Of a DNA stretch of 64,000 bases, positions 1 through 64,000 are shown one piece after another; the first letter of the stretch is position 1; the number at the start of each line of letters is the position of its first letter. The translations under genes were made by a program, and so were the position numbers. Source of the stretch: Roseivirga sp. BDSF3-8 (GTDB taxonomy: Bacteria; Bacteroidota; Bacteroidia; Cytophagales; Cyclobacteriaceae); NCBI RefSeq assembly GCF_041449215.1, contig NZ_JBGNFV010000001.1:4357001-4421000 (forward strand), in the 5' to 3' direction. Under the pieces are notes generated by a model. That model was not told the DNA's origin and did no database searches. It saw nothing but the letters and a program-made list of their open reading frames with translations.

Positions 1-237
1 TCAGAGGCAGCCTTTCAGACTGGCCGTGCATTTCACAAGGCAGGCAAAACAGCACCTGCATTGAAAATGTACGATGTGGCGATCAGGCTTGACCCTAACA
101 TGGGAGAAGCTTACCTGTACCGTGGGGCCCTTAATGTTTATCTGAAAAAACAGTCCAGCGGCTGTGCTGATTTCCTTAAAGCAAACGAGTTAGGAGTTGA
201 AGAGGCGCAAAGTGCTCTCTCTAATTATTGTGGGTAG
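1..237 (+). CDS. C-terminal end of a TPR-repeat protein (5' truncated by window edge)
   Basis: The frame is open from base 1 to TAG at 235-237 and gives 78 residues. The text reads as a TPR helix pair (about residues 16-45: APALKMYDVAIRLDPNMGEA, then YLYRGALNVY). A short tail follows, with GCADFLKANELG and a final CG. Bacteroidota TPR proteins often end in this way (family knowledge). The start and upstream domains lie outside the window, so export and partners cannot be judged. Sure that it is coding and TPR-like; the specific role is unknown. Confidence 0.75.
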   Translation, partial: SEAAFQTGRAFHKAGKTAPALKMYDVAIRLDPNMGEAYLYRGALNVYLKKQSSGCADFLKANELGVEEAQSALSNYCG

Positions 238-305
238 AGACCTTATCCTATACACTAAATAATTGTGTGTAATATTCTGTTTTTCAGTAATTTAAGTTTT
301 AGCTA

Positions 306-1529
306 TTGCAGCCTGTTGTAGCCGTTATCGGCGGAGGGGCCGCCGGTTTTTTCGGTGCGCTCACTATTGCAGCTCATCGGCCGGGTGTGCGCGTGATGAT
401 TTTTGAAAAGACCGGTAAGGTCCTTTCAAAAGTAAGAGTCAGTGGAGGGGGCAGGTGCAATGTTACGCACGACTGCTTTCAGCCAGGTAAGTTGGCCACC
501 TTTTACCCACGCGGCGGCAGGATGCTGAAGAAGCTTTTCGGTCGGTTTTCTGCTTCCGATACGGTACAGTGGTTCAAAGAACGTGGCGTAGAGCTCAAAA
601 CGGAAGCTGACGGGCGCATATTTCCTGTGTCGGATTCTTCTCAGACCATCATAGACCTGTTTATGCGCGAGGCTTCACGCCTTGGAGTGGAAATCAGGAC
701 ACGCTGCGTTGTCACTGAAATAGCTCCGGATGATGAAGGTTTTAGTCTGACTACGTCTGAAGGTATGATGAGGGCCAATAAGGTACTGGTGTCTGCCGGC
801 GGTCATTCAAAAGAATCTGCATACGACTGGCTGAAAAACCTCGGGCATGAGATTATTCCTCCCGTTCCCAGTCTTTTTACATTTAATGTACCCAGGGAAG
901 GCCTGAATGACCTTGCCGGAATAGCACTTCCTGATGCCAGGGTCAAAGTAGAGGGAAGTAAGTGGGAATATACCGGACCCTTGCTCATTACCCATTGGGG
1001 CTTTAGCGGGCCTGCCGTACTAAAGACCTCCGCCTGGGCGGCCCGGGACTTTTTTGAGAAAAAGTATGCCTTCAACATTCATGTCTCATGGAATGCCTCC
1101 GCAGGGGAGGAGGCGGTAAGAGCCCTTATCCATACCTATCTTTCTGACCATGGTACCCGTAAGATCCACAAATATCCCCTGATGGATTTGCCGCAACGAC
1201 TGTGGACCCGGCTGTGTGAGCGCGCAGAAATAGAACCGAATCGTACCTGGGCAGAGCTCCCCAAAAAGAACCGGAACAAGCTGGTTGAAGAGTTGGTGAG
1301 AAGCCACTATACCGTAGCTGGTAAAACAACTTTCAAGGAAGAGTTTGTAACAGCCGGTGGTGTAGCGCTTACATCTGTTAATGCTAAAACAATGGAAAGT
1401 AAACATATTAATGGTATGTACTTTTCAGGTGAAATACTGGATGTGGACGGCGTCACCGGGGGCTTCAATTTTCAAGCGGCATGGAGCACCGCATTTATAG
1501 CGGGAAAGGCTATTTCAACATCCATTTAG
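306..1529 (+). CDS. BaiN/HI0933-like FAD-dependent oxidoreductase (YhiN family)
   Basis: 407-residue flavoprotein of the NAD(P)/FAD-dependent HI0933/BaiN family. The N-terminal dinucleotide fold is seen at residues 4-16 (VAVIGGGAAGFFG), followed by the family segment KVRVSGGGRCNVTH. The C-terminal FAD-contacting motif is GMYFSGEILDVDGVTGGFNF near residue 375. Length is normal for the family. The only possible start is TTG at 306: an in-frame stop sits at 300-302 and the Rossmann strand begins three codons later. Family members include clostridial bile-acid reductases, but most homologues have no known substrate. No operon partner is evident. Confidence 0.9.
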   Translation: MQPVVAVIGGGAAGFFGALTIAAHRPGVRVMIFEKTGKVLSKVRVSGGGRCNVTHDCFQPGKLATFYPRGGRMLKKLFGRFSASDTVQWFKERGVELKTEADGRIFPVSDSSQTIIDLFMREASRLGVEIRTRCVVTEIAPDDEGFSLTTSEGMMRANKVLVSAGGHSKESAYDWLKNLGHEIIPPVPSLFTFNVPREGLNDLAGIALPDARVKVEGSKWEYTGPLLITHWGFSGPAVLKTSAWAARDFFEKKYAFNIHVSWNASAGEEAVRALIHTYLSDHGTRKIHKYPLMDLPQRLWTRLCERAEIEPNRTWAELPKKNRNKLVEELVRSHYTVAGKTTFKEEFVTAGGVALTSVNAKTMESKHINGMYFSGEILDVDGVTGGFNFQAAWSTAFIAGKAISTSI

Positions 1530-1677
1530 TGTTTTGTGCCTAAATATCTTTTTAGAGCGATTATTATATTATTACCAAACGATCGTTAAAATAGGATGTG
1601 CTTTATAAATTAGATTTTACCGGGGAATGATGTTTTTTTTATAATTTGGTTGATTACTTACATCATTTTCAGGGCAT

Positions 1678-1707
1678 AAAAAAAGCCGGTATTATTTACC
1701 GGCTTTA
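1678..1707 (-). terminator. Rho-independent terminator after hbd-like gene
   Basis: The stem AAAGCCGGT / ACCGGCTTT has a short loop. Read on the minus strand it is followed by a run of seven or more T. It lies just 3' of the minus-strand dehydrogenase stop codon at 1726. Confidence 0.85.
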
Positions 1708-1725
1708 TGGTAAGTTATCTGCAGG

Positions 1726-2616
1726 TTATTTTTTGAACTGCTTAGCTACTACCAGGTCCTTGGTACCATGGCTGTAATCGTAGAAGCCTGCGCCAGATTT
1801 AACACCTTTCGCACCAGCGGTTACCATATTTACAAGCAGTGGACATGGGGCATACTTCTGGTTTCCGAACCCATCATACAATACATTCAGGATTGAGAGA
1901 CAAACATCGAGACCGATGAAATCTGCCAGTTGAAGAGTTCCCATAGGGTGGGCCATACCCAGCTTCATTACGGTGTCTATTTCTTCGACTCCTGCTACTC
2001 CTTCGTACAGTGAATATACTGCCTCATTGATCATGGGCATCAGGATGCGGTTAGCAACAAAGCCAGGGTAGTCGTTTACCTCTACCGGCGTTTTGCGCAG
2101 GTCGCGGCTTAGCTCCATGATCGATTCTGTTACTTCGTCACTGGTAGCGTAACCTCTGATTACCTCCACAAGCTTCATTACCGGTACCGGATTCATGAAG
2201 TGCATTCCGATTACCTTATCAGCGCGGTTAGTTACGGCAGCAATTTTGGTGATGGAGATAGAAGACGTATTGGATGCCAATATGGTCTTGTCAGGGCAGA
2301 TGCTATCTAATTGCTTGAAAATGTTAAGCTTAAGGTCGATATTCTCTGTCGCTGCTTCTACCACGAGGTCAGTATCACCCAGTCCGCTCTCCATGCTGGT
2401 ATAGGTGGTGATATTAGCCAGTGTATCCTGCTTTTTTGCTTCGTCAATCAGTTCCTTTTTGATCTGACGATCCAGGTTTTTGCCTATAGTGGCCATGGCC
2501 TTTTCCAGGGCCTGCTCTGAAATATCGATCAATGATACTTTATATCCGTTTTGGGCAAAAACGTGTGCAATTCCATTGCCCATAGTACCTGAACCGATTA
2601 CGGCTATATTTTTCAT
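1726..2616 (-). CDS. hbd: 3-hydroxybutyryl-CoA dehydrogenase
   Basis: 296-residue soluble NAD-dependent 3-hydroxyacyl-CoA dehydrogenase. It oxidises or reduces 3-hydroxybutyryl-CoA/acetoacetyl-CoA in fatty-acid or short-chain acyl metabolism. The NAD-binding motif IGSGTMGNGIAHVFA starts at residue 6. The catalytic stretch GMHFMNPVPVMKLVEVI carries the active His. NRILMPMINEAV and the C-terminal domain segment KLGMAHPMGTLQLADFIGLD are typical. Length matches the short, single-function family rather than the fused FadB type. It is monocistronic: its own promoter-like box lies upstream at 2653-2660 and a terminator lies downstream. Whether the substrate is butyryl- or phenylacetate-derived cannot be told from sequence. 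Confidence 0.93.
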   Translation of the reverse strand: MKNIAVIGSGTMGNGIAHVFAQNGYKVSLIDISEQALEKAMATIGKNLDRQIKKELIDEAKKQDTLANITTYTSMESGLGDTDLVVEAATENIDLKLNIFKQLDSICPDKTILASNTSSISITKIAAVTNRADKVIGMHFMNPVPVMKLVEVIRGYATSDEVTESIMELSRDLRKTPVEVNDYPGFVANRILMPMINEAVYSLYEGVAGVEEIDTVMKLGMAHPMGTLQLADFIGLDVCLSILNVLYDGFGNQKYAPCPLLVNMVTAGAKGVKSGAGFYDYSHGTKDLVVAKQFKK

Positions 2617-2652
2617 GAAGGTTTTCGTTAATGGGTTTATTAATTCGGCTTA

Positions 2653-2728
2653 CAAAGATAGAAACATTTGCCTACCGGCGAACTTAGCCGTTTATAAAAG
2701 GGAAATAGTCATTAAAAAGTTATTTTTG
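2653..2728. promoter_or_regulatory. Divergent Bacteroidota-type -7 boxes for hbd and cvfB-like genes
   Basis: TATCTTTG is present on the minus strand at 2653-2660, 37 bases before the hbd start. TATTTTTG is present on the plus strand at 2721-2728, 38 bases before the CvfB-like start. Both fit the Bacteroidota -7 consensus TAnnTTTG. No clear -33 TTTG is seen at the usual distance, so strength is uncertain. Confidence 0.5.
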
Positions 2729-2765
2729 TGCCGGGGAATTTTACCCTGCCTAAAATATCAAACTA

Positions 2766-3596
2766 ATGCTTCAAATAGGACAGTATAACAACCTGATAGC
2801 CAAAAGACAAACTAGTAATGGTTGGTACCTGGTAGCAGGTGGGGAGGAAGTTCTTTTGCCTGTCAAACATGTGCCGGAAGGAATGAAAGAGGGAGATGAG
2901 GTTAATGTATTTGTCTATACAGACTCAGAAGACAGACCGGTTGCGGTATCTGATACTCCCCGTGCCGTGGTAGGTGACATTGTTTCTTTATCCGTGGTGG
3001 ATGTCTCCAGACATGGAGCCTTCTTAGACTGGGGGTTGGAAAAGGACCTGTTTGTTCCATTCCGGGAGCAGCAGGAAAAAATGGAAAAGGGCAGGCTTTA
3101 TGCTGTGTGTGTCTGTCTGGACCATCAATCTGGCAGGGTGATCGGCACCAGCAAGATACGCTCTTTCCTTGAAGCGCCTGATGAAGGAATTGAGGAAGGA
3201 AAAGAGTATGAAGGGATCGTATTTGATAAGACGGATCTGGGATTCAAGGTGGTCTTTGCCGGTAAATATGAAGGTTTACTTTATGCCAACGAGGTATTTA
3301 ATCCCCTATACACAGGGGAGAACGTAAAGGTATATGTTCACCGGGTGCGTGAGGATGGAAAAATTGACCTGAGTTTGCGACCTGCAGGATATGCTGCCGT
3401 CAAAGAATCAGTAGATCCGGTGTATGATCAATTACAAGAGGCAGGCGGGTACCTGCCATATGGAGATCATTCTGACCCCGAGGCCATTCGTCAAAAATTT
3501 GGCATGTCGAAAAAACAATTTAAAAAAGTGATCGGTGCTCTATATAAGGCAGGTAAGATAGAGATAGACCAAAAAGGCATCTACCTGCCGGAGTAG
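2766..3596 (+). CDS. CvfB/YitL-like S1 RNA-binding protein
   Basis: 276-residue cytoplasmic protein of the CvfB (conserved virulence factor B, YitL) family. It has tandem S1-type OB folds followed by a C-terminal winged helix. Visible signatures are an S1-like segment near residues 70-100 (VGDIVSLSVVDVSRHGAFLDWG), a second at about 140-185 (EYEGIVFDKTDLGFKVVFAG) and the C-terminal stretch IRQKFGMSKKQFKKVIGALY. Family members bind RNA and affect virulence-gene expression in Staphylococcus; the role here is inferred to be general RNA binding. It converges with the ArsC-fold gene, whose stop is five bases away. Confidence 0.88.
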   Translation: MLQIGQYNNLIAKRQTSNGWYLVAGGEEVLLPVKHVPEGMKEGDEVNVFVYTDSEDRPVAVSDTPRAVVGDIVSLSVVDVSRHGAFLDWGLEKDLFVPFREQQEKMEKGRLYAVCVCLDHQSGRVIGTSKIRSFLEAPDEGIEEGKEYEGIVFDKTDLGFKVVFAGKYEGLLYANEVFNPLYTGENVKVYVHRVREDGKIDLSLRPAGYAAVKESVDPVYDQLQEAGGYLPYGDHSDPEAIRQKFGMSKKQFKKVIGALYKAGKIEIDQKGIYLPE

Positions 3597-3601
3597 GCAT
3601 A

Positions 3602-3988
3602 TCAGGCAAATCGCTTCATTTTTATTCCCGGATCAAGCTTCAAAATAGCCGTTGGCTTGCAGCAAAGAACTGCTTTATTGTTTTTTACAGCTATTGGTGC
3701 TTTGATCAGGTAAGGATAGTGCATAAGAATATTGAGCCATCCCTCGTCGTCAAAATTATTACGGGCTATTTTCGCCTGATAGTCCGGATGGGATTTATCC
3801 AGTAAATCTTTGGGTCTGAGTTCAAGCTTGTCCAGTAGCTCCCTCCACAGGGTAGTGGTCATCCTGGTACTACTGTATACATTTGCATTTACGTGCTTAG
3901 TAAGCGTATAAGCATAAGCATAAGTCTGCTTACCGATGCTGGTTCCCGGATCGTAATAGATCATCAACTCGTTAGGGTGGTGCTTCAT
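3602..3988 (-). CDS. ArsC/Spx-fold protein lacking the catalytic cysteine
   Basis: 128 residues with the thioredoxin-like ArsC/YffB layout. An N-terminal strand leads to YYDPGTSIGK, where active family members have N-P-x-C. The family block then follows: LRPKDLLDKSHPDYQAK, LNILMHYPYLIKAPIAV and a final KP loop. Position 16 is Thr where reductases carry the nucleophilic Cys. A Cys pair lies at about 109-110 instead. Arsenate reduction is therefore unlikely; a regulatory or structural Spx-like role is possible but not shown. Start is the ATG at 3988; a second in-frame Met at residue 9 is an alternative. Confidence 0.75.
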   Translation of the reverse strand: MKHHPNELMIYYDPGTSIGKQTYAYAYTLTKHVNANVYSSTRMTTTLWRELLDKLELRPKDLLDKSHPDYQAKIARNNFDDEGWLNILMHYPYLIKAPIAVKNNKAVLCCKPTAILKLDPGIKMKRFA

Positions 3989-4402
3989 ATTTTTATGGGG
4001 TTGGAAATTAATTTGGACGCAATTAATATATACGAAATAAAAAACTAATTATCAAATAAAAAATAGTATAAAGTTCTATTTTAATGAATTTTTTGACAGT
4101 TGATAGATGGAGTTTGCTTGAAAAATTGGTCGATTCCCCTTTAGAATTACTACCTTAAAGTCAGGAAGCTCTTTAGCTGGAAAAAAATATTACATGAATT
4201 CTCCTGAAAAGGCTTGGGCGTTGCAACGGTTTGAAATAATTGGATATTGTGATTCTATTAAAGATCCTGTGTTATATCTGATAATTTGATCGGTTTTTTG
4301 ATTAATTATTGAATTGTTTTTTACAAAAATCTTGTTTTCCTTTCTGCTACTTTTTAAGCTTTAGCACTTGCTCATAGCTGGTAACTTAAACTTCATAGTA
4401 TC
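3989..4402. other. AT-rich intergenic region
   Basis: 414 bases between divergent genes. It is AT-rich, with many short A/T runs, and no reading frame looks coding. It should hold the promoters of both the ArsC-fold gene and the DUF294 gene, but I see no clear TAnnTTTG box and no hairpin of note. Confidence 0.5.
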
Positions 4403-6337
4403 ATGAGAGCAGTAACCACTACGTCTAAAGACCAGCAGCTTTCTTTCTTTTTGAAAGAAGTGGTGCCATTCGACAGGTTGCCCGAAGAGGAACTTAAAAT
4501 CTTGTCGGATAAACTTAGCACCCGGCATTATGCACCTAATACCCTGATACATACACAATCTGTTAGCCCTGTAAGGCACCTTTCTATTGTTTATTCCGGG
4601 AGGGTTGAGAAGTACTTTCTCAACCGTAACAAGCAGAAGGAATTCCTGGAGTATGTTCTTCCCGGCGAGATATATGGTGGTATCAGTCTTCTTCTTAATA
4701 ACAGGCGGTCTATAAGAACCGTGATTGCGGCAGAGGAAACTAAAATTTACAATCTTACGGCGGAGGACTTTCTAAGGCTTTGCCAGAAGTATGAGCGGTT
4801 TTCTTCGTATTTCACAGATAGGTTCGGGCGCCGAATGCTAAACCAGACCTATTCGGGCTTTGTGAATAATAAGCCTGACGAACCGGTATCATACGAGCAG
4901 ACGGATCACTTTTTTAAGCAAAAAGTGAAGGAAATAAGCAGACCGTTACCTGTTACCTGTTCCCTGGACACATCCATACGGGAAGCCGCAGCCCTGATGA
5001 CAGCGCACCGTAGTCCCAGTGTGCTCATTAGTGGTGAAAACCAAATCCTTACAGGTATAATCACAGACCTTGATTTGCGCAATAAAGTAGTAGCTAAAGG
5101 GCTAAATGCAGAGCGACCTGTAAGCGAGATCATGTCCAATCCCCTGATTTCAATAGATGAAGACTGCTACCTGTATGAAGCAGTCCTTAAAATGTTTAGG
5201 GAAAAGGTGCACCAACTGGTAGTTTGCAAGGGTAAAGAAGCAGTTGGGGTGATAAGTCGTAACAAGCTGTTACACAGCCAGGTAAAAAGTCCGTTTATTT
5301 TTATGCAGAGTATTCTGACTGCCGACCTTCTAGAGGAGCTGGTCAGAAAATGGGGCCAGGTACCTGATATCGTGAACCAACTTCTGAGTAGGGGTGTGCG
5401 GGCCGAGATTGTGAACCAGGTCATAAGTACAGCTTCGGATTCTATTTCACAAAACATTATCCAGCAGACTATCCGTGAGATGGGGGATCCTCCATGCCGG
5501 TTTGTATTTATGGTCCTTGGAAGTGAAGGCCGCAGGGAACAGACCCTTAAAACGGATCAGGACAATGCTATTATTTATGAAGATGTAGAAGACAGCGACC
5601 GTGCTATGGTCAGGGAGTATTTTCTTGAGTTTGCAGAGAAGGTAAGCTTCAAGCTGGATCAAACTGGTTTTGCCTATTGTGAAGGAGACCTGATGGCCAA
5701 AAACCCGAAGTGGTGTCACTCTCTTTCTCATTGGAAACGAAATTACCGAACATGGGTTACTTCTCCTGATCCCGAGAAAGCCATGCGCTCTGCTATCTTT
5801 TTCGATTGCCGTGCGGTATACGGAGATGAGACGCTACTAACTTCGCTCAGGGGGCATATTTTAGAACTGTTGCACAACCCCTCGCAGACTTTCTTTTACC
5901 TGTTGGCTAAGAATGGGCTGGAGATAAAACCCCCGCTGGGCCTATTCAATAACTTCCATACGGTTTCGCATGAAGACAAAAAAGGAGTAATCAATATCAA
6001 AAGAGCCATGAGTATCGTGGTTGATTTTGCGAGGGTGTTTAGTTTGAAGCACGGAATTCTGGCTACTAATACGGGGGAAAGGCTTCGCGAATTATGGGAC
6101 AGAGAAATACTTAGTGTGGTAGAATACAATGAGTTATTACAGGCTTACTATTACATGATGCAGCTCAGATTACTGAATCAGTCAGATGCCATCCGGCAAA
6201 ATGATACCCCTAATAACTTCATTGACCCCAAATCGCTTACCAAGATCGAGCGAGTAACGCTTAAAGAAATCTTAAAAGTGCTGGATAAATACCAGACTAA
6301 ACTGAGCGTGCAGTTTACCGGATCATTTCTGAAATAA
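4403..6337 (+). CDS. cNMP-binding/CBS/DUF294 putative nucleotidyltransferase signalling protein
   Basis: 644-residue cytoplasmic protein with four regions in order. A cyclic-nucleotide-binding-like beta-roll covers about 15-145 (VYSGRVEKYFL, LPGEIYGGISLLL). A CBS pair covers about 170-300 (SREAAALMTAHRSPSVLIS-like and VSEIMSNPLISIDEDCYLYE). A DUF294 nucleotidyltransferase-like domain contains GSEGRREQTLKTDQDNAI. A DUF294 C-terminal helical domain ends the protein. GS and TDQD are the nucleotidyltransferase-fold metal and nucleotide residues. GlnD-like uridylyl transfer is the family analogy, not a proven activity. The stop codon at 6335-6337 abuts the IS1182 inverted repeat, so the original 3' flank has been replaced. 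Confidence 0.9.
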   Translation: MRAVTTTSKDQQLSFFLKEVVPFDRLPEEELKILSDKLSTRHYAPNTLIHTQSVSPVRHLSIVYSGRVEKYFLNRNKQKEFLEYVLPGEIYGGISLLLNNRRSIRTVIAAEETKIYNLTAEDFLRLCQKYERFSSYFTDRFGRRMLNQTYSGFVNNKPDEPVSYEQTDHFFKQKVKEISRPLPVTCSLDTSIREAAALMTAHRSPSVLISGENQILTGIITDLDLRNKVVAKGLNAERPVSEIMSNPLISIDEDCYLYEAVLKMFREKVHQLVVCKGKEAVGVISRNKLLHSQVKSPFIFMQSILTADLLEELVRKWGQVPDIVNQLLSRGVRAEIVNQVISTASDSISQNIIQQTIREMGDPPCRFVFMVLGSEGRREQTLKTDQDNAIIYEDVEDSDRAMVREYFLEFAEKVSFKLDQTGFAYCEGDLMAKNPKWCHSLSHWKRNYRTWVTSPDPEKAMRSAIFFDCRAVYGDETLLTSLRGHILELLHNPSQTFFYLLAKNGLEIKPPLGLFNNFHTVSHEDKKGVINIKRAMSIVVDFARVFSLKHGILATNTGERLRELWDREILSVVEYNELLQAYYYMMQLRLLNQSDAIRQNDTPNNFIDPKSLTKIERVTLKEILKVLDKYQTKLSVQFTGSFLK

Positions 6338-8082
6338 AAAAGAGGCTGTCTCAAAAGTGTTGAGGCAGCCTTTACTTTTTTCTTTCCAGGCTCATCTGCT
6401 GTAAATGCTATTGATGATCTGTTTTCTTTTGGCGAAGAAAACAGGCTCTCTATGAAGCCTTTTTGAGCAGGTTATGTGCAATAGCCAGTAGTCCGGCTTC
6501 TATTTCGACTTTCTCTGTTCCCCGCATCATAAATCTGCGGAAGCCCCGGTTGTGTTTGATGGCTGCGAACACAGTTTCTACATCTGCCGGTCGCTGCTTG
6601 CGATGAGCTATTCCCTGGTCACTCATAAGCATATCCCGCACTTTTTGCTTGTGAGTTCTAAGGTTATGATTGATCTCAACTATCCGGTTGCCTTTTGCTT
6701 TAAAACAACCGCTCCTTAATGGACACTCCAGGCAGTTTCTGGCCTGATATTGTGCATAAGTTTGTTCATAACCCGACTTAGTTTTTGTTTTTCGCTTTCC
6801 TATATGATCCATTGGCTGGCCTGCCGGGCAATAGATCTTATCCTGCTCTTCGTTGTAATGCAGGTTCTGAGATTTAGATATGTCTTGCTTCCATTTTCTG
6901 GTTTGCTCCTTATGGAAGTAATTATACTTTACATAGGCCTTCTCTACTTTATCTTTCAGATAGTCATAGTTCTCTTCGCTACCATATCCTGCATCAGCGC
7001 ATATAGTGTCAGGCAGGGTGTTATATAACTGCTGATAGTTCTTAAGATGGGGTTGTAACGTTAGGGTGTCGGTAGGATTTTGATGGATCGTGTAGTTTAC
7101 CAAGTATTGATTGGAGGTGCTGATCTGAAGGTTATAGCCCGGCTTGAGCTGTCCATTTCGCATATGGTCTTCCTTCATCATCATAAAGGTTGCATCGTGG
7201 TCAGTCTTTGAATAGCTGTTTCGTTGTCCCAGTATAGCTTGCTTCTGCTGGTATTCAGCCAGCTTCCCAGGCCAGTTTTTTCGTGCATAGGTAAGCTTCT
7301 GCCTCTTCCCTTTTGCTATCTTCTTGCCCGTGAGTGCCTGGTCAATCCTATCAATAGTATCACTAACCTTTCGAGCATCGATTTTGCTAAAATCAGGCTT
7401 TTCCTGATATAACTCGTCTTCTGCCACCCGCTGGGTATAGTCCCACAACTCTTCAAGCTGTTGGCTTATCTTTTCGGTATTGGTCTTAATAGACCTGCCC
7501 CACACAAACGTGTAGCGATTAGCCTGGGCTTCTATCTTGGTGCCGTCGGTGTAAACTGTCTTTAAGTCCAGTAGGCCCTCATCAACTAAGAACATTACAA
7601 TCTGAGCAAAGATCACCTTCAGGCTATCTTTCAACCGATCGCATCGAAAACGGGCAATAGTGTTATGGTCAGGCTTGTTCATACCTGCCAACCACATGAA
7701 GTGAACGTTTTGACCAATAGCTGCCTCCAACTTGCGGGTAGAGTAGATATTACTCATATACCCGTAAATCAATATTTTAAGCAGCATCCTTGGATGATAT
7801 ACTGATGTACCGCCAGGCTTATAACCAGTCAATAGAGGGGCAATATCAAGACGATCGACCACTTCGTTGACCACCCGAACTGGATGGTCTGCCTCTATTA
7901 ACTCCTCCAGGCTCGGAGGTAAAAGCATAATTTGCTTGGGGTTGTAGTCTTTAAAAACTATCTTTTCGCTTATTGACACAACTCAAGATATCACATCTTG
8001 GAAAGCGGGGGTAGTAATGCCCTCGCTTTTTTTATGGCCAACTCCAAAAAAAAGAGGCTGCCTTTTGAGACAGCCTCTTTTT
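6337..8082. mobile_element. IS1182-family insertion sequence
   Basis: An element of about 1.75 kb is bounded by near-perfect 21-base inverted repeats at 6337-6357 and 8062-8082 (core GAGGCTGTCTCAAAAG). Each end is itself a hairpin: 6343-6373 folds AGGCTGTCTC against GAGGCAGCCT, and 8047-8082 folds AAAAGAGGCTG against CAGCCTCTTTT. Both are followed by T runs, so they probably act as terminators. One transposase gene fills the element. Exact ends are blurred by A/T tracts, so the target duplication cannot be fixed by eye. Confidence 0.88.
6450..7979 (-). CDS. IS1182-family DDE transposase
   Basis: 509 residues, full length for the family. The N-terminal block LLPPSLEELIEADHPVRVV and IYGYMSNIYSTRKLE are hallmarks of IS1182/IS5-like transposases. 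First Asp is in VYTDGTKIEAQANR, second in ICADAGYGSEENYDYL. The acidic residue near the C terminus lies before or within AAIKHNRGFRRFMMRG. A four-cysteine region near residues 385-425 (CPAG, CLECPLRSGCF) is the usual zinc-like insertion. No frameshift or stop is seen, so the element may still be active. Confidence 0.95.
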   Translation of the reverse strand: MSISEKIVFKDYNPKQIMLLPPSLEELIEADHPVRVVNEVVDRLDIAPLLTGYKPGGTSVYHPRMLLKILIYGYMSNIYSTRKLEAAIGQNVHFMWLAGMNKPDHNTIARFRCDRLKDSLKVIFAQIVMFLVDEGLLDLKTVYTDGTKIEAQANRYTFVWGRSIKTNTEKISQQLEELWDYTQRVAEDELYQEKPDFSKIDARKVSDTIDRIDQALTGKKIAKGKRQKLTYARKNWPGKLAEYQQKQAILGQRNSYSKTDHDATFMMMKEDHMRNGQLKPGYNLQISTSNQYLVNYTIHQNPTDTLTLQPHLKNYQQLYNTLPDTICADAGYGSEENYDYLKDKVEKAYVKYNYFHKEQTRKWKQDISKSQNLHYNEEQDKIYCPAGQPMDHIGKRKTKTKSGYEQTYAQYQARNCLECPLRSGCFKAKGNRIVEINHNLRTHKQKVRDMLMSDQGIAHRKQRPADVETVFAAIKHNRGFRRFMMRGTEKVEIEAGLLAIAHNLLKKAS

Positions 8083-8104
8083 CTTCACTGTTCTACTTTA
8101 GTGT

Positions 8105-9724
8105 CTAACTGAAGTATATCCACAAGCCGATAATAATAATAGCGAGCAGAATAGATAGTGCGATATCGGTTCCTTTACCGGTTTCGGCAGTTTTTGCTGC
8201 TTTGCGATCGTATGTAATGCCTTCTACTTTTTCTGCAGGAGGTGGTGCTGTGGCCATACTAACTGCTATTAGTACAATGACACAGATAATAAACAGGACG
8301 ATGGCAAAATGCAGGAAGTTCATCGTAGCATAGCCATGCATAAAACTACCTTCTTCCAGTGAAATTTTTTCCAGGTTATAGAGTACTTCTGTGATGAAAC
8401 GGATAGCACCCAAAACCAGACCGGAAAGAAGTGCCGCTATAGATCCGGTGGCGTTTAGTCTTTTAAAGAAAAGTCCGAACAGAAAGACGGCTGTGATAGG
8501 AGGGGCAATATAGGCTTGTACACTTTGCAGATATGTAAAAATCTGGCCGCTAATATATTTCATAAAAGGTATCCAGAGTAGCCCTACTACTACTAGTACT
8601 GCCGTTGCGATTTGACCTACCACCACGAGTTTTCTTTCGCTGGCATTGGGCTCGAATCGTTTGTAAATATCTAGTGTAAAAAGGGTTGAGGTAGAATTAA
8701 ATACGGATGATAGCGAACTCATTAGCGCAGCCAGCAATCCGGCAATAACAAGCCCCACAAGACCAGAAGGCAGTAATGTTTGAATAAGTACAGGTAATGC
8801 CTGGTCTGCAGCTTCAAGGCTCAACAAGCCTTTTTGTGAAAGGGCGTAAGCGATAATACCTGGTACCACAAAGATGAAAAGGGGTGTCATCTTGAGAAAA
8901 CCACCGAATATAGTGCCCTTTCTGGCCTCGGAAACATTTTTGGCCGATAGTACTCGCTGTACGATGAACTGGTCGGTACACCAATACCATATACCTAGAA
9001 TAGGGGCACCAAACATAATTCCCGTCCAGGGAAAATCGGGATGATCTGTTGGTCTCCACATGCTCATAAAGCTTGGGCCTACGATGCTTGTCATTTCGTT
9101 CCACCCACCCAGTTTTTCAAGGCCAATATAGGTAACAGCTATTGCTCCACCGATGAGGACAAACATCTGAATCATGTCTGTATACAGTACTGCTTTGAGC
9201 CCTCCGAAAATAGTATAAATACCAGTAGCGATGACAATAATAAGGGCGCCGGTCCAAAAGTCTACGCCTATTACAGTAAAGACGATACCTCCTGCAGCAA
9301 TGGTCACGGAGATTTTGGTAAGTACGTATCCTACAATGGAAATGATGGACAGGTACATACGGGAGGCACCATCATACCTGCGTTCCAGGAATTCGGGCAT
9401 GGTGTATACCCCACTTTTTATATAGAAAGGCACGAAGACCCAGCCTAGCAGGAGCAGGGCAATACCGGCCAATATCTCAAACTGGCTGACGGCTACCCCG
9501 GAACTGGCCCCTGTACCAGCCAGGCCGATGAGGTGCTCCGATCCAATGTTTGAAGCAAAAAGGGATGCGCCGATCACAAACCACCCGAGGTTTCTTCCCC
9601 CTAGGAAGTAATCTGATGAGGAGGCATTTACCTTTTCTTTATATGTAGCCCACCAGGCTATACCAAATACGATCAGGAAGTAAATCCCGATAACAACTTT
9701 GTCTAGTGTAGATAATTCAAACAT
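8105..9724 (-). CDS. Sodium/sugar cotransporter (SSS family, SGLT-like)
   Basis: 539-residue inner-membrane symporter with about 14 hydrophobic segments. The SSS signature is visible: SDYFLGGRNLGWFVIGASLFASNIGSEH is the TM1 region of sugar-type SGLTs, and GGLKAVLYTDMIQMFVLIGG is the TM5 signature. It should import glucose, maltose or another released sugar with Na+. It is the last gene of the alpha-glucan locus, 91 bases after the GH13 lipoprotein, and is likely cotranscribed with it. The right end hairpin of the IS (8047-8082) lies 22 bases past its stop and may now terminate its transcript. Sugar specificity cannot be fixed by eye. Confidence 0.92.
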   Translation of the reverse strand: MFELSTLDKVVIGIYFLIVFGIAWWATYKEKVNASSSDYFLGGRNLGWFVIGASLFASNIGSEHLIGLAGTGASSGVAVSQFEILAGIALLLLGWVFVPFYIKSGVYTMPEFLERRYDGASRMYLSIISIVGYVLTKISVTIAAGGIVFTVIGVDFWTGALIIVIATGIYTIFGGLKAVLYTDMIQMFVLIGGAIAVTYIGLEKLGGWNEMTSIVGPSFMSMWRPTDHPDFPWTGIMFGAPILGIWYWCTDQFIVQRVLSAKNVSEARKGTIFGGFLKMTPLFIFVVPGIIAYALSQKGLLSLEAADQALPVLIQTLLPSGLVGLVIAGLLAALMSSLSSVFNSTSTLFTLDIYKRFEPNASERKLVVVGQIATAVLVVVGLLWIPFMKYISGQIFTYLQSVQAYIAPPITAVFLFGLFFKRLNATGSIAALLSGLVLGAIRFITEVLYNLEKISLEEGSFMHGYATMNFLHFAIVLFIICVIVLIAVSMATAPPPAEKVEGITYDRKAAKTAETGKGTDIALSILLAIIIIGLWIYFS

Positions 9725-9815
9725 ACTGAGGTCAAATTTGACAGCCTGAAATTACTGTCATTTATTAAAGGGAGATACTTTTTGAGGGATTTTTTGACAA
9801 TTTTCGAAACTTTTT

Positions 9816-11390
9816 TCAAGGTTTTCCAAGGACGAGGCTACCATAGGGTGCCAGTAATATTACATTCCCCTGAATGCCAGAGCTGCCAGAACTCCATGTA
9901 ATAATCTTATAGTCAGATAATTCCGTCGTGATTTTCACTTGTTTTTCTTCACCGCTAAGGTTGTGCATAACCAAAACAGATTTGTCCTCGTGGCTTCTGG
10001 TAAAAGATATAATCTTATTTGATCCGTCATCCACTTTCTGGAGGTTACCATAGGTGAGTGGTGCTGAATAGTTGCGTGTGGTAATCAGCCCCTTGTATAC
10101 ATTGTAAAGAGAACCGGAATCCTGTTTTTGAACAGCTAACGGGGCGATTACGCCTTCGGTACTGAAAATAGCTTCCCGCCAGCGGGTTTCTTTTTCAGTC
10201 AGGCCGGGTTCCCACAGAAATGGCTCCCGTATAAATTCATCGGGCTTTTTGCCTCGCATACCCAGTTCCTCTCCATAATAAATGTAAGGTGAACCGGGCA
10301 GGGTCATCAGTAGGGCTGCTGCCAGCCGGGCTTTCGGTTCATAATTACCTAATTGGCTCATGATCCGGTCCTGATCGTGGTTGGTCAGGAAGGTCGCATC
10401 TACATATTCAGGGTTTTCGGTGCTGTATGCATTTCGGATTTCATTATGCATTTCGATCAGGCCGCTGTCCACTTCATTTTGGATAGTTTTGACTATCTCG
10501 AAACTCAGGTCGAAGTTAAATACGGCATCAAGTCCGTTTAGAAAAGGAGCTGTTATCTCAGTGTCTGCCCAAACCTCACCAACCAGGTATACATCTTTAT
10601 TTACCTTCTCCATCTCTGTCCTGAATTCTTCCCACCAGGCTACCGTCTTTTCCACCTCATCTTTCGGATAAATATACAGGGCAGCATCCAGGCGGAAGCC
10701 ATCTACTTTTACCTCTTCAAGCCAGAACTTACCGATCTCGGTAATTTCTTTTCTTACAGAGGGGTTGTTATAATTCAGGTCGGGCATGCCCTGCCAGAAA
10801 AAACCGTAATAAATCTCTTCATTTCCTTCACGGGTGTGCCATTCGGGAATGTAGGATGCGTTCGCCTCCATTCTACCCTTTGCAATGAGGCTCTCTCTCA
10901 CACTATCAGCATTTGCCCACACATAGTAATCGCGGTAGGGATTTTCGGATCCTGATATAGCTTTCTGAAACCAGGGGTGATTCTGATCAGTATGATTTAC
11001 CACCAGGTCAATGATGACTTTGATGTCATGCTCATGGGCCTTTTTTACAAAATTTTTGAAATCGTCCAGGGAACCGTAATCCTCATGGATGGCCTGGTAG
11101 TCTGTAATATCGTATTTGTGGTAGGAAGGAGAGGGGCTTATGGGCATAAGCCAGATGGCTTTGGCTCCTAAATTTTTTATATACGCCAGGTTTTGTGTCA
11201 TCCCGTTGATGTCACCGATGGAGTCTCCGTCACTATCTGCAAATGACTGGACGAAAATCTCATAAGTCATAGCATGAGGCCATTGGGCAGCCATTTCCCT
11301 AACAGGCTCTTCGGCTGGCTGCTCGGCAGTGTTGCATCCGGTTATCAAGGAAAGGGAGAAAACGGCCACTAATAAGTGTTTAAATAGCAT
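9816..11390 (-). CDS. GH13 alpha-amylase family lipoprotein
   Basis: 524 residues. A signal peptide with lipobox (LSLITGC) is followed by a short linker, and the GH13 barrel starts near residue 33. Conserved GH13 regions are VIDLVVNHTD (I), DGFRLDAALYIY with the nucleophile Asp (II), VYLVGEVWAD with the acid/base Glu (III) and FLTNHDQDR with the stabilising Asp (IV). A beta-sandwich C domain ends the protein. It should cleave alpha-1,4-glucans or maltodextrins at the cell envelope. Residues after the lipid Cys are NTAEQ, with weak acidity, so surface versus periplasmic placement is unclear. A terminator-like hairpin lies between it and the upstream GH13 gene. Confidence 0.93.
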   Translation of the reverse strand: MLFKHLLVAVFSLSLITGCNTAEQPAEEPVREMAAQWPHAMTYEIFVQSFADSDGDSIGDINGMTQNLAYIKNLGAKAIWLMPISPSPSYHKYDITDYQAIHEDYGSLDDFKNFVKKAHEHDIKVIIDLVVNHTDQNHPWFQKAISGSENPYRDYYVWANADSVRESLIAKGRMEANASYIPEWHTREGNEEIYYGFFWQGMPDLNYNNPSVRKEITEIGKFWLEEVKVDGFRLDAALYIYPKDEVEKTVAWWEEFRTEMEKVNKDVYLVGEVWADTEITAPFLNGLDAVFNFDLSFEIVKTIQNEVDSGLIEMHNEIRNAYSTENPEYVDATFLTNHDQDRIMSQLGNYEPKARLAAALLMTLPGSPYIYYGEELGMRGKKPDEFIREPFLWEPGLTEKETRWREAIFSTEGVIAPLAVQKQDSGSLYNVYKGLITTRNYSAPLTYGNLQKVDDGSNKIISFTRSHEDKSVLVMHNLSGEEKQVKITTELSDYKIITWSSGSSGIQGNVILLAPYGSLVLGKP

Positions 11391-11405
11391 AGTTTTGGTT
11401 TGGAT

Positions 11406-11440
11406 AAAAAGCAGTTACCGGAAATATTCCGGTAACTGCT
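11406..11440 (-). terminator. Strong hairpin between the two GH13 genes
   Basis: A perfect 14-bp stem (AGCAGTTACCGGAA with its complement) has a 3-base loop. On the minus strand it is followed by TTTTTATC. It sits 31 bases after the stop of the T9SS-type GH13 gene and 16 bases before the next start. It should end or attenuate the transcript here. Confidence 0.85.
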
Positions 11441-11470
11441 CTAACTTCAATATGGGTAGATGCACAATTT

Positions 11471-14314
11471 TTATTTCTTCAGAAAACGGTCCAATAGTAC
11501 GGTGTTCTCCGTATAATACTGAATGAAATAGGTGCCTTCGGGCAAGGTTGACGTATTTACCTGCAGGCTATTATTACCTGATGGAGTATAGGTGGCTACA
11601 GGCCGACCCATAATGTCCCGTATGATGATAGTTTCTACCTTTTGATTTACGGGCCATTCCATGAATAATCTACCCTCAACAGGGTTTGGGTAGGAGACAA
11701 TACCTGCTCTTCTGGCGCTGTTATCTCCGAGTCCGGTTACTTCACCCAGCTCGAAAGGAACCAGGTCGCTGGCAGTGGGGCTTAGGTCCTGGTCACTCAG
11801 GATGTGAAACTCACCGGGGGCCAGGGTGAAGGTATATCCTGTGGATGTAACTTGCAGTTCCCCGTCGGTAAAATAGTCATAGTATGTGCCGATAGCGGGA
11901 AAAGGTACCCTTAGCTCATCTTCGGTCAGACCTAAATTACCTAATACTATAAGTGTGCCCTCGCTTCCGGTGTAGCTAAGCCACTTGGTTTCCTGTGAGG
12001 GCTTCCAGTCAAAGGTACCGCTGGCAACTGCGCCATTTTCGGTTTTGAGGTCAAGGATACTACGGTAAACCTCGAATACTTTAGCACGTTCAGGGTCATT
12101 CAGGTAATCCCACCTCGGCTTTTTTCTGTCGATGCGGCAGTTTGAGCTGAGGGAGCCGTCGGGGCACTTTTGGATAGAGGTATCAAATCCCATTTCGCCG
12201 AATTCCCAGATCATTTTAGGGCCGGGAGTCAAGAGGTGAAAGGCAGCAGCCATTTTTACCCTGTTCAGGGCGGTGCTCAGATCAGTGACATCATAGTCTC
12301 CCTCAGAGCCTCCATAGGTGAGCATTTCGTACATGATTCTTTCCTCATCATGACTTTCGATATACCCCACCAGGTGGTTGTCATTCCACCCTCTGTTTCT
12401 GGCATACAAACCCTGAATGGAGTTAGTACTACTGGGATCATTCAGTGCAGGGACAAAATCAAAGTGCATATTTCCCCATAGCATCATGCCATAGTTGGCC
12501 AATTCACGCTCTTCGGTATTATCAGCAAAGTGTTCCAGAATAACATATGCGTCGGGGTCATATGCCCATATTTGATCGGCCATGCGTTTCAGGATGGCAA
12601 TCCTGCCCTCGTCGCGGGAACTCCACGCACCTACATCCGTTCCGTAGTCGGTCTGAGTAAACCCTTTGCTGAGATCAAAGCGGAAGCCATCGAAGCGGAA
12701 AGATTCCAGCCAATAGCGGTTTACAGAATCAACAAACTCTTCCGTGTACGGACTCTCATGATTAAAGTCGAAAAAGACGTTAAAAGGATGGGTTGCTGTA
12801 CGGTTAAACCAGGGGCTTTCATTCGAAGGCTGACCGTCCTCCCAATACATTTTTACCAGGGGAGAGGGGTAGTCGTTCTGATTTAGAACCATGTCCAGTA
12901 TTACGGCCATGCCTCTTTTATGTGCCTCGTCTATAAAGTGCCGGAGAGAATCGGCTGGCCCGTAGAACTTATCGGCTGCAAACATAAAAGCAGGATTGTA
13001 ACCCCAGGAGTTATTGCCGTTAAATTCCATTATCGGCATAAGTTCAATGGTATTTACGCCCAGCCTCTCCAGGTAACCGAGGGTATCGATAAGGTTACTA
13101 TAGGATTGTGAACCATCGCCAAAGTTATCACCGAAAAAATCACGTATCAGTAATTCATATACTATCAGCTCTTCCTGGGGGGGGCGCTGAAAGTCATTAA
13201 TCTCCCAGGAGTAGGGTACCTGGGCTGTCTGTAAAACACTTAACCGGTCATCACCTGCTGCAGGGGCTTCTGCAGGGTAGGGTTTCAGGTCAGGATATAC
13301 AGAGGCAGGGATATACGGGTCGTTAAAAGGATCAAGTATTTTTGCTGAAAAAGGATCTGCTACCCGAATATTTTGATCTACCAGGTAATAGAAGGCATAT
13401 TCCTGACCAGGAGTGAGTCCGGTAATTGTGGTCCAGAAATATTCACCATCTCTGTACATCTGGTATTCAGGAAGTATGTCCCAGCCGGTGAATTCACCGA
13501 CGACGTAAACAGAGTTTTTCAATGGCGCCTGAAGGACCAATGTGGCTTCGGTGTCATCTGCCTGATTATAATTGATACCAGGGACAGCTCCGGCAGGAAG
13601 TGACTGTACCTGTGTGGGCGTACTCAATACTATATTGAAGGAAGCATTCAGGCTTTCAGAAGTGCCACTTACTGCGGTGATCTCCATAGTTCCGCTGGAA
13701 GGAGGGGAGAAGGTGAAATCCAGTTCAGTACCTGTATAAGTATCTACCGGGTTTCCTTCAAAGGTGGCAGTAAAAGTTGCCGTTTGGTTCGTCTCAGCAC
13801 TAATATTCAGATTGCCCCCGGGTGTTACAAACACATTATCTGAAGCAGGCTCGTTAACTCTCAGTGCGAAACCCTGTACAAATTCGATAACGAAATCTTC
13901 GGTTTGAGCATTTCCGGCTGTATTCTTAGCAAGAAATCCCATGCGGGTAATTTCTGTTCCGTTTGGTACGCCGTAAAAGCTGGTAATATCATTGATAGTT
14001 ATCGACCATACGTCATCTCCTAATGGAGTAAACTCAAATGGTTCCGGCAATGCAGCTCCGAAGTCAGTCTGCTCTTCCGGGGTATATTCAAATGGGTCTT
14101 CGTTTCCGACGCCGGACCATAGAAAAAGCTCGCCTTTCTGAGACAAATCTAGCAAAGCCTCTGCGCGATCATCCTGAGCCTGATTAAGGTCCAGTGTAAT
14201 GGTTATCGGTTGGTCAGGGCTTGGAAAAGAGGGGGTGGTGGTAAACGCCTGTCCCAGCACATTTCCGCACACTACCAACATGAGAAAAAAAAGTAGTGTA
14301 GAGTTTCTGATCAT
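11471..14314 (-). CDS. Secreted GH13 alpha-amylase family enzyme with T9SS sorting domain
   Basis: 947-residue exported enzyme. A signal peptide (cleaved after GNVLGQ) is followed by Ig/CBM-like beta domains (about 25-330, including a glycogen-branching-like segment VYVVGEFTGWDILPEY). The GH13 barrel covers about 370-760: AVILDMVLNQND (I), FDGFRFDLSKG with the nucleophile (II), YVILEHFADN with the acid/base (III) and GYIESHDEER (IV). The last 80 residues are a type A T9SS C-terminal domain (SYPNPVEGRLFMEW, DIMGRPVATY, LPEGTYFIQYY, ending in FLKK). It is therefore inferred to be released or anchored outside the cell and to start alpha-glucan breakdown for the adjacent SusC/D system. Confidence 0.93.
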   Translation of the reverse strand: MIRNSTLLFFLMLVVCGNVLGQAFTTTPSFPSPDQPITITLDLNQAQDDRAEALLDLSQKGELFLWSGVGNEDPFEYTPEEQTDFGAALPEPFEFTPLGDDVWSITINDITSFYGVPNGTEITRMGFLAKNTAGNAQTEDFVIEFVQGFALRVNEPASDNVFVTPGGNLNISAETNQTATFTATFEGNPVDTYTGTELDFTFSPPSSGTMEITAVSGTSESLNASFNIVLSTPTQVQSLPAGAVPGINYNQADDTEATLVLQAPLKNSVYVVGEFTGWDILPEYQMYRDGEYFWTTITGLTPGQEYAFYYLVDQNIRVADPFSAKILDPFNDPYIPASVYPDLKPYPAEAPAAGDDRLSVLQTAQVPYSWEINDFQRPPQEELIVYELLIRDFFGDNFGDGSQSYSNLIDTLGYLERLGVNTIELMPIMEFNGNNSWGYNPAFMFAADKFYGPADSLRHFIDEAHKRGMAVILDMVLNQNDYPSPLVKMYWEDGQPSNESPWFNRTATHPFNVFFDFNHESPYTEEFVDSVNRYWLESFRFDGFRFDLSKGFTQTDYGTDVGAWSSRDEGRIAILKRMADQIWAYDPDAYVILEHFADNTEERELANYGMMLWGNMHFDFVPALNDPSSTNSIQGLYARNRGWNDNHLVGYIESHDEERIMYEMLTYGGSEGDYDVTDLSTALNRVKMAAAFHLLTPGPKMIWEFGEMGFDTSIQKCPDGSLSSNCRIDRKKPRWDYLNDPERAKVFEVYRSILDLKTENGAVASGTFDWKPSQETKWLSYTGSEGTLIVLGNLGLTEDELRVPFPAIGTYYDYFTDGELQVTSTGYTFTLAPGEFHILSDQDLSPTASDLVPFELGEVTGLGDNSARRAGIVSYPNPVEGRLFMEWPVNQKVETIIIRDIMGRPVATYTPSGNNSLQVNTSTLPEGTYFIQYYTENTVLLDRFLKK

Positions 14315-14387
14315 ATTAAAGTGGTTAATATCGGGCTAATAATAACCCAGATGGATTGGGTTGTACTTAACCATATGAAAGAAATAC

Positions 14388-14417
14388 TAAAAAGAGGCAC
14401 CTCAAGGTGCCTCTTTT
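14388..14417 (-). terminator. Terminator after susD
   Basis: The stem AAAAAGAGGCACCT / AGGTGCCTCTTTTT is nearly perfect and runs into T on the minus strand. It begins seven bases past the SusD stop. It separates the binding/uptake genes from the downstream GH13 genes. Confidence 0.88.
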
Positions 14418-14423
14418 TCAATT

Positions 14424-15998
14424 TTAATAAAAAGGGTTTTGGTCAAGATTGGTATTGGCAATCGTTTCATTCGAAGGTATTGGATAGATATCTCTATAGG
14501 CATCTGTTGTGCGTCCTTCCTGAACCCCCCCTTTCCATGGCCACCTTCCATTTTCACTGAAAAGATCGAATCTAACGAGGTCAGTTCTTCGATGACATTC
14601 CCAGTAAAGCTCACGAGCTCTTTCATCAATTATGAAGTCGAGGTCCAGATCACCAATTGCAATATTACCACTCTGGTCATTATACGCTCTCTCTCTGATC
14701 TCATTGATGAAGTCTACAGCTTGATTAACACTACCGCCGCCGCCTCTGAGTACAGCCTCTGCATACATAAGGTAAATATCAGCCAAACGGAACATAGGAA
14801 AGTCAGTGTCAGGATGGAGGGCGTTCACCCCAGGGACTCCCGCAGACGATACATTACGGTATTTTACTACTCCTATACCATCTGTAAACGTGTTGATATT
14901 TTCTATTACGCGTGACTGGCCTTCAGTATAAAAAAGACCGCTTCTTTCGTCTATAGTGCCATCAGTAGTGGGGAAAAGATCAACTAATGCACTGGTTGCT
15001 CTCATACCGAACCAACCACCATCAATTCCATACTCTGCAGCATCCATGGATCCACCTACGGGCATGTGAGTCAAAAATGTCATCCCACCGAAAGACCGGG
15101 TATATCGGCCATCAAATAGTACAGGAAAAATAATCTCTGGTGAGCTATTATTATCCGTTAGGAATAAATGCCCATACTCAGGTTGGAGAGTATATGCTCC
15201 CGATTCTATTATTCTGGTTGTAAAGTCAATAACTTCAGTATAATGGTCCTCATTGACGTATACCTCAGAATTAAGATACAATTTAGCGAGGACGGCCCAA
15301 GCTGCTGCTTGATCAGCTCTGCCGTATGCTCCTGTGCCAGGGGCGGCTAGCTCTGATTCAATCGCTAAAAGTTCTGATTCTATATAATTAAAGACTTCCT
15401 GAGGACTGCCTTGTTCGGGAAGATCACCCAAATTACTTTCTTCAGTAAAGAATGGAATATTTCGGAACATATCAAGAGCATGCCAGTAGCTTAAAGCCCT
15501 TAAAAAGCGTGCTTCTGCACGGAATTGCTCAATTTCTTCCCTTAGATCACCCGTGATTCCTCTTTCCTCTAGTTTGGCGTCAGTAGACTCTCTGAGGAAT
15601 TCATTAGTTAATCCGATTTGGTAAAAGAATCTGGCATAAAGTGCAGTGATCATTGGGTTAGATGAAGTCCAGTTATGATTATGGAAGTCCTGAATACCAG
15701 GATCACCCCACGCTGTAACCGCCTCATCCGTTGAAAGCTCTTGTGCTTTCCAATAAGTACGAAGATAACTAGAAAAGCCCTCATCGATCCCCTGAATGTC
15801 CGGTTGACCTGCAGGACCTTGCTGTCCTGTTACGGCCAATCCGGCATATATCTTGGCAATAAAAGCTTCATACTGGGTAGGATCATCAAATACGATGTTA
15901 CCCGTGGTAAGATCTTTTGGCTCTACATCTAGGTCAGTACAGGCTGTAATTACCGTCAGGCCCAGTGCAAATAATACCGTATACTTAATAATATTCAT
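14424..15998 (-). CDS. susD: SusD/RagB-family glycan-binding lipoprotein
   Basis: 524 residues with signal peptide and lipobox (GLTVITAC). After the lipid Cys comes TDLDVEPKD; such acidic residues fit a Bacteroidota surface-export signal (family knowledge). SusD motifs seen are FRAEARFLRALSYW in the TPR-like region, MFRLADIYLMYAEAVLRGGG and the C-terminal ERARELYWECHRRTDLVRF. The protein forms a lid on the SusC barrel and captures oligosaccharide. It follows susC by 26 bases and precedes a strong terminator. Substrate as alpha-glucan is inferred from the neighbouring GH13 genes. Confidence 0.95.
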   Translation of the reverse strand: MNIIKYTVLFALGLTVITACTDLDVEPKDLTTGNIVFDDPTQYEAFIAKIYAGLAVTGQQGPAGQPDIQGIDEGFSSYLRTYWKAQELSTDEAVTAWGDPGIQDFHNHNWTSSNPMITALYARFFYQIGLTNEFLRESTDAKLEERGITGDLREEIEQFRAEARFLRALSYWHALDMFRNIPFFTEESNLGDLPEQGSPQEVFNYIESELLAIESELAAPGTGAYGRADQAAAWAVLAKLYLNSEVYVNEDHYTEVIDFTTRIIESGAYTLQPEYGHLFLTDNNSSPEIIFPVLFDGRYTRSFGGMTFLTHMPVGGSMDAAEYGIDGGWFGMRATSALVDLFPTTDGTIDERSGLFYTEGQSRVIENINTFTDGIGVVKYRNVSSAGVPGVNALHPDTDFPMFRLADIYLMYAEAVLRGGGGSVNQAVDFINEIRERAYNDQSGNIAIGDLDLDFIIDERARELYWECHRRTDLVRFDLFSENGRWPWKGGVQEGRTTDAYRDIYPIPSNETIANTNLDQNPFY

Positions 15999-16024
15999 AA
16001 TTAGTCAATGCTAGTTCTTAAGAA

Positions 16025-19000
16025 TTAAAGTCCAAGGTTCAGGCCTATGAGAAAAGTCCTTGACCTGGGATACAAGTCATTGTCTATACCACCTATTCCG
16101 CTTTCAGGATCAATTCCGGAATAATCAGTTATAACAAATGCATTCTGAACAGTGCCATATACACGAAGGCTGACATTTTCACCCAAATTTGGCACAGTAT
16201 AGCCCAGCGTAATATTGTCCATTCGAAGGAATGAAGCATCTTCCACATAAATATCGCTAAAGAGTTGAGGCTCTTCGAATTGGTTATCCAATACGGAAGC
16301 ATGCATATTACCTGGAGTTATATCATTTGTCAGGCGGCTATAGTTGCCGGCAAATGAGGCGAAGTTGTTATAAACATACCCTCCCAGACTACCTCTTAAG
16401 GTAAATGATAGGTCAAAATTATAAGCATTTACGTTAGACGTGAGACCAAAAAGCCAATCAGGTAATGGGTCGTTATAGTATATTCTATCACTATCATTTA
16501 CAATACCATCTTCATTCTGATCCACATACAAGTCAGAATCGTCTACTACCCCATCATCGTTATGGTCTACGCCATCTACGAGAGGATTTCCGTTTTCATC
16601 ACGAATATGTTCAAATACATAAAAGGTGTTACGTGATTCTCCTACGGACAATATCTGTATTCTATTACCTACACCGCCAGATATATCTCCTACAGGTACT
16701 CCACGGAAGTCAGGGTCAGTATTACCATTAAGTTTGGTTATCTCATTGTGATTATAGGCTACATTAAATCCTAGGTCCCACCTAATATCTGACTTGTCGA
16801 TGATTATACCATTTAACCCGAGTTCAACACCTTTATTTTCCATAGAGCCGATATTGGTAACTACAAAGTTACTTAGATTAGTACCGGCAGGAACAGGGGT
16901 GTTGAAGAGAAGATCATCAGTTTGCTTAAGATAGAAATCCAGCGTTCCATTCAGCCTTCCATTCAGTAAGCTGTAATCAAGACCTACATTGTATTGGGTG
17001 GTTTCCTCCCACTTAAGTTGAGGGTTATAAGCGCTGGGTCGAATGGTTGTGATTGGCTCCCCCCCCAGAGGGTATTGGGTAAACTGATCACTTGGTCTGT
17101 ATACGGCAAAATACTGGTAGTTTGCAAATTCCTGATTACCGGTAATACCCCATCCTGCTCTAACTTTAAGGTCATTAAATATGGAGGAAAGACCATCCAT
17201 CCAAGGCTCTTCAATGATTCTCCAACCCAACGAAGCAGAGGGGAAGAAGCCCCATCGGTTTTCATCTCCAAAACGGGATGATCCATCATACCGGGCATTT
17301 ACCGTCAGTAAATACCGGCTCATAAAGTCATAATCCACGCGTCCGAAGAAGGAAATCAGTCTGTTTTCCTGAACAGAGTAGGGGGCTTCATATTCACCGG
17401 CAATAGTTGGGTTATAAATACCGAAAATATTTGTGCTAAGCCTCCTTGCAGTTATTGTAGGAAATCCATTAAAAAAGTCCTGATATGAGTAACCGGCAAG
17501 AGCTTTAATGTTGCTATTAATTCCTTTTAGGTTTTTCTCGTAATTCAGATAGGATTCTAAGAGCTTCATTGTACGCGTGATACTCTCAATCTTCACCTGT
17601 CCACTATCTGCAGATTGGGATCTAAGGGTAAATGGCTGGAAGTCACTACGCTGGCCTTTTAGTACATCGTATGCAAGATTTACTTTGGCCGAAAGTCCAG
17701 AAATAAAAGGAAGGTCATATGAAATGGTCATATTACCCAAGCTTCTATATGTTTCACCCACAAACTCTGTTTGATCCAGTACTGAAACAGGGTTTAAGCC
17801 TACGGCTGTACCGAACGTAGTTGGCCATTCCCAATACCCTCCAAACTGGCTGTTCACATCGTAAATAGGCTGGGTAGGAGCAAAGCCAATTGAATTACTA
17901 ATTGCTGCCCCATCTACAAAAGCATCTTCCGTATATGCACCTTTTAGACCGAGTGAAATATCCAGGGTATTATCAAAAAGACTTTGGTTTAAATTTAGAT
18001 TCAAGCCAGTCCTTTTTGTCGACGATGTTTCAATAATCCCTTCCTTGTCAAGGTAATTGAAAGATATACGGTAGCCAGTATTTTCACCTCCTCCTGTAAA
18101 GGATAATGAATGGTTTTGACCTACAGCCGTTCTAAGCACTTGCGACTGCCAGTCTGTATTAGCATTAAGTAATAAGTTCGTGCGGTCAGGAGCAACTTCA
18201 GCAGCCACTAGTCTATACTGATCACCATTCAGAACATCAATCTTATCGACAGCATTTGAGAATGATACCCAACTATCATAGTTCAGTCTGGGTTTGGCAC
18301 CGGCTTTTCCGGACTTTGTGGTAATGATGATAACACCGTTTGCCGCACGTGATCCATAAATGGCGGCCGCAGAAGCATCTTTTAATACCGTAAATGATTC
18401 TATGTCATTAGGGTTCAGGAAGTTGAGGGGGTTTCGGCCTCCGTTCTGAGTGGTGTTTTCTAAAGGTACTCCATCAATAACATATAATGGGTCATTACCA
18501 GCCGTAAGAGAAGTTCCTCCCCGGATCCTGATTTGAACTTTACCTCCGGGTTCGCCACTATCCGGGGTGATATTTACTCCAGGTACCTTACCATTGATTA
18601 GTTGATCCGGAGATACAATAGCTCCTTTATTAAATTCCTTGCTATCAACTTCTACAACTGAGCCTGTGACATCTTCCTTCTCCTGTTGGCCGTAGCCTAC
18701 GACCACAACTTCTGAAAGTTGCTCAATGTCAGGTGCCAGGTTGAGGTCGATGGTGCTACGGTTGTTCACAGGCACTTCTTCCTTCACATATCCGACATAA
18801 GAGAATACCAGGGTGGCATCAGGAGCTACATTGATTGAGTAGTTTCCATCTATGTCTGTAACAGCCCCGTTTGTGGTGCCTTTAACCAGGATGTTCACTC
18901 CTGGTAGCCCTTCACCATTGAGCTGGTCTGTAACTTTTCCGGTTACCCTTACCTGTGACCATGCTACGCCGCTTATGCACAGCATGACCAGGAGAAGCGA

Positions 19001-19033
19001 TAACCTCTTCATATATATAAAAATGGTTTTCAT
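16025..19033 (-). CDS. susC: SusC/RagA-family TonB-linked outer-membrane transporter
   Basis: 1002 residues. Signal peptide ending AWSQ, then a CarboxypepD-regulatory-like domain (about 28-110). The plug has the SusC signature VVVVGYGQQEKEDVTGSV near residue 110 and PLYVIDGVPL, and NPNDIESFTVLKDASAAAIY is also typical. A 22-strand barrel follows and ends in an aromatic-rich strand (RTFLIGLNLGL). Late in the barrel are loops of DxNxDGxxDxxD type (DHNDDGVVDDSD, DQNEDGIVNDSD) that look calcium-binding. It imports glycan with TonB energy. Another ATG at 19012 gives a tighter signal peptide and may be the true start. The SusE/F-like gene is 34 bases upstream, suggesting one transcript. Confidence 0.95.
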   Translation of the reverse strand: MKTIFIYMKRLSLLLVMLCISGVAWSQVRVTGKVTDQLNGEGLPGVNILVKGTTNGAVTDIDGNYSINVAPDATLVFSYVGYVKEEVPVNNRSTIDLNLAPDIEQLSEVVVVGYGQQEKEDVTGSVVEVDSKEFNKGAIVSPDQLINGKVPGVNITPDSGEPGGKVQIRIRGGTSLTAGNDPLYVIDGVPLENTTQNGGRNPLNFLNPNDIESFTVLKDASAAAIYGSRAANGVIIITTKSGKAGAKPRLNYDSWVSFSNAVDKIDVLNGDQYRLVAAEVAPDRTNLLLNANTDWQSQVLRTAVGQNHSLSFTGGGENTGYRISFNYLDKEGIIETSSTKRTGLNLNLNQSLFDNTLDISLGLKGAYTEDAFVDGAAISNSIGFAPTQPIYDVNSQFGGYWEWPTTFGTAVGLNPVSVLDQTEFVGETYRSLGNMTISYDLPFISGLSAKVNLAYDVLKGQRSDFQPFTLRSQSADSGQVKIESITRTMKLLESYLNYEKNLKGINSNIKALAGYSYQDFFNGFPTITARRLSTNIFGIYNPTIAGEYEAPYSVQENRLISFFGRVDYDFMSRYLLTVNARYDGSSRFGDENRWGFFPSASLGWRIIEEPWMDGLSSIFNDLKVRAGWGITGNQEFANYQYFAVYRPSDQFTQYPLGGEPITTIRPSAYNPQLKWEETTQYNVGLDYSLLNGRLNGTLDFYLKQTDDLLFNTPVPAGTNLSNFVVTNIGSMENKGVELGLNGIIIDKSDIRWDLGFNVAYNHNEITKLNGNTDPDFRGVPVGDISGGVGNRIQILSVGESRNTFYVFEHIRDENGNPLVDGVDHNDDGVVDDSDLYVDQNEDGIVNDSDRIYYNDPLPDWLFGLTSNVNAYNFDLSFTLRGSLGGYVYNNFASFAGNYSRLTNDITPGNMHASVLDNQFEEPQLFSDIYVEDASFLRMDNITLGYTVPNLGENVSLRVYGTVQNAFVITDYSGIDPESGIGGIDNDLYPRSRTFLIGLNLGL

Positions 19034-19067
19034 GAGTTGGATTTAAAGGTTTCTCAGGTTTCTACCT

Positions 19068-20087
19068 TTATTCTTCAATAAGTTCGTAAGCCGTAGTCTG
19101 GTCGTTGAAGGTAATTGTGAACGTACCGTCAAAATTACAGTCGGTGTTGGCTCCTCCGCCAGTAGCTTCTTCGGCAAAACCGTCACAGCCACCATCGCCC
19201 CAGTCCTTACCGGACCATGTATAGGTATTGGCAAATTTGAATTGGTTACCTTCTTCTATGGTCACACCCTCTATCTGCCACAGATGATCTTCTACAAGCG
19301 CCATCTGAAGGTCCGGGCCTGCCCATCCGTTCATATCACCCATTATGTACATTTCATCATAGTTGGATTCGATTGGTTCAGTCCACCATTCGTAGGTGTT
19401 GTCATTAAAGTACACAAAAACACGCCCTTGGGCCCCGCAGGCAATATTTCCGCTACCTGATTCAAGAACACCGTCACAATCCGTATCTGTCCAATCCTGG
19501 CCGGACCAGTCAGGGGTATTAGCAAATTTGAATTCTGTTGTGTCCGTAATGGTCATGGGCACGCGCCATGTAAAATCAGTGACAAGACTCATTTTGAGGT
19601 CGGTGCCTATCCATTCGTTAGGTGTGCCAAGGACAAACATCTGGTCCTGATTGGACTGTACACCTCTTACATAAATGGTTTTTGATATGGAGGTAGTAAG
19701 CCCTTCTGTATCCTGTACAGATACTTCGAAAACGTGATTACCTATTTCAAGTGAGTCAGCCCGTAAGTTTAACGTTACCGTATCAATTGTTCCTGTCAGC
19801 TTTTCAGCTTTACCATACACCACATCTCCGGCAGAGTCTTTCAACTCCATGGAAATATAGCTGAGTCCCGGGTCTGCATCTGCTACGTGAACCCGTATGG
19901 TGTTTGCTACCTGTGTACTGATAGAATCCATTGCGGAATCATCAACTATTTGTAGCTCAGGAGCATTTGTATTGTTGATTTCGGTTGTGAAATCATCGAC
20001 CTCACAGCCCATGGCCAGTATACCTACTACAATGACCATAGAGCATGTGGAAGCCTTCAAGAAATTTGAAAAACTATTGCTCTTCAT
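19068..20087 (-). CDS. SusE/SusF-like starch-binding lipoprotein
   Basis: 339 residues from ATG at 20087, chosen because it opens a proper signal peptide with lipobox ILAMGC; a longer open frame upstream adds residues that do not look like a leader. After the Cys comes EVDDF, an acidic stretch that fits surface export. An Ig-like domain (about 35-135) is followed by two tandem modules of about 90 residues. They share the pattern MxxxGxxNxWxGxDLxM...FKFANTxxWSGxDW, as in SusE/F carbohydrate modules. Each module carries a Cys pair in a D/G-rich loop (TDCDG...IAC; GGCDG...TDC) that may form a disulfide. It is first in the sus operon, whereas SusE/F normally follows SusD. Confidence 0.85.
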   Translation of the reverse strand: MKSNSFSNFLKASTCSMVIVVGILAMGCEVDDFTTEINNTNAPELQIVDDSAMDSISTQVANTIRVHVADADPGLSYISMELKDSAGDVVYGKAEKLTGTIDTVTLNLRADSLEIGNHVFEVSVQDTEGLTTSISKTIYVRGVQSNQDQMFVLGTPNEWIGTDLKMSLVTDFTWRVPMTITDTTEFKFANTPDWSGQDWTDTDCDGVLESGSGNIACGAQGRVFVYFNDNTYEWWTEPIESNYDEMYIMGDMNGWAGPDLQMALVEDHLWQIEGVTIEEGNQFKFANTYTWSGKDWGDGGCDGFAEEATGGGANTDCNFDGTFTITFNDQTTAYELIEE

Positions 20088-20846
20088 ATTAATTGGTGAG
20101 ATAAAATTTGCGTTATAAAAATGATACAACTATCCCATCCGCCCAGATCGGGGGTTATCCTCAAACATCAGCTTTTGATCTTTGAGGGGGTTATAATTGT
20201 ATTATGCCAACAGGAGGACTGTTTAAGTCCTGTTTTCAGTATGGCAGGAGAGAAAGGATGTACTGCAGTGGCCGGCCAGTAGTAGCCTTCTGAGGTGCCC
20301 CTGCAGATAGAATTGTAAATTGTGCTTCATGTACCCGTATATTTAGTTGTTGTTTCGCTGAGTTCAAGGCCTCTCAGGGCCAGGATAATGGCTGATGATC
20401 TTGAAAGAATGATAGCTGGAAGCACTCCCGTTTTGCAGGAAATGAAAAATGATATTGCGATGATAAAGCTGACATAAATAGCCGTCTATCAACCATTATT
20501 ATTTTGTCGTTTATTTATCAATAATACATAAAAGCACACAATTTCCCTTGATTTCAAGCTCAAAATATTAACAATTACGTAATGAAAACGTAACCGCAAA
20601 CGTTTGCGGTTACAGTTCATTGAATGTGTTGTTCATGTAATTTATTCTGTCTAAAATTTAAGTCTACTTACGGACATTTTTCGTCGAATGCTTAGTAAAG
20701 TACAATTATTGGATATTGATTAGCTTTGGTTTCTATGAGTTGAAAGCTGCTTTACCTGCTAAGAGCCCTATTCTAAAGGGGTAAATTGATATATCCCTTC
20801 AAGTTTTGTGTAAATTTTGTGTATTATTACGCAATAGTCTATAGAT
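20088..20846. other. Divergent intergenic region between the sus operon and lacI-type gene
   Basis: 759 bases with the main control sites of the locus. A hairpin at 20158-20187 (CCTCAAA ... TTTGAGG, flanked by GGGGTTAT copies) would lie in the sus leader. A perfect 24-bp palindrome is at 20590-20613. A TAnnTTTG match (TAGCTTTG) is at 20721-20728, facing the regulator gene but with no good -33 partner. A 29-codon frame at 20388-20477 shows no recognisable product and is probably chance. No CAAAnnTA (reverse -7 box) was found for the sus side. Confidence 0.6.
20590..20613. promoter_or_regulatory. LacI-type operator (perfect 24-bp palindrome)
   Basis: The two 12-base halves, GTAACCGCAAAC and GTTTGCGGTTAC, are exact reverse complements. 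The centre CGCAAACGTTTGCG matches the usual LacI-family operator form with a central CG. It lies 234 bases before the LacI-family start and about 500 bases before the sus operon start. Binding by the adjacent regulator is inferred from position and symmetry. Confidence 0.85.
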
Positions 20847-21869
20847 ATGAAGAGCGGGCAGATTACCATTAAAGACATTGCAAGGGAGCTTAAAATTTCC
20901 CCATCTACAGTTTCCAGAGCGTTAAAGAATCATCCTGACATAAGCCCGGAAACAAAAAAGGCTGTTACAGCACTTGCAAGTAAACTGGATTACCAGCCTA
21001 ATTCTATTGCGCTTAGCCTGCGTAAAAGTAAGACTAATATAATTGGCGTAGTCATCCCGGAGATTGTCCATTACTTTTTCTCCACTATTATTAGCGGTAT
21101 AGAGGATGTAGCTTATGGAGCTGGTTATAATGTGATGATCTGTCAGTCTAACGAAAGTTATTCTCGCGAGGTCACTAATATTCATGCTCTTATGTCAAGC
21201 CGGGTTGATGGCCTGCTGGCGAGTATTTCAAGCGAAACTACCGATCACGACCACTTTCAGTCTATAAATAAAAGGGGGATACCTCTTGTGTTTTTTGACC
21301 GGGTAAGCCAGGAGATTCCTGCCAGCCGTGTGGTAGTAGATGACCACGACGGGGCTTTCAGGGCAGTGGAGCACCTTTATGAACAGGGGTGCCGTAACAT
21401 TGCTCACCTGACTGGTCCTAATAGCCTTGACATTTCACACAGCAGGAAACAAGGGTATCTGGATGCGCTTAAAAGCAAAGGTTTACCGGTAAAAGATGAA
21501 TTTATCGTAGAAGCCGGCCTTACTATAGAAGCAGGAGTGAAAGCTTGTAAAGAGCTGCTTAGCCGTGAAGAGAAACCGGACGGACTGCTGGCCTTTAGTG
21601 ACCCTGTGGCAATTGGTGTGATGAAGGTAGCCCGTGAGATGGGCATCGCTATCCCTGAGGACCTGGCCCTCGTAGGGTTTAGTAATGAGCCTATTACTTC
21701 CATTATCCATCCATCTATTACTACAGTGGCTCAGCCGGGTTATGAAATGGGTCGACTGGCCACCCAGTTATTCCTGGATGAATCTAAAGCGGGTGATGAT
21801 TTTGTTCCTGAGACGAAAATTCTCAAAACTAACCTTCTTATCAGGGAAAGTAGCCGCCGTATTCGTTAA
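20847..21869 (+). CDS. LacI-family transcriptional regulator
   Basis: 340 residues. An N-terminal helix-turn-helix (ITIKDIARELKISPSTVSRAL, residues about 6-26) and hinge helix region (YQPNSIALSLRKSKTNIIGV) precede a periplasmic-binding-like sensor domain. Sensor motifs include VDGLLASIS, GIPLVFFDRV, HLTGP and LALVGFSNEP. It is divergent from the sus operon and upstream of the ROK kinase, so it is inferred to sense an alpha-glucan product or sugar phosphate and to control this locus through the palindrome at 20590. A short T-rich hairpin near 21960-21985 may end its transcript. Confidence 0.93.
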   Translation: MKSGQITIKDIARELKISPSTVSRALKNHPDISPETKKAVTALASKLDYQPNSIALSLRKSKTNIIGVVIPEIVHYFFSTIISGIEDVAYGAGYNVMICQSNESYSREVTNIHALMSSRVDGLLASISSETTDHDHFQSINKRGIPLVFFDRVSQEIPASRVVVDDHDGAFRAVEHLYEQGCRNIAHLTGPNSLDISHSRKQGYLDALKSKGLPVKDEFIVEAGLTIEAGVKACKELLSREEKPDGLLAFSDPVAIGVMKVAREMGIAIPEDLALVGFSNEPITSIIHPSITTVAQPGYEMGRLATQLFLDESKAGDDFVPETKILKTNLLIRESSRRIR

Positions 21870-22287
21870 TTAAGGTATTTTTTAAAAAAACTGCAATCGT
21901 TTGAAAGTATATAAGCAGTATATTTTCATACTCTCTATAGAGTAGAAAGCGTCTTTTCCATATGCTTGCGAGCATTTTTTTGATTTTTTTCTCCTTATTT
22001 TGTGTCTGATTTGTGCGGTAGGTGATTGGGAAGTTTACCCTGAATAACCAAAGCCTACCGATTATCATGGTAGGTAAAAATGGGGACAGGAAGCACCCCT
22101 GTCAGCGCTGCGCTACACGCTGAACAATGGATGGGGGCAAAATCTCTCTTCCCGAACTAATCAAACTAATTGGCATCGTGGGGGTTAAATGGTTGATTTT
22201 CAGTAGTAAAAATTTGTAATTTTTACGTTAAAATAGCATGATAATAATGCTTGAAGGTTAGTTTACTGCCACTTTCTACTTTACTCT
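21870..22287. other. Intergenic region between lacI-type gene and ROK kinase, with candidate operator
   Basis: 418 bases. GCAATCGTTTGA at 21893-21904 matches the core of the LacI palindrome at 10 of 12 positions and is a weak candidate site. The short stem ATGCT/AGCAT at about 21961-21975 is followed by long T runs and may be a terminator. A small hairpin CCTACC...GGTAGG is at 22053-22073. No coding frame looks real. The ROK gene promoter could not be identified. Confidence 0.45.
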
Positions 22288-23196
22288 ATGAAAAAATTTT
22301 TAGGCATTGATATCGGAGGCACCAATGTAAAAATGGCTGCGGTGAACCGTGATGGTAAAATCATTGATAGAAGAAAGTTTCCTACTAGTGAATTAAGCTC
22401 CAAGGGGTTTGTGCCATCCTTTCTGGATGTAGTGGATCGGTACTTATCGGATCATACTGACATTAAAAAAATTGGGGTCGGAGTACCTGGTATGCTTAGC
22501 AAGAACCGCAAAACTACCCTTGAAGTACCCGCCATTCCACAGCTAAACGGCGTGGATCTTCACTCAAGCCTCACCAGGCGGTTTCAGAACAAAAAGTTTT
22601 ACCTGGAAAATGACGCAAACTCAGCCGCATTAGGTGAGTATCATTTTGCGGAACAGGAAAATATGCCTGAGACCTTCCTTTTCATCACACTTGGTACTGG
22701 AGTAGGTGGAGCAGCTATAATAAATAAAACCATTTTTCGAGGGGGAGATGGTAACGGAATGGAGTTGGGGCATACTCTTAGCAAGAACGGGAAGAGGCTG
22801 GAGCAGAATATAGGCAAAGCAGGTATTATGGGTATTGCGGAGGAAAAACTGCGAAACTATACCGGTGATACTGAGATCAAGTGCCTGGAAAACATGAGTC
22901 CTAAAGAGCTGTCTACTTTTGCTGCTGAAGGGGATCCCTTTGCAGCCGATTTGTTTTCGGATGTGGGGCTATTTTTAGGTGAATCACTCGTTAGTACTAT
23001 CAGAGTTCTGGATATAAAGACCATTCTGATAGGAGGGGGAGTTTCCGCAGTATTTGACCACATAAAGGATGCGATGCTGGGCCCTATGAAAGAATATCTC
23101 ACTCCGTACTACATGGAAAAAGTGGATATCCACCGGGCTGTACTGGGCAATAGGGCGGGAATTGTTGGGGCGGCTTCTCTCTGTTTTATGGATTAA
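22288..23196 (+). CDS. ROK-family sugar kinase (glucokinase-like) without the zinc motif
   Basis: 302-residue cytoplasmic kinase. Phosphate-binding motif FLGIDIGGTNVKMA (residues 4-17), catalytic region LENDANSAALGEYHF (106-120), ITLGTGVGGA (133-142) and ELGH (159-162) are all present. The ROK zinc site CxCGxxGC that normally follows ELGH is replaced by LEQNIGKAG, with no cysteines. It would phosphorylate glucose or a related hexose released by the GH13 enzymes. Placement after the LacI regulator supports a role in this locus, although a 418-base gap suggests its own promoter. It meets the next gene tail to tail with a 4-base overlap. Confidence 0.88.
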   Translation: MKKFLGIDIGGTNVKMAAVNRDGKIIDRRKFPTSELSSKGFVPSFLDVVDRYLSDHTDIKKIGVGVPGMLSKNRKTTLEVPAIPQLNGVDLHSSLTRRFQNKKFYLENDANSAALGEYHFAEQENMPETFLFITLGTGVGGAAIINKTIFRGGDGNGMELGHTLSKNGKRLEQNIGKAGIMGIAEEKLRNYTGDTEIKCLENMSPKELSTFAAEGDPFAADLFSDVGLFLGESLVSTIRVLDIKTILIGGGVSAVFDHIKDAMLGPMKEYLTPYYMEKVDIHRAVLGNRAGIVGAASLCFMD

Positions 23197-24062
23197 CCCA
23201 CACCTTTTTTATTTAACAGATACCAGACCAGGGGAATCCCAAAGTGAACTACTCTCACAAGAATGAGAGGCAGGGTTTGATCCAGCGTTAGCCAAAACAG
23301 CGCCCCACCGATGACGTAGGTAGTATAACGCGCAGCAGTGGTGAACAGGCCCCATACTATACAATAGCCCAGTGCAAGGGGTCTTACCGGATTAATGAAC
23401 AGGGCCAATGCCACCATAATATCTGCAATTCCAGCCACAGTGAGTAACGTTCTGGCAAGATCATCAGAAAGGTTGAGGGAGGCCATAGTCATATCTACAA
23501 AATGGCCTGGTACAGGATAATAACCTAAGGCATAGAGTCCATGGGCAGCAAAGGTTAGTGCTATAAGTATGAGCCCCATAAAGATGAACCCTCTGGAAGG
23601 AATTTTTAGCCAGATACCTGCCAGAAGCAGGGGACTAAGGGACTGCAGACTATACTCAAATAACTGAGCAGCCTGCAGACCGGCATCTAGATAGTGACTA
23701 TAAGCCTGCAGGCATAATAGGAGGCTAGCCACTATGGGAAATAGCATAAGCCAGCGCGGACTGCGTCGAGTGATAAACAGACTTATCACTGCGGTAATGA
23801 ACAGAAAACCTCCTGTGACCATGATGACCATGTCCAGCCGGCTATCCATAACCGGATTATTAATGTAATCCTGCCACGTAAGCCCCAGGAGGGACACCCA
23901 CCATTCGCTTAGCTGCTGGGTATACAATATGGCCCGGTAGGCCGTAGCACCCTGAAAGTGTGCGTAGGCTTGTCCTAGCAGACTAATGGCTACACTAACC
24001 TTGAGGATGACGGTCCATTTGTCAGGAGTGGACAAGCCGGTATTATTTTTGATTGTTAGCAT
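23193..24062 (-). CDS. Multi-pass membrane protein, function unknown
   Basis: 289 residues with about seven or eight hydrophobic segments (for example VSVAISLLGQAYAHF, MVIMVTGGFLFITAVISLF, LLLAGIWL, FIFMGLILIALTFAAHG). It has Trp/Tyr-rich loops and a basic C terminus (YLLNKKGVG). The layout recalls DoxX-like or other small quinone-linked membrane proteins, but I do not recognise a family motif. It converges on the ROK kinase and diverges from the phosphoesterase gene. Confidence 0.7.
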   Translation of the reverse strand: MLTIKNNTGLSTPDKWTVILKVSVAISLLGQAYAHFQGATAYRAILYTQQLSEWWVSLLGLTWQDYINNPVMDSRLDMVIMVTGGFLFITAVISLFITRRSPRWLMLFPIVASLLLCLQAYSHYLDAGLQAAQLFEYSLQSLSPLLLAGIWLKIPSRGFIFMGLILIALTFAAHGLYALGYYPVPGHFVDMTMASLNLSDDLARTLLTVAGIADIMVALALFINPVRPLALGYCIVWGLFTTAARYTTYVIGGALFWLTLDQTLPLILVRVVHFGIPLVWYLLNKKGVG

Positions 24063-24145
24063 CCCGGACGCTATTTATAAAATTCACGGGCAGTACAAAA
24101 ATTTTTCTTATTCTTGCCAGTACACGTAAAACCTGTTTTCTACGG

Positions 24146-25414
24146 ATGAGCTATCAAAGAATATTATTTTCTTCCCTGTTTCTTCTCCTCGCGGTTCAGT
24201 TTTGCAAGGCTGCTACTGATAAATACCGGCTGATAATCCGTGATGATCCTGCATATAATATGACTATCGGCTGGAACCAGATTTCCGGTACGGATGCACG
24301 TGTGTATTATGATTCGGTAGACCATGGGGTGGATACGGAGGCTTATGCTAATTCACAGTCACCTGACAGAGTAGTGAGTTACAAAAGTATGAATAACCAC
24401 TTTGTGCGCCTTCAGGGGCTGAAGCCTGATAGGGCTTATTATTTCGTTATTGCAGATTCTGAAGGCAGATCACAAAGGTTTTGGTTCAAGACGCTACCTG
24501 ACTCTCCGGATAAGAGGCTTTCTATTGTCGCAGGGGGTGACTCCAGAAGGAATAATGCTCAAGTGGGTCCGCATGAACCCCGTATATCTTCCAATATAAT
24601 GGTGACGAAGCTGAGACCGCATTTTGTGGCTTTTGGCGGAGATTACACGAATAACAATACAGACGGTCAATGGATATCCTGGTTTGATGACTGGCAGTAT
24701 ACCATAGGGGATGACGGAAGGATGTTTCCTATCTTACCTACGAGAGGTAATCATGAGCGGAGCAATGAGGATGTTGTAAACCTGTTTGATGTAGCATCGC
24801 CGGATGTAGTATATGCCATGAATTTTGCAGGTAACCTGGTTCGCGCATATACACTTAATACGCTCAACCCTATAGAAGGCAAACAAACGGACTGGTTAAG
24901 GAAAGATCTGGCTGAGAACCACGACAAAGTAACGTGGCGCCTGGCTCAGTATCATCATCCCATTGCCCCTCATCAGCGGTCGAAAAGCTATAAAGTTCTG
25001 GAGTATACCCACTGGGCTCCTCTCTTTTACGAATATGGCATGGACCTTGTCATTGAGTGTGACAGCCATGTGGCAAAGGTAACCTGGCCCGTAAAACCCA
25101 GCGAATCAGAAGATGCAGATGCTGGTTTTATTCGGGACGATGAGAATGGAACTATCTATACCGGTGAGGGAAGCTGGGGGCTTACAAGGGTAGCTAACGT
25201 AAGTTATGACTGGACAAGGCGTAAAGGGAGTTTTAACCAGGTGAAGTGGATATTCATAGACCAGGAAAAAATCGAATTTCGTACTGTCAAAACAGAAAAT
25301 GCTTCAAACCTGACCGCCGTAAACGATGATGATCGTTTTGACCTGCCAGTGGGTCTGGATATTTGGGAAGTGGAGAAGGATGTGAAGGAGGTAGTTATAA
25401 ACCCCAGGAAATAA
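24146..25414 (+). CDS. Secreted metallophosphoesterase with purple-acid-phosphatase-like N domain
   Basis: 422 residues from ATG 24146, chosen because it starts a clean signal peptide (MSYQRILFSSLFLLLAVQF). A fibronectin-like N domain is followed by a calcineurin-type phosphoesterase core. Metal-site motifs appear in order: GGDSRR, GGDYTNN, RGNHER, QYHHP and ECDSH in place of the usual GHxH. It should hydrolyse phosphate esters outside the cytoplasm. The C-terminal GHxH variant (CDSH) keeps the final His. No lipobox or T9SS domain is seen, so a periplasmic or released enzyme is inferred. Confidence 0.85.
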   Translation: MSYQRILFSSLFLLLAVQFCKAATDKYRLIIRDDPAYNMTIGWNQISGTDARVYYDSVDHGVDTEAYANSQSPDRVVSYKSMNNHFVRLQGLKPDRAYYFVIADSEGRSQRFWFKTLPDSPDKRLSIVAGGDSRRNNAQVGPHEPRISSNIMVTKLRPHFVAFGGDYTNNNTDGQWISWFDDWQYTIGDDGRMFPILPTRGNHERSNEDVVNLFDVASPDVVYAMNFAGNLVRAYTLNTLNPIEGKQTDWLRKDLAENHDKVTWRLAQYHHPIAPHQRSKSYKVLEYTHWAPLFYEYGMDLVIECDSHVAKVTWPVKPSESEDADAGFIRDDENGTIYTGEGSWGLTRVANVSYDWTRRKGSFNQVKWIFIDQEKIEFRTVKTENASNLTAVNDDDRFDLPVGLDIWEVEKDVKEVVINPRK

Positions 25415-25479
25415 TTATGATATCAAAATAAAGGCATTCTGTATAGGAATGCCCTGGTAAAGCAATGGAGTCTGTCAGA

Positions 25480-25797
25480 CTAGTCCCACAGGTAACTTCT
25501 TACCTTTATCAGCCTAATGAGCATTTCTGTGTCCTTTTTGTGGATGCTGTCTGCCCAGATAGCATCCAGAGTAGTATTATGACTGGCCACACGGTTTTTC
25601 CACCAAACGTACAGTTCTTCTATCTCTTTTCTTGCTGCTATCAGTTCACTGCTCTCACTCCAGTCGCCCGGATCACTTAGCAATTCTTCCTTTTCCACAC
25701 AATCTGTGAGTAATTGGAAGCAAGCATGAAGCATTACGGCATCTCTGTCCGACCCTTCATCTCTTAGCGTGTTTATCTTTAAAATATTAGAATTCAT
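25480..25797 (-). CDS. Small acidic hypothetical protein
   Basis: 105 residues, soluble and helix-rich, with the segment AVMLHACFQLLTDCVEKEE and a Trp-rich second half (LYVWWKNRVA, TLDAIWAD). Similar short proteins occur in phages and cellular genomes (recollection of the pattern, not searched). No catalytic motif. It faces the phosphoesterase gene; a weak hairpin (GGCATTC/GAATGCC, about 25431-25452) lies between them. Confidence 0.6.
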   Translation of the reverse strand: MNSNILKINTLRDEGSDRDAVMLHACFQLLTDCVEKEELLSDPGDWSESSELIAARKEIEELYVWWKNRVASHNTTLDAIWADSIHKKDTEMLIRLIKVRSYLWD

Positions 25798-26193
25798 GCT
25801 TGCAAATGGTCAAATGTTCTTGCTACACTACTAATAATACACTATAAGTGTTTATTTTCAATGTGCTTTTCAGTAATAATATTTAATGTAAGTGGGTGAT
25901 TTGTCCATTAAAACAAGTTTTGGGGCTCGTTTTTATAATTGTAAATATCTGTATAAGAGAAGGGTATGATCGCCTGGCAGAAGGCATGCTATCAGGTAAT
26001 TTTTTTTTTAAAGAAAATAAAAAATCTGACTTACCCTCCTCGTGTGCAGGTGTTGAATAGTTTGGGGTCAGTAATCTTTCCCACTAGTATGCTGGTATTG
26101 AGTTATAGGAGTTATCCGGCCTAAGTTAGTCACCTGTAATTGCCTGCAAAGTGACGTGTTAGACACAACCGGATACCATATTTTACAAGCTAT
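25798..26193. other. AT-rich intergenic region
   Basis: 396 bases, strongly AT-rich, with a run of ten T followed by an A-rich tract near 25998-26025. No convincing frame, hairpin terminator or promoter box is seen. Confidence 0.5.
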
Positions 26194-26601
26194 CTATACA
26201 TTTATAACGATACTGCCGGAGGCGATATCATGTAGGGAGCGATTGTCCTCGCGTGTTTGCAATGGCACCATGGATGCGAGGCTAAGTACCAGCTTTAGGA
26301 AAAAGCGAAAAACAGAGCGAAGCATATTGATCGTTTTGTGCATGTTGTTCACTTGTCTGATACGGATATTCATCAGATACTGACCCAGAGTAGCCCCCAA
26401 GGACGTACAAACAGGCTGATACATTATAATGAATACGACTGATACATAATTTACCACCGGAGGGATGGCTAATAGCCTGTTTAGCTCCCATAATGCCAAT
26501 CCAGCTATTCCTGCAATGAGCAGATCAACGAAGGAAGCTATAGTGCGCGTTATCAAACAGGGGTAACGCAAGGTGGTCTTTTCTGTAGTGATCGTTTTCA
26601 A
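26194..26601 (-). CDS. RDD-family membrane protein
   Basis: 135 residues. The RDD signature region RTIASFVDLLIAG (residues 20-32) starts the first membrane helix. A second hydrophobic stretch covers about 50-65. The C-terminal NRSLHDIASGSIVI matches the closing HD-containing segment of RDD proteins. The family is often of unknown function, sometimes linked to ion exchange. No partner gene is evident; the pirin gene upstream is 159 bases away. Confidence 0.82.
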   Translation of the reverse strand: MKTITTEKTTLRYPCLITRTIASFVDLLIAGIAGLALWELNRLLAIPPVVNYVSVVFIIMYQPVCTSLGATLGQYLMNIRIRQVNNMHKTINMLRSVFRFFLKLVLSLASMVPLQTREDNRSLHDIASGSIVINV

Positions 26602-26760
26602 GCAGTGTAAATATTATTTGATTGATATTAAATATAAATAACGTAATTTTTCAATAGAAGCATTGAGCTGATTATTATCTAATTTTTTGTTAAAAAATTA
26701 CTTTTTAGATGTGATGCTCTCATCAGGTAGCTCATCATACTACCCTTATTTTTTACTGCC

Positions 26761-27783
26761 TTATCTGTCTCTTGATTCTTCTCTGCCATCTGCATATTTG
26801 GCAAATCTTGGCTTATCAGCATGATGTACATTTTCTGCCGAAGGCCAGGGCCAGCCCCCAAACTCGGTACGGCCATATTCGTGCATTAATTGCCTTATTT
26901 CCTCCTGGCTGTTCATCACAAATGGACCATATTGGGCTACAGGTTCGTTAATTGGCCTTCCCTGTAATAATAGAAGATAGGCTGTATGATCCTCATTTAT
27001 GAGAGTGACCTGTTCGACTGCATCCAGCTCAGCTGTATGGTTCAGAGGAATGTTTGTCTCATTAGCACGCACAGTGTTTCCTTCGTAAAGATAAATGTTG
27101 CGGTTTACTTCCCCTTGAGCTACAGGCAATGTCCACCTGGCTCCCGGTTCCATTTTTATTGTCCAGATGCACACTTCATTGCCAGGGTCTGCTGCCCATG
27201 ATGAGGGAGCAGGCGCTGGTGCTTTCATTCCTTCGATCTCTCCGGCTACTATATCTACATAAGTTGTATGACCCTCCTCATCTTTATAAGTGTAGGTAGG
27301 GATAGTATCCTGCCATAGCATGGCAAAATGGGGTTCGACCTTCTTGCTGGCTTTTGGCAGATTAAGCCATATCTGAAAAATTTCCAGTGTATTGGGCTCC
27401 TCCTGATTAAGCAGGGGAAACATTTCGCAGTGCTGTACACCCTTTCCTGCAGTCATCCATTGAACATCGCCTCTGCCGAACCGGCCGGCAGCTCCCAGTG
27501 AATCGCTGTGATCAACAAAGCCTTGCTTGCCAATGGTTACTGTCTCAAAACCACTGTGAGGGTGTGCCGGAAAGCCGGGGATGTTCTGCCCGTGATACAT
27601 GCTAAAGCCATCCTTGCCACTAAAATCACTGCCTGTAGCCCTGCCTGATAATGAAACAGACGGGCCAAGGTTTTGATTACCTTTCGGATACCGGTCCAGA
27701 TGGTGAACACAGAAAAGGAAAGGATCACGGGTAGCCCAGGGCATTTGCAAAGGGCTCACATTTTTGACAGCATTATGGGACAT
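26761..27783 (-). CDS. Pirin family protein
   Basis: 340 residues from ATG 27783. Upstream in-frame codons are open but do not look protein-like, so this start is preferred. Two cupin folds are present. The pirin metal motif is seen in the N half (FPAHPHSGFETVTI with HxH, then GDVQWMTAGKGVQHCEMF with His and Glu). The C half is a diverged cupin (IYLYEG, YLLLLQGRPINEPV). Family members can act as quercetinases or redox sensors; the role here is not shown. A 14-bp palindrome lies 18 bases upstream and may control it. Confidence 0.88.
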   Translation of the reverse strand: MSHNAVKNVSPLQMPWATRDPFLFCVHHLDRYPKGNQNLGPSVSLSGRATGSDFSGKDGFSMYHGQNIPGFPAHPHSGFETVTIGKQGFVDHSDSLGAAGRFGRGDVQWMTAGKGVQHCEMFPLLNQEEPNTLEIFQIWLNLPKASKKVEPHFAMLWQDTIPTYTYKDEEGHTTYVDIVAGEIEGMKAPAPAPSSWAADPGNEVCIWTIKMEPGARWTLPVAQGEVNRNIYLYEGNTVRANETNIPLNHTAELDAVEQVTLINEDHTAYLLLLQGRPINEPVAQYGPFVMNSQEEIRQLMHEYGRTEFGGWPWPSAENVHHADKPRFAKYADGREESRDR

Positions 27784-27800
27784 GACAAGGTGTGTTTTAG

Positions 27801-27814
27801 TGTATGTACATACA
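27801..27814. promoter_or_regulatory. 14-bp palindrome upstream of pirin gene
   Basis: TGTATGTACATACA is an exact inverted repeat, 18 bases before the pirin start. It is a plausible operator for a small dimeric repressor, but no regulator gene is adjacent and chance cannot be excluded. Confidence 0.4.
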
Positions 27815-27914
27815 TACTGCTTGCAGGTAGAAAGGTTACAATATGAACTACGTGTTTTTTCAGAAAAAATGACTTTTGGCACAAGGGGTTTCCTGTGCTT
27901 TGCGTAAGGTGCTT

Positions 27915-28592
27915 CTATACAGATTGGTAAGTATTTACCTCCACGGCGATAAGATTGATTACTTCATCATTTATATCATGCTCTTCCATTACCTCAGGAA
28001 GGGTAGGGCTACTAAGGTCATGCTTAAGCTCTTCAATGTATTCTCCTCCTTCGATAGCAGTCACCGTTTCAAGGTGTTCCCTGATGCTTTCGGGTGAAAA
28101 CTCATCGTAAGCCGCTTTGTACATAGCCAGGAAATGGTTAAGCGTATCGCCCGCATATTCATACATTTCATCAGGAAGGTTGCAAAAAGAGGTTCTCTTC
28201 ACAAATTGTGGCTTCTCGATAAGGTCAAGTATGTTATCAAGCACTTTGCGGGTAAGCTCAAATGATTGGGTGGTATAAGCTTCCTCCTCATCCAGAAAGT
28301 TAAGCTCATCCTCCAGTCCGATATGCTCAGCTACGGCATCTGTTACCATTGTATTCTGCATCAGTTCTTTTCCTTTATATTCACAAAGAAAAATAGCGTC
28401 TCTTTCTCTTACCTCATCTATCTCGTATGAGAAGAGGATGGCAACTGACTTAGTGCCGAACTCATCAATGCCTACTTCCACCTCAACCTCTATAGGGTCT
28501 TCCTCATCCCACCATGGTAGGATTTGAGGGTAAAAAGTGTACATAGCATCATCAAATGCTGTGATGCCTGCCTTTTTGAGGATATCTTCCAT
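27915..28592 (-). CDS. Acidic hypothetical protein
   Basis: 225 residues, strongly acidic (for example WWDEEDPIEVEVEVGIDEFG and LDEEEAYTTQ), without signal peptide or membrane segment. Predicted mixed alpha/beta N half and helical C half ending in EVNTYQSV. I recognise no domain. It lies between the pirin gene and the TPR gene on the same strand, 68 bases downstream of the latter, and may share its transcript. Confidence 0.7.
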   Translation of the reverse strand: MEDILKKAGITAFDDAMYTFYPQILPWWDEEDPIEVEVEVGIDEFGTKSVAILFSYEIDEVRERDAIFLCEYKGKELMQNTMVTDAVAEHIGLEDELNFLDEEEAYTTQSFELTRKVLDNILDLIEKPQFVKRTSFCNLPDEMYEYAGDTLNHFLAMYKAAYDEFSPESIREHLETVTAIEGGEYIEELKHDLSSPTLPEVMEEHDINDEVINLIAVEVNTYQSV

Positions 28593-28660
28593 CTTAAAAA
28601 AATTACGAAGCTTATATATACTTTGCGTTTCTATAATTTACATCTGTTGCCGGATAATAC

Positions 28661-29857
28661 CTAGAGGCATTTTCTGCGGAACCACCTTTCTGCCTGGTCC
28701 GGGTCGGCTCCTTTTTCTATTGCTTCTCGAAAATAGGTACAGGCCTTGTTTTTGTTTTTAAGGGCTTTGTGTGCTGCTGCAGCCAGCAAATAAGTGTCTG
28801 ATGATTCCGGCTCCGTGGCAAGGACTTTCTCAATATCTTCCAGGGCTTCGGCGGGGCGCTCAAGCATTAGCATTACAAAACCGCGATTCAGGTACAGATC
28901 AGACATGTTACCCAGTAGTTCAAAGGCTTTGTTGAAATCTTCGAGTGCCTGCTCAAACTTCTCCTGCCTGAGACGGACGATGCCCCGGTTTCGGTAGCTG
29001 TCTCCATTAGAAGGATTTATCTCTATGGCCCGCGTCCAGTCGTCTTCTGCTCTGCCTGCATTAAGGAGGCGACTGTTGGCTACTCCGCGCTGAAAGTAGG
29101 CCTCTTCCGATGCTGTGTCTATGGATACGGCATTATCATAATATTCTATAGCCTGTACATACTGTTCCCGGGTCAGATGCAGATTGCCTTTTAGGACCCA
29201 GCCTTGTACATTTTTCGGAGCAACACGAAGGGATATTTCAAGCAGGCTATCTGCCTTATCGGGGAGCTTTTGCTTTTGCCTAAGTAGGGCCAGGTTATAG
29301 TAGGCCTCCTCAGCGGCACTGTCCGTTTGAATGGCTTTAATATAAAGCTTCTCAGCCTTTTCATTTTCCTGTAGCTGAGCAAAGCTTATGGCCTGGTCTG
29401 TATAGAGGCTGGCAGAGTAAGGACTGTCGAGGGCCATGGAGCGTTCGAATGACTCCAGTGCCCGGTAAGGCTCTCCCAGGCGATTGCGCAGGCTGCCCTG
29501 GTAATGATAAAGTGTAGCAAGCCGCTCCTCAAATTGCTGTTGATTCCAGGCGCTGGCTGCAGAGGAAGTATCTTCTTCGGCCATCTGCTCAAAGCGCAGC
29601 GCGATGTCCATGGCTGTATTCAGGTAGGCCAGGCTCTTACGGTAATCCTTTTGTTGCTCGTGTATTTCCGCCAGGCGATAGGCGGCTATGTAGCGCTCAG
29701 GATCGTTTTTAAGAACGATCTCATAGAGTCGTTTTGCCTCAGCAAACTTCCCTGAGTTCATTAGCTGCTGGGCAGTTTGGAGTAGTGTTTCCGGGGGCTG
29801 AGCATAGGAGATAAGTCCTGTAGCACAGCATATAAATAGCAAGATCAGTTTACGCAT
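28661..29857 (-). CDS. Exported TPR-repeat protein
   Basis: 398 residues from ATG 29857, which gives the signal peptide MRKLILLFICCATGLISYAQ. About nine or ten TPR units follow with the usual W-LG-Y-A-F-A-P spacing (for example AIEYYDNAVSIDTASEEAYF, ALEDFNKAFELLGNMSDLYL). The end KACTYFREAIEKGADP carries the typical Bacteroidota GAD tail. It is likely a periplasmic scaffold. The SRAP-like gene stops 15 bases upstream, so they are probably cotranscribed. Confidence 0.88.
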   Translation of the reverse strand: MRKLILLFICCATGLISYAQPPETLLQTAQQLMNSGKFAEAKRLYEIVLKNDPERYIAAYRLAEIHEQQKDYRKSLAYLNTAMDIALRFEQMAEEDTSSAASAWNQQQFEERLATLYHYQGSLRNRLGEPYRALESFERSMALDSPYSASLYTDQAISFAQLQENEKAEKLYIKAIQTDSAAEEAYYNLALLRQKQKLPDKADSLLEISLRVAPKNVQGWVLKGNLHLTREQYVQAIEYYDNAVSIDTASEEAYFQRGVANSRLLNAGRAEDDWTRAIEINPSNGDSYRNRGIVRLRQEKFEQALEDFNKAFELLGNMSDLYLNRGFVMLMLERPAEALEDIEKVLATEPESSDTYLLAAAAHKALKNKNKACTYFREAIEKGADPDQAERWFRRKCL

Positions 29858-29872
29858 GTACTCCCTCAAACC

Positions 29873-30577
29873 TTAACTAAAGAGCGTTAAGTTCCCATGC
29901 TGGTCGGCAGAAGGGGCGGGTCTCAGTACCTCAGGACCGTTTACTCCCTTTTTACTAAACATGGCTGTACATGTGTAATAGTCCATTTCTGACTCTTTCG
30001 GATATGGCTGCAACATTTCCAGGTATTGTTCAGGCTCCTGGCCGTCCTTCAGCCACTGGTCTTCCATCTCGCGGGTAAGTATGGCTGGCATGGTTTCGGT
30101 GACCATACCTACGGGCTTGTTGGCGGGGGTGGTTATGAGGCGAAAGGTATGGATCATTTCGCCTGAGTCCTCATCCAGGTATTCATCCCACAGGCCGGCC
30201 ATGGCAAAGGACAGCTTATCCTGCATGTGGATACGGTAGGGGATACGTGTCTTTTTGCCAATTACCTTCCACTCAAAAAAACCGTCTGCAGGTACCAGAC
30301 AGCGACGGGACTTAAGGGCATTGCGGTTGGTGGCTTTTGTTTGCAGGGTGTCATGGCCTGCCAGGTAGAGTTTTGGCGTCAGGCGTCTGTTACGGCCGGT
30401 TTCGGGTCTTTCACCCCAGTAAAAAAAGGAGAAGCCTTTGGGGCTGTCGTTTGTCACCACCGGGGCCAGTTCGGTTGGAGCGATATTATATAAAGGCTTG
30501 TAGGCCTTTGGCATCTCTCTTTCGAACCGTTTTTCCAATACCTCTGCAGGTGATGTAATTGAAAACCTTTCCAGCAT
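29873..30577 (-). CDS. SRAP (YedK/HMCES)-fold protein lacking catalytic residues
   Basis: 234 residues from ATG 30577, the position equivalent to the family start. SRAP proteins begin Met-Cys-Gly-Arg and use Cys2 to crosslink abasic DNA; this one begins MLERFSI, with Leu at position 2. By eye the Asn-Ala-Arg motif (Asn75 of YedK) reads YLAGHDTL and the HxRMP His reads VTETMP, so both are replaced. The Glu in LVPADGFFEW (about 102) is kept, as are YNIAPTE and the fold-wide hydrophobic pattern. The protein is probably folded but unable to make the thiazolidine DNA crosslink. It sits 91 bases after the YheT-type hydrolase stop. Confidence 0.82.
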   Translation of the reverse strand: MLERFSITSPAEVLEKRFEREMPKAYKPLYNIAPTELAPVVTNDSPKGFSFFYWGERPETGRNRRLTPKLYLAGHDTLQTKATNRNALKSRRCLVPADGFFEWKVIGKKTRIPYRIHMQDKLSFAMAGLWDEYLDEDSGEMIHTFRLITTPANKPVGMVTETMPAILTREMEDQWLKDGQEPEQYLEMLQPYPKESEMDYYTCTAMFSKKGVNGPEVLRPAPSADQHGNLTLFS

Positions 30578-30668
30578 ATCTTCCCTTGCCTGATTTTTAT
30601 ATACAGTAAAATAACAAATAATATATGTAACGCCCAATGAAGGGGGTGGTGTAAAATGTAATAAATCG

Positions 30669-31658
30669 CTACTGATCGAGAAACTGTAGCGCTCTGCGTT
30701 CAGACCAATAGAGGCCTGTGTGGTGGCTATCAGCAAAGCCACAGTGGCCACCTTGTTCCGGCACCTCCAGACTTATGGTGGGGTGGTTCTTCAATTCATG
30801 TAACGGATAGCATGATGGCCCCAAAAAGGGGTCATTTGCTGCGTTAATGATGAGGGTATCTACTGTAATGTGATCCAGAAAGCTTATAGAGCTGCACTGC
30901 TCGTAATAGTCTACTGCATCGCGAAAGCCATGCAAAATGGAAGTATACAGGTTGTCAAAGGTTTTCAGGTCTTTGATATCTTTCAGTGGGGAAGCATCTA
31001 CCTCTTCCGGCATTAGGACGGCTTTTCTCCGTACTTTTTCCTTAAGGTTTCGGAGAAATCGTCTACTATATACAAAATTACCGGGTCTGGAAAGTTCTTT
31101 AAGGCAATCGTGCAGGTCCAGGGGCACAGAAAACACAATGGCTTTGCGAATGGCTGAAGCAAAGCCATCTCCCCGGCTTGCGAGGGGCAACTCGCCGAGG
31201 TACTTCAGGGTAAGGTTTCCCCCCAGACTAAAGCCGTTCAGTACCACTTCTGTATATCTTTTCTTATGGATAGCGTGCTCTAGTACTACCTGCAGGTCTT
31301 CGGTAGCTCCGCTGTGGTAGAAACGGGGCAGGCGGTTCATTTCACCACTACAACCACGGTAGTTCCAGGCCAGGGCATCGTAGCCGGCCTGGTTAAATGC
31401 CCTGACCATGCCTTTGACATATGGACGGTTGGCATCACCTTCCAGTCCGTGAGACACAATTACAAGCTTTTGCCGGCTGTTGGCTGTATATGACCAGTCC
31501 AGATCCAGGAAGTCTCCATCAGGTGTGTCAATGCGTTCCCGCTCATACTTTATTTCCTTTACACGGCGAAAAAGTGCAGGAACGATTGTCTGGACGTGTT
31601 TATTGAACAGGTAGGCTGGGGGGGTATAGGAGGGGAAGTTCTCCTGTGGGTGCTTCAT
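30669..31658 (-). CDS. YheT-type alpha/beta hydrolase
   Basis: 329 residues from ATG 31658 (an in-frame TTG lies two codons earlier). The N-terminal region LFNKHVQTIVPALFRR is typical of YheT/AB-hydrolase 4 proteins. Nucleophile elbow GFSLGGN, acid in INAANDPFLGP, catalytic His in EQGGHCGFAD. Cytoplasmic esterase or thioesterase-like enzyme of unknown physiological substrate. First gene of a probable minus-strand run with the SRAP-like and TPR genes. Confidence 0.9.
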   Translation of the reverse strand: MKHPQENFPSYTPPAYLFNKHVQTIVPALFRRVKEIKYERERIDTPDGDFLDLDWSYTANSRQKLVIVSHGLEGDANRPYVKGMVRAFNQAGYDALAWNYRGCSGEMNRLPRFYHSGATEDLQVVLEHAIHKKRYTEVVLNGFSLGGNLTLKYLGELPLASRGDGFASAIRKAIVFSVPLDLHDCLKELSRPGNFVYSRRFLRNLKEKVRRKAVLMPEEVDASPLKDIKDLKTFDNLYTSILHGFRDAVDYYEQCSSISFLDHITVDTLIINAANDPFLGPSCYPLHELKNHPTISLEVPEQGGHCGFADSHHTGLYWSERRALQFLDQ

Positions 31659-31925
31659 TGGCAAATGGTAAGTAGGGGCTATTTAATACATACTGATTGT
31701 ATATACAAAAAATATTCAGGCTCTTTCCATGGTCGGGTTGCTGATTATGATAGACAGGGGGGAGCCTGCTGCAACTAAATAGCTGTTGAAGGAGCGATGA
31801 TGGTATGACTGATTGGCGATATGCCTTGTGCTGGACAAAAGCAAATTCATTGAATATGAGGGGATTAATATTCCATTTTGATAGGTTACTTGTGGGGTAA
31901 CCATCAATTAAATATAAAAAATGCC

Positions 31926-32240
31926 ATGATGAGAATCCTTCAATGCCTCCTTCTTATAAGCCTGCTTACTATCTCTGAGGGGTGTATGAACCTGCGTGTG
32001 GTGAGCCAATACGATTCTGCTGACCTACAGCCTCATCAGGTAACGGAATGGGTATACTTCTGGGGCCTGATGCAACCTAATGATAGCCGTACGGACGAAC
32101 TGTGCGAATCTATGTGTATTGTCTCGGCTAAAACAAACTTTGGCTACCTGCTCATTGGTGCTTTGAGTCTGGGCATGGCGGTACCTATGCAGGTGGTATA
32201 TGAATGCTGCCCTTACGAGCCTCCGGCTTCGGATATCTAG
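31926..32240 (+). CDS. Bor-like small lipoprotein
   Basis: 104 residues from ATG 31926, with a second ATG directly after it. Signal peptide with a cysteine (LTISEGC) that could be lipidated. The body has the Bor/Iss-like order: W-YFWGLMQP segment, a Cys-containing middle (ELCESMCIVSAKTNFGYLLIG), then SLGMAVPMQVVYECC. Bor proteins are serum-resistance lipoproteins of phages and plasmids, and relatives in Bacteroidota are chromosomal and uncharacterised. Match is by architecture, so moderate. It ends 43 bases before the FAD oxidase start and may be cotranscribed. Confidence 0.62.
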   Translation: MMRILQCLLLISLLTISEGCMNLRVVSQYDSADLQPHQVTEWVYFWGLMQPNDSRTDELCESMCIVSAKTNFGYLLIGALSLGMAVPMQVVYECCPYEPPASDI

Positions 32241-32283
32241 TCTTTTGCCTACTATTCTGATCACCTTAATAAACGCCAACACC

Positions 32284-33921
32284 ATGAACTATCCCGCGGG
32301 AATAAGACCTCTAAAAATCAAAGAATTCAGTAATGCTCACGTGAATTTTATTCAGCCCCTTGATGAGGATCAGTCCTTTGACGTGCATCTGCAGGATGAG
32401 GCCTGGGGACAGATGAGTGGGCTGCAACAGTACAATGCCTGTACGAGTAATTTTCAATGGATCATTAAAAGGGCTTTAGAGAAACAACTATCTGTGCGTG
32501 CTATAGGTAGTGGCTGGTCTCTTAGTAAAGTGGCGATGAGCGATGACGCGATCATTCATACCAAGCGCTGCCGCCATAAGTTTAATTTATCTGAAGAGAA
32601 CTTTGCCCCTGCTTACCTTGCCCAGGGGCACCGGGCAGAGGATTACCGCTTTTTGCAGTGCGGTAATACCATAATAGACATCAGTAGGTACCTGGAGGAG
32701 GAAAGTAATCCGCCCAAATGCCTGCGCGTCTCGGGGGGTAGCAACGGGCAGACTATCGTAGGGGCATTTAGCACGAATACCCATGGGGCGGCCATCGGGT
32801 ACGGTTCGTTGCCGGATATGATAGTGGGTATGCATATTATTACCGGGCCAGACCGGCATATTTATGTGGAACGGGCGAGCCGGAAGATAACCTCTGCCGC
32901 CTTTCATGAAAAGATAGGGGCAGAGGTGGTACATGATGATGAGCTATTTAACGCGGCCCTGGTGAGCTTCGGAAGCTTTGGTATCATACATGGGGTGTTG
33001 GTAGAGGTGGAGGATAAGTTTTTGTTGGAGCAAAAGCTGCGGCGTGTGCCCTATGATGACCGGCTGGATGATGCAGTCACTAACAATAACTACGATGCCA
33101 TTAGTGATTACCTCCGCTACTCTGCGGATGATAGGGCCCATCCTTTATACCACTTTGAGCTTGCGATAAATCCTCATGATTTTGCCTTTAATGACCCTGA
33201 GAAGGGGGCTTACCTTCGGGGCATGCATAAGGTGCCTTACCGTAGTGACTATAATAGAATAGATGCTCCGGGGCAGGGGTATACTTATGGTGATGATACG
33301 CTGGGCTTTATGCAGACAGTTCTGGACAAAGCGAGTGTGGGAGGTTTCCTGAGCCGGGGGTTGATTCCCAAACTGGTCAATTCTCTGTTTGACCTGGCTT
33401 ATGACCGGCCGGATGATGCGGTGGGTACGATTGGTGAGACTTTTCGCAATACGGTGTTCAGGGGGAAGCTGTTCAGTGCTGCCCTTGGGGTGGACAGGAA
33501 AAATGTACGTCGTGTGATTGATATCTCGCTTGAGGTGAATAAACGGATCAAACTGGCGGGGGTGCTCGCCATGCGCTTCGTAAAAGGCACCAGGGCGACG
33601 CTGGGTTTCACTAAATGGGAAAATACGTGTGTAGTGGAATTAGACGGGGTGGATGCTCGGATCAACCATAATTTTGTGAAAGAACTGGGAAGGCGATTAC
33701 AGGCAGAGGGCATTATTTATACGCTTCACTGGGGCAAGATCAATCGTTTGTTAACCGGACCTCTGCTGGAGTGGATGTATGGGGAAGAAGCTCTTACTGA
33801 TTGGAAAAAACAACGGTCCCGTGTTATGACCCGGGAGGTGCAACATCTTTTCAATAATGAGTTTATGGAGCGCTGTGACCTGGATGAGTATGTGCCTTAC
33901 ACGGTACCGCACCTGGCTTGA
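32284..33921 (+). CDS. FAD-linked oxidase (alditol/gulonolactone-oxidase-like)
   Basis: 545 residues from ATG 32284; the longer frame upstream overlaps the lipoprotein gene and does not look protein-like. A PCMH-type FAD-binding domain occupies about 40-270: VRAIGSGWSLS, VSGGSNGQTIVGAFSTNTHGA and SLPDMIVGMHIITG. The latter half resembles ALO/alditol oxidase substrate domains (VVELDGVDARINHNFVKELGRRL, LHWGKIN). The TNTHGA stretch lies where some homologues have a His covalently bound to FAD. Probable oxidation of a sugar, sugar alcohol or lactone. No signal peptide. Substrate unknown. Confidence 0.85.
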   Translation: MNYPAGIRPLKIKEFSNAHVNFIQPLDEDQSFDVHLQDEAWGQMSGLQQYNACTSNFQWIIKRALEKQLSVRAIGSGWSLSKVAMSDDAIIHTKRCRHKFNLSEENFAPAYLAQGHRAEDYRFLQCGNTIIDISRYLEEESNPPKCLRVSGGSNGQTIVGAFSTNTHGAAIGYGSLPDMIVGMHIITGPDRHIYVERASRKITSAAFHEKIGAEVVHDDELFNAALVSFGSFGIIHGVLVEVEDKFLLEQKLRRVPYDDRLDDAVTNNNYDAISDYLRYSADDRAHPLYHFELAINPHDFAFNDPEKGAYLRGMHKVPYRSDYNRIDAPGQGYTYGDDTLGFMQTVLDKASVGGFLSRGLIPKLVNSLFDLAYDRPDDAVGTIGETFRNTVFRGKLFSAALGVDRKNVRRVIDISLEVNKRIKLAGVLAMRFVKGTRATLGFTKWENTCVVELDGVDARINHNFVKELGRRLQAEGIIYTLHWGKINRLLTGPLLEWMYGEEALTDWKKQRSRVMTREVQHLFNNEFMERCDLDEYVPYTVPHLA

Positions 33922-33940
33922 GGGAGGAAGGGGATTATAG

Positions 33941-34121
33941 AGTAACAGCGTAATTGATTTATTGAATGGTTGATTTGGGCACAGACTTGTATAGGCGCAG
34001 CTTGTTCCGGATGGAAGGGGCTAAAGGGTGAATTTTGAATGTGGGAATGATAGAATAATTGAGTAATAGAATAATAGAGTTGTTGGAAGTGTTTAGTTGG
34101 GGAAGGGTGATTGCTGGAGTA
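33941..34121. repeat. 181-bp direct repeat, copy 1
   Basis: Begins AGTAACAGCGTAATTGATTT and ends GATTGCTGGAGTA. It matches copy 2 at all but two positions seen by eye (GATTTA/GGTTTA and AAGGGTGA/AAGGATGA). The repeat contains AT-rich short words (ATAGAATAATTGAGTAATAG) next to a G-rich block. Confidence 0.9.
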
Positions 34122-34134
34122 GCCTGAATTATAT

Positions 34135-34315
34135 AGTAACAGCGTAATTGGTTTATTGAATGGTTGATTTGGGCACAGACTTGTATAGGCGCAGCTTGTT
34201 CCGGATGGAAGGGGCTAAAGGATGAATTTTGAATGTGGGAATGATAGAATAATTGAGTAATAGAATAATAGAGTTGTTGGAAGTGTTTAGTTGGGGAAGG
34301 GTGATTGCTGGAGTA
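34135..34315. repeat. 181-bp direct repeat, copy 2
   Basis: Second copy with a period of 194 bases; 13 unique bases separate the copies. Near-identity implies a recent duplication or an active repeat family. No transposase gene and no terminal inverted repeats are seen. Confidence 0.9.
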
Positions 34316-35182
34316 ATTGAATAACGGAATGATTGATTAAGAGAAATATTGAATATATCGCCAACCAGAGTGGTGTGGATAAGTATCAACGCTTCAGGCT
34401 GGCTATTGCAATCCCCGAGTATAAGGGTAGGAGCGGGTAGCTCAATTCACTACTGTTAATACACTCTGATTTTACATCTACCCGCTTGGCTTTCCTCTTA
34501 GCTACCTGCCTGACTAAATCAGTAAATAGTCCTAATATAAGGCTTATAATTTCTCCACAGTCTGACTATAGGATGACTATGGGATCACTATAGGATTGGT
34601 ATAGGGTACTTACAGGGTCACATATTGGATGAATACAATTTGATACAAAGGAAAGATACGTAACCTGTTGGATGCCTTGCCTCAAATCTTACCCATTACT
34701 ACCGCGAGTAGTCATATCGCACTTTTGATTCTATTGGCTAAGGGACAGGAGACTACCCTAATCCTTCCATATTGACATTGGCTTGGGCCAGGCTGGTCAG
34801 GGGCGTTCTCTTATTAGATAAATGTCTGAATCTTTTCATTACCTGTGGTTGATTAAATGGTGCCGTAAACCGGCTTGAGGCGCTCATGGTAGACTTTGGA
34901 AAAATAGTGGCTTGCCCTAATTGACCTGGGGTACTCAGATTAGAAAGCAAAAAATAATATACGACACCTAAACGGGTAACCTTCCCTTGCGGATGCGGTT
35001 GGTAAAAAAATACGCCGCTTCATAAAACATCCCTCGTGATTGTTCGTAATAGGGGTAATGTACTATTATTTGGCTGGATAGAGTGGGTGTCACTCATGTT
35101 ATCTTCAAATAATACTTTTTATGAACGGAAATTTATTTTGCTAATTTTAAGAAATTTTTTTCCTGAATCTTATCACTTGAAT

Positions 35183-35833
35183 ATGAGCCTTATACACCTT
35201 TTTAAAAGCCGCCTTAGCTTTGGCCGGCTGGTAATGTTCACCTTCCTTTTTGCCTCCCTGATGGCGGGTGCAGGCTGTAAGAGCCAGAAGAAAGCGGCTG
35301 CCGAAGCAGCGGCAAAGGAGCGCGCTATGCTGGAGGAACGTAAAGCTGAAGCCCGCTCTATGTTACTGGACATAATGGAGGATGATAATCTGAGCCTTGA
35401 AGAAAAGGAACGGCTTTTGCAGGAGGTTAAAGACATGAATCTTAATGATCCTGAAATAGACCGGATGATAGCGCGTGCAGAAGAGCACCTGGCTACTGAG
35501 CGCAGACTGGCAGAGCGTGACCGGGAAGGTTCTGGCAACAGCATGACTCGTGAAGCACAGCTTGAGCAGCAGTTCGGAGCCATTGCTAATGCTTCCAGTA
35601 CCGCAGCAGCGAACCAGAGCATACAGCAAACGCTGAGCATGTTCTCCGGGCCGGATGCGCTGGTACTTATCATTATTTATAAAGATGCGGACAATACGGA
35701 CTACGACGAACCTACGAATATTACGAAATACCTGAACTACCTGAAGGATCAGCAGCAGACACCCCATAGCGTGGACAAGATCGTGCTGGATGATAACGGC
35801 AAGATTAAAGAGCTTGAATTGATCAAGGACTGA
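35183..35833 (+). CDS. Lipoprotein with charged coiled-coil region, first gene of LRR operon
   Basis: 216 residues from ATG 35183, chosen for the signal peptide with lipobox (SLMAGAGC). A long charged helical stretch follows (about 30-140, alanine- and glutamate-rich, e.g. AEAAAKERAMLEERKAEARS), with LSLEEKERLLQEVKDM. A compact beta C part then comes (GPDALVLIIIYKDADNTDYD, KIVLDDNGKIKELELIKD). No known domain recognised. It is followed after 53 bases by three genes with overlapping ends, suggesting a single operon of exported proteins. Confidence 0.8.
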   Translation: MSLIHLFKSRLSFGRLVMFTFLFASLMAGAGCKSQKKAAAEAAAKERAMLEERKAEARSMLLDIMEDDNLSLEEKERLLQEVKDMNLNDPEIDRMIARAEEHLATERRLAERDREGSGNSMTREAQLEQQFGAIANASSTAAANQSIQQTLSMFSGPDALVLIIIYKDADNTDYDEPTNITKYLNYLKDQQQTPHSVDKIVLDDNGKIKELELIKD

Positions 35834-35886
35834 TTTGTCCAAGCTTTTGTCAATAATTATGATCCTTTTTTTTGAATAAATACGAT

Positions 35887-36465
35887 ATGAAAATAGCCAG
35901 ATTAGCTTTTATGATATGCCTGCTTTGCGGTACTGCCTTTACTGCACAGGCACAGCAAAATGAAATATCCCCTGAGCGCAAGCGTGCTATAGATTCCTTA
36001 GCGATGGAGAAGGTAAGGGACCTGAGCCGCTACATCAGTATAATAGGTAGTAAGGACACGCAGTTTTCAGAGGCGAACCGGGTGATAGACCGGGCGACGG
36101 AGCTTTTTGCCCCGGGTGCGGAAATGGGCGTATCCTCCCTTAGCCGTGATGAGGTGATCTACTACCAGGTGCGCGAGTATTTCAAGCGTCTCATGGCGCT
36201 GAACTACGACCAGGTGGACATCAAGTGGTTCGATATCCAGTATATTTCTGACCTGGAGCAGCAGCCTGATGGCCGCTATGTGGGCGTGATTACGGTATAC
36301 CAGCGCTTCGAAGGCCGCTCGGATGACGGGCTGCAGTATAAGGATACTACCAAAAAAGACATCACCATATTTGTAGAGAAGAAAAAGACACAGATCGGGG
36401 GTCGTATGATTGACTTCTGGGATGTGCTGCTGGGTGATGTACGGGTGGTAGAAACAACTTCATGA
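35887..36465 (+). CDS. Exported hypothetical protein of LRR operon
   Basis: 192 residues from ATG 35887. Signal peptide ends TAQAQ. The mature part starts with a helix (VRDLSRYISIIGSKDTQFSEANRVID). It then has alternating strands: QVDIKWFDIQYISDL, GRYVGVITVYQRFEGR, KDITIFVEKK, and DFWDVLLGDVRVVE at the end. The pattern resembles NTF2-like small domains and parallels the N-terminal domain of the LRR protein two genes downstream. Unknown function. The stop overlaps the next start by 4 bases. Confidence 0.75.
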   Translation: MKIARLAFMICLLCGTAFTAQAQQNEISPERKRAIDSLAMEKVRDLSRYISIIGSKDTQFSEANRVIDRATELFAPGAEMGVSSLSRDEVIYYQVREYFKRLMALNYDQVDIKWFDIQYISDLEQQPDGRYVGVITVYQRFEGRSDDGLQYKDTTKKDITIFVEKKKTQIGGRMIDFWDVLLGDVRVVETTS

Positions 36466-37301
36466 GTAAACTCACACGATTATTTCTGATAGGTTGCCTA
36501 TGTATAACGGCCGGCTACCCGCCGGCCGCTGCGCAAAGTGTGGGGGAGTATATGGGCGACGAGTCTCAGCTCTACGCGGAAGTGAAGCAGGTGAACCAGT
36601 TCTTTCGGCGCTTCAATGGTGAGGAAGACACGGAGGGCAACCGCTATTATCCACGTGACAGGGAATACCGCAGCGAAAAACTGCGGAAAAACTATCTTAC
36701 CACGCTATTTGATAATCAGAACGTAACTATCCCTAAAGACCGGAAGCTACAGTTTATTAATGAGGTAGCGGCTGACGGATCGCCTGAGTTTCTGGATTTT
36801 CACAGCGGCAAGTGGTTTGCAGAGGTACGTATCACGGTAAACTTTGAGGGGCGTGACCAGAATGCCACGCTGTTTCTGAGCTTGCAGGAGGAGTCTGTAG
36901 GTAGTAAATGGGTGATTGAGAAAGCTTATTTTGCTCCGTTTGAGGCGCTGTTTACCGCAGATACTACTAATGAGCGCTTTTTGCACCCCATGAGTCATGA
37001 ACTGGATTTTATGAATCTGAACAAGGCGTTTCGCAACCGTGAAAAGGTGGTGGATTATACCTCCCGACAATACGGCCCTGATCACCTGAGCCTTATGCTG
37101 TATGAGGTAAGAAAAGGTAATATGAGCTTCAAGACAGTGAGGGGAGTGGATTTTCACTTTTTCCAACTGGACAACTGGTACTTTAAAATATCTGAGTTTA
37201 ACCGCAGTGGCTATAACCGCGGCTGGCTGATAAGCGACCTCACGCGGGTGACGACGAAGCAAGCTGAAGTACTCCGGAAACTTATCTATTATGAGAATTA
37301 A
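36462..37301 (+). CDS. Exported hypothetical protein of LRR operon
   Basis: 279 residues with signal peptide (ending AAAQS). Near the mature N terminus is VKQVNQFFRRFNGEED, then DNQNVTIPKDRKLQFINEV, and beta strands (WFAEVRITVNFEGRDQNATLFLSL). A second half begins FEALFTADTTNERFLHPMSHELDFMNLNKAF. I have a recollection of Bacteroidota proteins with an FFxRFN motif but no function. Overlaps both neighbours (4 and 11 bases), indicating translational coupling. Confidence 0.75.
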   Translation: MSKLTRLFLIGCLCITAGYPPAAAQSVGEYMGDESQLYAEVKQVNQFFRRFNGEEDTEGNRYYPRDREYRSEKLRKNYLTTLFDNQNVTIPKDRKLQFINEVAADGSPEFLDFHSGKWFAEVRITVNFEGRDQNATLFLSLQEESVGSKWVIEKAYFAPFEALFTADTTNERFLHPMSHELDFMNLNKAFRNREKVVDYTSRQYGPDHLSLMLYEVRKGNMSFKTVRGVDFHFFQLDNWYFKISEFNRSGYNRGWLISDLTRVTTKQAEVLRKLIYYEN

Positions 37302-39702
37302 GGCATTAGGCTACTTGTTCGTTTTTTTTCTGGTGGGCATGGCCTATCCTGCAGAGGCCCGGCAAGATGATAAGGCTCTCAGTCCTGAACAGCAGGAGGC
37401 TTACCAGGAAAATGCGCGCGAACTGGTGGCTTTTTATGAGTACATGATGAATCTGCTGGGCGACCCTCTAACGGCGACCTCGGACAAGCAGACCATTATT
37501 GCTAATAGCTATGCTAAAGCTTTTCGTGATGAGGAGGTGCAGGTGGAGGATGACCTGGCTGAGAACCGCAGCGTAGCTACCTATAAAGATGTTCAGGCCT
37601 ACTTGCAGGACATAGACTTTTTCTTTGAAAGTGCCACCTTTGACGTAGAAGTGACCAAGGTGGAGCCACTGGTGAGTGACGAGGGTCAACTGGCCTTTAA
37701 GGTTTCGGCTGTTCGTACGCTGAATGCTGTTACGAACAAGGGGGATTCAGTTAGTAATAGCCGGGAACGATTCATTGAGCTTAACCTGGATCCTGAGAGC
37801 AGCGATCTGCGAATTGTAAGTGTATACACGTCGCCTCTAAACAAAAAGGAGGAGCTGTATAAATGGTGGAATGGCCTTAGTTATGCCTGGCAGGAAATCT
37901 TTCGCAGGCAAGCGAATATCATCTCCGATACGCTGGGATATGACCAGCTACAGGAGGTAGCAGGACTTAAGCGATTGGATATAAGCGATAACGGACTCAT
38001 TATAAGCCTGGAGCCACTGCAGCAGCTATCTGAGTTGGAGGATCTTAATGTAGCGCGGACCCAGATTAGCGACCTGACCCCCATACGCAATCTTACTTCG
38101 CTTAAGCAACTGACGATAAGCGGCACCCCTGTGTCCACATTGGACCCGCTAAGGTATACCAGCGGACTGGAAAGGCTGATTGCTGATAGTACTAATCTGA
38201 AGAATGCCTCAGAACTTACCCAGTTTCCGAAGTTACAGCGGCTATCGGTAGGGTATACTCCTTTGGATTCTCTGGCGCCGCTACAGAAACTGAATCAGCT
38301 TACAGACTTGCGCCTTGCCAATGTACCTGCTGTGGCTTTTGACTTCCTCAGTCAGCTTAATAAACTGGAGGTGCTGGACGCCTCTTATACAGAACTTGCC
38401 AGCCTGGAGCCATTGTCGGCGGCTAAAAACCTGCGTATTCTTATCATAGACAGCACTCGGGTAGCCTCATTGTCGCCTCTGGATGGCCTGGAAAAGGTAG
38501 AAAGGATCTATTGTGACAACACTGGCATAAGCCGTGAAGATGCAGAAACCTTTATGAACAGTCATGAAGGAACACTGGTAGTGAGCGGCATCAGACAGAT
38601 AGAGAATTGGTGGAATATGCTGGTAGACGACTGGCGGGCTGTTTTCAGGGAAGCGACGGGACTACAGGGTGAACCGACGCGTGAGGATCTTGCCCAGATG
38701 GTGAATCTGACGCAACTGACGATATCGCCTGAGAAGCAGCTATGGACGCTTAAGCCTCTTGAAGTGATGCACCGGCTCAGAAGTCTTGATGCAGAAGGGC
38801 AGACCTTTTACAGCATTGAACCGCTTCGCGGCCTTACCGACCTGCATTATCTGAATCTGTCGCGAACCAAAATTGCTTCGCTGGATCCGCTAAATACGCA
38901 TACGGGACTACGCTACCTGAACATTAGCTATACGCCGATTACAAGTCTTAGCCCGGTGATGGACATTGCGATGGATACGATTATTGCAGATAGTACTGGC
39001 ATTGATCCTACGGTGGTAGCGGCTTATTATGATCGCTATCCCAATGCGCTGATCATTTACCGTACGCCCTCTCTGCAAAAGTGGTGGACTGGTTTAAGTA
39101 ATGAATGGAAGGAAGCACTGCGCGGTCAGAGTAATGTGACGGCCTTTGAGCAGGATGAAAGATACGATTCCCTGCCTTCGGCGCGCTGGCTGCACCAGCT
39201 ACTAAAACTGGAAGAAATTAATATTCAGGAGCAAAGCCGGCTTGGTATGTTGTCTCCACTGGAGATGCTGGACCGCCTGCAGCGCGTTACTATCGTGCGT
39301 AGCGGAGTTACTAATCTGGACTTTGCGGCAAGGCTACCGCGGCTTACTTATCTGGATGTGAGCGCTAACCCTTTGCAAAGACTTGCTCCTTTGAAGAATG
39401 CTGATAGCCTGCGGGTGTTAAAGGTAGCGAACACGGCGGTGGAAGAACTGGAGGCGTTAGAGAACCACCCCTCCCTGGAGGTGCTGGACTGCTCGGGTAC
39501 GCCCATCAAGCGAATAGATGAGCTGGAAAATGTACGTACCCTGACCAGGCTGGATATATCGAATACGCGTGTACGAAGACTTAATGACCTGGAAGAGTTA
39601 CCTAACCTGATTATGCTTAAGTGTTTCAATACGCGGATCAGCTCTGGTGAGGTGGAAGATTTCAGAGAAAGTCAGCCTGAGGCGGAGGTCATTTATTACT
39701 AA
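37291..39702 (+). CDS. Exported leucine-rich-repeat protein with three tryptophan-cap modules
   Basis: 803 residues. A signal peptide (ending AEARQ) is followed by an N domain at about 30-185 that resembles the product of the gene at 35887. Three LRR blocks then follow. Each opens with a WW...W...F cap: KWWNGLSYAWQEIFRRQ at about 191, NWWNMLVDDWRAVFREA near 440 and KWWTGLSNEWKEALRGQ near 597. Repeats are of the short 22-residue bacterial type (LTSLKQLTISGTPVSTLDPL). No sorting domain or lipobox, so it is probably periplasmic or loosely surface-bound. LRRs suggest binding to protein or glycan; the ligand is unknown. A strong terminator ends the operon. Confidence 0.85.
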   Translation: MRIKALGYLFVFFLVGMAYPAEARQDDKALSPEQQEAYQENARELVAFYEYMMNLLGDPLTATSDKQTIIANSYAKAFRDEEVQVEDDLAENRSVATYKDVQAYLQDIDFFFESATFDVEVTKVEPLVSDEGQLAFKVSAVRTLNAVTNKGDSVSNSRERFIELNLDPESSDLRIVSVYTSPLNKKEELYKWWNGLSYAWQEIFRRQANIISDTLGYDQLQEVAGLKRLDISDNGLIISLEPLQQLSELEDLNVARTQISDLTPIRNLTSLKQLTISGTPVSTLDPLRYTSGLERLIADSTNLKNASELTQFPKLQRLSVGYTPLDSLAPLQKLNQLTDLRLANVPAVAFDFLSQLNKLEVLDASYTELASLEPLSAAKNLRILIIDSTRVASLSPLDGLEKVERIYCDNTGISREDAETFMNSHEGTLVVSGIRQIENWWNMLVDDWRAVFREATGLQGEPTREDLAQMVNLTQLTISPEKQLWTLKPLEVMHRLRSLDAEGQTFYSIEPLRGLTDLHYLNLSRTKIASLDPLNTHTGLRYLNISYTPITSLSPVMDIAMDTIIADSTGIDPTVVAAYYDRYPNALIIYRTPSLQKWWTGLSNEWKEALRGQSNVTAFEQDERYDSLPSARWLHQLLKLEEINIQEQSRLGMLSPLEMLDRLQRVTIVRSGVTNLDFAARLPRLTYLDVSANPLQRLAPLKNADSLRVLKVANTAVEELEALENHPSLEVLDCSGTPIKRIDELENVRTLTRLDISNTRVRRLNDLEELPNLIMLKCFNTRISSGEVEDFRESQPEAEVIYY

Positions 39703-39739
39703 TAGGGATTCGCCTGATCCACGGGCTGATGGTTTACAG

Positions 39740-39785
39740 GGAGAGGTTTTCATGCAAACATGTAATGAAAACCTCTCCTTTTTTT
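39740..39785 (+). terminator. Terminator of LRR operon
   Basis: A 14-bp stem GGAGAGGTTTTCAT / ATGAAAACCTCTCC with an 10-base loop is followed by seven T. Lies 38 bases after the LRR stop. Confidence 0.92.
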
Positions 39786-39873
39786 ACGGCCTTTCTATGT
39801 AAATACCATAATTTACGTACTGTAAAGTTTCAGATATAACCGGACAGGCCAGATCCTGTACAATCGATAGCAC

Positions 39874-42792
39874 GTGATACACTCAGCCAAGGCATTTTTA
39901 CTTTCTTTTTTTTCTACACTCTTAATTTTATGTTTTTCCCTGTCCGGAGTATATGGTCAGGTAGGTCTTCTGGATAATAATCCTCCTTCTGTGGAATTTA
40001 AGAAGCTATCTGGCGAAAACTTTAAGGTGATCTATCCGGAGGGGATGTATGGGGAGGCAAACAGGCTTATCAATACATTGGAGACGATCTATGAACCGAC
40101 CAGCCGTTCGCTCGGTGTGAAGCCCGATCCAACCAGTATTGTACTTCATAACCGTACGACGGTGGCCAATGGCTTTGTAACGCTTGGCCCCCGACGGTCG
40201 GAGTTTTTTACCACCTCTGCGCAGAATTACAACTTTGTCGGGGTAAACGACTGGCTGGATCTGCTGGCGGTACACGAGTTCAGGCACATCGTGCAGTATG
40301 ACAAAGCTCGTACAGGCTTTAGCAATGCTTTTTACTACGTGTTTGGTGAAAATGGGCTGGCGGCCATAGCCGGTGTGGCGGTACCTCAATGGTTTTGGGA
40401 AGGTGACGCGGTAGCGGTTGAGACAGCCCTGACGCCGGGTGGCCGCGGGCGCATACCTAATTTTGACCTGCTATACCGTACTAATTTGCTCACGCGAGGG
40501 CCGTGGGACTTTAACAAGGAATACCTTGGCTCCTTTAAGCACGCTGTACCGGACCATTATGTAACGGGCTACCTGCTTACTACTCATGTGAGGCGTGAGC
40601 ACGGAATAGGCGTTTGGGATAAGGTACTGGAAAAGACCTACAAGTTCCCATTCACACCGTACCGCTTTAGTAGTAAGCTTAAGCAGGTGACGGGTAAGTA
40701 TATACGGGGTCAATACCAGGATATGAATAATGAGCTGGAAGACTTATGGAGGAAGCAAATAGATGGGATAGAAACAGACCCGGCTGAGTTCCTGGCGCTG
40801 CCCGTACGTCCGGAGTTTACCAATTATCTGTATCCTCAGCAACTGGATAACGGGATGGTGGTGGCTATGCGTACCGGGCTGGACTATCCCTCGCAGCTGG
40901 TGGAGATTACGGAGATGCGGCGGGTGAAAAAGCTGAAGACGACTGGTCCGTTTAACGATGGAGGCATGATGAGCTCCGGTGGTAATAAGGTAGTATGGAC
41001 TGAGTTTCGGTATCATCCGCGCTGGCGCCGGAAAAATTACTCTGTGGTGATGGTATATGATGCGGAAACCGGTGAGTTGACTCAGCTTACTAAAAAATCC
41101 CGGTATGTAGCCTCGGCTATATCACCGGATGGTGACCAGATTGCGTCTGTGCACGCAGACCTTGAAAATAATTATAGCCTGCATCTGCTGGATGCAGGCA
41201 CCGGTGAGCTTATCAGGGAAATCAGCTACGAGGGCAATGCCTTTATCAGTATGCCCCGCTGGTCTGCTGATGGGGAGTATATTGTAACGCTTCGAAAGGC
41301 TGAATGGGGAAAGGAGGTAGTTGCCTTTAATGCCACCACCGGGCAGGAAAGAATACTTATAGGGCCTACCATGGAAAACATAGGCTACCCCGTGCTTACG
41401 GATGATTATCTGTATTATAACAGTCCACTGAGCGGTATTGATAATATTTATGCGAAAGATCTGGGTACGGGGCAAACCTATCAGGTAACTCACCGCAGGT
41501 TTGGAGGCTACAATCCCGCTATTACGGACAATGGCCGGAGCCTGATCTTCAATGACTTTACGAAAGACGGCATGGCGATCGCCCGCATGGGCCTTACACC
41601 GGCGGACTGGACGCCACTTAATGAGGCGACAGACAGAACTATTGGCTACTACCAACCGGTGGTGGAAGGGGAGGCTAATCCGGACCTGCTAAGGGAGGTA
41701 CCGGAAAAGGAATATAAGCCTGAAAATTACAGCCGTGCGGCTAATATGTTTAAGGTACATAGCTGGGGCCCGCTTTTTACTACTACACAATCTGACTTGG
41801 AGATAGGTGTGTTTAGTCAGGACCTGCTTAGCACCACTGAGCTGGCGGCAGGTTATGGCTATGATGCACAAGAACAAACCGGCCGCTGGTTCGGCCGTGT
41901 CAGCTACCAGCAGTGGTTTCCTGTACTGGACCTGGAGGTGTACACTGCAGACCGGTCCCGGAACATTACTATTGATGATGTTTCGCGCAGTCTGACCTGG
42001 GACGAAAAGGGATTACAGTTTGGCCTGAGGGTACCATTATTGCTGACTAAGGGGAAATACCTTCAGAGTCTGAGCCTCTCCAGTAATTTCGTTTACAATC
42101 ATATCAGTGAATATAGCGATACTGTCCGGGAGTTCTCTCAGCAGTCGGATGGCAATTTACTAGCACTGGAGCACCGCGTCAGTTGGGGGCACTTTCTTCG
42201 CAGCAGCGTGCGGGATCTGTATGCTCCATGGGGGCAGCAGCTTAGTCTTACGTACCGGCACGATGCTTTTGGAAGCGAGTTTAGTGGTCAACTGGCCTCT
42301 GCACAAGGCTGGCTTTACTTTCCCGGGCTTCTTCCCCATCACCATTTTTGGGTAAGGGGAGGTTATCAGTGGCAGGAAGTAGACACTTACCAGTGGCGTA
42401 ATACCCTTTTTTATCCGCGAGGCTATGGCTCTTCTTCATGGAAGACCTTCAGGACGGTGGCCTTTAACTATGCTCTGCCTGTATGGTACCCTGACATTGC
42501 TATCGGGCCGGTAATTAATTTTCAGCGGGTCAAGCTAAATATGTTTTACGATCGTGGCTGGGGTAATGACTTATTTTTCTCAGCTGGTGTGGTAGGGTTG
42601 CCATCTGATATAAGTGACAATATCAACAGCCTTTCGTACCGTTCATTTGGTGCAGAGATTACTTTTGATGTGAATCTGTTCCGTACTCAGCCTTTATTTG
42701 AGTTCGGGGCGCGGTATTCTGTGACCAAAAATCTGCTGAGCAGTGGCGACCAGGGTAGTATAGAATTGCTAATTGGGAGCTTTTCATTTTAA
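39874..42792 (+). CDS. Outer-membrane metallopeptidase/beta-propeller/barrel protein
   Basis: 972 residues from GTG 39874; no in-frame ATG lies before residue 58 and the GTG opens a signal peptide ending VYGQ. An N-terminal gluzincin-like domain has HEFRH at 134-138 and a downstream acid in PQWFWEGDAVAVE (Glu176), the zinc-ligand arrangement of the peptidase-MA clan. Residues about 290-600 carry TolB-like PD40 propeller repeats (SPDGDQIASV, SADGEYIVTLR, ITDNGRSLIFND). The rest is beta-rich with alternating aromatics, ending in SIELLIGSFSF, as an outer-membrane barrel would. Substrate unknown; related proteins in Bacteroidota are annotated only by domain. Confidence 0.8.
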   Translation: MIHSAKAFLLSFFSTLLILCFSLSGVYGQVGLLDNNPPSVEFKKLSGENFKVIYPEGMYGEANRLINTLETIYEPTSRSLGVKPDPTSIVLHNRTTVANGFVTLGPRRSEFFTTSAQNYNFVGVNDWLDLLAVHEFRHIVQYDKARTGFSNAFYYVFGENGLAAIAGVAVPQWFWEGDAVAVETALTPGGRGRIPNFDLLYRTNLLTRGPWDFNKEYLGSFKHAVPDHYVTGYLLTTHVRREHGIGVWDKVLEKTYKFPFTPYRFSSKLKQVTGKYIRGQYQDMNNELEDLWRKQIDGIETDPAEFLALPVRPEFTNYLYPQQLDNGMVVAMRTGLDYPSQLVEITEMRRVKKLKTTGPFNDGGMMSSGGNKVVWTEFRYHPRWRRKNYSVVMVYDAETGELTQLTKKSRYVASAISPDGDQIASVHADLENNYSLHLLDAGTGELIREISYEGNAFISMPRWSADGEYIVTLRKAEWGKEVVAFNATTGQERILIGPTMENIGYPVLTDDYLYYNSPLSGIDNIYAKDLGTGQTYQVTHRRFGGYNPAITDNGRSLIFNDFTKDGMAIARMGLTPADWTPLNEATDRTIGYYQPVVEGEANPDLLREVPEKEYKPENYSRAANMFKVHSWGPLFTTTQSDLEIGVFSQDLLSTTELAAGYGYDAQEQTGRWFGRVSYQQWFPVLDLEVYTADRSRNITIDDVSRSLTWDEKGLQFGLRVPLLLTKGKYLQSLSLSSNFVYNHISEYSDTVREFSQQSDGNLLALEHRVSWGHFLRSSVRDLYAPWGQQLSLTYRHDAFGSEFSGQLASAQGWLYFPGLLPHHHFWVRGGYQWQEVDTYQWRNTLFYPRGYGSSSWKTFRTVAFNYALPVWYPDIAIGPVINFQRVKLNMFYDRGWGNDLFFSAGVVGLPSDISDNINSLSYRSFGAEITFDVNLFRTQPLFEFGARYSVTKNLLSSGDQGSIELLIGSFSF

Positions 42793-42848
42793 ACACTTTT
42801 ATATCCTTTATATTTAACTACTGAAACGCCACGCCGAAACCGACCTGT

Positions 42849-42866
42849 CCGCAAACGGTTGCAGTT
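42849..42866. promoter_or_regulatory. Degenerate copy of the LacI-type palindrome
   Basis: CCGCAAACGGTTGCAGTT differs at only two of 18 positions from the central part of the palindrome at 20590-20613. It lies 41 bases upstream of the -33 box of the PDH E2 promoter. A regulatory link is inferred from similarity alone. Confidence 0.5.
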
Positions 42867-42906
42867 ATAACAATTGGCGGCTATAGTGTCAAAATCGGCC
42901 AGGGAA

Positions 42907-42937
42907 TTTGTTTAAAAACCGATTCCCCCTAATTTTG
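42907..42937 (+). promoter_or_regulatory. Consensus Bacteroidota promoter of PDH E2 gene
   Basis: TTTG at 42907-42910, a 19-base spacer and TAATTTTG at 42930-42937 match the TTTG/TAnnTTTG consensus exactly. Transcription would start near 42944, giving a leader of about 28 bases. Confidence 0.8.
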
Positions 42938-42971
42938 AGCGTCCAAACCTTAAGCAAGCGACACAAAAAGT

Positions 42972-44687
42972 ATGGCAGAATTAATCCGAATGCCCAAGAT
43001 GAGCGATACCATGGAAGAAGGGGTAATCGCATCATGGCTCGTAAAAGAAGGCGATGAAGTGTCTTCAGGTGATATACTAGCAGAAGTAGAGACCGATAAA
43101 GCCACTATGGAACTCGAGTCTTACGAAGATGGTGTCTTGCTATACATCGGCGTAAAAGAAAAAGAGGCTGTCCCCGTCAATGGCATCATTGCCATCATAG
43201 GCGAGGAGGGCGAAGATATCTCCGACCTGCTGGAAGAAGCTAAAAGTGGCGGCTCGGACGATGAGGACTCTGATAGCAAGAAAGAAGAAGATGACGACAA
43301 GGCTGAAGCCTCTGATGATTCGGATGAGGACGACGGCGATGATGAAGATATTGACGTATCGGACATAGACGCAACGGTGATCCGTATGCCTAAGATGAGC
43401 GATACGATGGAAGAAGGCGTGATCGCGGCCTGGCATAAAAAAGTGGGCGACGAGGTGTCTTCAGGTGATATACTTGCCGAAGTAGAGACTGATAAAGCCA
43501 CTATGGAGCTGGAGTCATACGATGATGGTACCTTGCTTCATATTGGTGTAGAGGAGGGTGACTCCGTGCCTGTGAACGGCATTATTGCGGTGATCGGTGA
43601 AGAAGGAGCTGACTATGAGAAAATTCTGAAAGCAGAAAAATCAGGCGGTAAAGAGAAGAAGGAGAAGAAAGAAGAAAAGCCCAAGGCAGAAAGTAAATCA
43701 GATGGTAAGCCTGCTAAAGAGGAAAAAGGTGATGGAGCAGCCAAAGCCCCTACACGTGCTTCCGGTGACACTTCTTCATCTGATAAAGACGGCCGCATAA
43801 AGGCCTCACCTCTGGCTAAGAAGATAGCGGAGGAAAAAGGATACGACATTTCTAAGATAGAAGGGTCCGGCGATGGCGGACGCATTGTAAAACGCGATGT
43901 GGAGAACTATACACCACAGCCGGAAAAGGCCCCCGAAGCCAAAGGTGGCGAAGCTAAAAAAGAGCGTGAGGAAACAGGCTTTAGCATGCCTGCCGTAGTA
44001 GGAGAGGAGCGCACTACCGAGCAGCCGGTAAGCCAGATGCGCAAGACCATTGCCCGTCGCCTGGCTGAGAGTAAATTCTCTGCACCCCACTTCTACCTTA
44101 CCATGGAGATCAATATGGATCGCTGCATGGAGGCAAGAAAAAGCCTGAATGAAGTATCTCCGGTGAAGATAAGCTTCAATGACCTGGTTATTAAAGCAGC
44201 GGCTGCTGCCCTGCGTCAGCATCCTAATATCAATGTGAGCTGGACGGGTGATACCATTAAACAGCATGAGCATATTCACATAGGGGTGGCCGTAGCTGTT
44301 GACGAGGGCTTGCTTGTCCCTGTTGTACGTTTTGCCGATAACAAATCGCTGGCTCATATTGCCTCTGAGGTAAAAGACCTGGCGGGTAAAGCGAAGAACA
44401 AAAAGCTGCAGCCTAAAGACTGGGAAGGAAATACGTTCAGCATCTCTAACCTGGGTATGTTTGGCATAGAGGAGTTTACAGCGATCATTAACCCGCCGGA
44501 TGCCTGCATTATGGCTGTAGGTGGTATCAAGCAGACGGCTGTAGTAAAAGACGGACAACTTGTGCCAGGCAATGTGATGAAAGTAACCCTAAGTTGTGAC
44601 CACCGTGCGGTGGACGGCGCACAGGGCGCGGCCTTCCTGCAGACGTTCAAGCAACTGCTGGAAGATCCTATCCGCATCATGATCTGA
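42972..44687 (+). CDS. pdhC: Dihydrolipoamide acetyltransferase (pyruvate dehydrogenase E2)
   Basis: 571 residues. Two lipoyl domains (about 1-80 and 135-215) each carry the lipoylation motif ETDKATMELES. Between them lies a very acidic linker (residues about 90-130). An E3/E1-binding domain follows (RIKASPLAKKIAEEKGYDIS, near 275). The catalytic chloramphenicol-acetyltransferase-like domain ends with DHRAVDGA, which contains the active His. It transfers the acetyl group from lipoamide to CoA in the pyruvate dehydrogenase complex. E1 and E3 are not in the window. The two lipoyl-domain DNA segments are nearly identical, suggesting recent duplication or gene conversion. Confidence 0.95.
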   Translation: MAELIRMPKMSDTMEEGVIASWLVKEGDEVSSGDILAEVETDKATMELESYEDGVLLYIGVKEKEAVPVNGIIAIIGEEGEDISDLLEEAKSGGSDDEDSDSKKEEDDDKAEASDDSDEDDGDDEDIDVSDIDATVIRMPKMSDTMEEGVIAAWHKKVGDEVSSGDILAEVETDKATMELESYDDGTLLHIGVEEGDSVPVNGIIAVIGEEGADYEKILKAEKSGGKEKKEKKEEKPKAESKSDGKPAKEEKGDGAAKAPTRASGDTSSSDKDGRIKASPLAKKIAEEKGYDISKIEGSGDGGRIVKRDVENYTPQPEKAPEAKGGEAKKEREETGFSMPAVVGEERTTEQPVSQMRKTIARRLAESKFSAPHFYLTMEINMDRCMEARKSLNEVSPVKISFNDLVIKAAAAALRQHPNINVSWTGDTIKQHEHIHIGVAVAVDEGLLVPVVRFADNKSLAHIASEVKDLAGKAKNKKLQPKDWEGNTFSISNLGMFGIEEFTAIINPPDACIMAVGGIKQTAVVKDGQLVPGNVMKVTLSCDHRAVDGAQGAAFLQTFKQLLEDPIRIMI

Positions 44688-44710
44688 TACACCGACGCAA
44701 CAAATAATAT

Positions 44711-44744
44711 AAAAGCCCCGTAAGCTAAAGCCGGGGCTTTTTTT
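44711..44744 (+). terminator. Terminator after PDH E2
   Basis: The stem AAAGCCCCG / CGGGGCTTT is followed by T7. It ends 23 bases after the gene stop and precedes hslV. Confidence 0.9.
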
Positions 44745-44772
44745 ATCCCGAACCTAAAATTTTTTAAGCCAT

Positions 44773-45309
44773 ATGACCAAGATAAGATCCACGACTGTCC
44801 TTGCTATTCTTCATAAGGGAGAAGTTGCCATAGGGGCAGACGGACAAGCCACGATGGGTAACACAGTGGCCAAAAGCAACGTGAAAAAAATCAGAAAGCT
44901 GCAGGATGGTAAGATCGTGCTGGGTTTTGCAGGTTCTACTGCCGATGCCTTCACATTGATGGAGCGCTTTGATGAAAAACTTGGTACCTATACGGGTAAC
45001 ATGAAGCGGGCTGCGATAGAGCTGGCTAAAGACTGGCGCACAGACCGCTACCTGAGAAGGCTGGAAGCCATGATGATCGTAGCCGATAAAGAAGAGATAC
45101 TTGTGATCAGTGGGACGGGTGACGTATTGGAGCCTGATAACGGCATTGCGGCTATAGGCTCCGGCAGCATGTATGCGCAGTCTGCTGCCACGGCGCTTAA
45201 AAAGCATGCCGATCATCTTTCAGCTAAGGAATTGGTAGAAGAAAGCCTGCATATAGCTGCCGATATCTGCATCTATACCAACCATAATCTGGTATTGGAA
45301 ACACTCTGA
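44773..45309 (+). CDS. hslV: ATP-dependent protease subunit HslV
   Basis: 178 residues, normal length. The catalytic N-terminal Thr of the mature protease should be Thr7 ([10 protein letters not shown]), giving a six-residue propeptide. Conserved blocks are [56 protein letters not shown] and the end [17 protein letters not shown]. Forms the proteolytic core of HslUV in the cytoplasm; hslU is not adjacent. Lies between two terminators, so a promoter should sit in the 63-base gap with the E2 gene, but none is clear. Confidence 0.96.
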
Positions 45310-45324
45310 AAAAAACTTTAACAT

Positions 45325-45357
45325 AAAGGCTATCTCGAAAGGGGTAGCCTTTTTTTG
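45325..45357 (+). terminator. Terminator after hslV
   Basis: An 11-bp stem (AAGGCTATCTC with GGGGTAGCCTT, two G-T pairs) closes on a GAAA tetraloop and is followed by T7. Confidence 0.88.
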
Positions 45358-45575
45358 TCCCTGAATGATAGAAGGTTAATCGTATTTTAAGACTCAATGA
45401 CGAATCTGTCAAAGTAGATAAAATACGTACCAACATCTATCCCTTAATAATGCCACTCTTATAAAATCGGTTGATTATATTAAGCTAAGGATAAAATTTG
45501 CTGCCTTGAACGGTAGTAAATTGCACATTCTGCCACAATCGAAACTCAGTAAACAGCAAATTACAGACTCTGCAC

Positions 45576-48500
45576 ATGAATAAATTCATTTTGACGCTGG
45601 GAGTCGTACTTTCCGGACTTTTCCTGTTTGCGGGTGGTGTATCCGCCCAGGAAAATTTTCCGCGAAACGGTGTCTTTGACGAAAGACCCGGTTTGTACGC
45701 TTTCACGAATGCCACCATTTTTACGGAGTATAACAAAAAGCTCGAAAATGCCACGCTTCTCATACGCGATGGTCGGATAGAGGCAGTAGGCACAAACGTC
45801 AGTGTACCGAAGGGAGCTATTGTTACTGACCTGGAAGGTAAGTTTATTTACCCTGGTCTTATTGACATGTATACTTCTTACGGCTTGCCTCCTGTAAAGC
45901 CGAGTAGCCCGAGCTGGCCCCGCAAGCCACAAATAGAAAGCTCTAAAGATGGTGCTCACTACTGGAATGAGGCAATCAATGCTGATTATCATGCCTCAGG
46001 AGAGTTTCAGGCAGATGAGAAAGAAATGGCTGCTCTCCGCAATTCGGGGTTCACAACGGTACTTACTTTTCGCCCCGATGGCATCAGCAGGGGTACCGGT
46101 GCTCTTGTGAATCTGCGTAAAGACAACGAGAATGAGGTGATTATCAATGAAAAAGCCTCAGCTCATTACTCTTTTGACAAGGGCTCTTCAGAGCAGGATT
46201 ACCCCAGTTCACTCATGGGGGCCATTGCACTGCTCCGCCAGACTTACCTGGATGCACAATGGTATGAAAATGGGGGTAAAGGGGGGATGTATGACCTTAC
46301 CCTTACGGCATTTAATGAGCAACAAAACCTGCCTCAGATATTTGAAGCTGATAATAAACTAACCATTCTCAGGGCGAAGAAAGTAGCCGATGAGTTTGGT
46401 AAGAACTATATTATAAAGGGAGCCGGTGATGAATACCAGCGGCTGAATGAAATCAAAAACTCAGGCGCGACACTTATCGTGCCTGTAGATTTTCCGGAGG
46501 CTATGGAAGTGGCTGATGCTTATGATGCCATGGTGATAAGCCTGGAAGATATGAAGCATTGGGAGCTGGCCCCGTCTAACCTGGCCATGCTCGCTGAAAA
46601 CGGAGTTACTTTCGCTATCACTACTGATGGTCTGAAAGACAAAAAAGCCTTTATGGCTAATGTACGCAAGGCAATTGAGAGAGGCCTGAATGAGGAAATG
46701 GCCTTGCAGGCACTTACCGCCACTCCTGCCCGCTTGCTGAATGCTGAGGACCAGGTAGGGTCATTGACGAATGGTAAGGTGGCTAACTTTATCATCACCT
46801 CGGGCAATCTGTTTGATAAGGAGACTACCATTTATGAGAACTGGGTACAGGGAGATAAGCATGTAGTCAATGATATGACGCTGGCTGATCATCGTGGGGT
46901 GTATACCCTTAATGCAGGTGGCGATACTCATACGCTGGAGGTAAGCGGCGAGCCCGGCAAGCCGAAAGTGGAGCTGGTGGTTAATGATAGCACAACCCTG
47001 CCTGTTAATGCTACTTTTACAGACAGCAACCTGGTTACTCTTGTTTTCAATACAGAGAAGGATAGTGTGGGAACGGCCCTGAGATTATCCGGATGGGTAT
47101 CTGAAAGGGATGGTAATAAGGTAATGAAAGGAGAGGGCCAGAATGCTGATGGCGAGTGGCTTAACTGGACAGCTACTTATGATAGCGCTCTGGAAGAAGA
47201 AGAGAAAAAGGAGGAAGAACAAGGCAGCGAGGAGAAGGAAGAAGAGGCCCTGGCACTCGGTGATGTAATCTATCCTTTTATTGCTTACGGGAATAAGGAA
47301 ATTCCACAGCCTGAAGATGTGCTGTTCCGTAATGCGACTGTTTGGACAAACGAATCGCAGGGCATAATAGAGAATGCGGATGTACTGGTACGTGACGGTA
47401 AGATCGTTTCTGTAGGTACAGGACTGGATGCGGGCAGAGCCCGTGTTATAGATGCGACAGGTAAGCACCTTACCAGCGGCATTATTGATGAGCATTCTCA
47501 CATAGCTATTAGCCGTGGAGTGAATGAAGGTACTCAGGCCTCATCTGCTGAGGTACGGATAGGTGATGTGGTAGATAGTGATGATATTAACATGTATCGT
47601 CAGCTTGCCGGTGGCGTGACTGCCGCTCAGCTACTACACGGTTCAGCTAACCCTATCGGAGGCCAGTCAGCCCTGATCAAGTTCCGGTGGGGTAAAGCAC
47701 CGGAGGAGCTTAAAATCGACGGTGCTGATGAGTATATCAAATTTGCTCTTGGGGAGAACGTAAAGCAATCTAACTGGGGTGACTTTAACGTAGTCCGCTT
47801 TCCGCAGACCCGTATGGGTACGGAACAGGTTTATGTAGACTTCTTTACCCGTGCACGGGAATACGAGCAGGCATGGAAAGACTATAATAACAGCCGTGAT
47901 CGCCGGGGTAACTACTCGATGGAAAAGCCCCGCCGTGACCTGGAGCTGGAGACTCTGGTGGAGATATTGAATGGCGAGCGCTTCATTACCTGCCACTCTT
48001 ATGTACAAAGTGAGATCAATATGCTCATGAAAGTAGCCGAAAGGTTTGGTTTCAGAGTGAATACCTTTACCCACATTCTGGAAGGGTATAAGGTAGCGGA
48101 TAAAATGGCTGACCACGGCGTAGGTGCCTCTACTTTCTCTGATTGGTGGGCGTATAAGTATGAGGTACAGGAGGCGATTCCTTACAACGCAGCCCTGATG
48201 AATGGCGAAGGTGTGGTAACGGCGATAAACTCGGACGACGCTGAGATGGCGAGAAGACTGAATCAGGAAGCAGCCAAGTCTGTGAAATACGGTGGCATGT
48301 CAGAAGAAGAAGCCTGGAAAATGGTTACGCTGAACCCTGCTAAGCTGCTTCACCTGGATGACCGGATGGGAAGCATCAAAGAGGGTAAGGATGCTGACCT
48401 TGTGCTATGGAATAATAACCCGCTATCTATCTACGCCAAGCCTGAAAAGACTATGGTGGACGGTACCATCTATTTCGATATGGAAAAGGATGAGGAGAAG

Positions 48501-48680
48501 CGTGCTGAGCTTGAGAAGGAGCGTGCCCGCCTGATAGCCCTCATGATGGAAGAAGGAGGTAATGGCAACGGTAAAAAAGGTGCCGTAATGAGACGTGGCA
48601 GTCATGACTGGCATTGTGAGGACAACTGGGATGTATTCCGCACCCGTGTGGAAACAATTGATGAAGAGGCCAACCATTAA
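45576..48680 (+). CDS. Exported tandem amidohydrolase (one degenerate, one intact domain)
   Basis: 1034 residues with signal peptide (ending GVSAQ). The first amidohydrolase-like domain (about 40-450) has IYPGLIDMYTSYG where active enzymes have PGxIDxHxH, so the metal site is lost. A beta domain and an acidic linker (EEEEKKEEEQGSEEKEEE) follow. The second domain (about 580-1000) keeps DEHSH at 639-642, CHS (His807), FTHILEG and NSDDAE (Asp887), a complete dinuclear site. It resembles imidazolonepropionase-related periplasmic hydrolases or dipeptidases. The downstream gene starts 11 bases later and is a third, degenerate relative. Confidence 0.88.
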   Translation: MNKFILTLGVVLSGLFLFAGGVSAQENFPRNGVFDERPGLYAFTNATIFTEYNKKLENATLLIRDGRIEAVGTNVSVPKGAIVTDLEGKFIYPGLIDMYTSYGLPPVKPSSPSWPRKPQIESSKDGAHYWNEAINADYHASGEFQADEKEMAALRNSGFTTVLTFRPDGISRGTGALVNLRKDNENEVIINEKASAHYSFDKGSSEQDYPSSLMGAIALLRQTYLDAQWYENGGKGGMYDLTLTAFNEQQNLPQIFEADNKLTILRAKKVADEFGKNYIIKGAGDEYQRLNEIKNSGATLIVPVDFPEAMEVADAYDAMVISLEDMKHWELAPSNLAMLAENGVTFAITTDGLKDKKAFMANVRKAIERGLNEEMALQALTATPARLLNAEDQVGSLTNGKVANFIITSGNLFDKETTIYENWVQGDKHVVNDMTLADHRGVYTLNAGGDTHTLEVSGEPGKPKVELVVNDSTTLPVNATFTDSNLVTLVFNTEKDSVGTALRLSGWVSERDGNKVMKGEGQNADGEWLNWTATYDSALEEEEKKEEEQGSEEKEEEALALGDVIYPFIAYGNKEIPQPEDVLFRNATVWTNESQGIIENADVLVRDGKIVSVGTGLDAGRARVIDATGKHLTSGIIDEHSHIAISRGVNEGTQASSAEVRIGDVVDSDDINMYRQLAGGVTAAQLLHGSANPIGGQSALIKFRWGKAPEELKIDGADEYIKFALGENVKQSNWGDFNVVRFPQTRMGTEQVYVDFFTRAREYEQAWKDYNNSRDRRGNYSMEKPRRDLELETLVEILNGERFITCHSYVQSEINMLMKVAERFGFRVNTFTHILEGYKVADKMADHGVGASTFSDWWAYKYEVQEAIPYNAALMNGEGVVTAINSDDAEMARRLNQEAAKSVKYGGMSEEEAWKMVTLNPAKLLHLDDRMGSIKEGKDADLVLWNNNPLSIYAKPEKTMVDGTIYFDMEKDEEKRAELEKERARLIALMMEEGGNGNGKKGAVMRRGSHDWHCEDNWDVFRTRVETIDEEANH

Positions 48681-48691
48681 ACCGACAGAAA

Positions 48692-50059
48692 ATGAACGTA
48701 ATGACTAAATTTTATAGTGCGGTTGTGCTAATGATACTGGCAGTGGCACCTGTGGCATTTGCCCAGGTTCCGGCTCCGGCACCTCCGCAGAGCAAGCCTA
48801 TCCTTCTGCTTAATGGTACGGCCCATATTGGCAATGGAGAGGTGATAGAGAACTCAGCCATTGTTTTTGAAAATGGTGAGCTGACTCTGATAGCTGATGC
48901 CAGAAACATTCGGCTTAATCCTGAGGACTTTGAGACTTTCTCTATTGAGGGCAAGCATGTCTATCCTGGCATAGTATTGCCTGCTACTGACCTTGGCTTG
49001 CAGGAGATCAGTGCTGTACGTGCCACGGTGGATAATGATGAAGTGGGAGCACTAAATCCTAATGTGCGCTCCATCATAGCTTATAATACTGATTCGGAGA
49101 TTATCCCGACCATGCGCTTTAATGGTATCCTTACAGCCCAGACCACTCCCAAAGGGGGGCTGATCAGCGGTACCAGCAGCATTGTGCAGTTGGATGCCTG
49201 GAACTGGGAAGATGCCGTAATGAAAATGGATGATGCCATGCATGTGCAGTGGCCCCGCTACTTCAGTATTTCAGGTTGGTGGACCGGTAAGATCGAGATT
49301 AAGAAAAACGAAAAGTATGAGGAGCAGGTAGAGATGCTGCGCACCTACCTGACAGAGGCCTCGGCTTATGCCAAAATGGAGAACCGGGAATCTGATAACC
49401 TCAAGTTGGAAGCAGCCAAAGGGTTATTTGATGGTAGCAAGTCTCTTTTCCTTCATGCTGAGTACATGAAGGAGATTGTGGAAAGTGTTACCCTGGCAAA
49501 GGAGCTTGGCGTGCAAAACATTGTAGTAGCCGGTGCCGACGAGGCCTGGAAGGTGAAGGACTTTCTCAAGGACAACGATGTTTCTGTGCTTATCAGCAAT
49601 GTACATCGCCTGCCCTCCGTACCTGAGCAGGACATCAATATGCCTTATAAGTTGCCCGCTCTGCTAGCGAAGGAGGGAATCAACGTGGGCCTGATGTTTA
49701 GTGGTGATATGCTGCAGAATGCACGTAACCTGCCTTTCTTTGCGGGGACAGTAGCGGCTCACGGCATGGATAAGGAGGAAGCCCTGAAGCTGATCACTTC
49801 CAATAATGCTAAGATACTGGGGATAGATGACAGATTGGGAACACTTGAAGTAGGGAAGGATGCTACACTGGTAGTGTCCGGCGGAGACTTACTGGACATG
49901 CGTACCAGTGATGTGCAGGTGGCATTTATCCAGGGTCGCAAGGTGCCCTTGGAAGCGATGCAACAGCGCCTCTACAAAAAGTATAAAGAAAAATACAGCA
50001 GTCAGAACAAAGGTGCCGGCGATGCCGGATCAGAAAATATGAACGAAGGGGATAAATAA
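48692..50059 (+). CDS. Exported degenerate amidohydrolase-like protein
   Basis: 455 residues, signal peptide ending AFAQ. Amidohydrolase fold is visible from the metal-independent motifs (ENGELTLIADARNIRLNP, YPGIVLPATDLGLQE, ITSNNAKILGIDDRLGTLEVGKDATLVV). The HxH strand and the strand-8 Asp are replaced (VLPATD; MFSGDM keeps only an Asp). It is unlikely to be a classic metallohydrolase and probably works as a partner of the upstream protein. Ends in a glycine-rich charged tail. A terminator follows. Confidence 0.85.
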   Translation: MNVMTKFYSAVVLMILAVAPVAFAQVPAPAPPQSKPILLLNGTAHIGNGEVIENSAIVFENGELTLIADARNIRLNPEDFETFSIEGKHVYPGIVLPATDLGLQEISAVRATVDNDEVGALNPNVRSIIAYNTDSEIIPTMRFNGILTAQTTPKGGLISGTSSIVQLDAWNWEDAVMKMDDAMHVQWPRYFSISGWWTGKIEIKKNEKYEEQVEMLRTYLTEASAYAKMENRESDNLKLEAAKGLFDGSKSLFLHAEYMKEIVESVTLAKELGVQNIVVAGADEAWKVKDFLKDNDVSVLISNVHRLPSVPEQDINMPYKLPALLAKEGINVGLMFSGDMLQNARNLPFFAGTVAAHGMDKEEALKLITSNNAKILGIDDRLGTLEVGKDATLVVSGGDLLDMRTSDVQVAFIQGRKVPLEAMQQRLYKKYKEKYSSQNKGAGDAGSENMNEGDK

Positions 50060-50085
50060 CCCTTAGCTGTTCAGATATAAGTGAT

Positions 50086-50113
50086 AAAGGCTGCCCGCAG
50101 GGGCAGCCTTTTT
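50086..50113 (+). terminator. Terminator after amidohydrolase pair
   Basis: The stem AAAGGCTGCCC / GGGCAGCCTTT has a 4-base loop and a T-rich tail. It lies between convergent genes. Confidence 0.88.
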
Positions 50114-50157
50114 ATTTTTTCATGGGCCTCATAGCCTCAAAAGCTGCATTACCATGG

Positions 50158-51378
50158 TCAGGCATCCTGTTGATGAGGTACGTCTGAATGCTCCATGACA
50201 ATGTCACAGGCCTTAAGGATAAGCCCACAGGCTTCGTCTATTTCTTCTTCAGATATGGTAAGCGGGGGGGCTATTCTCATGCTATTATCACAGAAAAGAA
50301 ACCAATCTGTCACCACCCCAAGCTTAATAGCCTCATCTATTACTGGCTTGAGGATGTCAAACGAGCCAAAATCCACTGCCATCATTAGTCCCATGTTGCG
50401 TATCTCAGAAATAAGGGGATGCTTAAGTTGCTGCCTGAAACGCTCTCCTTTGGCGGGGGCTTGCTCGGCGAGCTTTTCTTCGCGAATTATATTTAGGGTA
50501 GCCAGTGAGGCAACGGCACTCACGGGGTGTCCGCCAAATGTAGTTATATGTCCTAAGATGGGATTATTGGTTAGTACGTGCATGATCTCCCGGGAAGCTA
50601 TAAAGGTACCGATAGGCATGCCGCCTCCCATACCTTTGGCACTCAGGAGGATGTCCGGTACAATGCCTGTTTGCTCAAAGGCCCAAAAGGTGCCGGTGCG
50701 TCCGAATCCGCACTGGATCTCATCCAGAATGAGCAATGTGCCTGTTTCGTCGCAGCGTTTCCTGAGCGCCCGAAAATAAGCTTTATCCGCCATACGCACT
50801 CCTGCCTCACCTTGTACCGTCTCCATAATAATGGCAGCGGTATCATCTTTAATACGATCCAGCTCATCTACCGCACCATAATGCACATGGCTGATACCGG
50901 GCAGTAAGGGACGATACCTATGCTTATAGTCCTCACTGCCGGATACGGACAAGCTTCCGTGGCTTGACCCGTGATAAGATTGCCTGCAACTGATGAATTT
51001 GTAACGGCCGGTATAGCGTTTGGCCAGTTTAAGGGCACCTTCTACCGCTTCGCTTCCGCTGTTTACCAGGTAGCAGTTATCCAGTGTAGGGGGTAGGGTC
51101 TCAGCCAGTGCAGCGGCGAGCTGAACCTGAGGACCCTGAACGAATTCACCATACACCATCAGGTGCATGTACTTATCAGCCTGCTCCTTTACCGCCTCTA
51201 CCACCTTTGGATGGCGGTGACCTACATTACTCACCCCGATACCGGAAATAAGATCTATGAGACGCTGACCGTCAGTGTTATACATATATACGCCTTCGGC
51301 TTTTTCCACCTCTATCATCAAAGGAAACTCGGAGGTCTGGGCCATGTGACGCAGGAATAGTTGTCTGTTTGTCGGCAT
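50158..51378 (-). CDS. Class III PLP-dependent aminotransferase
   Basis: 406 residues. PLP lysine in ILLSAKGMGGGMPIG, aspartate in LILDEIQCGFGRTG, cofactor loop NSGSEAVEGALKLAKR, and FGGHPVSAVA before the C domain. Family includes acetylornithine, ornithine and 4-aminobutyrate aminotransferases; ranking among them is not possible by eye, and the absence of arg genes nearby gives no help. Soluble. Convergent with the amidohydrolase pair. Start ATG 51378. Confidence 0.9.
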   Translation of the reverse strand: MPTNRQLFLRHMAQTSEFPLMIEVEKAEGVYMYNTDGQRLIDLISGIGVSNVGHRHPKVVEAVKEQADKYMHLMVYGEFVQGPQVQLAAALAETLPPTLDNCYLVNSGSEAVEGALKLAKRYTGRYKFISCRQSYHGSSHGSLSVSGSEDYKHRYRPLLPGISHVHYGAVDELDRIKDDTAAIIMETVQGEAGVRMADKAYFRALRKRCDETGTLLILDEIQCGFGRTGTFWAFEQTGIVPDILLSAKGMGGGMPIGTFIASREIMHVLTNNPILGHITTFGGHPVSAVASLATLNIIREEKLAEQAPAKGERFRQQLKHPLISEIRNMGLMMAVDFGSFDILKPVIDEAIKLGVVTDWFLFCDNSMRIAPPLTISEEEIDEACGLILKACDIVMEHSDVPHQQDA

Positions 51379-51477
51379 ATTGCAAATCTACAAAAATCAC
51401 AGGACTCCCCTATAAGAGTGCTTTTTAGCAACAATCACGAGCTCATGTGGTTAGTTAACAAAAGAAGAAAACACTCT

Positions 51478-51651
51478 ATGGAAGTTAACAAACCACGAAG
51501 AAGGAAAATCAACCGTGCGGTCATCATTGTTCTATTAGTTTCCCTCGTCGTATTAATTGGGGTAGGTATTTACTATAGTAATGAAACTACTCTTGAACCA
51601 CAGGAACCGGCTCCTTCTGCTACGGATGACGTTTTTGAAGAAGACCATTAA
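51478..51651 (+). CDS. Small single-span membrane protein
   Basis: 57 residues from ATG 51478 (an alternative ATG at 51445 adds 11). A very basic N part (NKPRRRKINRA) is followed by one hydrophobic helix (VIIVLLVSLVVLIGVGIYY) and an acidic, proline-rich tail (EPQEPAPSATDDVFEEDH). Charge pattern implies N-in, C-out. No family recognised. Divergent from the aminotransferase gene. Confidence 0.6.
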   Translation: MEVNKPRRRKINRAVIIVLLVSLVVLIGVGIYYSNETTLEPQEPAPSATDDVFEEDH

Positions 51652-52039
51652 TTATGAAGTTCCCTGTGTTTCTGCATTGCTGTTATTCTACTTTGATGTA
51701 AACAAAAAATTTGGTAATATAGGTATAATCAAATGGGTAATATGTTTGTGTAATGTCATCATATTATTTTTAATGATATTATACTCTTATTAAATGTTGG
51801 CTTGTAGTTTTCTGCCAATTTCTGCATGTGAGCATAAAAGTGCCTATTCAGCCTTATTGAGGTTTTTTTAGGTGTCGTTTCTCTTATACTAACTTACTCT
51901 TAGCGGTTTAATAATCCTATACAAATAGGGTTAACGTCCGGTCTATATGCCGGAAAGGATATCATTATGCATAATCGATAAGGAGAATGCTGAAAATCCT
52001 TTATGTAATAGAGTAAGCACCAACCAAACAATGTAAACT
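51652..52039. other. AT-rich region upstream of RiPP precursor
   Basis: 388 bases, AT-rich at the start. A small hairpin CCGGTCTATATGCCGG is at 51938-51953, about 90 bases before the RiPP gene, and may sit in its leader. No TAnnTTTG box was found. No coding frame is convincing. Confidence 0.5.
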
Positions 52040-52222
52040 ATGTCTAAGAAAAAATTCAGCCTTGACACGCTAGAGATTAATAGTTTTGTGACTCTGGAAA
52101 CCAGAAAAAAGGTAGTAGGAGGAGGAGAAACCTGTGAGTGCTGTGAGCCCGCAGAGACCTATCCGGATCCTCGCTGCCCTGCTTCTATCACCACTGGCTG
52201 TGCTAACTACTGCGCGGTATAG
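52040..52222 (+). CDS. Pinensin-like RiPP (lanthipeptide-type) precursor peptide
   Basis: 60 residues. The leader MSKKKFSLDTLEINSFVTLE has the L-x-L-x-SFVT form seen in Bacteroidota class I lanthipeptide (pinensin-type) precursors, followed by VVGGG as a GG-type processing site. The core of about 31 residues is rich in Cys (six) and Thr/Ser: it starts ETCECCEPAETY and ends CANYCAV. Dehydration and Cys cyclisation would give lanthionine rings, though disulfides are also possible. No LanB/LanC-like cyclase, protease or ABC exporter gene is in the window. A strong terminator lies 35 bases downstream, so it is transcribed alone. Confidence 0.75.
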   Translation: MSKKKFSLDTLEINSFVTLETRKKVVGGGETCECCEPAETYPDPRCPASITTGCANYCAV

Positions 52223-52254
52223 ACTGATTGCTAATACTTTCAGTCAACGAACCG

Positions 52255-52290
52255 AAAGCCACCTGCTATTGAGCAGGTGGCTTTTATTTT
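52255..52290 (+). terminator. Terminator after RiPP precursor
   Basis: The stem GCCACCTGCT / AGCAGGTGGC, with AAA and TTTT flanks, is followed by TTTTATTTTATT. Confidence 0.9.
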
Positions 52291-52305
52291 ATTAATCGAA
52301 TTAAA

Positions 52306-52864
52306 ACCACCGTCTTAGACGGTGGTCATGTTTGAGGGCTATGCCAGTAGGGGTATATTGTGGAATGAGCAAGTATCGTAAGCTATCGCATAGCTTTTAC
52401 TATTGTGTCTATCATGTAGTATGGACCCCGAAGTACCGCCACCGTATACTTCGTGATATTGTTGCAGATACGTTGGAGAATAAGATAAAGACGATATGTG
52501 AATGGAAGGAGGTCAAGGTAGAAGAGTTGAACATTCAGCCAGATCACGTTCATTTGGTATGTAGTATACCTCCGAAACTTAGTGTATCAGACTTCATGGG
52601 TATTCTCAAGGGTAAGACAGCGATCATGATGTTTAAGAACTTCAAGAGTCTTCGCAGAAAACCCTATTGGGGCAATCATTTTTGGTCACGAGGCTATTTT
52701 GTAAGTACGGTAGGCATAGATGAAGAAAAGATAAAGCGGTATGTTAAGTATCAGGAGAAGGAAGATAAGAAAGAGGATGGGGATATAGATATCCCGCTAT
52801 TCGATAACTGACTATCCCCCTTTGGGGGTAATAACCATTGAAAACCCCCTCCTTTGGTGGGGGT
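52306..52864 (+). mobile_element. IS200/IS605-type insertion sequence
   Basis: Subterminal hairpins bracket a TnpA gene: left ACCACCGTC-TTA-GACGGTGGT at 52306-52326, right CCCCCTTTGGGGG at 52816-52828 and ACCCCCTCCTTTGGTGGGGGT at 52843-52863. Such elements lack terminal inverted repeats and are single-strand mobile. True ends are a few tens of bases outside the hairpins and cannot be set here. No tnpB gene is present. Confidence 0.82.
52365..52811 (+). CDS. tnpA: IS200-type transposase TnpA (HUH)
   Basis: 148 residues from ATG 52365. HUH motif in IQPDHVHLVCSIPP, with the family block SVSDFMGILKGKTA and NHFWSRGYFVSTVG. The catalytic tyrosine should be in the C-terminal helix (KIKRYVKYQ). Length is normal and no stop or frameshift is seen, so activity is possible. 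Confidence 0.93.
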   Translation: MSKYRKLSHSFYYCVYHVVWTPKYRHRILRDIVADTLENKIKTICEWKEVKVEELNIQPDHVHLVCSIPPKLSVSDFMGILKGKTAIMMFKNFKSLRRKPYWGNHFWSRGYFVSTVGIDEEKIKRYVKYQEKEDKKEDGDIDIPLFDN

Positions 52865-52930
52865 AATTTATTCTTGATTTAAGAGGGTGGATGTTCTAAT
52901 TTGATCAGAATTGAATTTTATCTACCCGCA

Positions 52931-53901
52931 ATGAAGCACCTACTACTTTTTATAGCTGTATTTATCGTTCTCGGAAGTGTCAGCTACGCACAACAGGCCG
53001 AAAAGCAGATGAAAAAGGAAACAGAGTATCTTCTGTATTTGCCAAAAGATAAGCCTGGATCTGATGGATACCCGCTAATGTTATTCTACACGGATCCGGA
53101 GAAAGAGGCACTGACGTACAAAAAGTCAAAGTAAATGGACCTCCCTCTTTTCTCGACGATACGACCTCATTTCCCTTTGTCGTTGTATCACCTCAGTGGC
53201 CTCCCGGTCAGTGGTGGAATACTCAAACGCTGCTTGATCTATTGGAAAAATAGAGGCAGAATTGCCGGTTGATAGACACCGGATATACCTGACGGGGTTA
53301 AGCATGGGGGGGCTATGGAACCTGGGCATTGCTAAAAGAGGCTCCGGATCGTTTTGCAGCTGCCGCCCCTGTATGTTCGGGTGGAGATGCCGAAGCAGCA
53401 TGCCGTTTTCAGGATGTACCTATTGGGTTTTTCACGGAGCAAAGGATGATGTGGGTACCTCCTGAAGAATCTCAAAAAATGGTGCATGCATTAGAAGAGC
53501 TGGGTGCAGAGGTGATGTTTACCTTGTACCCGGAGGCTAGTCATAACTCATGGACACTTACCTACAATAATCCTGAACTTTACACATGGCTATTATCTCA
53601 TTCCCTGACAAGAAAATAATCCGCCTAAGCGAAAGGAGTTGAAAAGAAGGGTGGGGGTATACACTGCTGATGAAGGGGAAGAACTGATAGTGGGAAGAGA
53701 AAAGGACAGCCTATATATTAGGTCTGGGACAGAAACTGGGGATACGAACTTGCAAGCAGGTCGCCGTCGGTTTACATTTTTTCCGGAAGAAGATCCCACG
53801 AATCCAAAAGAAAACTATACTTCAAAGAAGATGATAAAGGCGACGTGAACGGGCTTATTCTCGGACCTTGCGATGGCAAAGTATTTTGGAAAACTAAATA
53901 G
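52931..53901 (+). pseudogene. Decayed secreted esterase with C-terminal DUF3471-like domain
   Basis: Starts with a signal peptide (MKHLLLFIAVFIVLGS) and YLLYLPKDKPGSDGYPLML, then moves between frames. Joining frames restores a serine esterase of the dienelactone/PHB-depolymerase type: HGSGERG, RHRIYLTGLSMGG (nucleophile), WVFHGAKDDV and PEASHNSWT (His). A C-terminal region (LQAGRRRFTFFPEE and GDVNGLILG) looks like a DUF3471 domain. At least six single-base indels are needed: near 53086, 53249, 53310, 53425, 53455 and 53812. Each is a one-base change. The neighbouring genes are intact, so decay is likely. Confidence 0.8.
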
Positions 53902-53921
53902 TAAGGCCTGGTCATTTTCTG

Positions 53922-53954
53922 AAAAAATAAAGCCCGGGTTTTGGGCCCGGGCTT
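53922..53954 (-). terminator. Terminator of the FAH-to-transketolase operon
   Basis: The stem AAGCCCGGG / CCCGGGCTT has a short loop and, on the minus strand, a TTTATTTTTT tail. It starts 23 bases past the transketolase C-half stop. Confidence 0.9.
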
Positions 53955-53976
53955 ATTTCTTGTAGAAAGGGGAGGC

Positions 53977-54936
53977 TTACTTGCCTTTTCTTTGGAGTAC
54001 CTTCTCTACCTTCTCCACGATATTGTTGGGAGAAAGGCCGTATTTGTCCAGCAAATCCTCAGGTCTGCCGCTTTCTCCAAACTGGTCCTCTACGGCAACA
54101 AATTCCTGGGGAACACATACGTTTTTGACCAGTGTGTGTGCAATCAGATCGCCCAGGCCCCCATTCATTTGGTGCTCTTCAGCGGTAACTACAGCACCGG
54201 TTTTCTTTGCGGACGCAATGACTGCTGCTACATCCAAAGGTTTTACGGTGTGGATGTTGATCACTTCGACGCTGATGCCTTTTTCGCTAAGTATTTCCTC
54301 AGCGAGAATGGCTTGCCATACCATATGCCCGTTAGCAAAGATGGTGACATCATTGCCATCGATAAGCTTTTGTGCTTTACCGATTACGAACTCGTCACTT
54401 TCTTTGATGAAAATGGGCCACTTAGGACGTCCAAAACGCAGATAAGTGGGGCCGTGGTGATCGGCGAGGGCAATAGTTGCCTGCTTGGTCTGCATATAGT
54501 CACATGGCACGATGACGGTCATGTTAGGCAGCATGCGCATCATGCCTACATCTTCCAGTATCTGGTGTGTGGCACCGTCTTCGCCCAGGGTAAGGCCGGC
54601 GTGTGAAGCACAGATTTTGACGTTTTTATCAGAGTAAGCTATACTCTGGCGTATCTGGTCATATACCCTGCCGGTAGAAAAATTAGCAAATGTACCGGTA
54701 AAAGGTATTTTACCGGCAATAGATAGCCCGGCAGCCACTCCCATCATATTAGCCTCTGCAATTCCCATCTGGTGGAATCGTTCAGGGAATTCCTTCTGAA
54801 AGGCTGTCATTTTCAGTGAACCGGTCAGGTCAGCACAAAGACCGACGACCTTGTCATTTTTCTTGCCGATCTCCAGCAGGCCGTCTCCGAAACCGGAACG
54901 CGTATCTTTTTTTTCCTCGTAGGTAAACTTTGTCAT
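53977..54936 (-). CDS. Transketolase C-terminal (Pyr/PP-interface) subunit
   Basis: 319 residues. The half-size transketolase with the TPP pyrimidine domain: [20 protein letters not shown] with the catalytic Glu, and [23 protein letters not shown]. The C-terminal domain is [17 protein letters not shown]. With the N half it makes a complete transketolase for the pentose-phosphate pathway. Its ATG overlaps the TGA of the vWA gene by four bases, so translation is coupled to that gene rather than directly to its partner half. Confidence 0.93.
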
Positions 54937-56318
54937 GGATCGATAAGGTTTATCGTCGTCACGGCACCCGTTCGGATGGTGACGGTATGTATAAGCGTAT
55001 ATTTACTTCCCATTGCATTTTCTGCCCTGAACACCACTTTGTAGGTGCCGGGCTGCAGGGCCAGGCTATGCCTTCTTTTATTAGTATCCAGGTTGGCCAC
55101 CCATTGCTGGCGGCCTTTTTCCGGTAGCGTATAAATACTACCGCTACCCGCCACACTGGCGTAAGCATCCAGTATGCCGGGACCGTCTATCGTAAGGGTT
55201 GATTCACTCCCCTGCTTTATATTCACCCCCTTTTTATGGATAGAGGGCAGGGTGAGAAACTCAAGATCATAGGTGCCTTCAAGGTACTTTTTATCAGTAC
55301 CCATATCCTGCACAAACAATACTCTTTCACTCCCGGCAGGCCTGACCATCACCTTTACCCCTTTTTCATAGTCAGTATGACTGGGTTGCCTCAGTGCAAG
55401 TGTACCCTGTGGGGCTGGTATTGCGATGACATTGTGCCGCCCGCCGTCCAGTTCCACTCCGCGTTTAATAACCGGGGGTACGGTATTGACTACCAGGTCA
55501 TATGACAATACACCATCTACTTCCACAGAGTCTGGTCGGCCCTTTCGGTCGCGGTAATGGACAAACTCATAGGCAGGCTCACGGGTGAAGTTATTGTAAA
55601 AGGTTACATTCACATCCTTCTCATTCCGGTTGCCCTGCCTGTCCGTCAGTTCCACACTTACCGTGGTGCGTCCCAGGGAGGAGCGTATGGCAGTAGCAAG
55701 TGCACTTCGAAAGTTAGACACTTCGCTTGCGTCAAAATACTGACCCACACAGCCAAATTGCTCCTGGTATTCTTTAGTCATACCCAGGCCTATCACAAAA
55801 GGTCTGAGGAAAATACCTCTCCGCTGCAGGGCCAGCGATACATCGCATACCTCGCCATCGCAGCTTTCGATACCATCGGTAAGAATGATAACGATGTTTC
55901 GAACATCCCTGCCGGGAGGGAAGTCCTTTGCGGTTTGTTTCAGCGCATAAGCAATAGGGGTAGTTCCTTTAGGCTTTACATCCGTAAGTGCCTCCAGTAT
56001 TTTGCCATGGTTGCCTTTGCCGAAGGGTACTTCCAGCCGGGTATCCTCACAGTTCTGAACACTGCTGTGGTACTGGTGACCATATACTCTCAGCCCCAGT
56101 TCCAGGTTGTCATTGACACTAAGCGAATCTACCAGTTCACCCAGGTATTGCTTAGCTACGTCTATGCGCAGGCCATCTTCCCATTTTCCGAGCATACTTC
56201 CGGATCCATCCAGTAAAAACAGGATACGGGTTTTGCTGGGTAGTTTCTGTTGCAGCTCCTGGGCAAATATATTGCTGGCTAACAGAATGAGCACTATGAG
56301 AAGCGGTGCGCTCCGCAT
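54933..56318 (-). CDS. Exported von Willebrand A-domain protein between the transketolase halves
   Basis: 461 residues with signal peptide (ending NIFAQ). vWA domain at about 30-220 has a complete MIDAS: DGSGS at 37-41, Thr119/120 in KGTTPIA and Asp148 in LTDGIESC. Beta domains follow (about 220-461), with repeated segments such as [20 protein letters not shown] and [15 protein letters not shown]. No lipobox or membrane helix, so it is periplasmic or released. It is four bases after the transketolase N half and overlaps the C half. Function unknown; metal-dependent protein binding is family inference. Confidence 0.88.
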
Positions 56319-56322
56319 AGGC

Positions 56323-57174
56323 TTAGTAGTCTCCCAGGGTTTCTTCTAATTGGGCAAGGGCTTTCTCCAGCTCGTCATCGTCAGGAGCTACACCATGCCA
56401 TTTGTGTGAGCCTTCCATAAAGTCAACTCCTTTGCCCATGATCGTATGCATAAGGATCATTACGGGGCTTCCCTGCCCTGTCATTGAGCGGGCTTTTTCG
56501 ATCGTCCCGATCAGTTCTTTAAAGTCATTGCCCTGGCACTCAAGTACCTGCCAGCCAAATGACTCAAATTTTGCATGTAGGTCACGCAGATCGTTGATCT
56601 GGTCTACCGGACCGTCTATCTGCTGACCATTATAATCAACGAAGGCGATCAGGTTGTCGACTTTGTTATTGGGGGCAAACATTGCCGCCTCCCATATTTG
56701 ACCTTCCTGCAATTCGCCATCGCCGGTGAGTACAAATACATTGCGGTCATCGCCATCAATTTTCTTAGCAAGTGCTGCACCTATTGCTACTGAAAGGCCC
56801 TGACCCAGTGAACCACTGGCTACACGAATGCCGGGCAGCCCCTCTTCCGTAGCAGGGTGGCCCTGCAGGCGTGAGTCGATCTTGCGGAATGTGCTTAGTT
56901 CATTTACATCAAAATAGCCGCTGCGTGCAAGGGTGCTGTACCACACGGGGCTAATATGTCCGTTGGATAGAAAGAACATATCCTCTCCTTTGCCCTCCAT
57001 ATTAAATGAGGGATCATGTTTCATGATATGAAAATAGAGAGAAACAAATAGTTCCGTACAGCCCAGTGATCCACCAGGGTGGCCTGACTGGACCTCATGT
57101 ACCATGCGTAAAATATCTCTTCTTACTTGTGAAGCCTTCTGCTTCAGTTCTTCCAGCTTATCTTCCTGTATCAT
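56323..57174 (-). CDS. Transketolase N-terminal (TPP-binding) subunit
   Basis: 283 residues. The TPP-binding fold of the split transketolase: GGSLGCTELFVSLYFH, GSLGQGLSVAIGAALAK, the ThDP motif FVLTGDGELQEGQIWEAAMFA and VDYNGQQIDG. His in HGVAPDDDELEKAL. It needs the C half encoded downstream, from which it is separated by the vWA gene. Eight bases follow the peroxiredoxin stop, supporting one operon. Confidence 0.94.
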   Translation of the reverse strand: MIQEDKLEELKQKASQVRRDILRMVHEVQSGHPGGSLGCTELFVSLYFHIMKHDPSFNMEGKGEDMFFLSNGHISPVWYSTLARSGYFDVNELSTFRKIDSRLQGHPATEEGLPGIRVASGSLGQGLSVAIGAALAKKIDGDDRNVFVLTGDGELQEGQIWEAAMFAPNNKVDNLIAFVDYNGQQIDGPVDQINDLRDLHAKFESFGWQVLECQGNDFKELIGTIEKARSMTGQGSPVMILMHTIMGKGVDFMEGSHKWHGVAPDDDELEKALAQLEETLGDY

Positions 57175-57182
57175 ATAATCTG

Positions 57183-57632
57183 TTACTTCAGGACCTGTGC
57201 CGTATGATCCTTGGTTTTTACTTTTGCTACTACTTCTGATATTACCCCCTCTTCATCAATAATAAAGGTGGTACGGGCAGTGCCCATATATTTTCGGCCG
57301 TACATGTTTTTCTCTACCCAGGTGCCGTACTTTTCGTGCACAGCCTTATCTGTATCGGCAATTAGCCTGAAAGGGAGTTCCTGCTTTTCGATGAATTTTT
57401 TATGTGACTTTTCATCGTCAGAGCTCACACCCAATATCTCATATCCAGCCTCTTGCAAGGCCTGATAATTATCCCGGAGGTTGCAGGCCTGTGCGGTGCA
57501 GCCGGGAGTATTGTCTCTGGGGTAAAAATATAGTACGACTTTCTTCCCCTTGTAGTCAGACAACCTGACTGTTTCACCGTTCTGGTCTTTAGCTTCAAAT
57601 TCCGGGGCTTTATCGCCGGGAGATAGTTTCAT
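57183..57632 (-). CDS. bcp: Thioredoxin-dependent thiol peroxidase Bcp
   Basis: 149-residue atypical peroxiredoxin. Peroxidatic Cys45 in YPRDNTPGCTAQAC with the resolving Cys50 five residues on, as in Bcp. GVSSDDEKSHKKFIEKQELP is also characteristic. Cytoplasmic peroxide reductase using thioredoxin. Between the M23 gene (6-base gap) and the transketolase N half (8-base gap). Confidence 0.94.
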   Translation of the reverse strand: MKLSPGDKAPEFEAKDQNGETVRLSDYKGKKVVLYFYPRDNTPGCTAQACNLRDNYQALQEAGYEILGVSSDDEKSHKKFIEKQELPFRLIADTDKAVHEKYGTWVEKNMYGRKYMGTARTTFIIDEEGVISEVVAKVKTKDHTAQVLK

Positions 57633-57638
57633 ACTTGA

Positions 57639-59540
57639 TTAAAGTTTGGTTTTGTATACCTGTACATTTCCTGCCTGGTCTGTTACTGTCAGCTCCAGAT
57701 CGCCTGTGATAGGTTGGCCGGGGGTTCTCGGCTCAGCCCAAATATAGCGGTTTTTTGGATCGTAATTCATTAAAAGAAAACGACCGTTGAGCGTAGCTCG
57801 AAAGTCCCCTATTCCTGAAAGACGGTCTTTTATATTGAAAGAGGCCGACTGAGAATTTACCTTTATCGGATTTATCTCAGGGGCTACCGAGTCGGTTACC
57901 AGCGTAAACTGGCCGGTATTTCTGAAACGGAAACGGATGTTATCCCCTTCCCATTTACCGCCTTCCCACCAGAAGTTACCGGAGTCGTCGACCCCATACA
58001 CGTGTGTACGTTCCTTATTATACTCTTTGCCTGGTTTTAGCACGGCCGACATATAGCTTTGAAACGGGATTGGATCGGATTCGTTTATTTGCCAAAGTTC
58101 CAGTCCGCTGGCAAAGTTTTCCTGGTAATTCAGACGCAGATAGAGGGTATCGAAAAGTGTATTCCGGGAAAAGTGCAGATCGGCATATTTATTATAAAAG
58201 TGAAATTCCTTGCCGGAGGGAATCATCATGTCGAAATCAAATTTCTGCTGCGTAGAACAGAGGTTTACGGAATCAGGTAGACCGTATCTCATATCCCAGA
58301 GATAAACGATATGGTCGTTGACCTGGTAGGCAGGATCCACTTCATATGATGCCTGATTAGCAAAGTATTTTGCTTTGGTGGGGGTGTCCCCGGTAAGCAA
58401 GGCATAGCTGAGAAGTGTGTTTTCAGTTAGCTCATATCCGGATGCGCCCTGATAAGGGGATGAGGCCACCCGGGAAGTGATGTCCGGCTCACTAACATTT
58501 ACCGGGATAGCTACCCGGCTTGTATTACCGTATTCATCTTTAAGTACTATCTCGATCTGGTGCCTTCCGCTATCCTTTAAAACAATTCTTCCATTGTTTT
58601 TTCCCTTGTCGAAAAAATCGAGATCGTTGCCGTCACCGATATATAGCTTCTGATACTTTTTATTAGTGGCTGCTTTAGTCGGGTAGTCCATGTGTACCAG
58701 TATCTGCCGCGAATCTGCAAAGGCAAAACGGTTCAGGTGTTTAGCAAATACTTCCGTACTATCCACATTAAGGTAAATGTGAGGCACGCCATTCCGGTTA
58801 GACGCGCCGTCAAGCTGGTCTATCGTATAAACTTCGACACCAAGGGTTCCATATGCCGAAACCGGGTTTGCCGAATAGGTGCTTCCGTTTTTTGACAGGG
58901 ATACTTCCTGCCTGTTATAGCGGCCTTCTATCCGTGAATTGCTGTCAAGCGGGCGGATAGCCACTCCGTATACGGTAGGGGGTGTATTGTCCTTTACTTC
59001 ATTCTTAAATCCAAACTTTAGCGGATTAAGAGGCCTCTGGCTACCGTCTCTTATCTCAAAATGAAGGTGAGGACCGGATGAGCCGCCAGTATTGCCGGAT
59101 ATAGCGACTACCTCTCCTTTTTTTACGGGAAACCTACTTTTTTCAGGAAAAAGATCTACTCCGAAAGACTCACGATTATACTGTTCCTGACGGACATAGT
59201 CAGCTATCTCTTTATTAAAGCGCTGCAGATGTCCGTAAACAGACGTATTGCCGTCCGGGTGCTTTATATATAAGGCATTGCCATACCCGTAGCCGCTGAC
59301 TTTTATGCGCGACACGTATCCATCCTGGGTGGCAAGTACATCAAGGCCTTCACGCTGTTCTGTTTTAATATCAATACCGCCGTGGTAATGGCTGGATCTC
59401 AGTTCCCCCATGGTTCCGGCGAGGTAGTTTCGCTGCCCTGGCTTGATAGGAAAAAGGTACTCCCCATCCTGAGCAAGAAGGTTAAGGGAGCAGAAAAAGC
59501 AAAAAATAAGTAGGAGAGAAGGCTTATTTAACTTCAAAGT
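57639..59540 (-). CDS. Exported M23 metallopeptidase
   Basis: 633 residues from TTG 59540, chosen because it begins a signal peptide (MKLNKPSLLLIFCFFCSLN) ending LLAQ. An in-frame GTG at 59585 would give an implausible charged lead-in. Lysostaphin-type catalytic domain at about 25-160: HYHGGIDI (zinc His and Asp), YGHL and GGSSGPHLHFEIR (HxH). The large C part (about 180-633) is beta-sandwich-like. It should cut peptidoglycan cross-bridges in the periplasm. The start overlaps the FAH stop by 17 bases. Confidence 0.9.
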   Translation of the reverse strand, partial: TLKLNKPSLLLIFCFFCSLNLLAQDGEYLFPIKPGQRNYLAGTMGELRSSHYHGGIDIKTEQREGLDVLATQDGYVSRIKVSGYGYGNALYIKHPDGNTSVYGHLQRFNKEIADYVRQEQYNRESFGVDLFPEKSRFPVKKGEVVAISGNTGGSSGPHLHFEIRDGSQRPLNPLKFGFKNEVKDNTPPTVYGVAIRPLDSNSRIEGRYNRQEVSLSKNGSTYSANPVSAYGTLGVEVYTIDQLDGASNRNGVPHIYLNVDSTEVFAKHLNRFAFADSRQILVHMDYPTKAATNKKYQKLYIGDGNDLDFFDKGKNNGRIVLKDSGRHQIEIVLKDEYGNTSRVAIPVNVSEPDITSRVASSPYQGASGYELTENTLLSYALLTGDTPTKAKYFANQASYEVDPAYQVNDHIVYLWDMRYGLPDSVNLCSTQQKFDFDMMIPSGKEFHFYNKYADLHFSRNTLFDTLYLRLNYQENFASGLELWQINESDPIPFQSYMSAVLKPGKEYNKERTHVYGVDDSGNFWWEGGKWEGDNIRFRFRNTGQFTLVTDSVAPEINPIKVNSQSASFNIKDRLSGIGDFRATLNGRFLLMNYDPKNRYIWAEPRTPGQPITGDLELTVTDQAGNVQVYKTKL

Positions 59541-60135
59541 CGAGCATTTTAGTGTTTTCGATGTACCCCGTGAGTTTGTCACCACGACTTACCGCAGCCA
59601 CGCCTTCAGGTGTTCCTGTAAAAACGATGTCTCCCGTTTTTAGTGTGAAATAGGTAGAAAGATAGGATATAATAAAGTCGATGGGAAATAGCATCATGGA
59701 TGAATTACCCCTTTGCCTCACTTCTCCATTAACTTCCAGGCGGAAATTGATGTTTTGAAGTTCTTCAAACTCTTCCTTAGGTATAAATTTGCTTACCGGT
59801 GCTGACCCGTTAAAGCCTTTTGCCAGCGCCCATGGCAGGCCTTTTTCTTTTGCTTTACTCTGCAGGTCCCTGGCAGTAAAGTCTACCCCTAATCCTATGG
59901 CATCATAGTATTTGTGAGCAAACTGCTCCTGGATAAATTTCCCCTCCCGGCTTATCCGCACGAGTAACTCCACTTCGTGGTGAATATCATTAGAATACTC
60001 GGGATGGTAGAACGGGGCGCCATTCTTTAGAACGGCGGTATCAGGTTTAAAAAATACGACAGGCTCTGCGGGCCTTTCGTTCTGTAATTCTTCGATATGT
60101 TTGGCGTAGTTTCTTCCGACAGCCAGTATTTTCAT
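59524..60135 (-). CDS. Fumarylacetoacetate hydrolase family protein (acylpyruvase-like)
   Basis: 203 residues from ATG 60135 (MKILAVGRNYAKHIEEL); the longer open frame upstream is not protein-like. FAH signatures: VGRNYAKHIEE, FFKPDTAV, HHEVELLVRI with the metal Glu residues, GLGVDFTARDLQ, and GDIVFTGTPEGV. Short form, as in FAHD1-like acylpyruvate hydrolases or oxaloacetate decarboxylases. It is the first gene of the six-gene minus-strand operon. Confidence 0.92.
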   Translation of the reverse strand: MKILAVGRNYAKHIEELQNERPAEPVVFFKPDTAVLKNGAPFYHPEYSNDIHHEVELLVRISREGKFIQEQFAHKYYDAIGLGVDFTARDLQSKAKEKGLPWALAKGFNGSAPVSKFIPKEEFEELQNINFRLEVNGEVRQRGNSSMMLFPIDFIISYLSTYFTLKTGDIVFTGTPEGVAAVSRGDKLTGYIENTKMLDFEVK

Positions 60136-60270
60136 CTGAAAAAATGTTTTTAAGCAAAAATAGGATTTTTTAGTTGTAATGATAAAAAGAGGCAAACTAT
60201 TTGCTGTTTGTAACGGTAGAGCCGTTTTCAAATTTTTTAATTATTACGCGAGCCTTAATTACAAAGTATT

Positions 60271-61068
60271 ATGAAACGTTTACTTACTGCCTTTCTGGCG
60301 GCATTTTTTTTGATAAGTTGTTCTACTGTGCCCCTGACAGGGCGAAAACAATTAGACCTTATCCCCAGCAGCCAAATTATTTCCATGAGCTTTAGCCAGT
60401 ACCAACAGGTACTTCAATCTGAAGAGGTGGTCACAGGGACAGACGAGTCCAGAATGGTAAAGAGCGTAGGTAGGGACATTGCTACGGCTGTAGAAAAATT
60501 TCTCAACGAAAACGGATACGAGGAAGAGGCAAGTATGTTTGAGTGGGAGTTTAACCTGTTACGAAATGACCAGGTCAATGCCTGGTGTATGCCCGGTGGT
60601 AAAGTGGCTTTTTATACCGGTATCATGCCAATATGTGAGAATGATCAGGGAGTGGCTGTGGTAATGGGGCATGAGGTAGCCCACGCTGTGGCTGAGCACG
60701 GTGGTGAACGTATGAGCCAGGGACTAGTGCAGCAGCTAGGAGGAGTAGCCCTTGCTGTGGCACTTTCTGAAAAGCCTCAGCAAACCCAGCAACTGTTCAT
60801 GACAGCTTACGGACTGGGTAGTACGGTAGGGTATGTTTTGCCCCATAGCAGACAGCAGGAATCTGAAGCAGATAAACTGGGACTAATCTTTATGGCTATG
60901 GCAGGATATGACCCACGGGTGGCTCCCCAGTTTTGGGAGCGTATGGCTGCGGAAAGTGGGGGCGGTTCACCGCCGGAATTTTTAAGTACGCACCCTAGTC
61001 ACAGTACCAGGATTAACAACCTGAATAAATATATGGATCAGGCTATGAAGTACTACAGGGGTAACTGA
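60271..61068 (+). CDS. M48-family metalloprotease lipoprotein
   Basis: 265 residues with a lipobox-type signal peptide (LAAFFLISC). The zinc motif is HEVAHAVAEH with the third ligand in ESEADKLGLIFMAMAGYDP, the M48 (YcaL/LoiP-like) arrangement. The SRSSTHPSHSTRI-like end (LSTHPSHSTRINNL) is typical. Periplasmic or outer-membrane-associated quality-control protease. Divergent from the FAH operon and closed by a long hairpin terminator. Confidence 0.93.
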   Translation: MKRLLTAFLAAFFLISCSTVPLTGRKQLDLIPSSQIISMSFSQYQQVLQSEEVVTGTDESRMVKSVGRDIATAVEKFLNENGYEEEASMFEWEFNLLRNDQVNAWCMPGGKVAFYTGIMPICENDQGVAVVMGHEVAHAVAEHGGERMSQGLVQQLGGVALAVALSEKPQQTQQLFMTAYGLGSTVGYVLPHSRQQESEADKLGLIFMAMAGYDPRVAPQFWERMAAESGGGSPPEFLSTHPSHSTRINNLNKYMDQAMKYYRGN

Positions 61069-61474
61069 CCTGGAAATATCTTGTAGTTTATAAAAAAAGA
61101 GGGACTGCGCATTTATGCGGGCAGTCCCTCTTTTTTTGCTAATGCAGATATTTCGGCTGAGTTGTTGTTGAGGTCAATTGCACACCAGTAATCCCGAAAC
61201 ACTTTTTATTTAATAGAAAAAATCAAGCCTGCCCTATGTAAAGGCAGGCTTCGGCGACAAAAGCCATTTCGGTCAGGTTAAGCTTAGGTGCCAGATTTTA
61301 TTATTTGTTTGGCAATATACTGACGTGCCGGAAGTTATGTATCGCAAGAAACAATGAAATACATATCCCTGAAAACAGGGATGCTCATGGTTTTTATGTG
61401 GCTGCTTGTCTCTTCCTGCGAGAAATCGTTAATTGCCTGTTACAAAATTTACAAGTCCTCATTTTAATAATATC
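61069..61474. other. Intergenic region with two hairpins
   Basis: 406 bases. Besides the M48 terminator it holds AAGCCTGCC / GGCAGGCTT at 61225-61251, which reads as a terminator on the minus strand (TTGATTTTTTC follows). No minus-strand gene precedes it here, so its purpose is unclear. No credible gene. Confidence 0.55.
61092..61138 (+). terminator. Terminator after M48 gene
   Basis: A 17-bp stem AAAAAAAGAGGGACTGC / GCAGTCCCTCTTTTTTT contains an inner GCAT/ATGC loop. Likely works in both directions. Confidence 0.9.
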
Positions 61475-62545
61475 ATGCGCTGCCGGATTTACTCCCTTTG
61501 TTTGCTTAGTCTGTTTAGTGTTCTGTCAGGTTGCCTGACTATGTCAGAAAAAAACTCCGGGAGGCTATCTGTAAAAGATTATATCGGTGAATGGGAGGGC
61601 TTGTTACCATGTGCAGATTGTGATGCTGTAGACTATGAATTGAGGCTTGATAAGAATAAGACTTACAGGTCCACTATAAATTACCTGGGAGTTGGCCAAT
61701 CAGAGCCAAGTGTACTGACGGGGAAATGGGAGGTAAGTGAAGATCGGATAATGATAATGGATGATGCTCAGCAGGATACCCTATTGCTCATGCCCGAGGA
61801 CGGGGCATTAATTGTACTGGGCCCGCAGGGTGAGCGAATGGGTGGACCAGAGGCAAAATTTTTTAAGTTAGTAAGAAAAGCCCAGGCAGCGGACCAGAAG
61901 GCGTCAGTAGAGAGCGATTATGGCTTTAGAGCTTATAGCAACACGCCTGCCTGGAACCTGGAATTCATCTTTGACAAGTTTATCCGTTTTTATACTCCTG
62001 ACGGAGATACTGTAGCTGTGCCTTTGCCAGAAGTGCAGACAAATGGGAGCTCTAATCTCAGGTATGTTTCATCAGGTGAAGGACATAGCCTTGACATTAC
62101 AATCCTGAGGGACTCATGTGACCTGTCGGAAGGAAGTGAACCTTTTACAGTAGAGGTTATAGTAGATAATGAAAAAACCTACAGAGGCTGTGGTACATAT
62201 GTGTATGACGAGGCTATAACAGGCAAATGGCAGATGGATAAGGTTAATGGTGAAACTCTGAAGCTCACTGAAGCGGAGAATAAGCCAGTAATTGTGATAG
62301 GGGAGTGGGGAATGAATATTTCAGGTAATACGGGATGTAACTCTTTTAATGGTATGCTGTGGGTTGAAGGAGACAGACTCCGGGTTAATGATATATCACT
62401 AACACGCAAAGCCTGTCCTGGAGATATGGAGTCTCTCTTTCTGGATATGATGGAGAGCCGTCCGACTTTTACTCTGGAAGATGGCAGACTGACTCTTACC
62501 GGGGAGGACCAAATCTTCGAACTCACTAAATATGAAAACCCTTAA
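61475..62545 (+). CDS. NlpE-like/META-domain lipoprotein
   Basis: 356 residues from ATG 61475, which opens a signal peptide with lipobox (FSVLSGC). N-terminal NlpE-like domain has YIGEWEGLLPCADCDAVDYEL with the CxxC motif, and VLTGKWEVSEDRIMI. A middle COG3650-like segment has Cys pairs (RDSCDLS, RGCGTYVYDE). A C-terminal META/HslJ-like domain holds GKWQMDKVNGETLKL, ISGNTGCNSFNG and LTRKACPGDME. NlpE is an envelope stress sensor/copper-related lipoprotein in Enterobacteria; here only the domain similarity is visible. Converges on the TVP38 gene with a 4-base overlap. Confidence 0.87.
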   Translation: MRCRIYSLCLLSLFSVLSGCLTMSEKNSGRLSVKDYIGEWEGLLPCADCDAVDYELRLDKNKTYRSTINYLGVGQSEPSVLTGKWEVSEDRIMIMDDAQQDTLLLMPEDGALIVLGPQGERMGGPEAKFFKLVRKAQAADQKASVESDYGFRAYSNTPAWNLEFIFDKFIRFYTPDGDTVAVPLPEVQTNGSSNLRYVSSGEGHSLDITILRDSCDLSEGSEPFTVEVIVDNEKTYRGCGTYVYDEAITGKWQMDKVNGETLKLTEAENKPVIVIGEWGMNISGNTGCNSFNGMLWVEGDRLRVNDISLTRKACPGDMESLFLDMMESRPTFTLEDGRLTLTGEDQIFELTKYENP

Positions 62546-63288
62546 TCTGACTGCTGCTGCTTCAGTTTTTTCTGCTTCTTTCTATCCCAGATGACATAGA
62601 CTATGAAGAGGACTAGACTGACGGCTGACGCCCAGATAAGAAATTGCTGGAGCTTATCAGCAGATTCACCAAAAATGGCAATCAATACCGATAGCGGGAT
62701 AATTCCCGCCAGGGTAGCCATCATAAAACTGATGTATCTCATACTACCAAGTCCGGCTACGAAGCTTATGGCATCATTGCTCAGCATTGGTGCCAGTCTG
62801 AATAAGAATACCGCCTTGGTGCCATATTCATCCAGATATAATTCGAGCTTTCTCTCCGTTTTTCTACCTATCAGTTTAGCGATAAACAGGTCACTGAAGT
62901 ACTTACCTATTATATAGCCTATAGTAGAAGCTACGGCTACGGCCGTAATGCTTATGACCGCGCCCCAGAATGGTCCATACGCAAGTACGCTGACGACCAT
63001 TAGCCCCCAGCTGGGTAATACAAACAGAAACATCTGAAGTATCATCACTAATATGATGAAAATAGGACCCCAATAACCAAACTGGGCCACCCAGGACTCT
63101 ATTTTATCCCGATCACCACTGGTTAGTGTAGACCATGCGGTATCAATAAATTCTTTATATGATGAGAAAATAAAATAACTACCTATAAGAGCAGCAATTA
63201 TGGCAAGTGATATATATAGGGGGATTTTACTTTGCTTGGTGTCATCGTCCGGGGTATTATTCTTACGGCTGTCCTTCTTGTCACTCAT
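62542..63288 (-). CDS. TVP38/TMEM64 (DedA-superfamily) membrane protein
   Basis: 248 residues with a charged N tail (KKDSRKNNTPDDDTKQSK) and about six hydrophobic segments. Family signatures: FGYWGPIFIILVMILQMFLFVLPSW, YGPFWGAVISITAVAVASTIGYIIG and FLFRLAPMLSNDAISFVAGLGSM. Related proteins act as lipid scramblases or undecaprenyl-phosphate transport factors; the substrate here is unknown. C terminus very basic (RKKQKKLKQQQSD). Confidence 0.9.
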   Translation of the reverse strand: MSDKKDSRKNNTPDDDTKQSKIPLYISLAIIAALIGSYFIFSSYKEFIDTAWSTLTSGDRDKIESWVAQFGYWGPIFIILVMILQMFLFVLPSWGLMVVSVLAYGPFWGAVISITAVAVASTIGYIIGKYFSDLFIAKLIGRKTERKLELYLDEYGTKAVFLFRLAPMLSNDAISFVAGLGSMRYISFMMATLAGIIPLSVLIAIFGESADKLQQFLIWASAVSLVLFIVYVIWDRKKQKKLKQQQSD

Positions 63289-63468
63289 TAACTACTGTAG
63301 ATTTAAAAACCAGGCTAACAAATATATACCTGTTGTTTATGAACTAGCCAGAAGCAAAAAAGTCACGGGTGTAAGAAAATTATGATATTTTTTATTACCT
63401 TCACAATGAAAGTCAGGTATGCCAATGCCTGCTTTCACGTAATGCTACATTACTTTGCTATAAAACCA

Positions 63469-63499
63469 AAAAGGGACTCGTATCAGAATCCCTTTTTTT
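63469..63499 (-). terminator. Terminator after CatA-like gene
   Basis: The stem AAAGGGA / TCCCTTT extends with G-T pairs, and a TTTTTGGTTTT tail follows on the minus strand. It overlaps the stop codon of the acetyltransferase gene. Confidence 0.7.
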
Positions 63500-64000
63500 A
63501 TACATCTAGCTTTTCCTGAAAGAGATCCACCAACTGCCCAAGGTGTATGCCGTCTACTAATGCATGATGCACATGTACGGAGAAGGGTATGGTTTTTTTG
63601 TTTCCAGTTTCCGTCAACTTCCCTACAGAAATTTTAGGGATGGAATCGCTGGATCCAAATTTTCGGGCATGAGATAAACTGGTGAAATCCAGCCAGGGCA
63701 ATGCCGAGAAGTGAATTACTCCTTCAGAGGATTTATCCGGAAATAAAGATGACGATTCACGTACCTTTTTTATCTCCTCTTTTGCCAAGTGGCTAAATCT
63801 TTCAAGATCAGCATCATAAGTTATATAGCTATACCCAAAGGTGCCATTTGGTCTGTCTACTGTGGCTGATACATCGATGCGGTCAAATAGATAGGGATCC
63901 CCATCAATGATGCGTACTTTAAGTGCTTCAATTTCATTGATGGAGCTTAATAAGGCATGTAGGTAGTATAAGTAAAATGACAGGTGCCTGGTTTTAGCTT
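63498..64000 (-). CDS. CatA-like acetyltransferase (5' end outside window)
   Basis: The frame is open from the window edge (64000) to TAA at 63498-63500, giving 167 residues. Text fits chloramphenicol acetyltransferase type A: SFYLYYLHALLSS, FDRIDVSATV, PWLDFTSLSHA and the active motif HVHHALVDGIH, which keeps HHxxxDG. Enzyme of the family transfer acetyl from acetyl-CoA to chloramphenicol or other hydroxyls. Whether this one confers resistance cannot be told. The N terminus lies outside the window. Confidence 0.82.
   Translation of the reverse strand, partial: AKTRHLSFYLYYLHALLSSINEIEALKVRIIDGDPYLFDRIDVSATVDRPNGTFGYSYITYDADLERFSHLAKEEIKKVRESSSLFPDKSSEGVIHFSALPWLDFTSLSHARKFGSSDSIPKISVGKLTETGNKKTIPFSVHVHHALVDGIHLGQLVDLFQEKLDV

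Follow-up and report, generated by a model that had tools for sequence, protein, structure and literature searches.

The short gene at 52040-52222 in the window, the 64,000-nucleotide stretch of DNA analyzed here, is most likely one of about 165 class I lanthipeptide precursors that are dispersed over the genome, share a leader and are modified in trans by a single enzyme hub. This reading comes from sequence comparison and modeling. The distant enzyme set probably turns the family into ring-shaped secreted peptides. The gene and its downstream neighborhood have the following features.

52040..52222, + strand: precursor gene, 60 aa and stop codon (30.4 bits with the leave-one-out leader profile)
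52040..52123, + strand: leader, 28 aa up to GG (FSLD...SFVT...VVGG), from the family leader alignment; C39 should cut after GG or GGG
52124..52219, + strand: core, 32 aa with 6 Cys and 5 Ser/Thr; candidate rings from the spacing rule
52254..52285, + strand: intrinsic terminator hairpin, then T-rich sequence
52288..52872, + strand: IS200-like element (PF01797) with tnpA at 52368-52811; approximate limits from 24 aligned copies

The 60-aa product of the + strand, MSKKKFSLDTLEINSFVTLETRKKVVGGGETCECCEPAETYPDPRCPASITTGCANYCAV, has six Cys residues in its core. A sequence-only reading of the window had proposed a precursor with a Bacteroidota RiPP leader and a six-Cys core, and this ORF proved to be real. 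A leader profile that combined the 146 further leaders of the genome and left this one out gave it 30.4 bits, against a top score of 10.3 bits among 20,000 shuffled precursors. With the same profile, the runner-up among the 814 ORFs of the window reached 6.4 bits and the best score in 10 codon-shuffled windows was 9.5. Cys accounted for 6 of the 32 core residues, against 0.76% in the window ORFs of at least 250 aa. The terminator ascribed to the gene was also present, as a 12-bp hairpin starting 32 nt past the stop codon. No close paralogue of the core was found in the same genome (best other match E 0.25). With FSLD in this leader and LxLxxLxV in the family, the class I LanB-type leader motif (FxLD/LxLx) is present; the available part of PMC12710340 describes FxLD/LxLD as a recognition motif.

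The search with a pinensin-leader model that the same reading had suggested gave a match of NF038180 to residues 4-18 (E 8e-4, 19.2 bits; 19.1 bits in the genome search), which is below the curated cut-off of 24 bits. A split LanB and a LanC were not located beside the gene, as the clustering of the pinensin family (NF038180) would have it. Because both the score and the clustering differed, the precursor was not filed as a pinensin.

The description of the gene as an orphan had to be given up. The leader was matched at no fewer than 150 places in its own genome, and about 165 ORFs with the leader MKKxKLxLxxLxVxSFVT...KGG were spread across the chromosome, together with a full enzyme hub; the sister precursors that the sequence-only reading proposed to look for were therefore found in large number. 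Searching the genome with NF038180 at E <= 10, with the best 150 of 219 candidates scored, gave 87 matches at E <= 0.001. At 72 of the 150 scored places the 24-bit level was reached alone, and at 9 more with the neighbors in frame. A second profile made from the genome's own leaders (best 150 of 222 candidates), combined with a scan of fetched stretches, added about 15 (the union was printed as 166 entries, two being one gene). At E <= 0.001, none of 14 control genomes matched NF038180, and 36 of 39 genomes, own included, were empty; at E <= 10, eight of the 14 controls gave matches, none above the cut-off.

The members of the family had a common build. The leader ended with GG in 126, AG in 17 and GA in 4 of the 150 scored frames (147 in all), and the core counts left out the three frames without a GG-like end. 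The median core length was 30 aa, and 139 of the 147 cores had at least two Cys residues. By BLAST, 99 of the 147 cores matched none of the others. Between direct neighbors on the same strand (35 pairs), leaders had a median identity of 0.52 and cores one of 0.34, and the leader was the more similar part in 32 of the pairs. On contig C1, the set of 150 occupied 92 places when grouped at 5 kb, with a single member at 60, and over all the two strands held 76 and 74 members. A terminator-like hairpin was present within 150 nt downstream of 81 of 142 precursors, compared with 0, 0 and 1 in three shuffles. The shared leader, the diverse cores and the precursors far outnumbering the enzymes (one PF04738 gene) correspond to a prochlorosin-like arrangement.

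No shared promoter was found upstream of the 142 precursors; TAnnTTTG occurred in 19 of them and in about 18 after shuffling, the 8 frames without a nearby ATG being left out of this count. The enriched upstream k-mers resembled the terminators of preceding genes and A/T-rich start-site sequence. Within about 1 kb of the precursors, no immunity or partner gene recurred apart from IS200 and a family that, judging from its motif, we take to be short-chain dehydrogenase-like. These two, found in 6 and 3 stretches respectively, were the only families among flanking ORFs of at least 60 aa that were present in three or more stretches.

The sequence-only reading had assumed that the precursor depends on machinery elsewhere and had proposed a search for split LanB, LanC and a C39 protease. 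All of these were found in one operon (C1:2590426-2601036), about 1.8 Mb from the precursor, which contains the one LanB gene that PF04738 matched in the genome. Its genes lie on one strand in the order C39-ABC exporter (736 aa, Peptidase_C39 and ABC), HlyD (462 aa, HlyD_3), LanB1 (1003 aa, Lant_dehydr_N), LanB2 (353 aa, Lant_dehydr_C) and LanC (672 aa, LANC_like). The claim that no enzyme or exporter lies in the window held for the families searched, LanB (PF04738), LanC (PF05147) and C39 (PF03412): none matched inside it, and all genome matches fell outside. LanB/LanC genes in the genome and leader homologues in relatives, on both of which that reading had made its case depend, were found. 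The hub and the large leader family support its view that the precursor is lanthipeptide-like and its leader of the pinensin type. The same hub genes recurred, whole or in part, around the LanB1 of other genomes. One precursor was located inside the hub itself, between LanB2 and LanC but oriented against them (C1:2598319-2598468, - strand), and 4 of the 150 scored places were within about 10 kb of the operon.

The catalytic motifs of the hub enzymes were conserved. Residues R784, R786, E823, R826 and H961 of NisB, which we take to be the elimination residues, aligned with identical residues in LanB2, within the stretches HIRLR, EVxRYGG and H..NNRL (whole-protein E 3e-4, the single stretches being weak). 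LanB1 had no match in an NCBIfam search. We also considered LanB2 as a thiopeptide pyridine synthase and rejected this, since the TbtD model gave 80 bits against a cut-off of 325 and since the second Arg of HIRLR, a stretch common to NisB and LanB2, is missing from TbtD. In the hub LanC, which is a separate protein, the motifs AWCHG and VCHG aligned with those of cyclases, and C287, C338 and H339 were invariant in 18 aligned LanCs. Thus, a LanC cyclase with zinc ligands and, in trans, a LanB dehydratase made up of LanB1 and LanB2 are both available to the precursor, and we infer that it belongs to class I. The nearest of the solved structures to the hub LanC was the LicM2 cyclase. This is in line with the pinensin-group LanCs, which the accessible text of PMC7268733 relates to class II cyclase domains.

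Based on these genes, the following route may be proposed. Two proteins would hold the leader (LxLxxLxVxSFVT; here FSLDTLEINSFVT): the split dehydratase LanB1, and LanC through a C-terminal RRE domain. LanB1 would glutamylate Ser/Thr residues of the core, and LanB2 would eliminate the glutamate. LanC would close thioether rings by joining Cys onto a dehydrated Ser/Thr, often 5-6 residues upstream. The C39-ABC exporter would then cut after GG, and the product would be exported with HlyD.

The leader might instead serve C39-ABC export alone, with disulfide-bonded cores and with LanB/LanC modifying few or none of the dispersed precursors. Such a role would agree with the Cys content of the cores (12.0%, against 0.1% in the leaders of 146 precursors), the even number of six Cys in the precursor studied here, the GG-like ends of 147 of the 150 leaders, and a second C39 domain, encoded by an open frame of 740 aa at C1:281234. 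However, odd Cys counts were common (65 of the 144 Cys-bearing cores; three more cores had no Cys). The leader also resembles the LxLxKx5L motif and GG of Bacteroidetes class I LanA, as far as the accessible text of PMC7268733 describes them, and it was present in all 44 LanB1 genomes searched. Ser/Thr residues were also enriched upstream of Cys, and not at +5/+6, in this genome and in others. Export of disulfide-bonded cores is therefore an unlikely explanation.

The spacing was examined by fixing the Cys residues and shuffling the other residues within each core 500 times. In the own genome, Ser/Thr occurred 282 times at -5/-6 of Cys against 185 expected, a number that no shuffle reached; with one core per family the counts were 218 and 142. 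The z values were 6.8 at -5, 5.4 at -6, 5.0 at +2 and -3.3 (depletion) at +4. The excess at +2 would be expected of consecutive rings. Four other sets yielded 103 leader matches, of which 99 ended GG-like and had a unique core, and Cys was present in 98 of these. The sets showed 57, 48, 51 and 84 occurrences at -5/-6 against 42.7, 27.8, 31.7 and 56.2 expected; these were reached by 7, 0, 0 and 0 of the 500 shuffles, the G342 set being the weakest (7). Four cores were in two sets (L180 comes from the genome of G342), so the test was repeated on the 94 distinct Cys cores, giving 230 against 150 expected, and on one core per family (77 cores), giving 184 against 118, with none of the 500 shuffles reaching either count. 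The z values for these other genomes were 8.5 at -5, 4.1 at -4 and 1.7 at -6, the excess at -6 being weak outside the own genome. No enrichment was seen at +5/+6 in the own genome or the other genomes. In thioether rings, Cys is commonly joined to a Ser/Thr that precedes it. The upstream-only excess thus fits lanthionine rings rather than disulfides, which predict no direction, and it weakens the case for disulfides, the alternative that the earlier reading had named. Of the sequence evidence, this indirect signature speaks most strongly for the dispersed cores as lanthionine substrates.

Applied to the core of the present precursor, the spacing rule gives T12-C18, S21-C26 and T24-C30 as candidate rings, and perhaps T3-C7. 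Two Cys residues near the N-terminus of the core would be left over and could be free or disulfide-linked. Because just one Ser/Thr precedes the first three Cys, at least one Cys has to go without a Ser/Thr partner. That Cys (6) outnumber Ser/Thr (5) in this core counts against lanthionine formation as the best explanation.

The hub LanC carries about 250 additional residues at its C-terminus, for which no Pfam family was found. An AF2 model of this extension had a pLDDT of 86.8 and a pTM of 0.82. Its structural matches included TglI (Z 12.7), NGO1945 (12.0), TbiB1 (8.8, covering 87 of 88 residues at 2.5 Å) and NisB (8.6), followed by lasso B1 (7.9), MccB (7.8), MibB (7.7), TbtB (7.5), TruD (7.4) and PqqD (6.8). 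Most of the top matches are, partly by our own assumption, RRE domains or RRE-holding proteins. Other proteins were also matched, namely the methyltransferase Rv2067c (Z 9.9), a Rickettsia PKMT (7.8), NO66 (6.9) and GdmN (6.6), and Foldseek alone was weak (best E 0.0021). The predicted model has the winged-helix PqqD-like fold of an RRE. The LanC C-terminus is therefore predicted to fold like the RRE domains of TglI, TbiB1, NisB, MccB and PqqD, but is fused here to a LanC cyclase, and it may bind the leader. A profile of the extension matched proteins in 63 of the 83 loci scanned, in hubs with the long and the short type of LanB1 alike, so the extension seems general to these hubs rather than a distinguishing mark of the expanded genomes. 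It had no match at the class V-like LanC locus L023. In the accessible text of PMC7470986 LanC is absent, and in that of PMC12710340 it appears once, as a label among Pfam identifiers.

A 703-aa LanC-like protein (C1:5547657-5549768) contained the same extension (E 2e-29), and its zinc-ligand motifs were apparently missing. No lanthipeptide gene was evident beside it. It is possibly a dead cyclase retained for leader binding.

The leader and the hub occurred together across genomes. Scanning named genomes with LanB1 gave 76 loci, and 44 genomes (own included) were searched for the leader, which was present at E <= 0.001 in every one. In the 25 genomes with the short, more distant type of LanB1 (Chitinophaga, Pedobacter and others), 23 had one leader, one had two and one had four. 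The 19 genomes with the long type, own included, had from 1 to 87 leaders, with 14 in F. marina, 22 in F. kasyanovii, 31 in F. imtechensis, 40 in a Cyclobacteriaceae MAG, 44 in an Acidobacteriota MAG (L176) and 87 in the own genome. Among the 39 relatives, own included, leaders were found in three, and the same three had a LanB1 of about 1000 aa; a fourth, in which the leader was absent, had its LanB match in another type of frame, of 742 aa. In a phylum sample of 296 genomes, scored on the best 26 or fewer leader and two or fewer LanB1 candidates per genome, three had leaders and two had LanB1, the overlap being the own genome alone. The genomes G318 and G069 had 4 and 1 leader matches without a LanB1 match, and perhaps other enzymes use the leader there; one genome had a weak LanB1 match without leader matches. 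The long-type LanB1 was also observed in MAG records labeled Acidobacteria/Acidobacteriota, Aminicenantes and Phycisphaerae (L176, L163, L172, L174, L183, L190).

The genome also holds a class V-like set at C1:4162723-4167069, which consists of an APH-type kinase, a HopA1 protein and a LanC. Its likely precursor is a 312-aa protein in which a repeat with Cys occurs four times almost unchanged. A different system such as this one might handle part of the leader family, and an NF038180-type precursor does lie about 3 kb away, at 4170095. However, the 312-aa candidate was not among the leader matches, and the leader tracks LanB1 in the relatives and in the LanB1-picked genomes, if not in the two phylum-sample genomes G318 and G069. 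It is very improbable that the class V-like enzymes take this part.

The surroundings of the precursor were examined next to those of its relatives. The IS200-like element is located just 3' of the terminator hairpin, as a neighbor outside the peptide system. The sequence-only reading had called it active-looking; 24 full copies were found in the genome, with a protein identity of 100% in 22 and 99% in 2, and one broken relative besides. A hairpin stood directly upstream of 10 of the 24 copies, which suggests that the element may insert at terminators and may not be what carries the gene. The same reading had noted a pseudogene; broken ORFs were indeed present at 52931-53619, which look like a decayed hydrolase gene, although the match to Peptidase_S9 (E 0.004) was weak and under the cut-off. 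As an explanation, the mobile accessory patch suggested there found no support. IS200 was present in 6 of 100 precursor stretches, few flanking families recurred, and no homologue of the tiny membrane protein was seen next to other precursors (best E 0.32).

The adjacent insertion sequence and the decayed gene might still suggest that this copy is a relic, once active, that has lost expression or processing. Some members of the family are visibly broken, those at 480320, 952199 and 5753907 having lost the GG and the first of them also having an in-frame TGA. By a simple rule, 136 of the 150 frames were intact, and 8 had no nearby ATG. In the precursor studied here, however, nothing is broken in the ORF, its ATG, the GG, the Cys-rich core or the terminator, and the insertion sequence lies 3' of the terminator, so that a relic seems quite improbable.

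Taken as a hub serving dispersed precursors, the system resembles the prochlorosins and SyncM of cyanobacteria, class II systems in which one enzyme set acts on many precursors that are alike in leader but varied in core (29 prochlorosin precursors and 79 for SyncM in the available parts of PMC12328550 and PMC9872173). It differs from them in having a split LanB and a LanC, in occurring outside cyanobacteria, in its roughly 165 precursor ORFs and in the RRE-like domain on LanC. With the pinensins (NF038180) it shares the leader type and the split LanB, according to the accessible text of PMC7268733, whereas here the precursors are dispersed and expanded many-fold, and the one studied scores under the NF038180 cut-off. 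The LxLxKx5L motif, the GG end, the C39 protease and the class II-like LanC of the Bacteroidetes class I LanA systems in the same text (Walker et al. 2020) are likewise similar. That text counts precursors per cluster, with 10 distinct ones in one class I cluster as a notable exception, and no mention of dispersed precursors was found in it. Our literature search found no paper describing such a system; Mohr 2015 (pinensins) and Caetano 2020 (Pedobacter lusitanus) could hold a precedent.

We consider it likely that some Bacteroidota, and perhaps some Acidobacteriota, use one split-LanB hub with an RRE-bearing cyclase to modify, in trans, over 150 precursors that are unlinked and diverge fast. 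The products may form a diversified secreted repertoire for antagonism or signaling. If so, it would exceed every such repertoire in the literature searched, doubling the largest one-enzyme lanthipeptide repertoire found there (79, class II) and moving it to LanB/LanC chemistry. It would represent a natural combinatorial peptide library missed by cluster-based mining: with so few of the scored places near the hub, tools that search only beside LanB/LanC would miss nearly all of the products of such a genome. The predicted RRE on LanC would give a concrete reason why the cyclase can serve unlinked substrates, and a class I system this tolerant of its substrates would be useful for peptide engineering.
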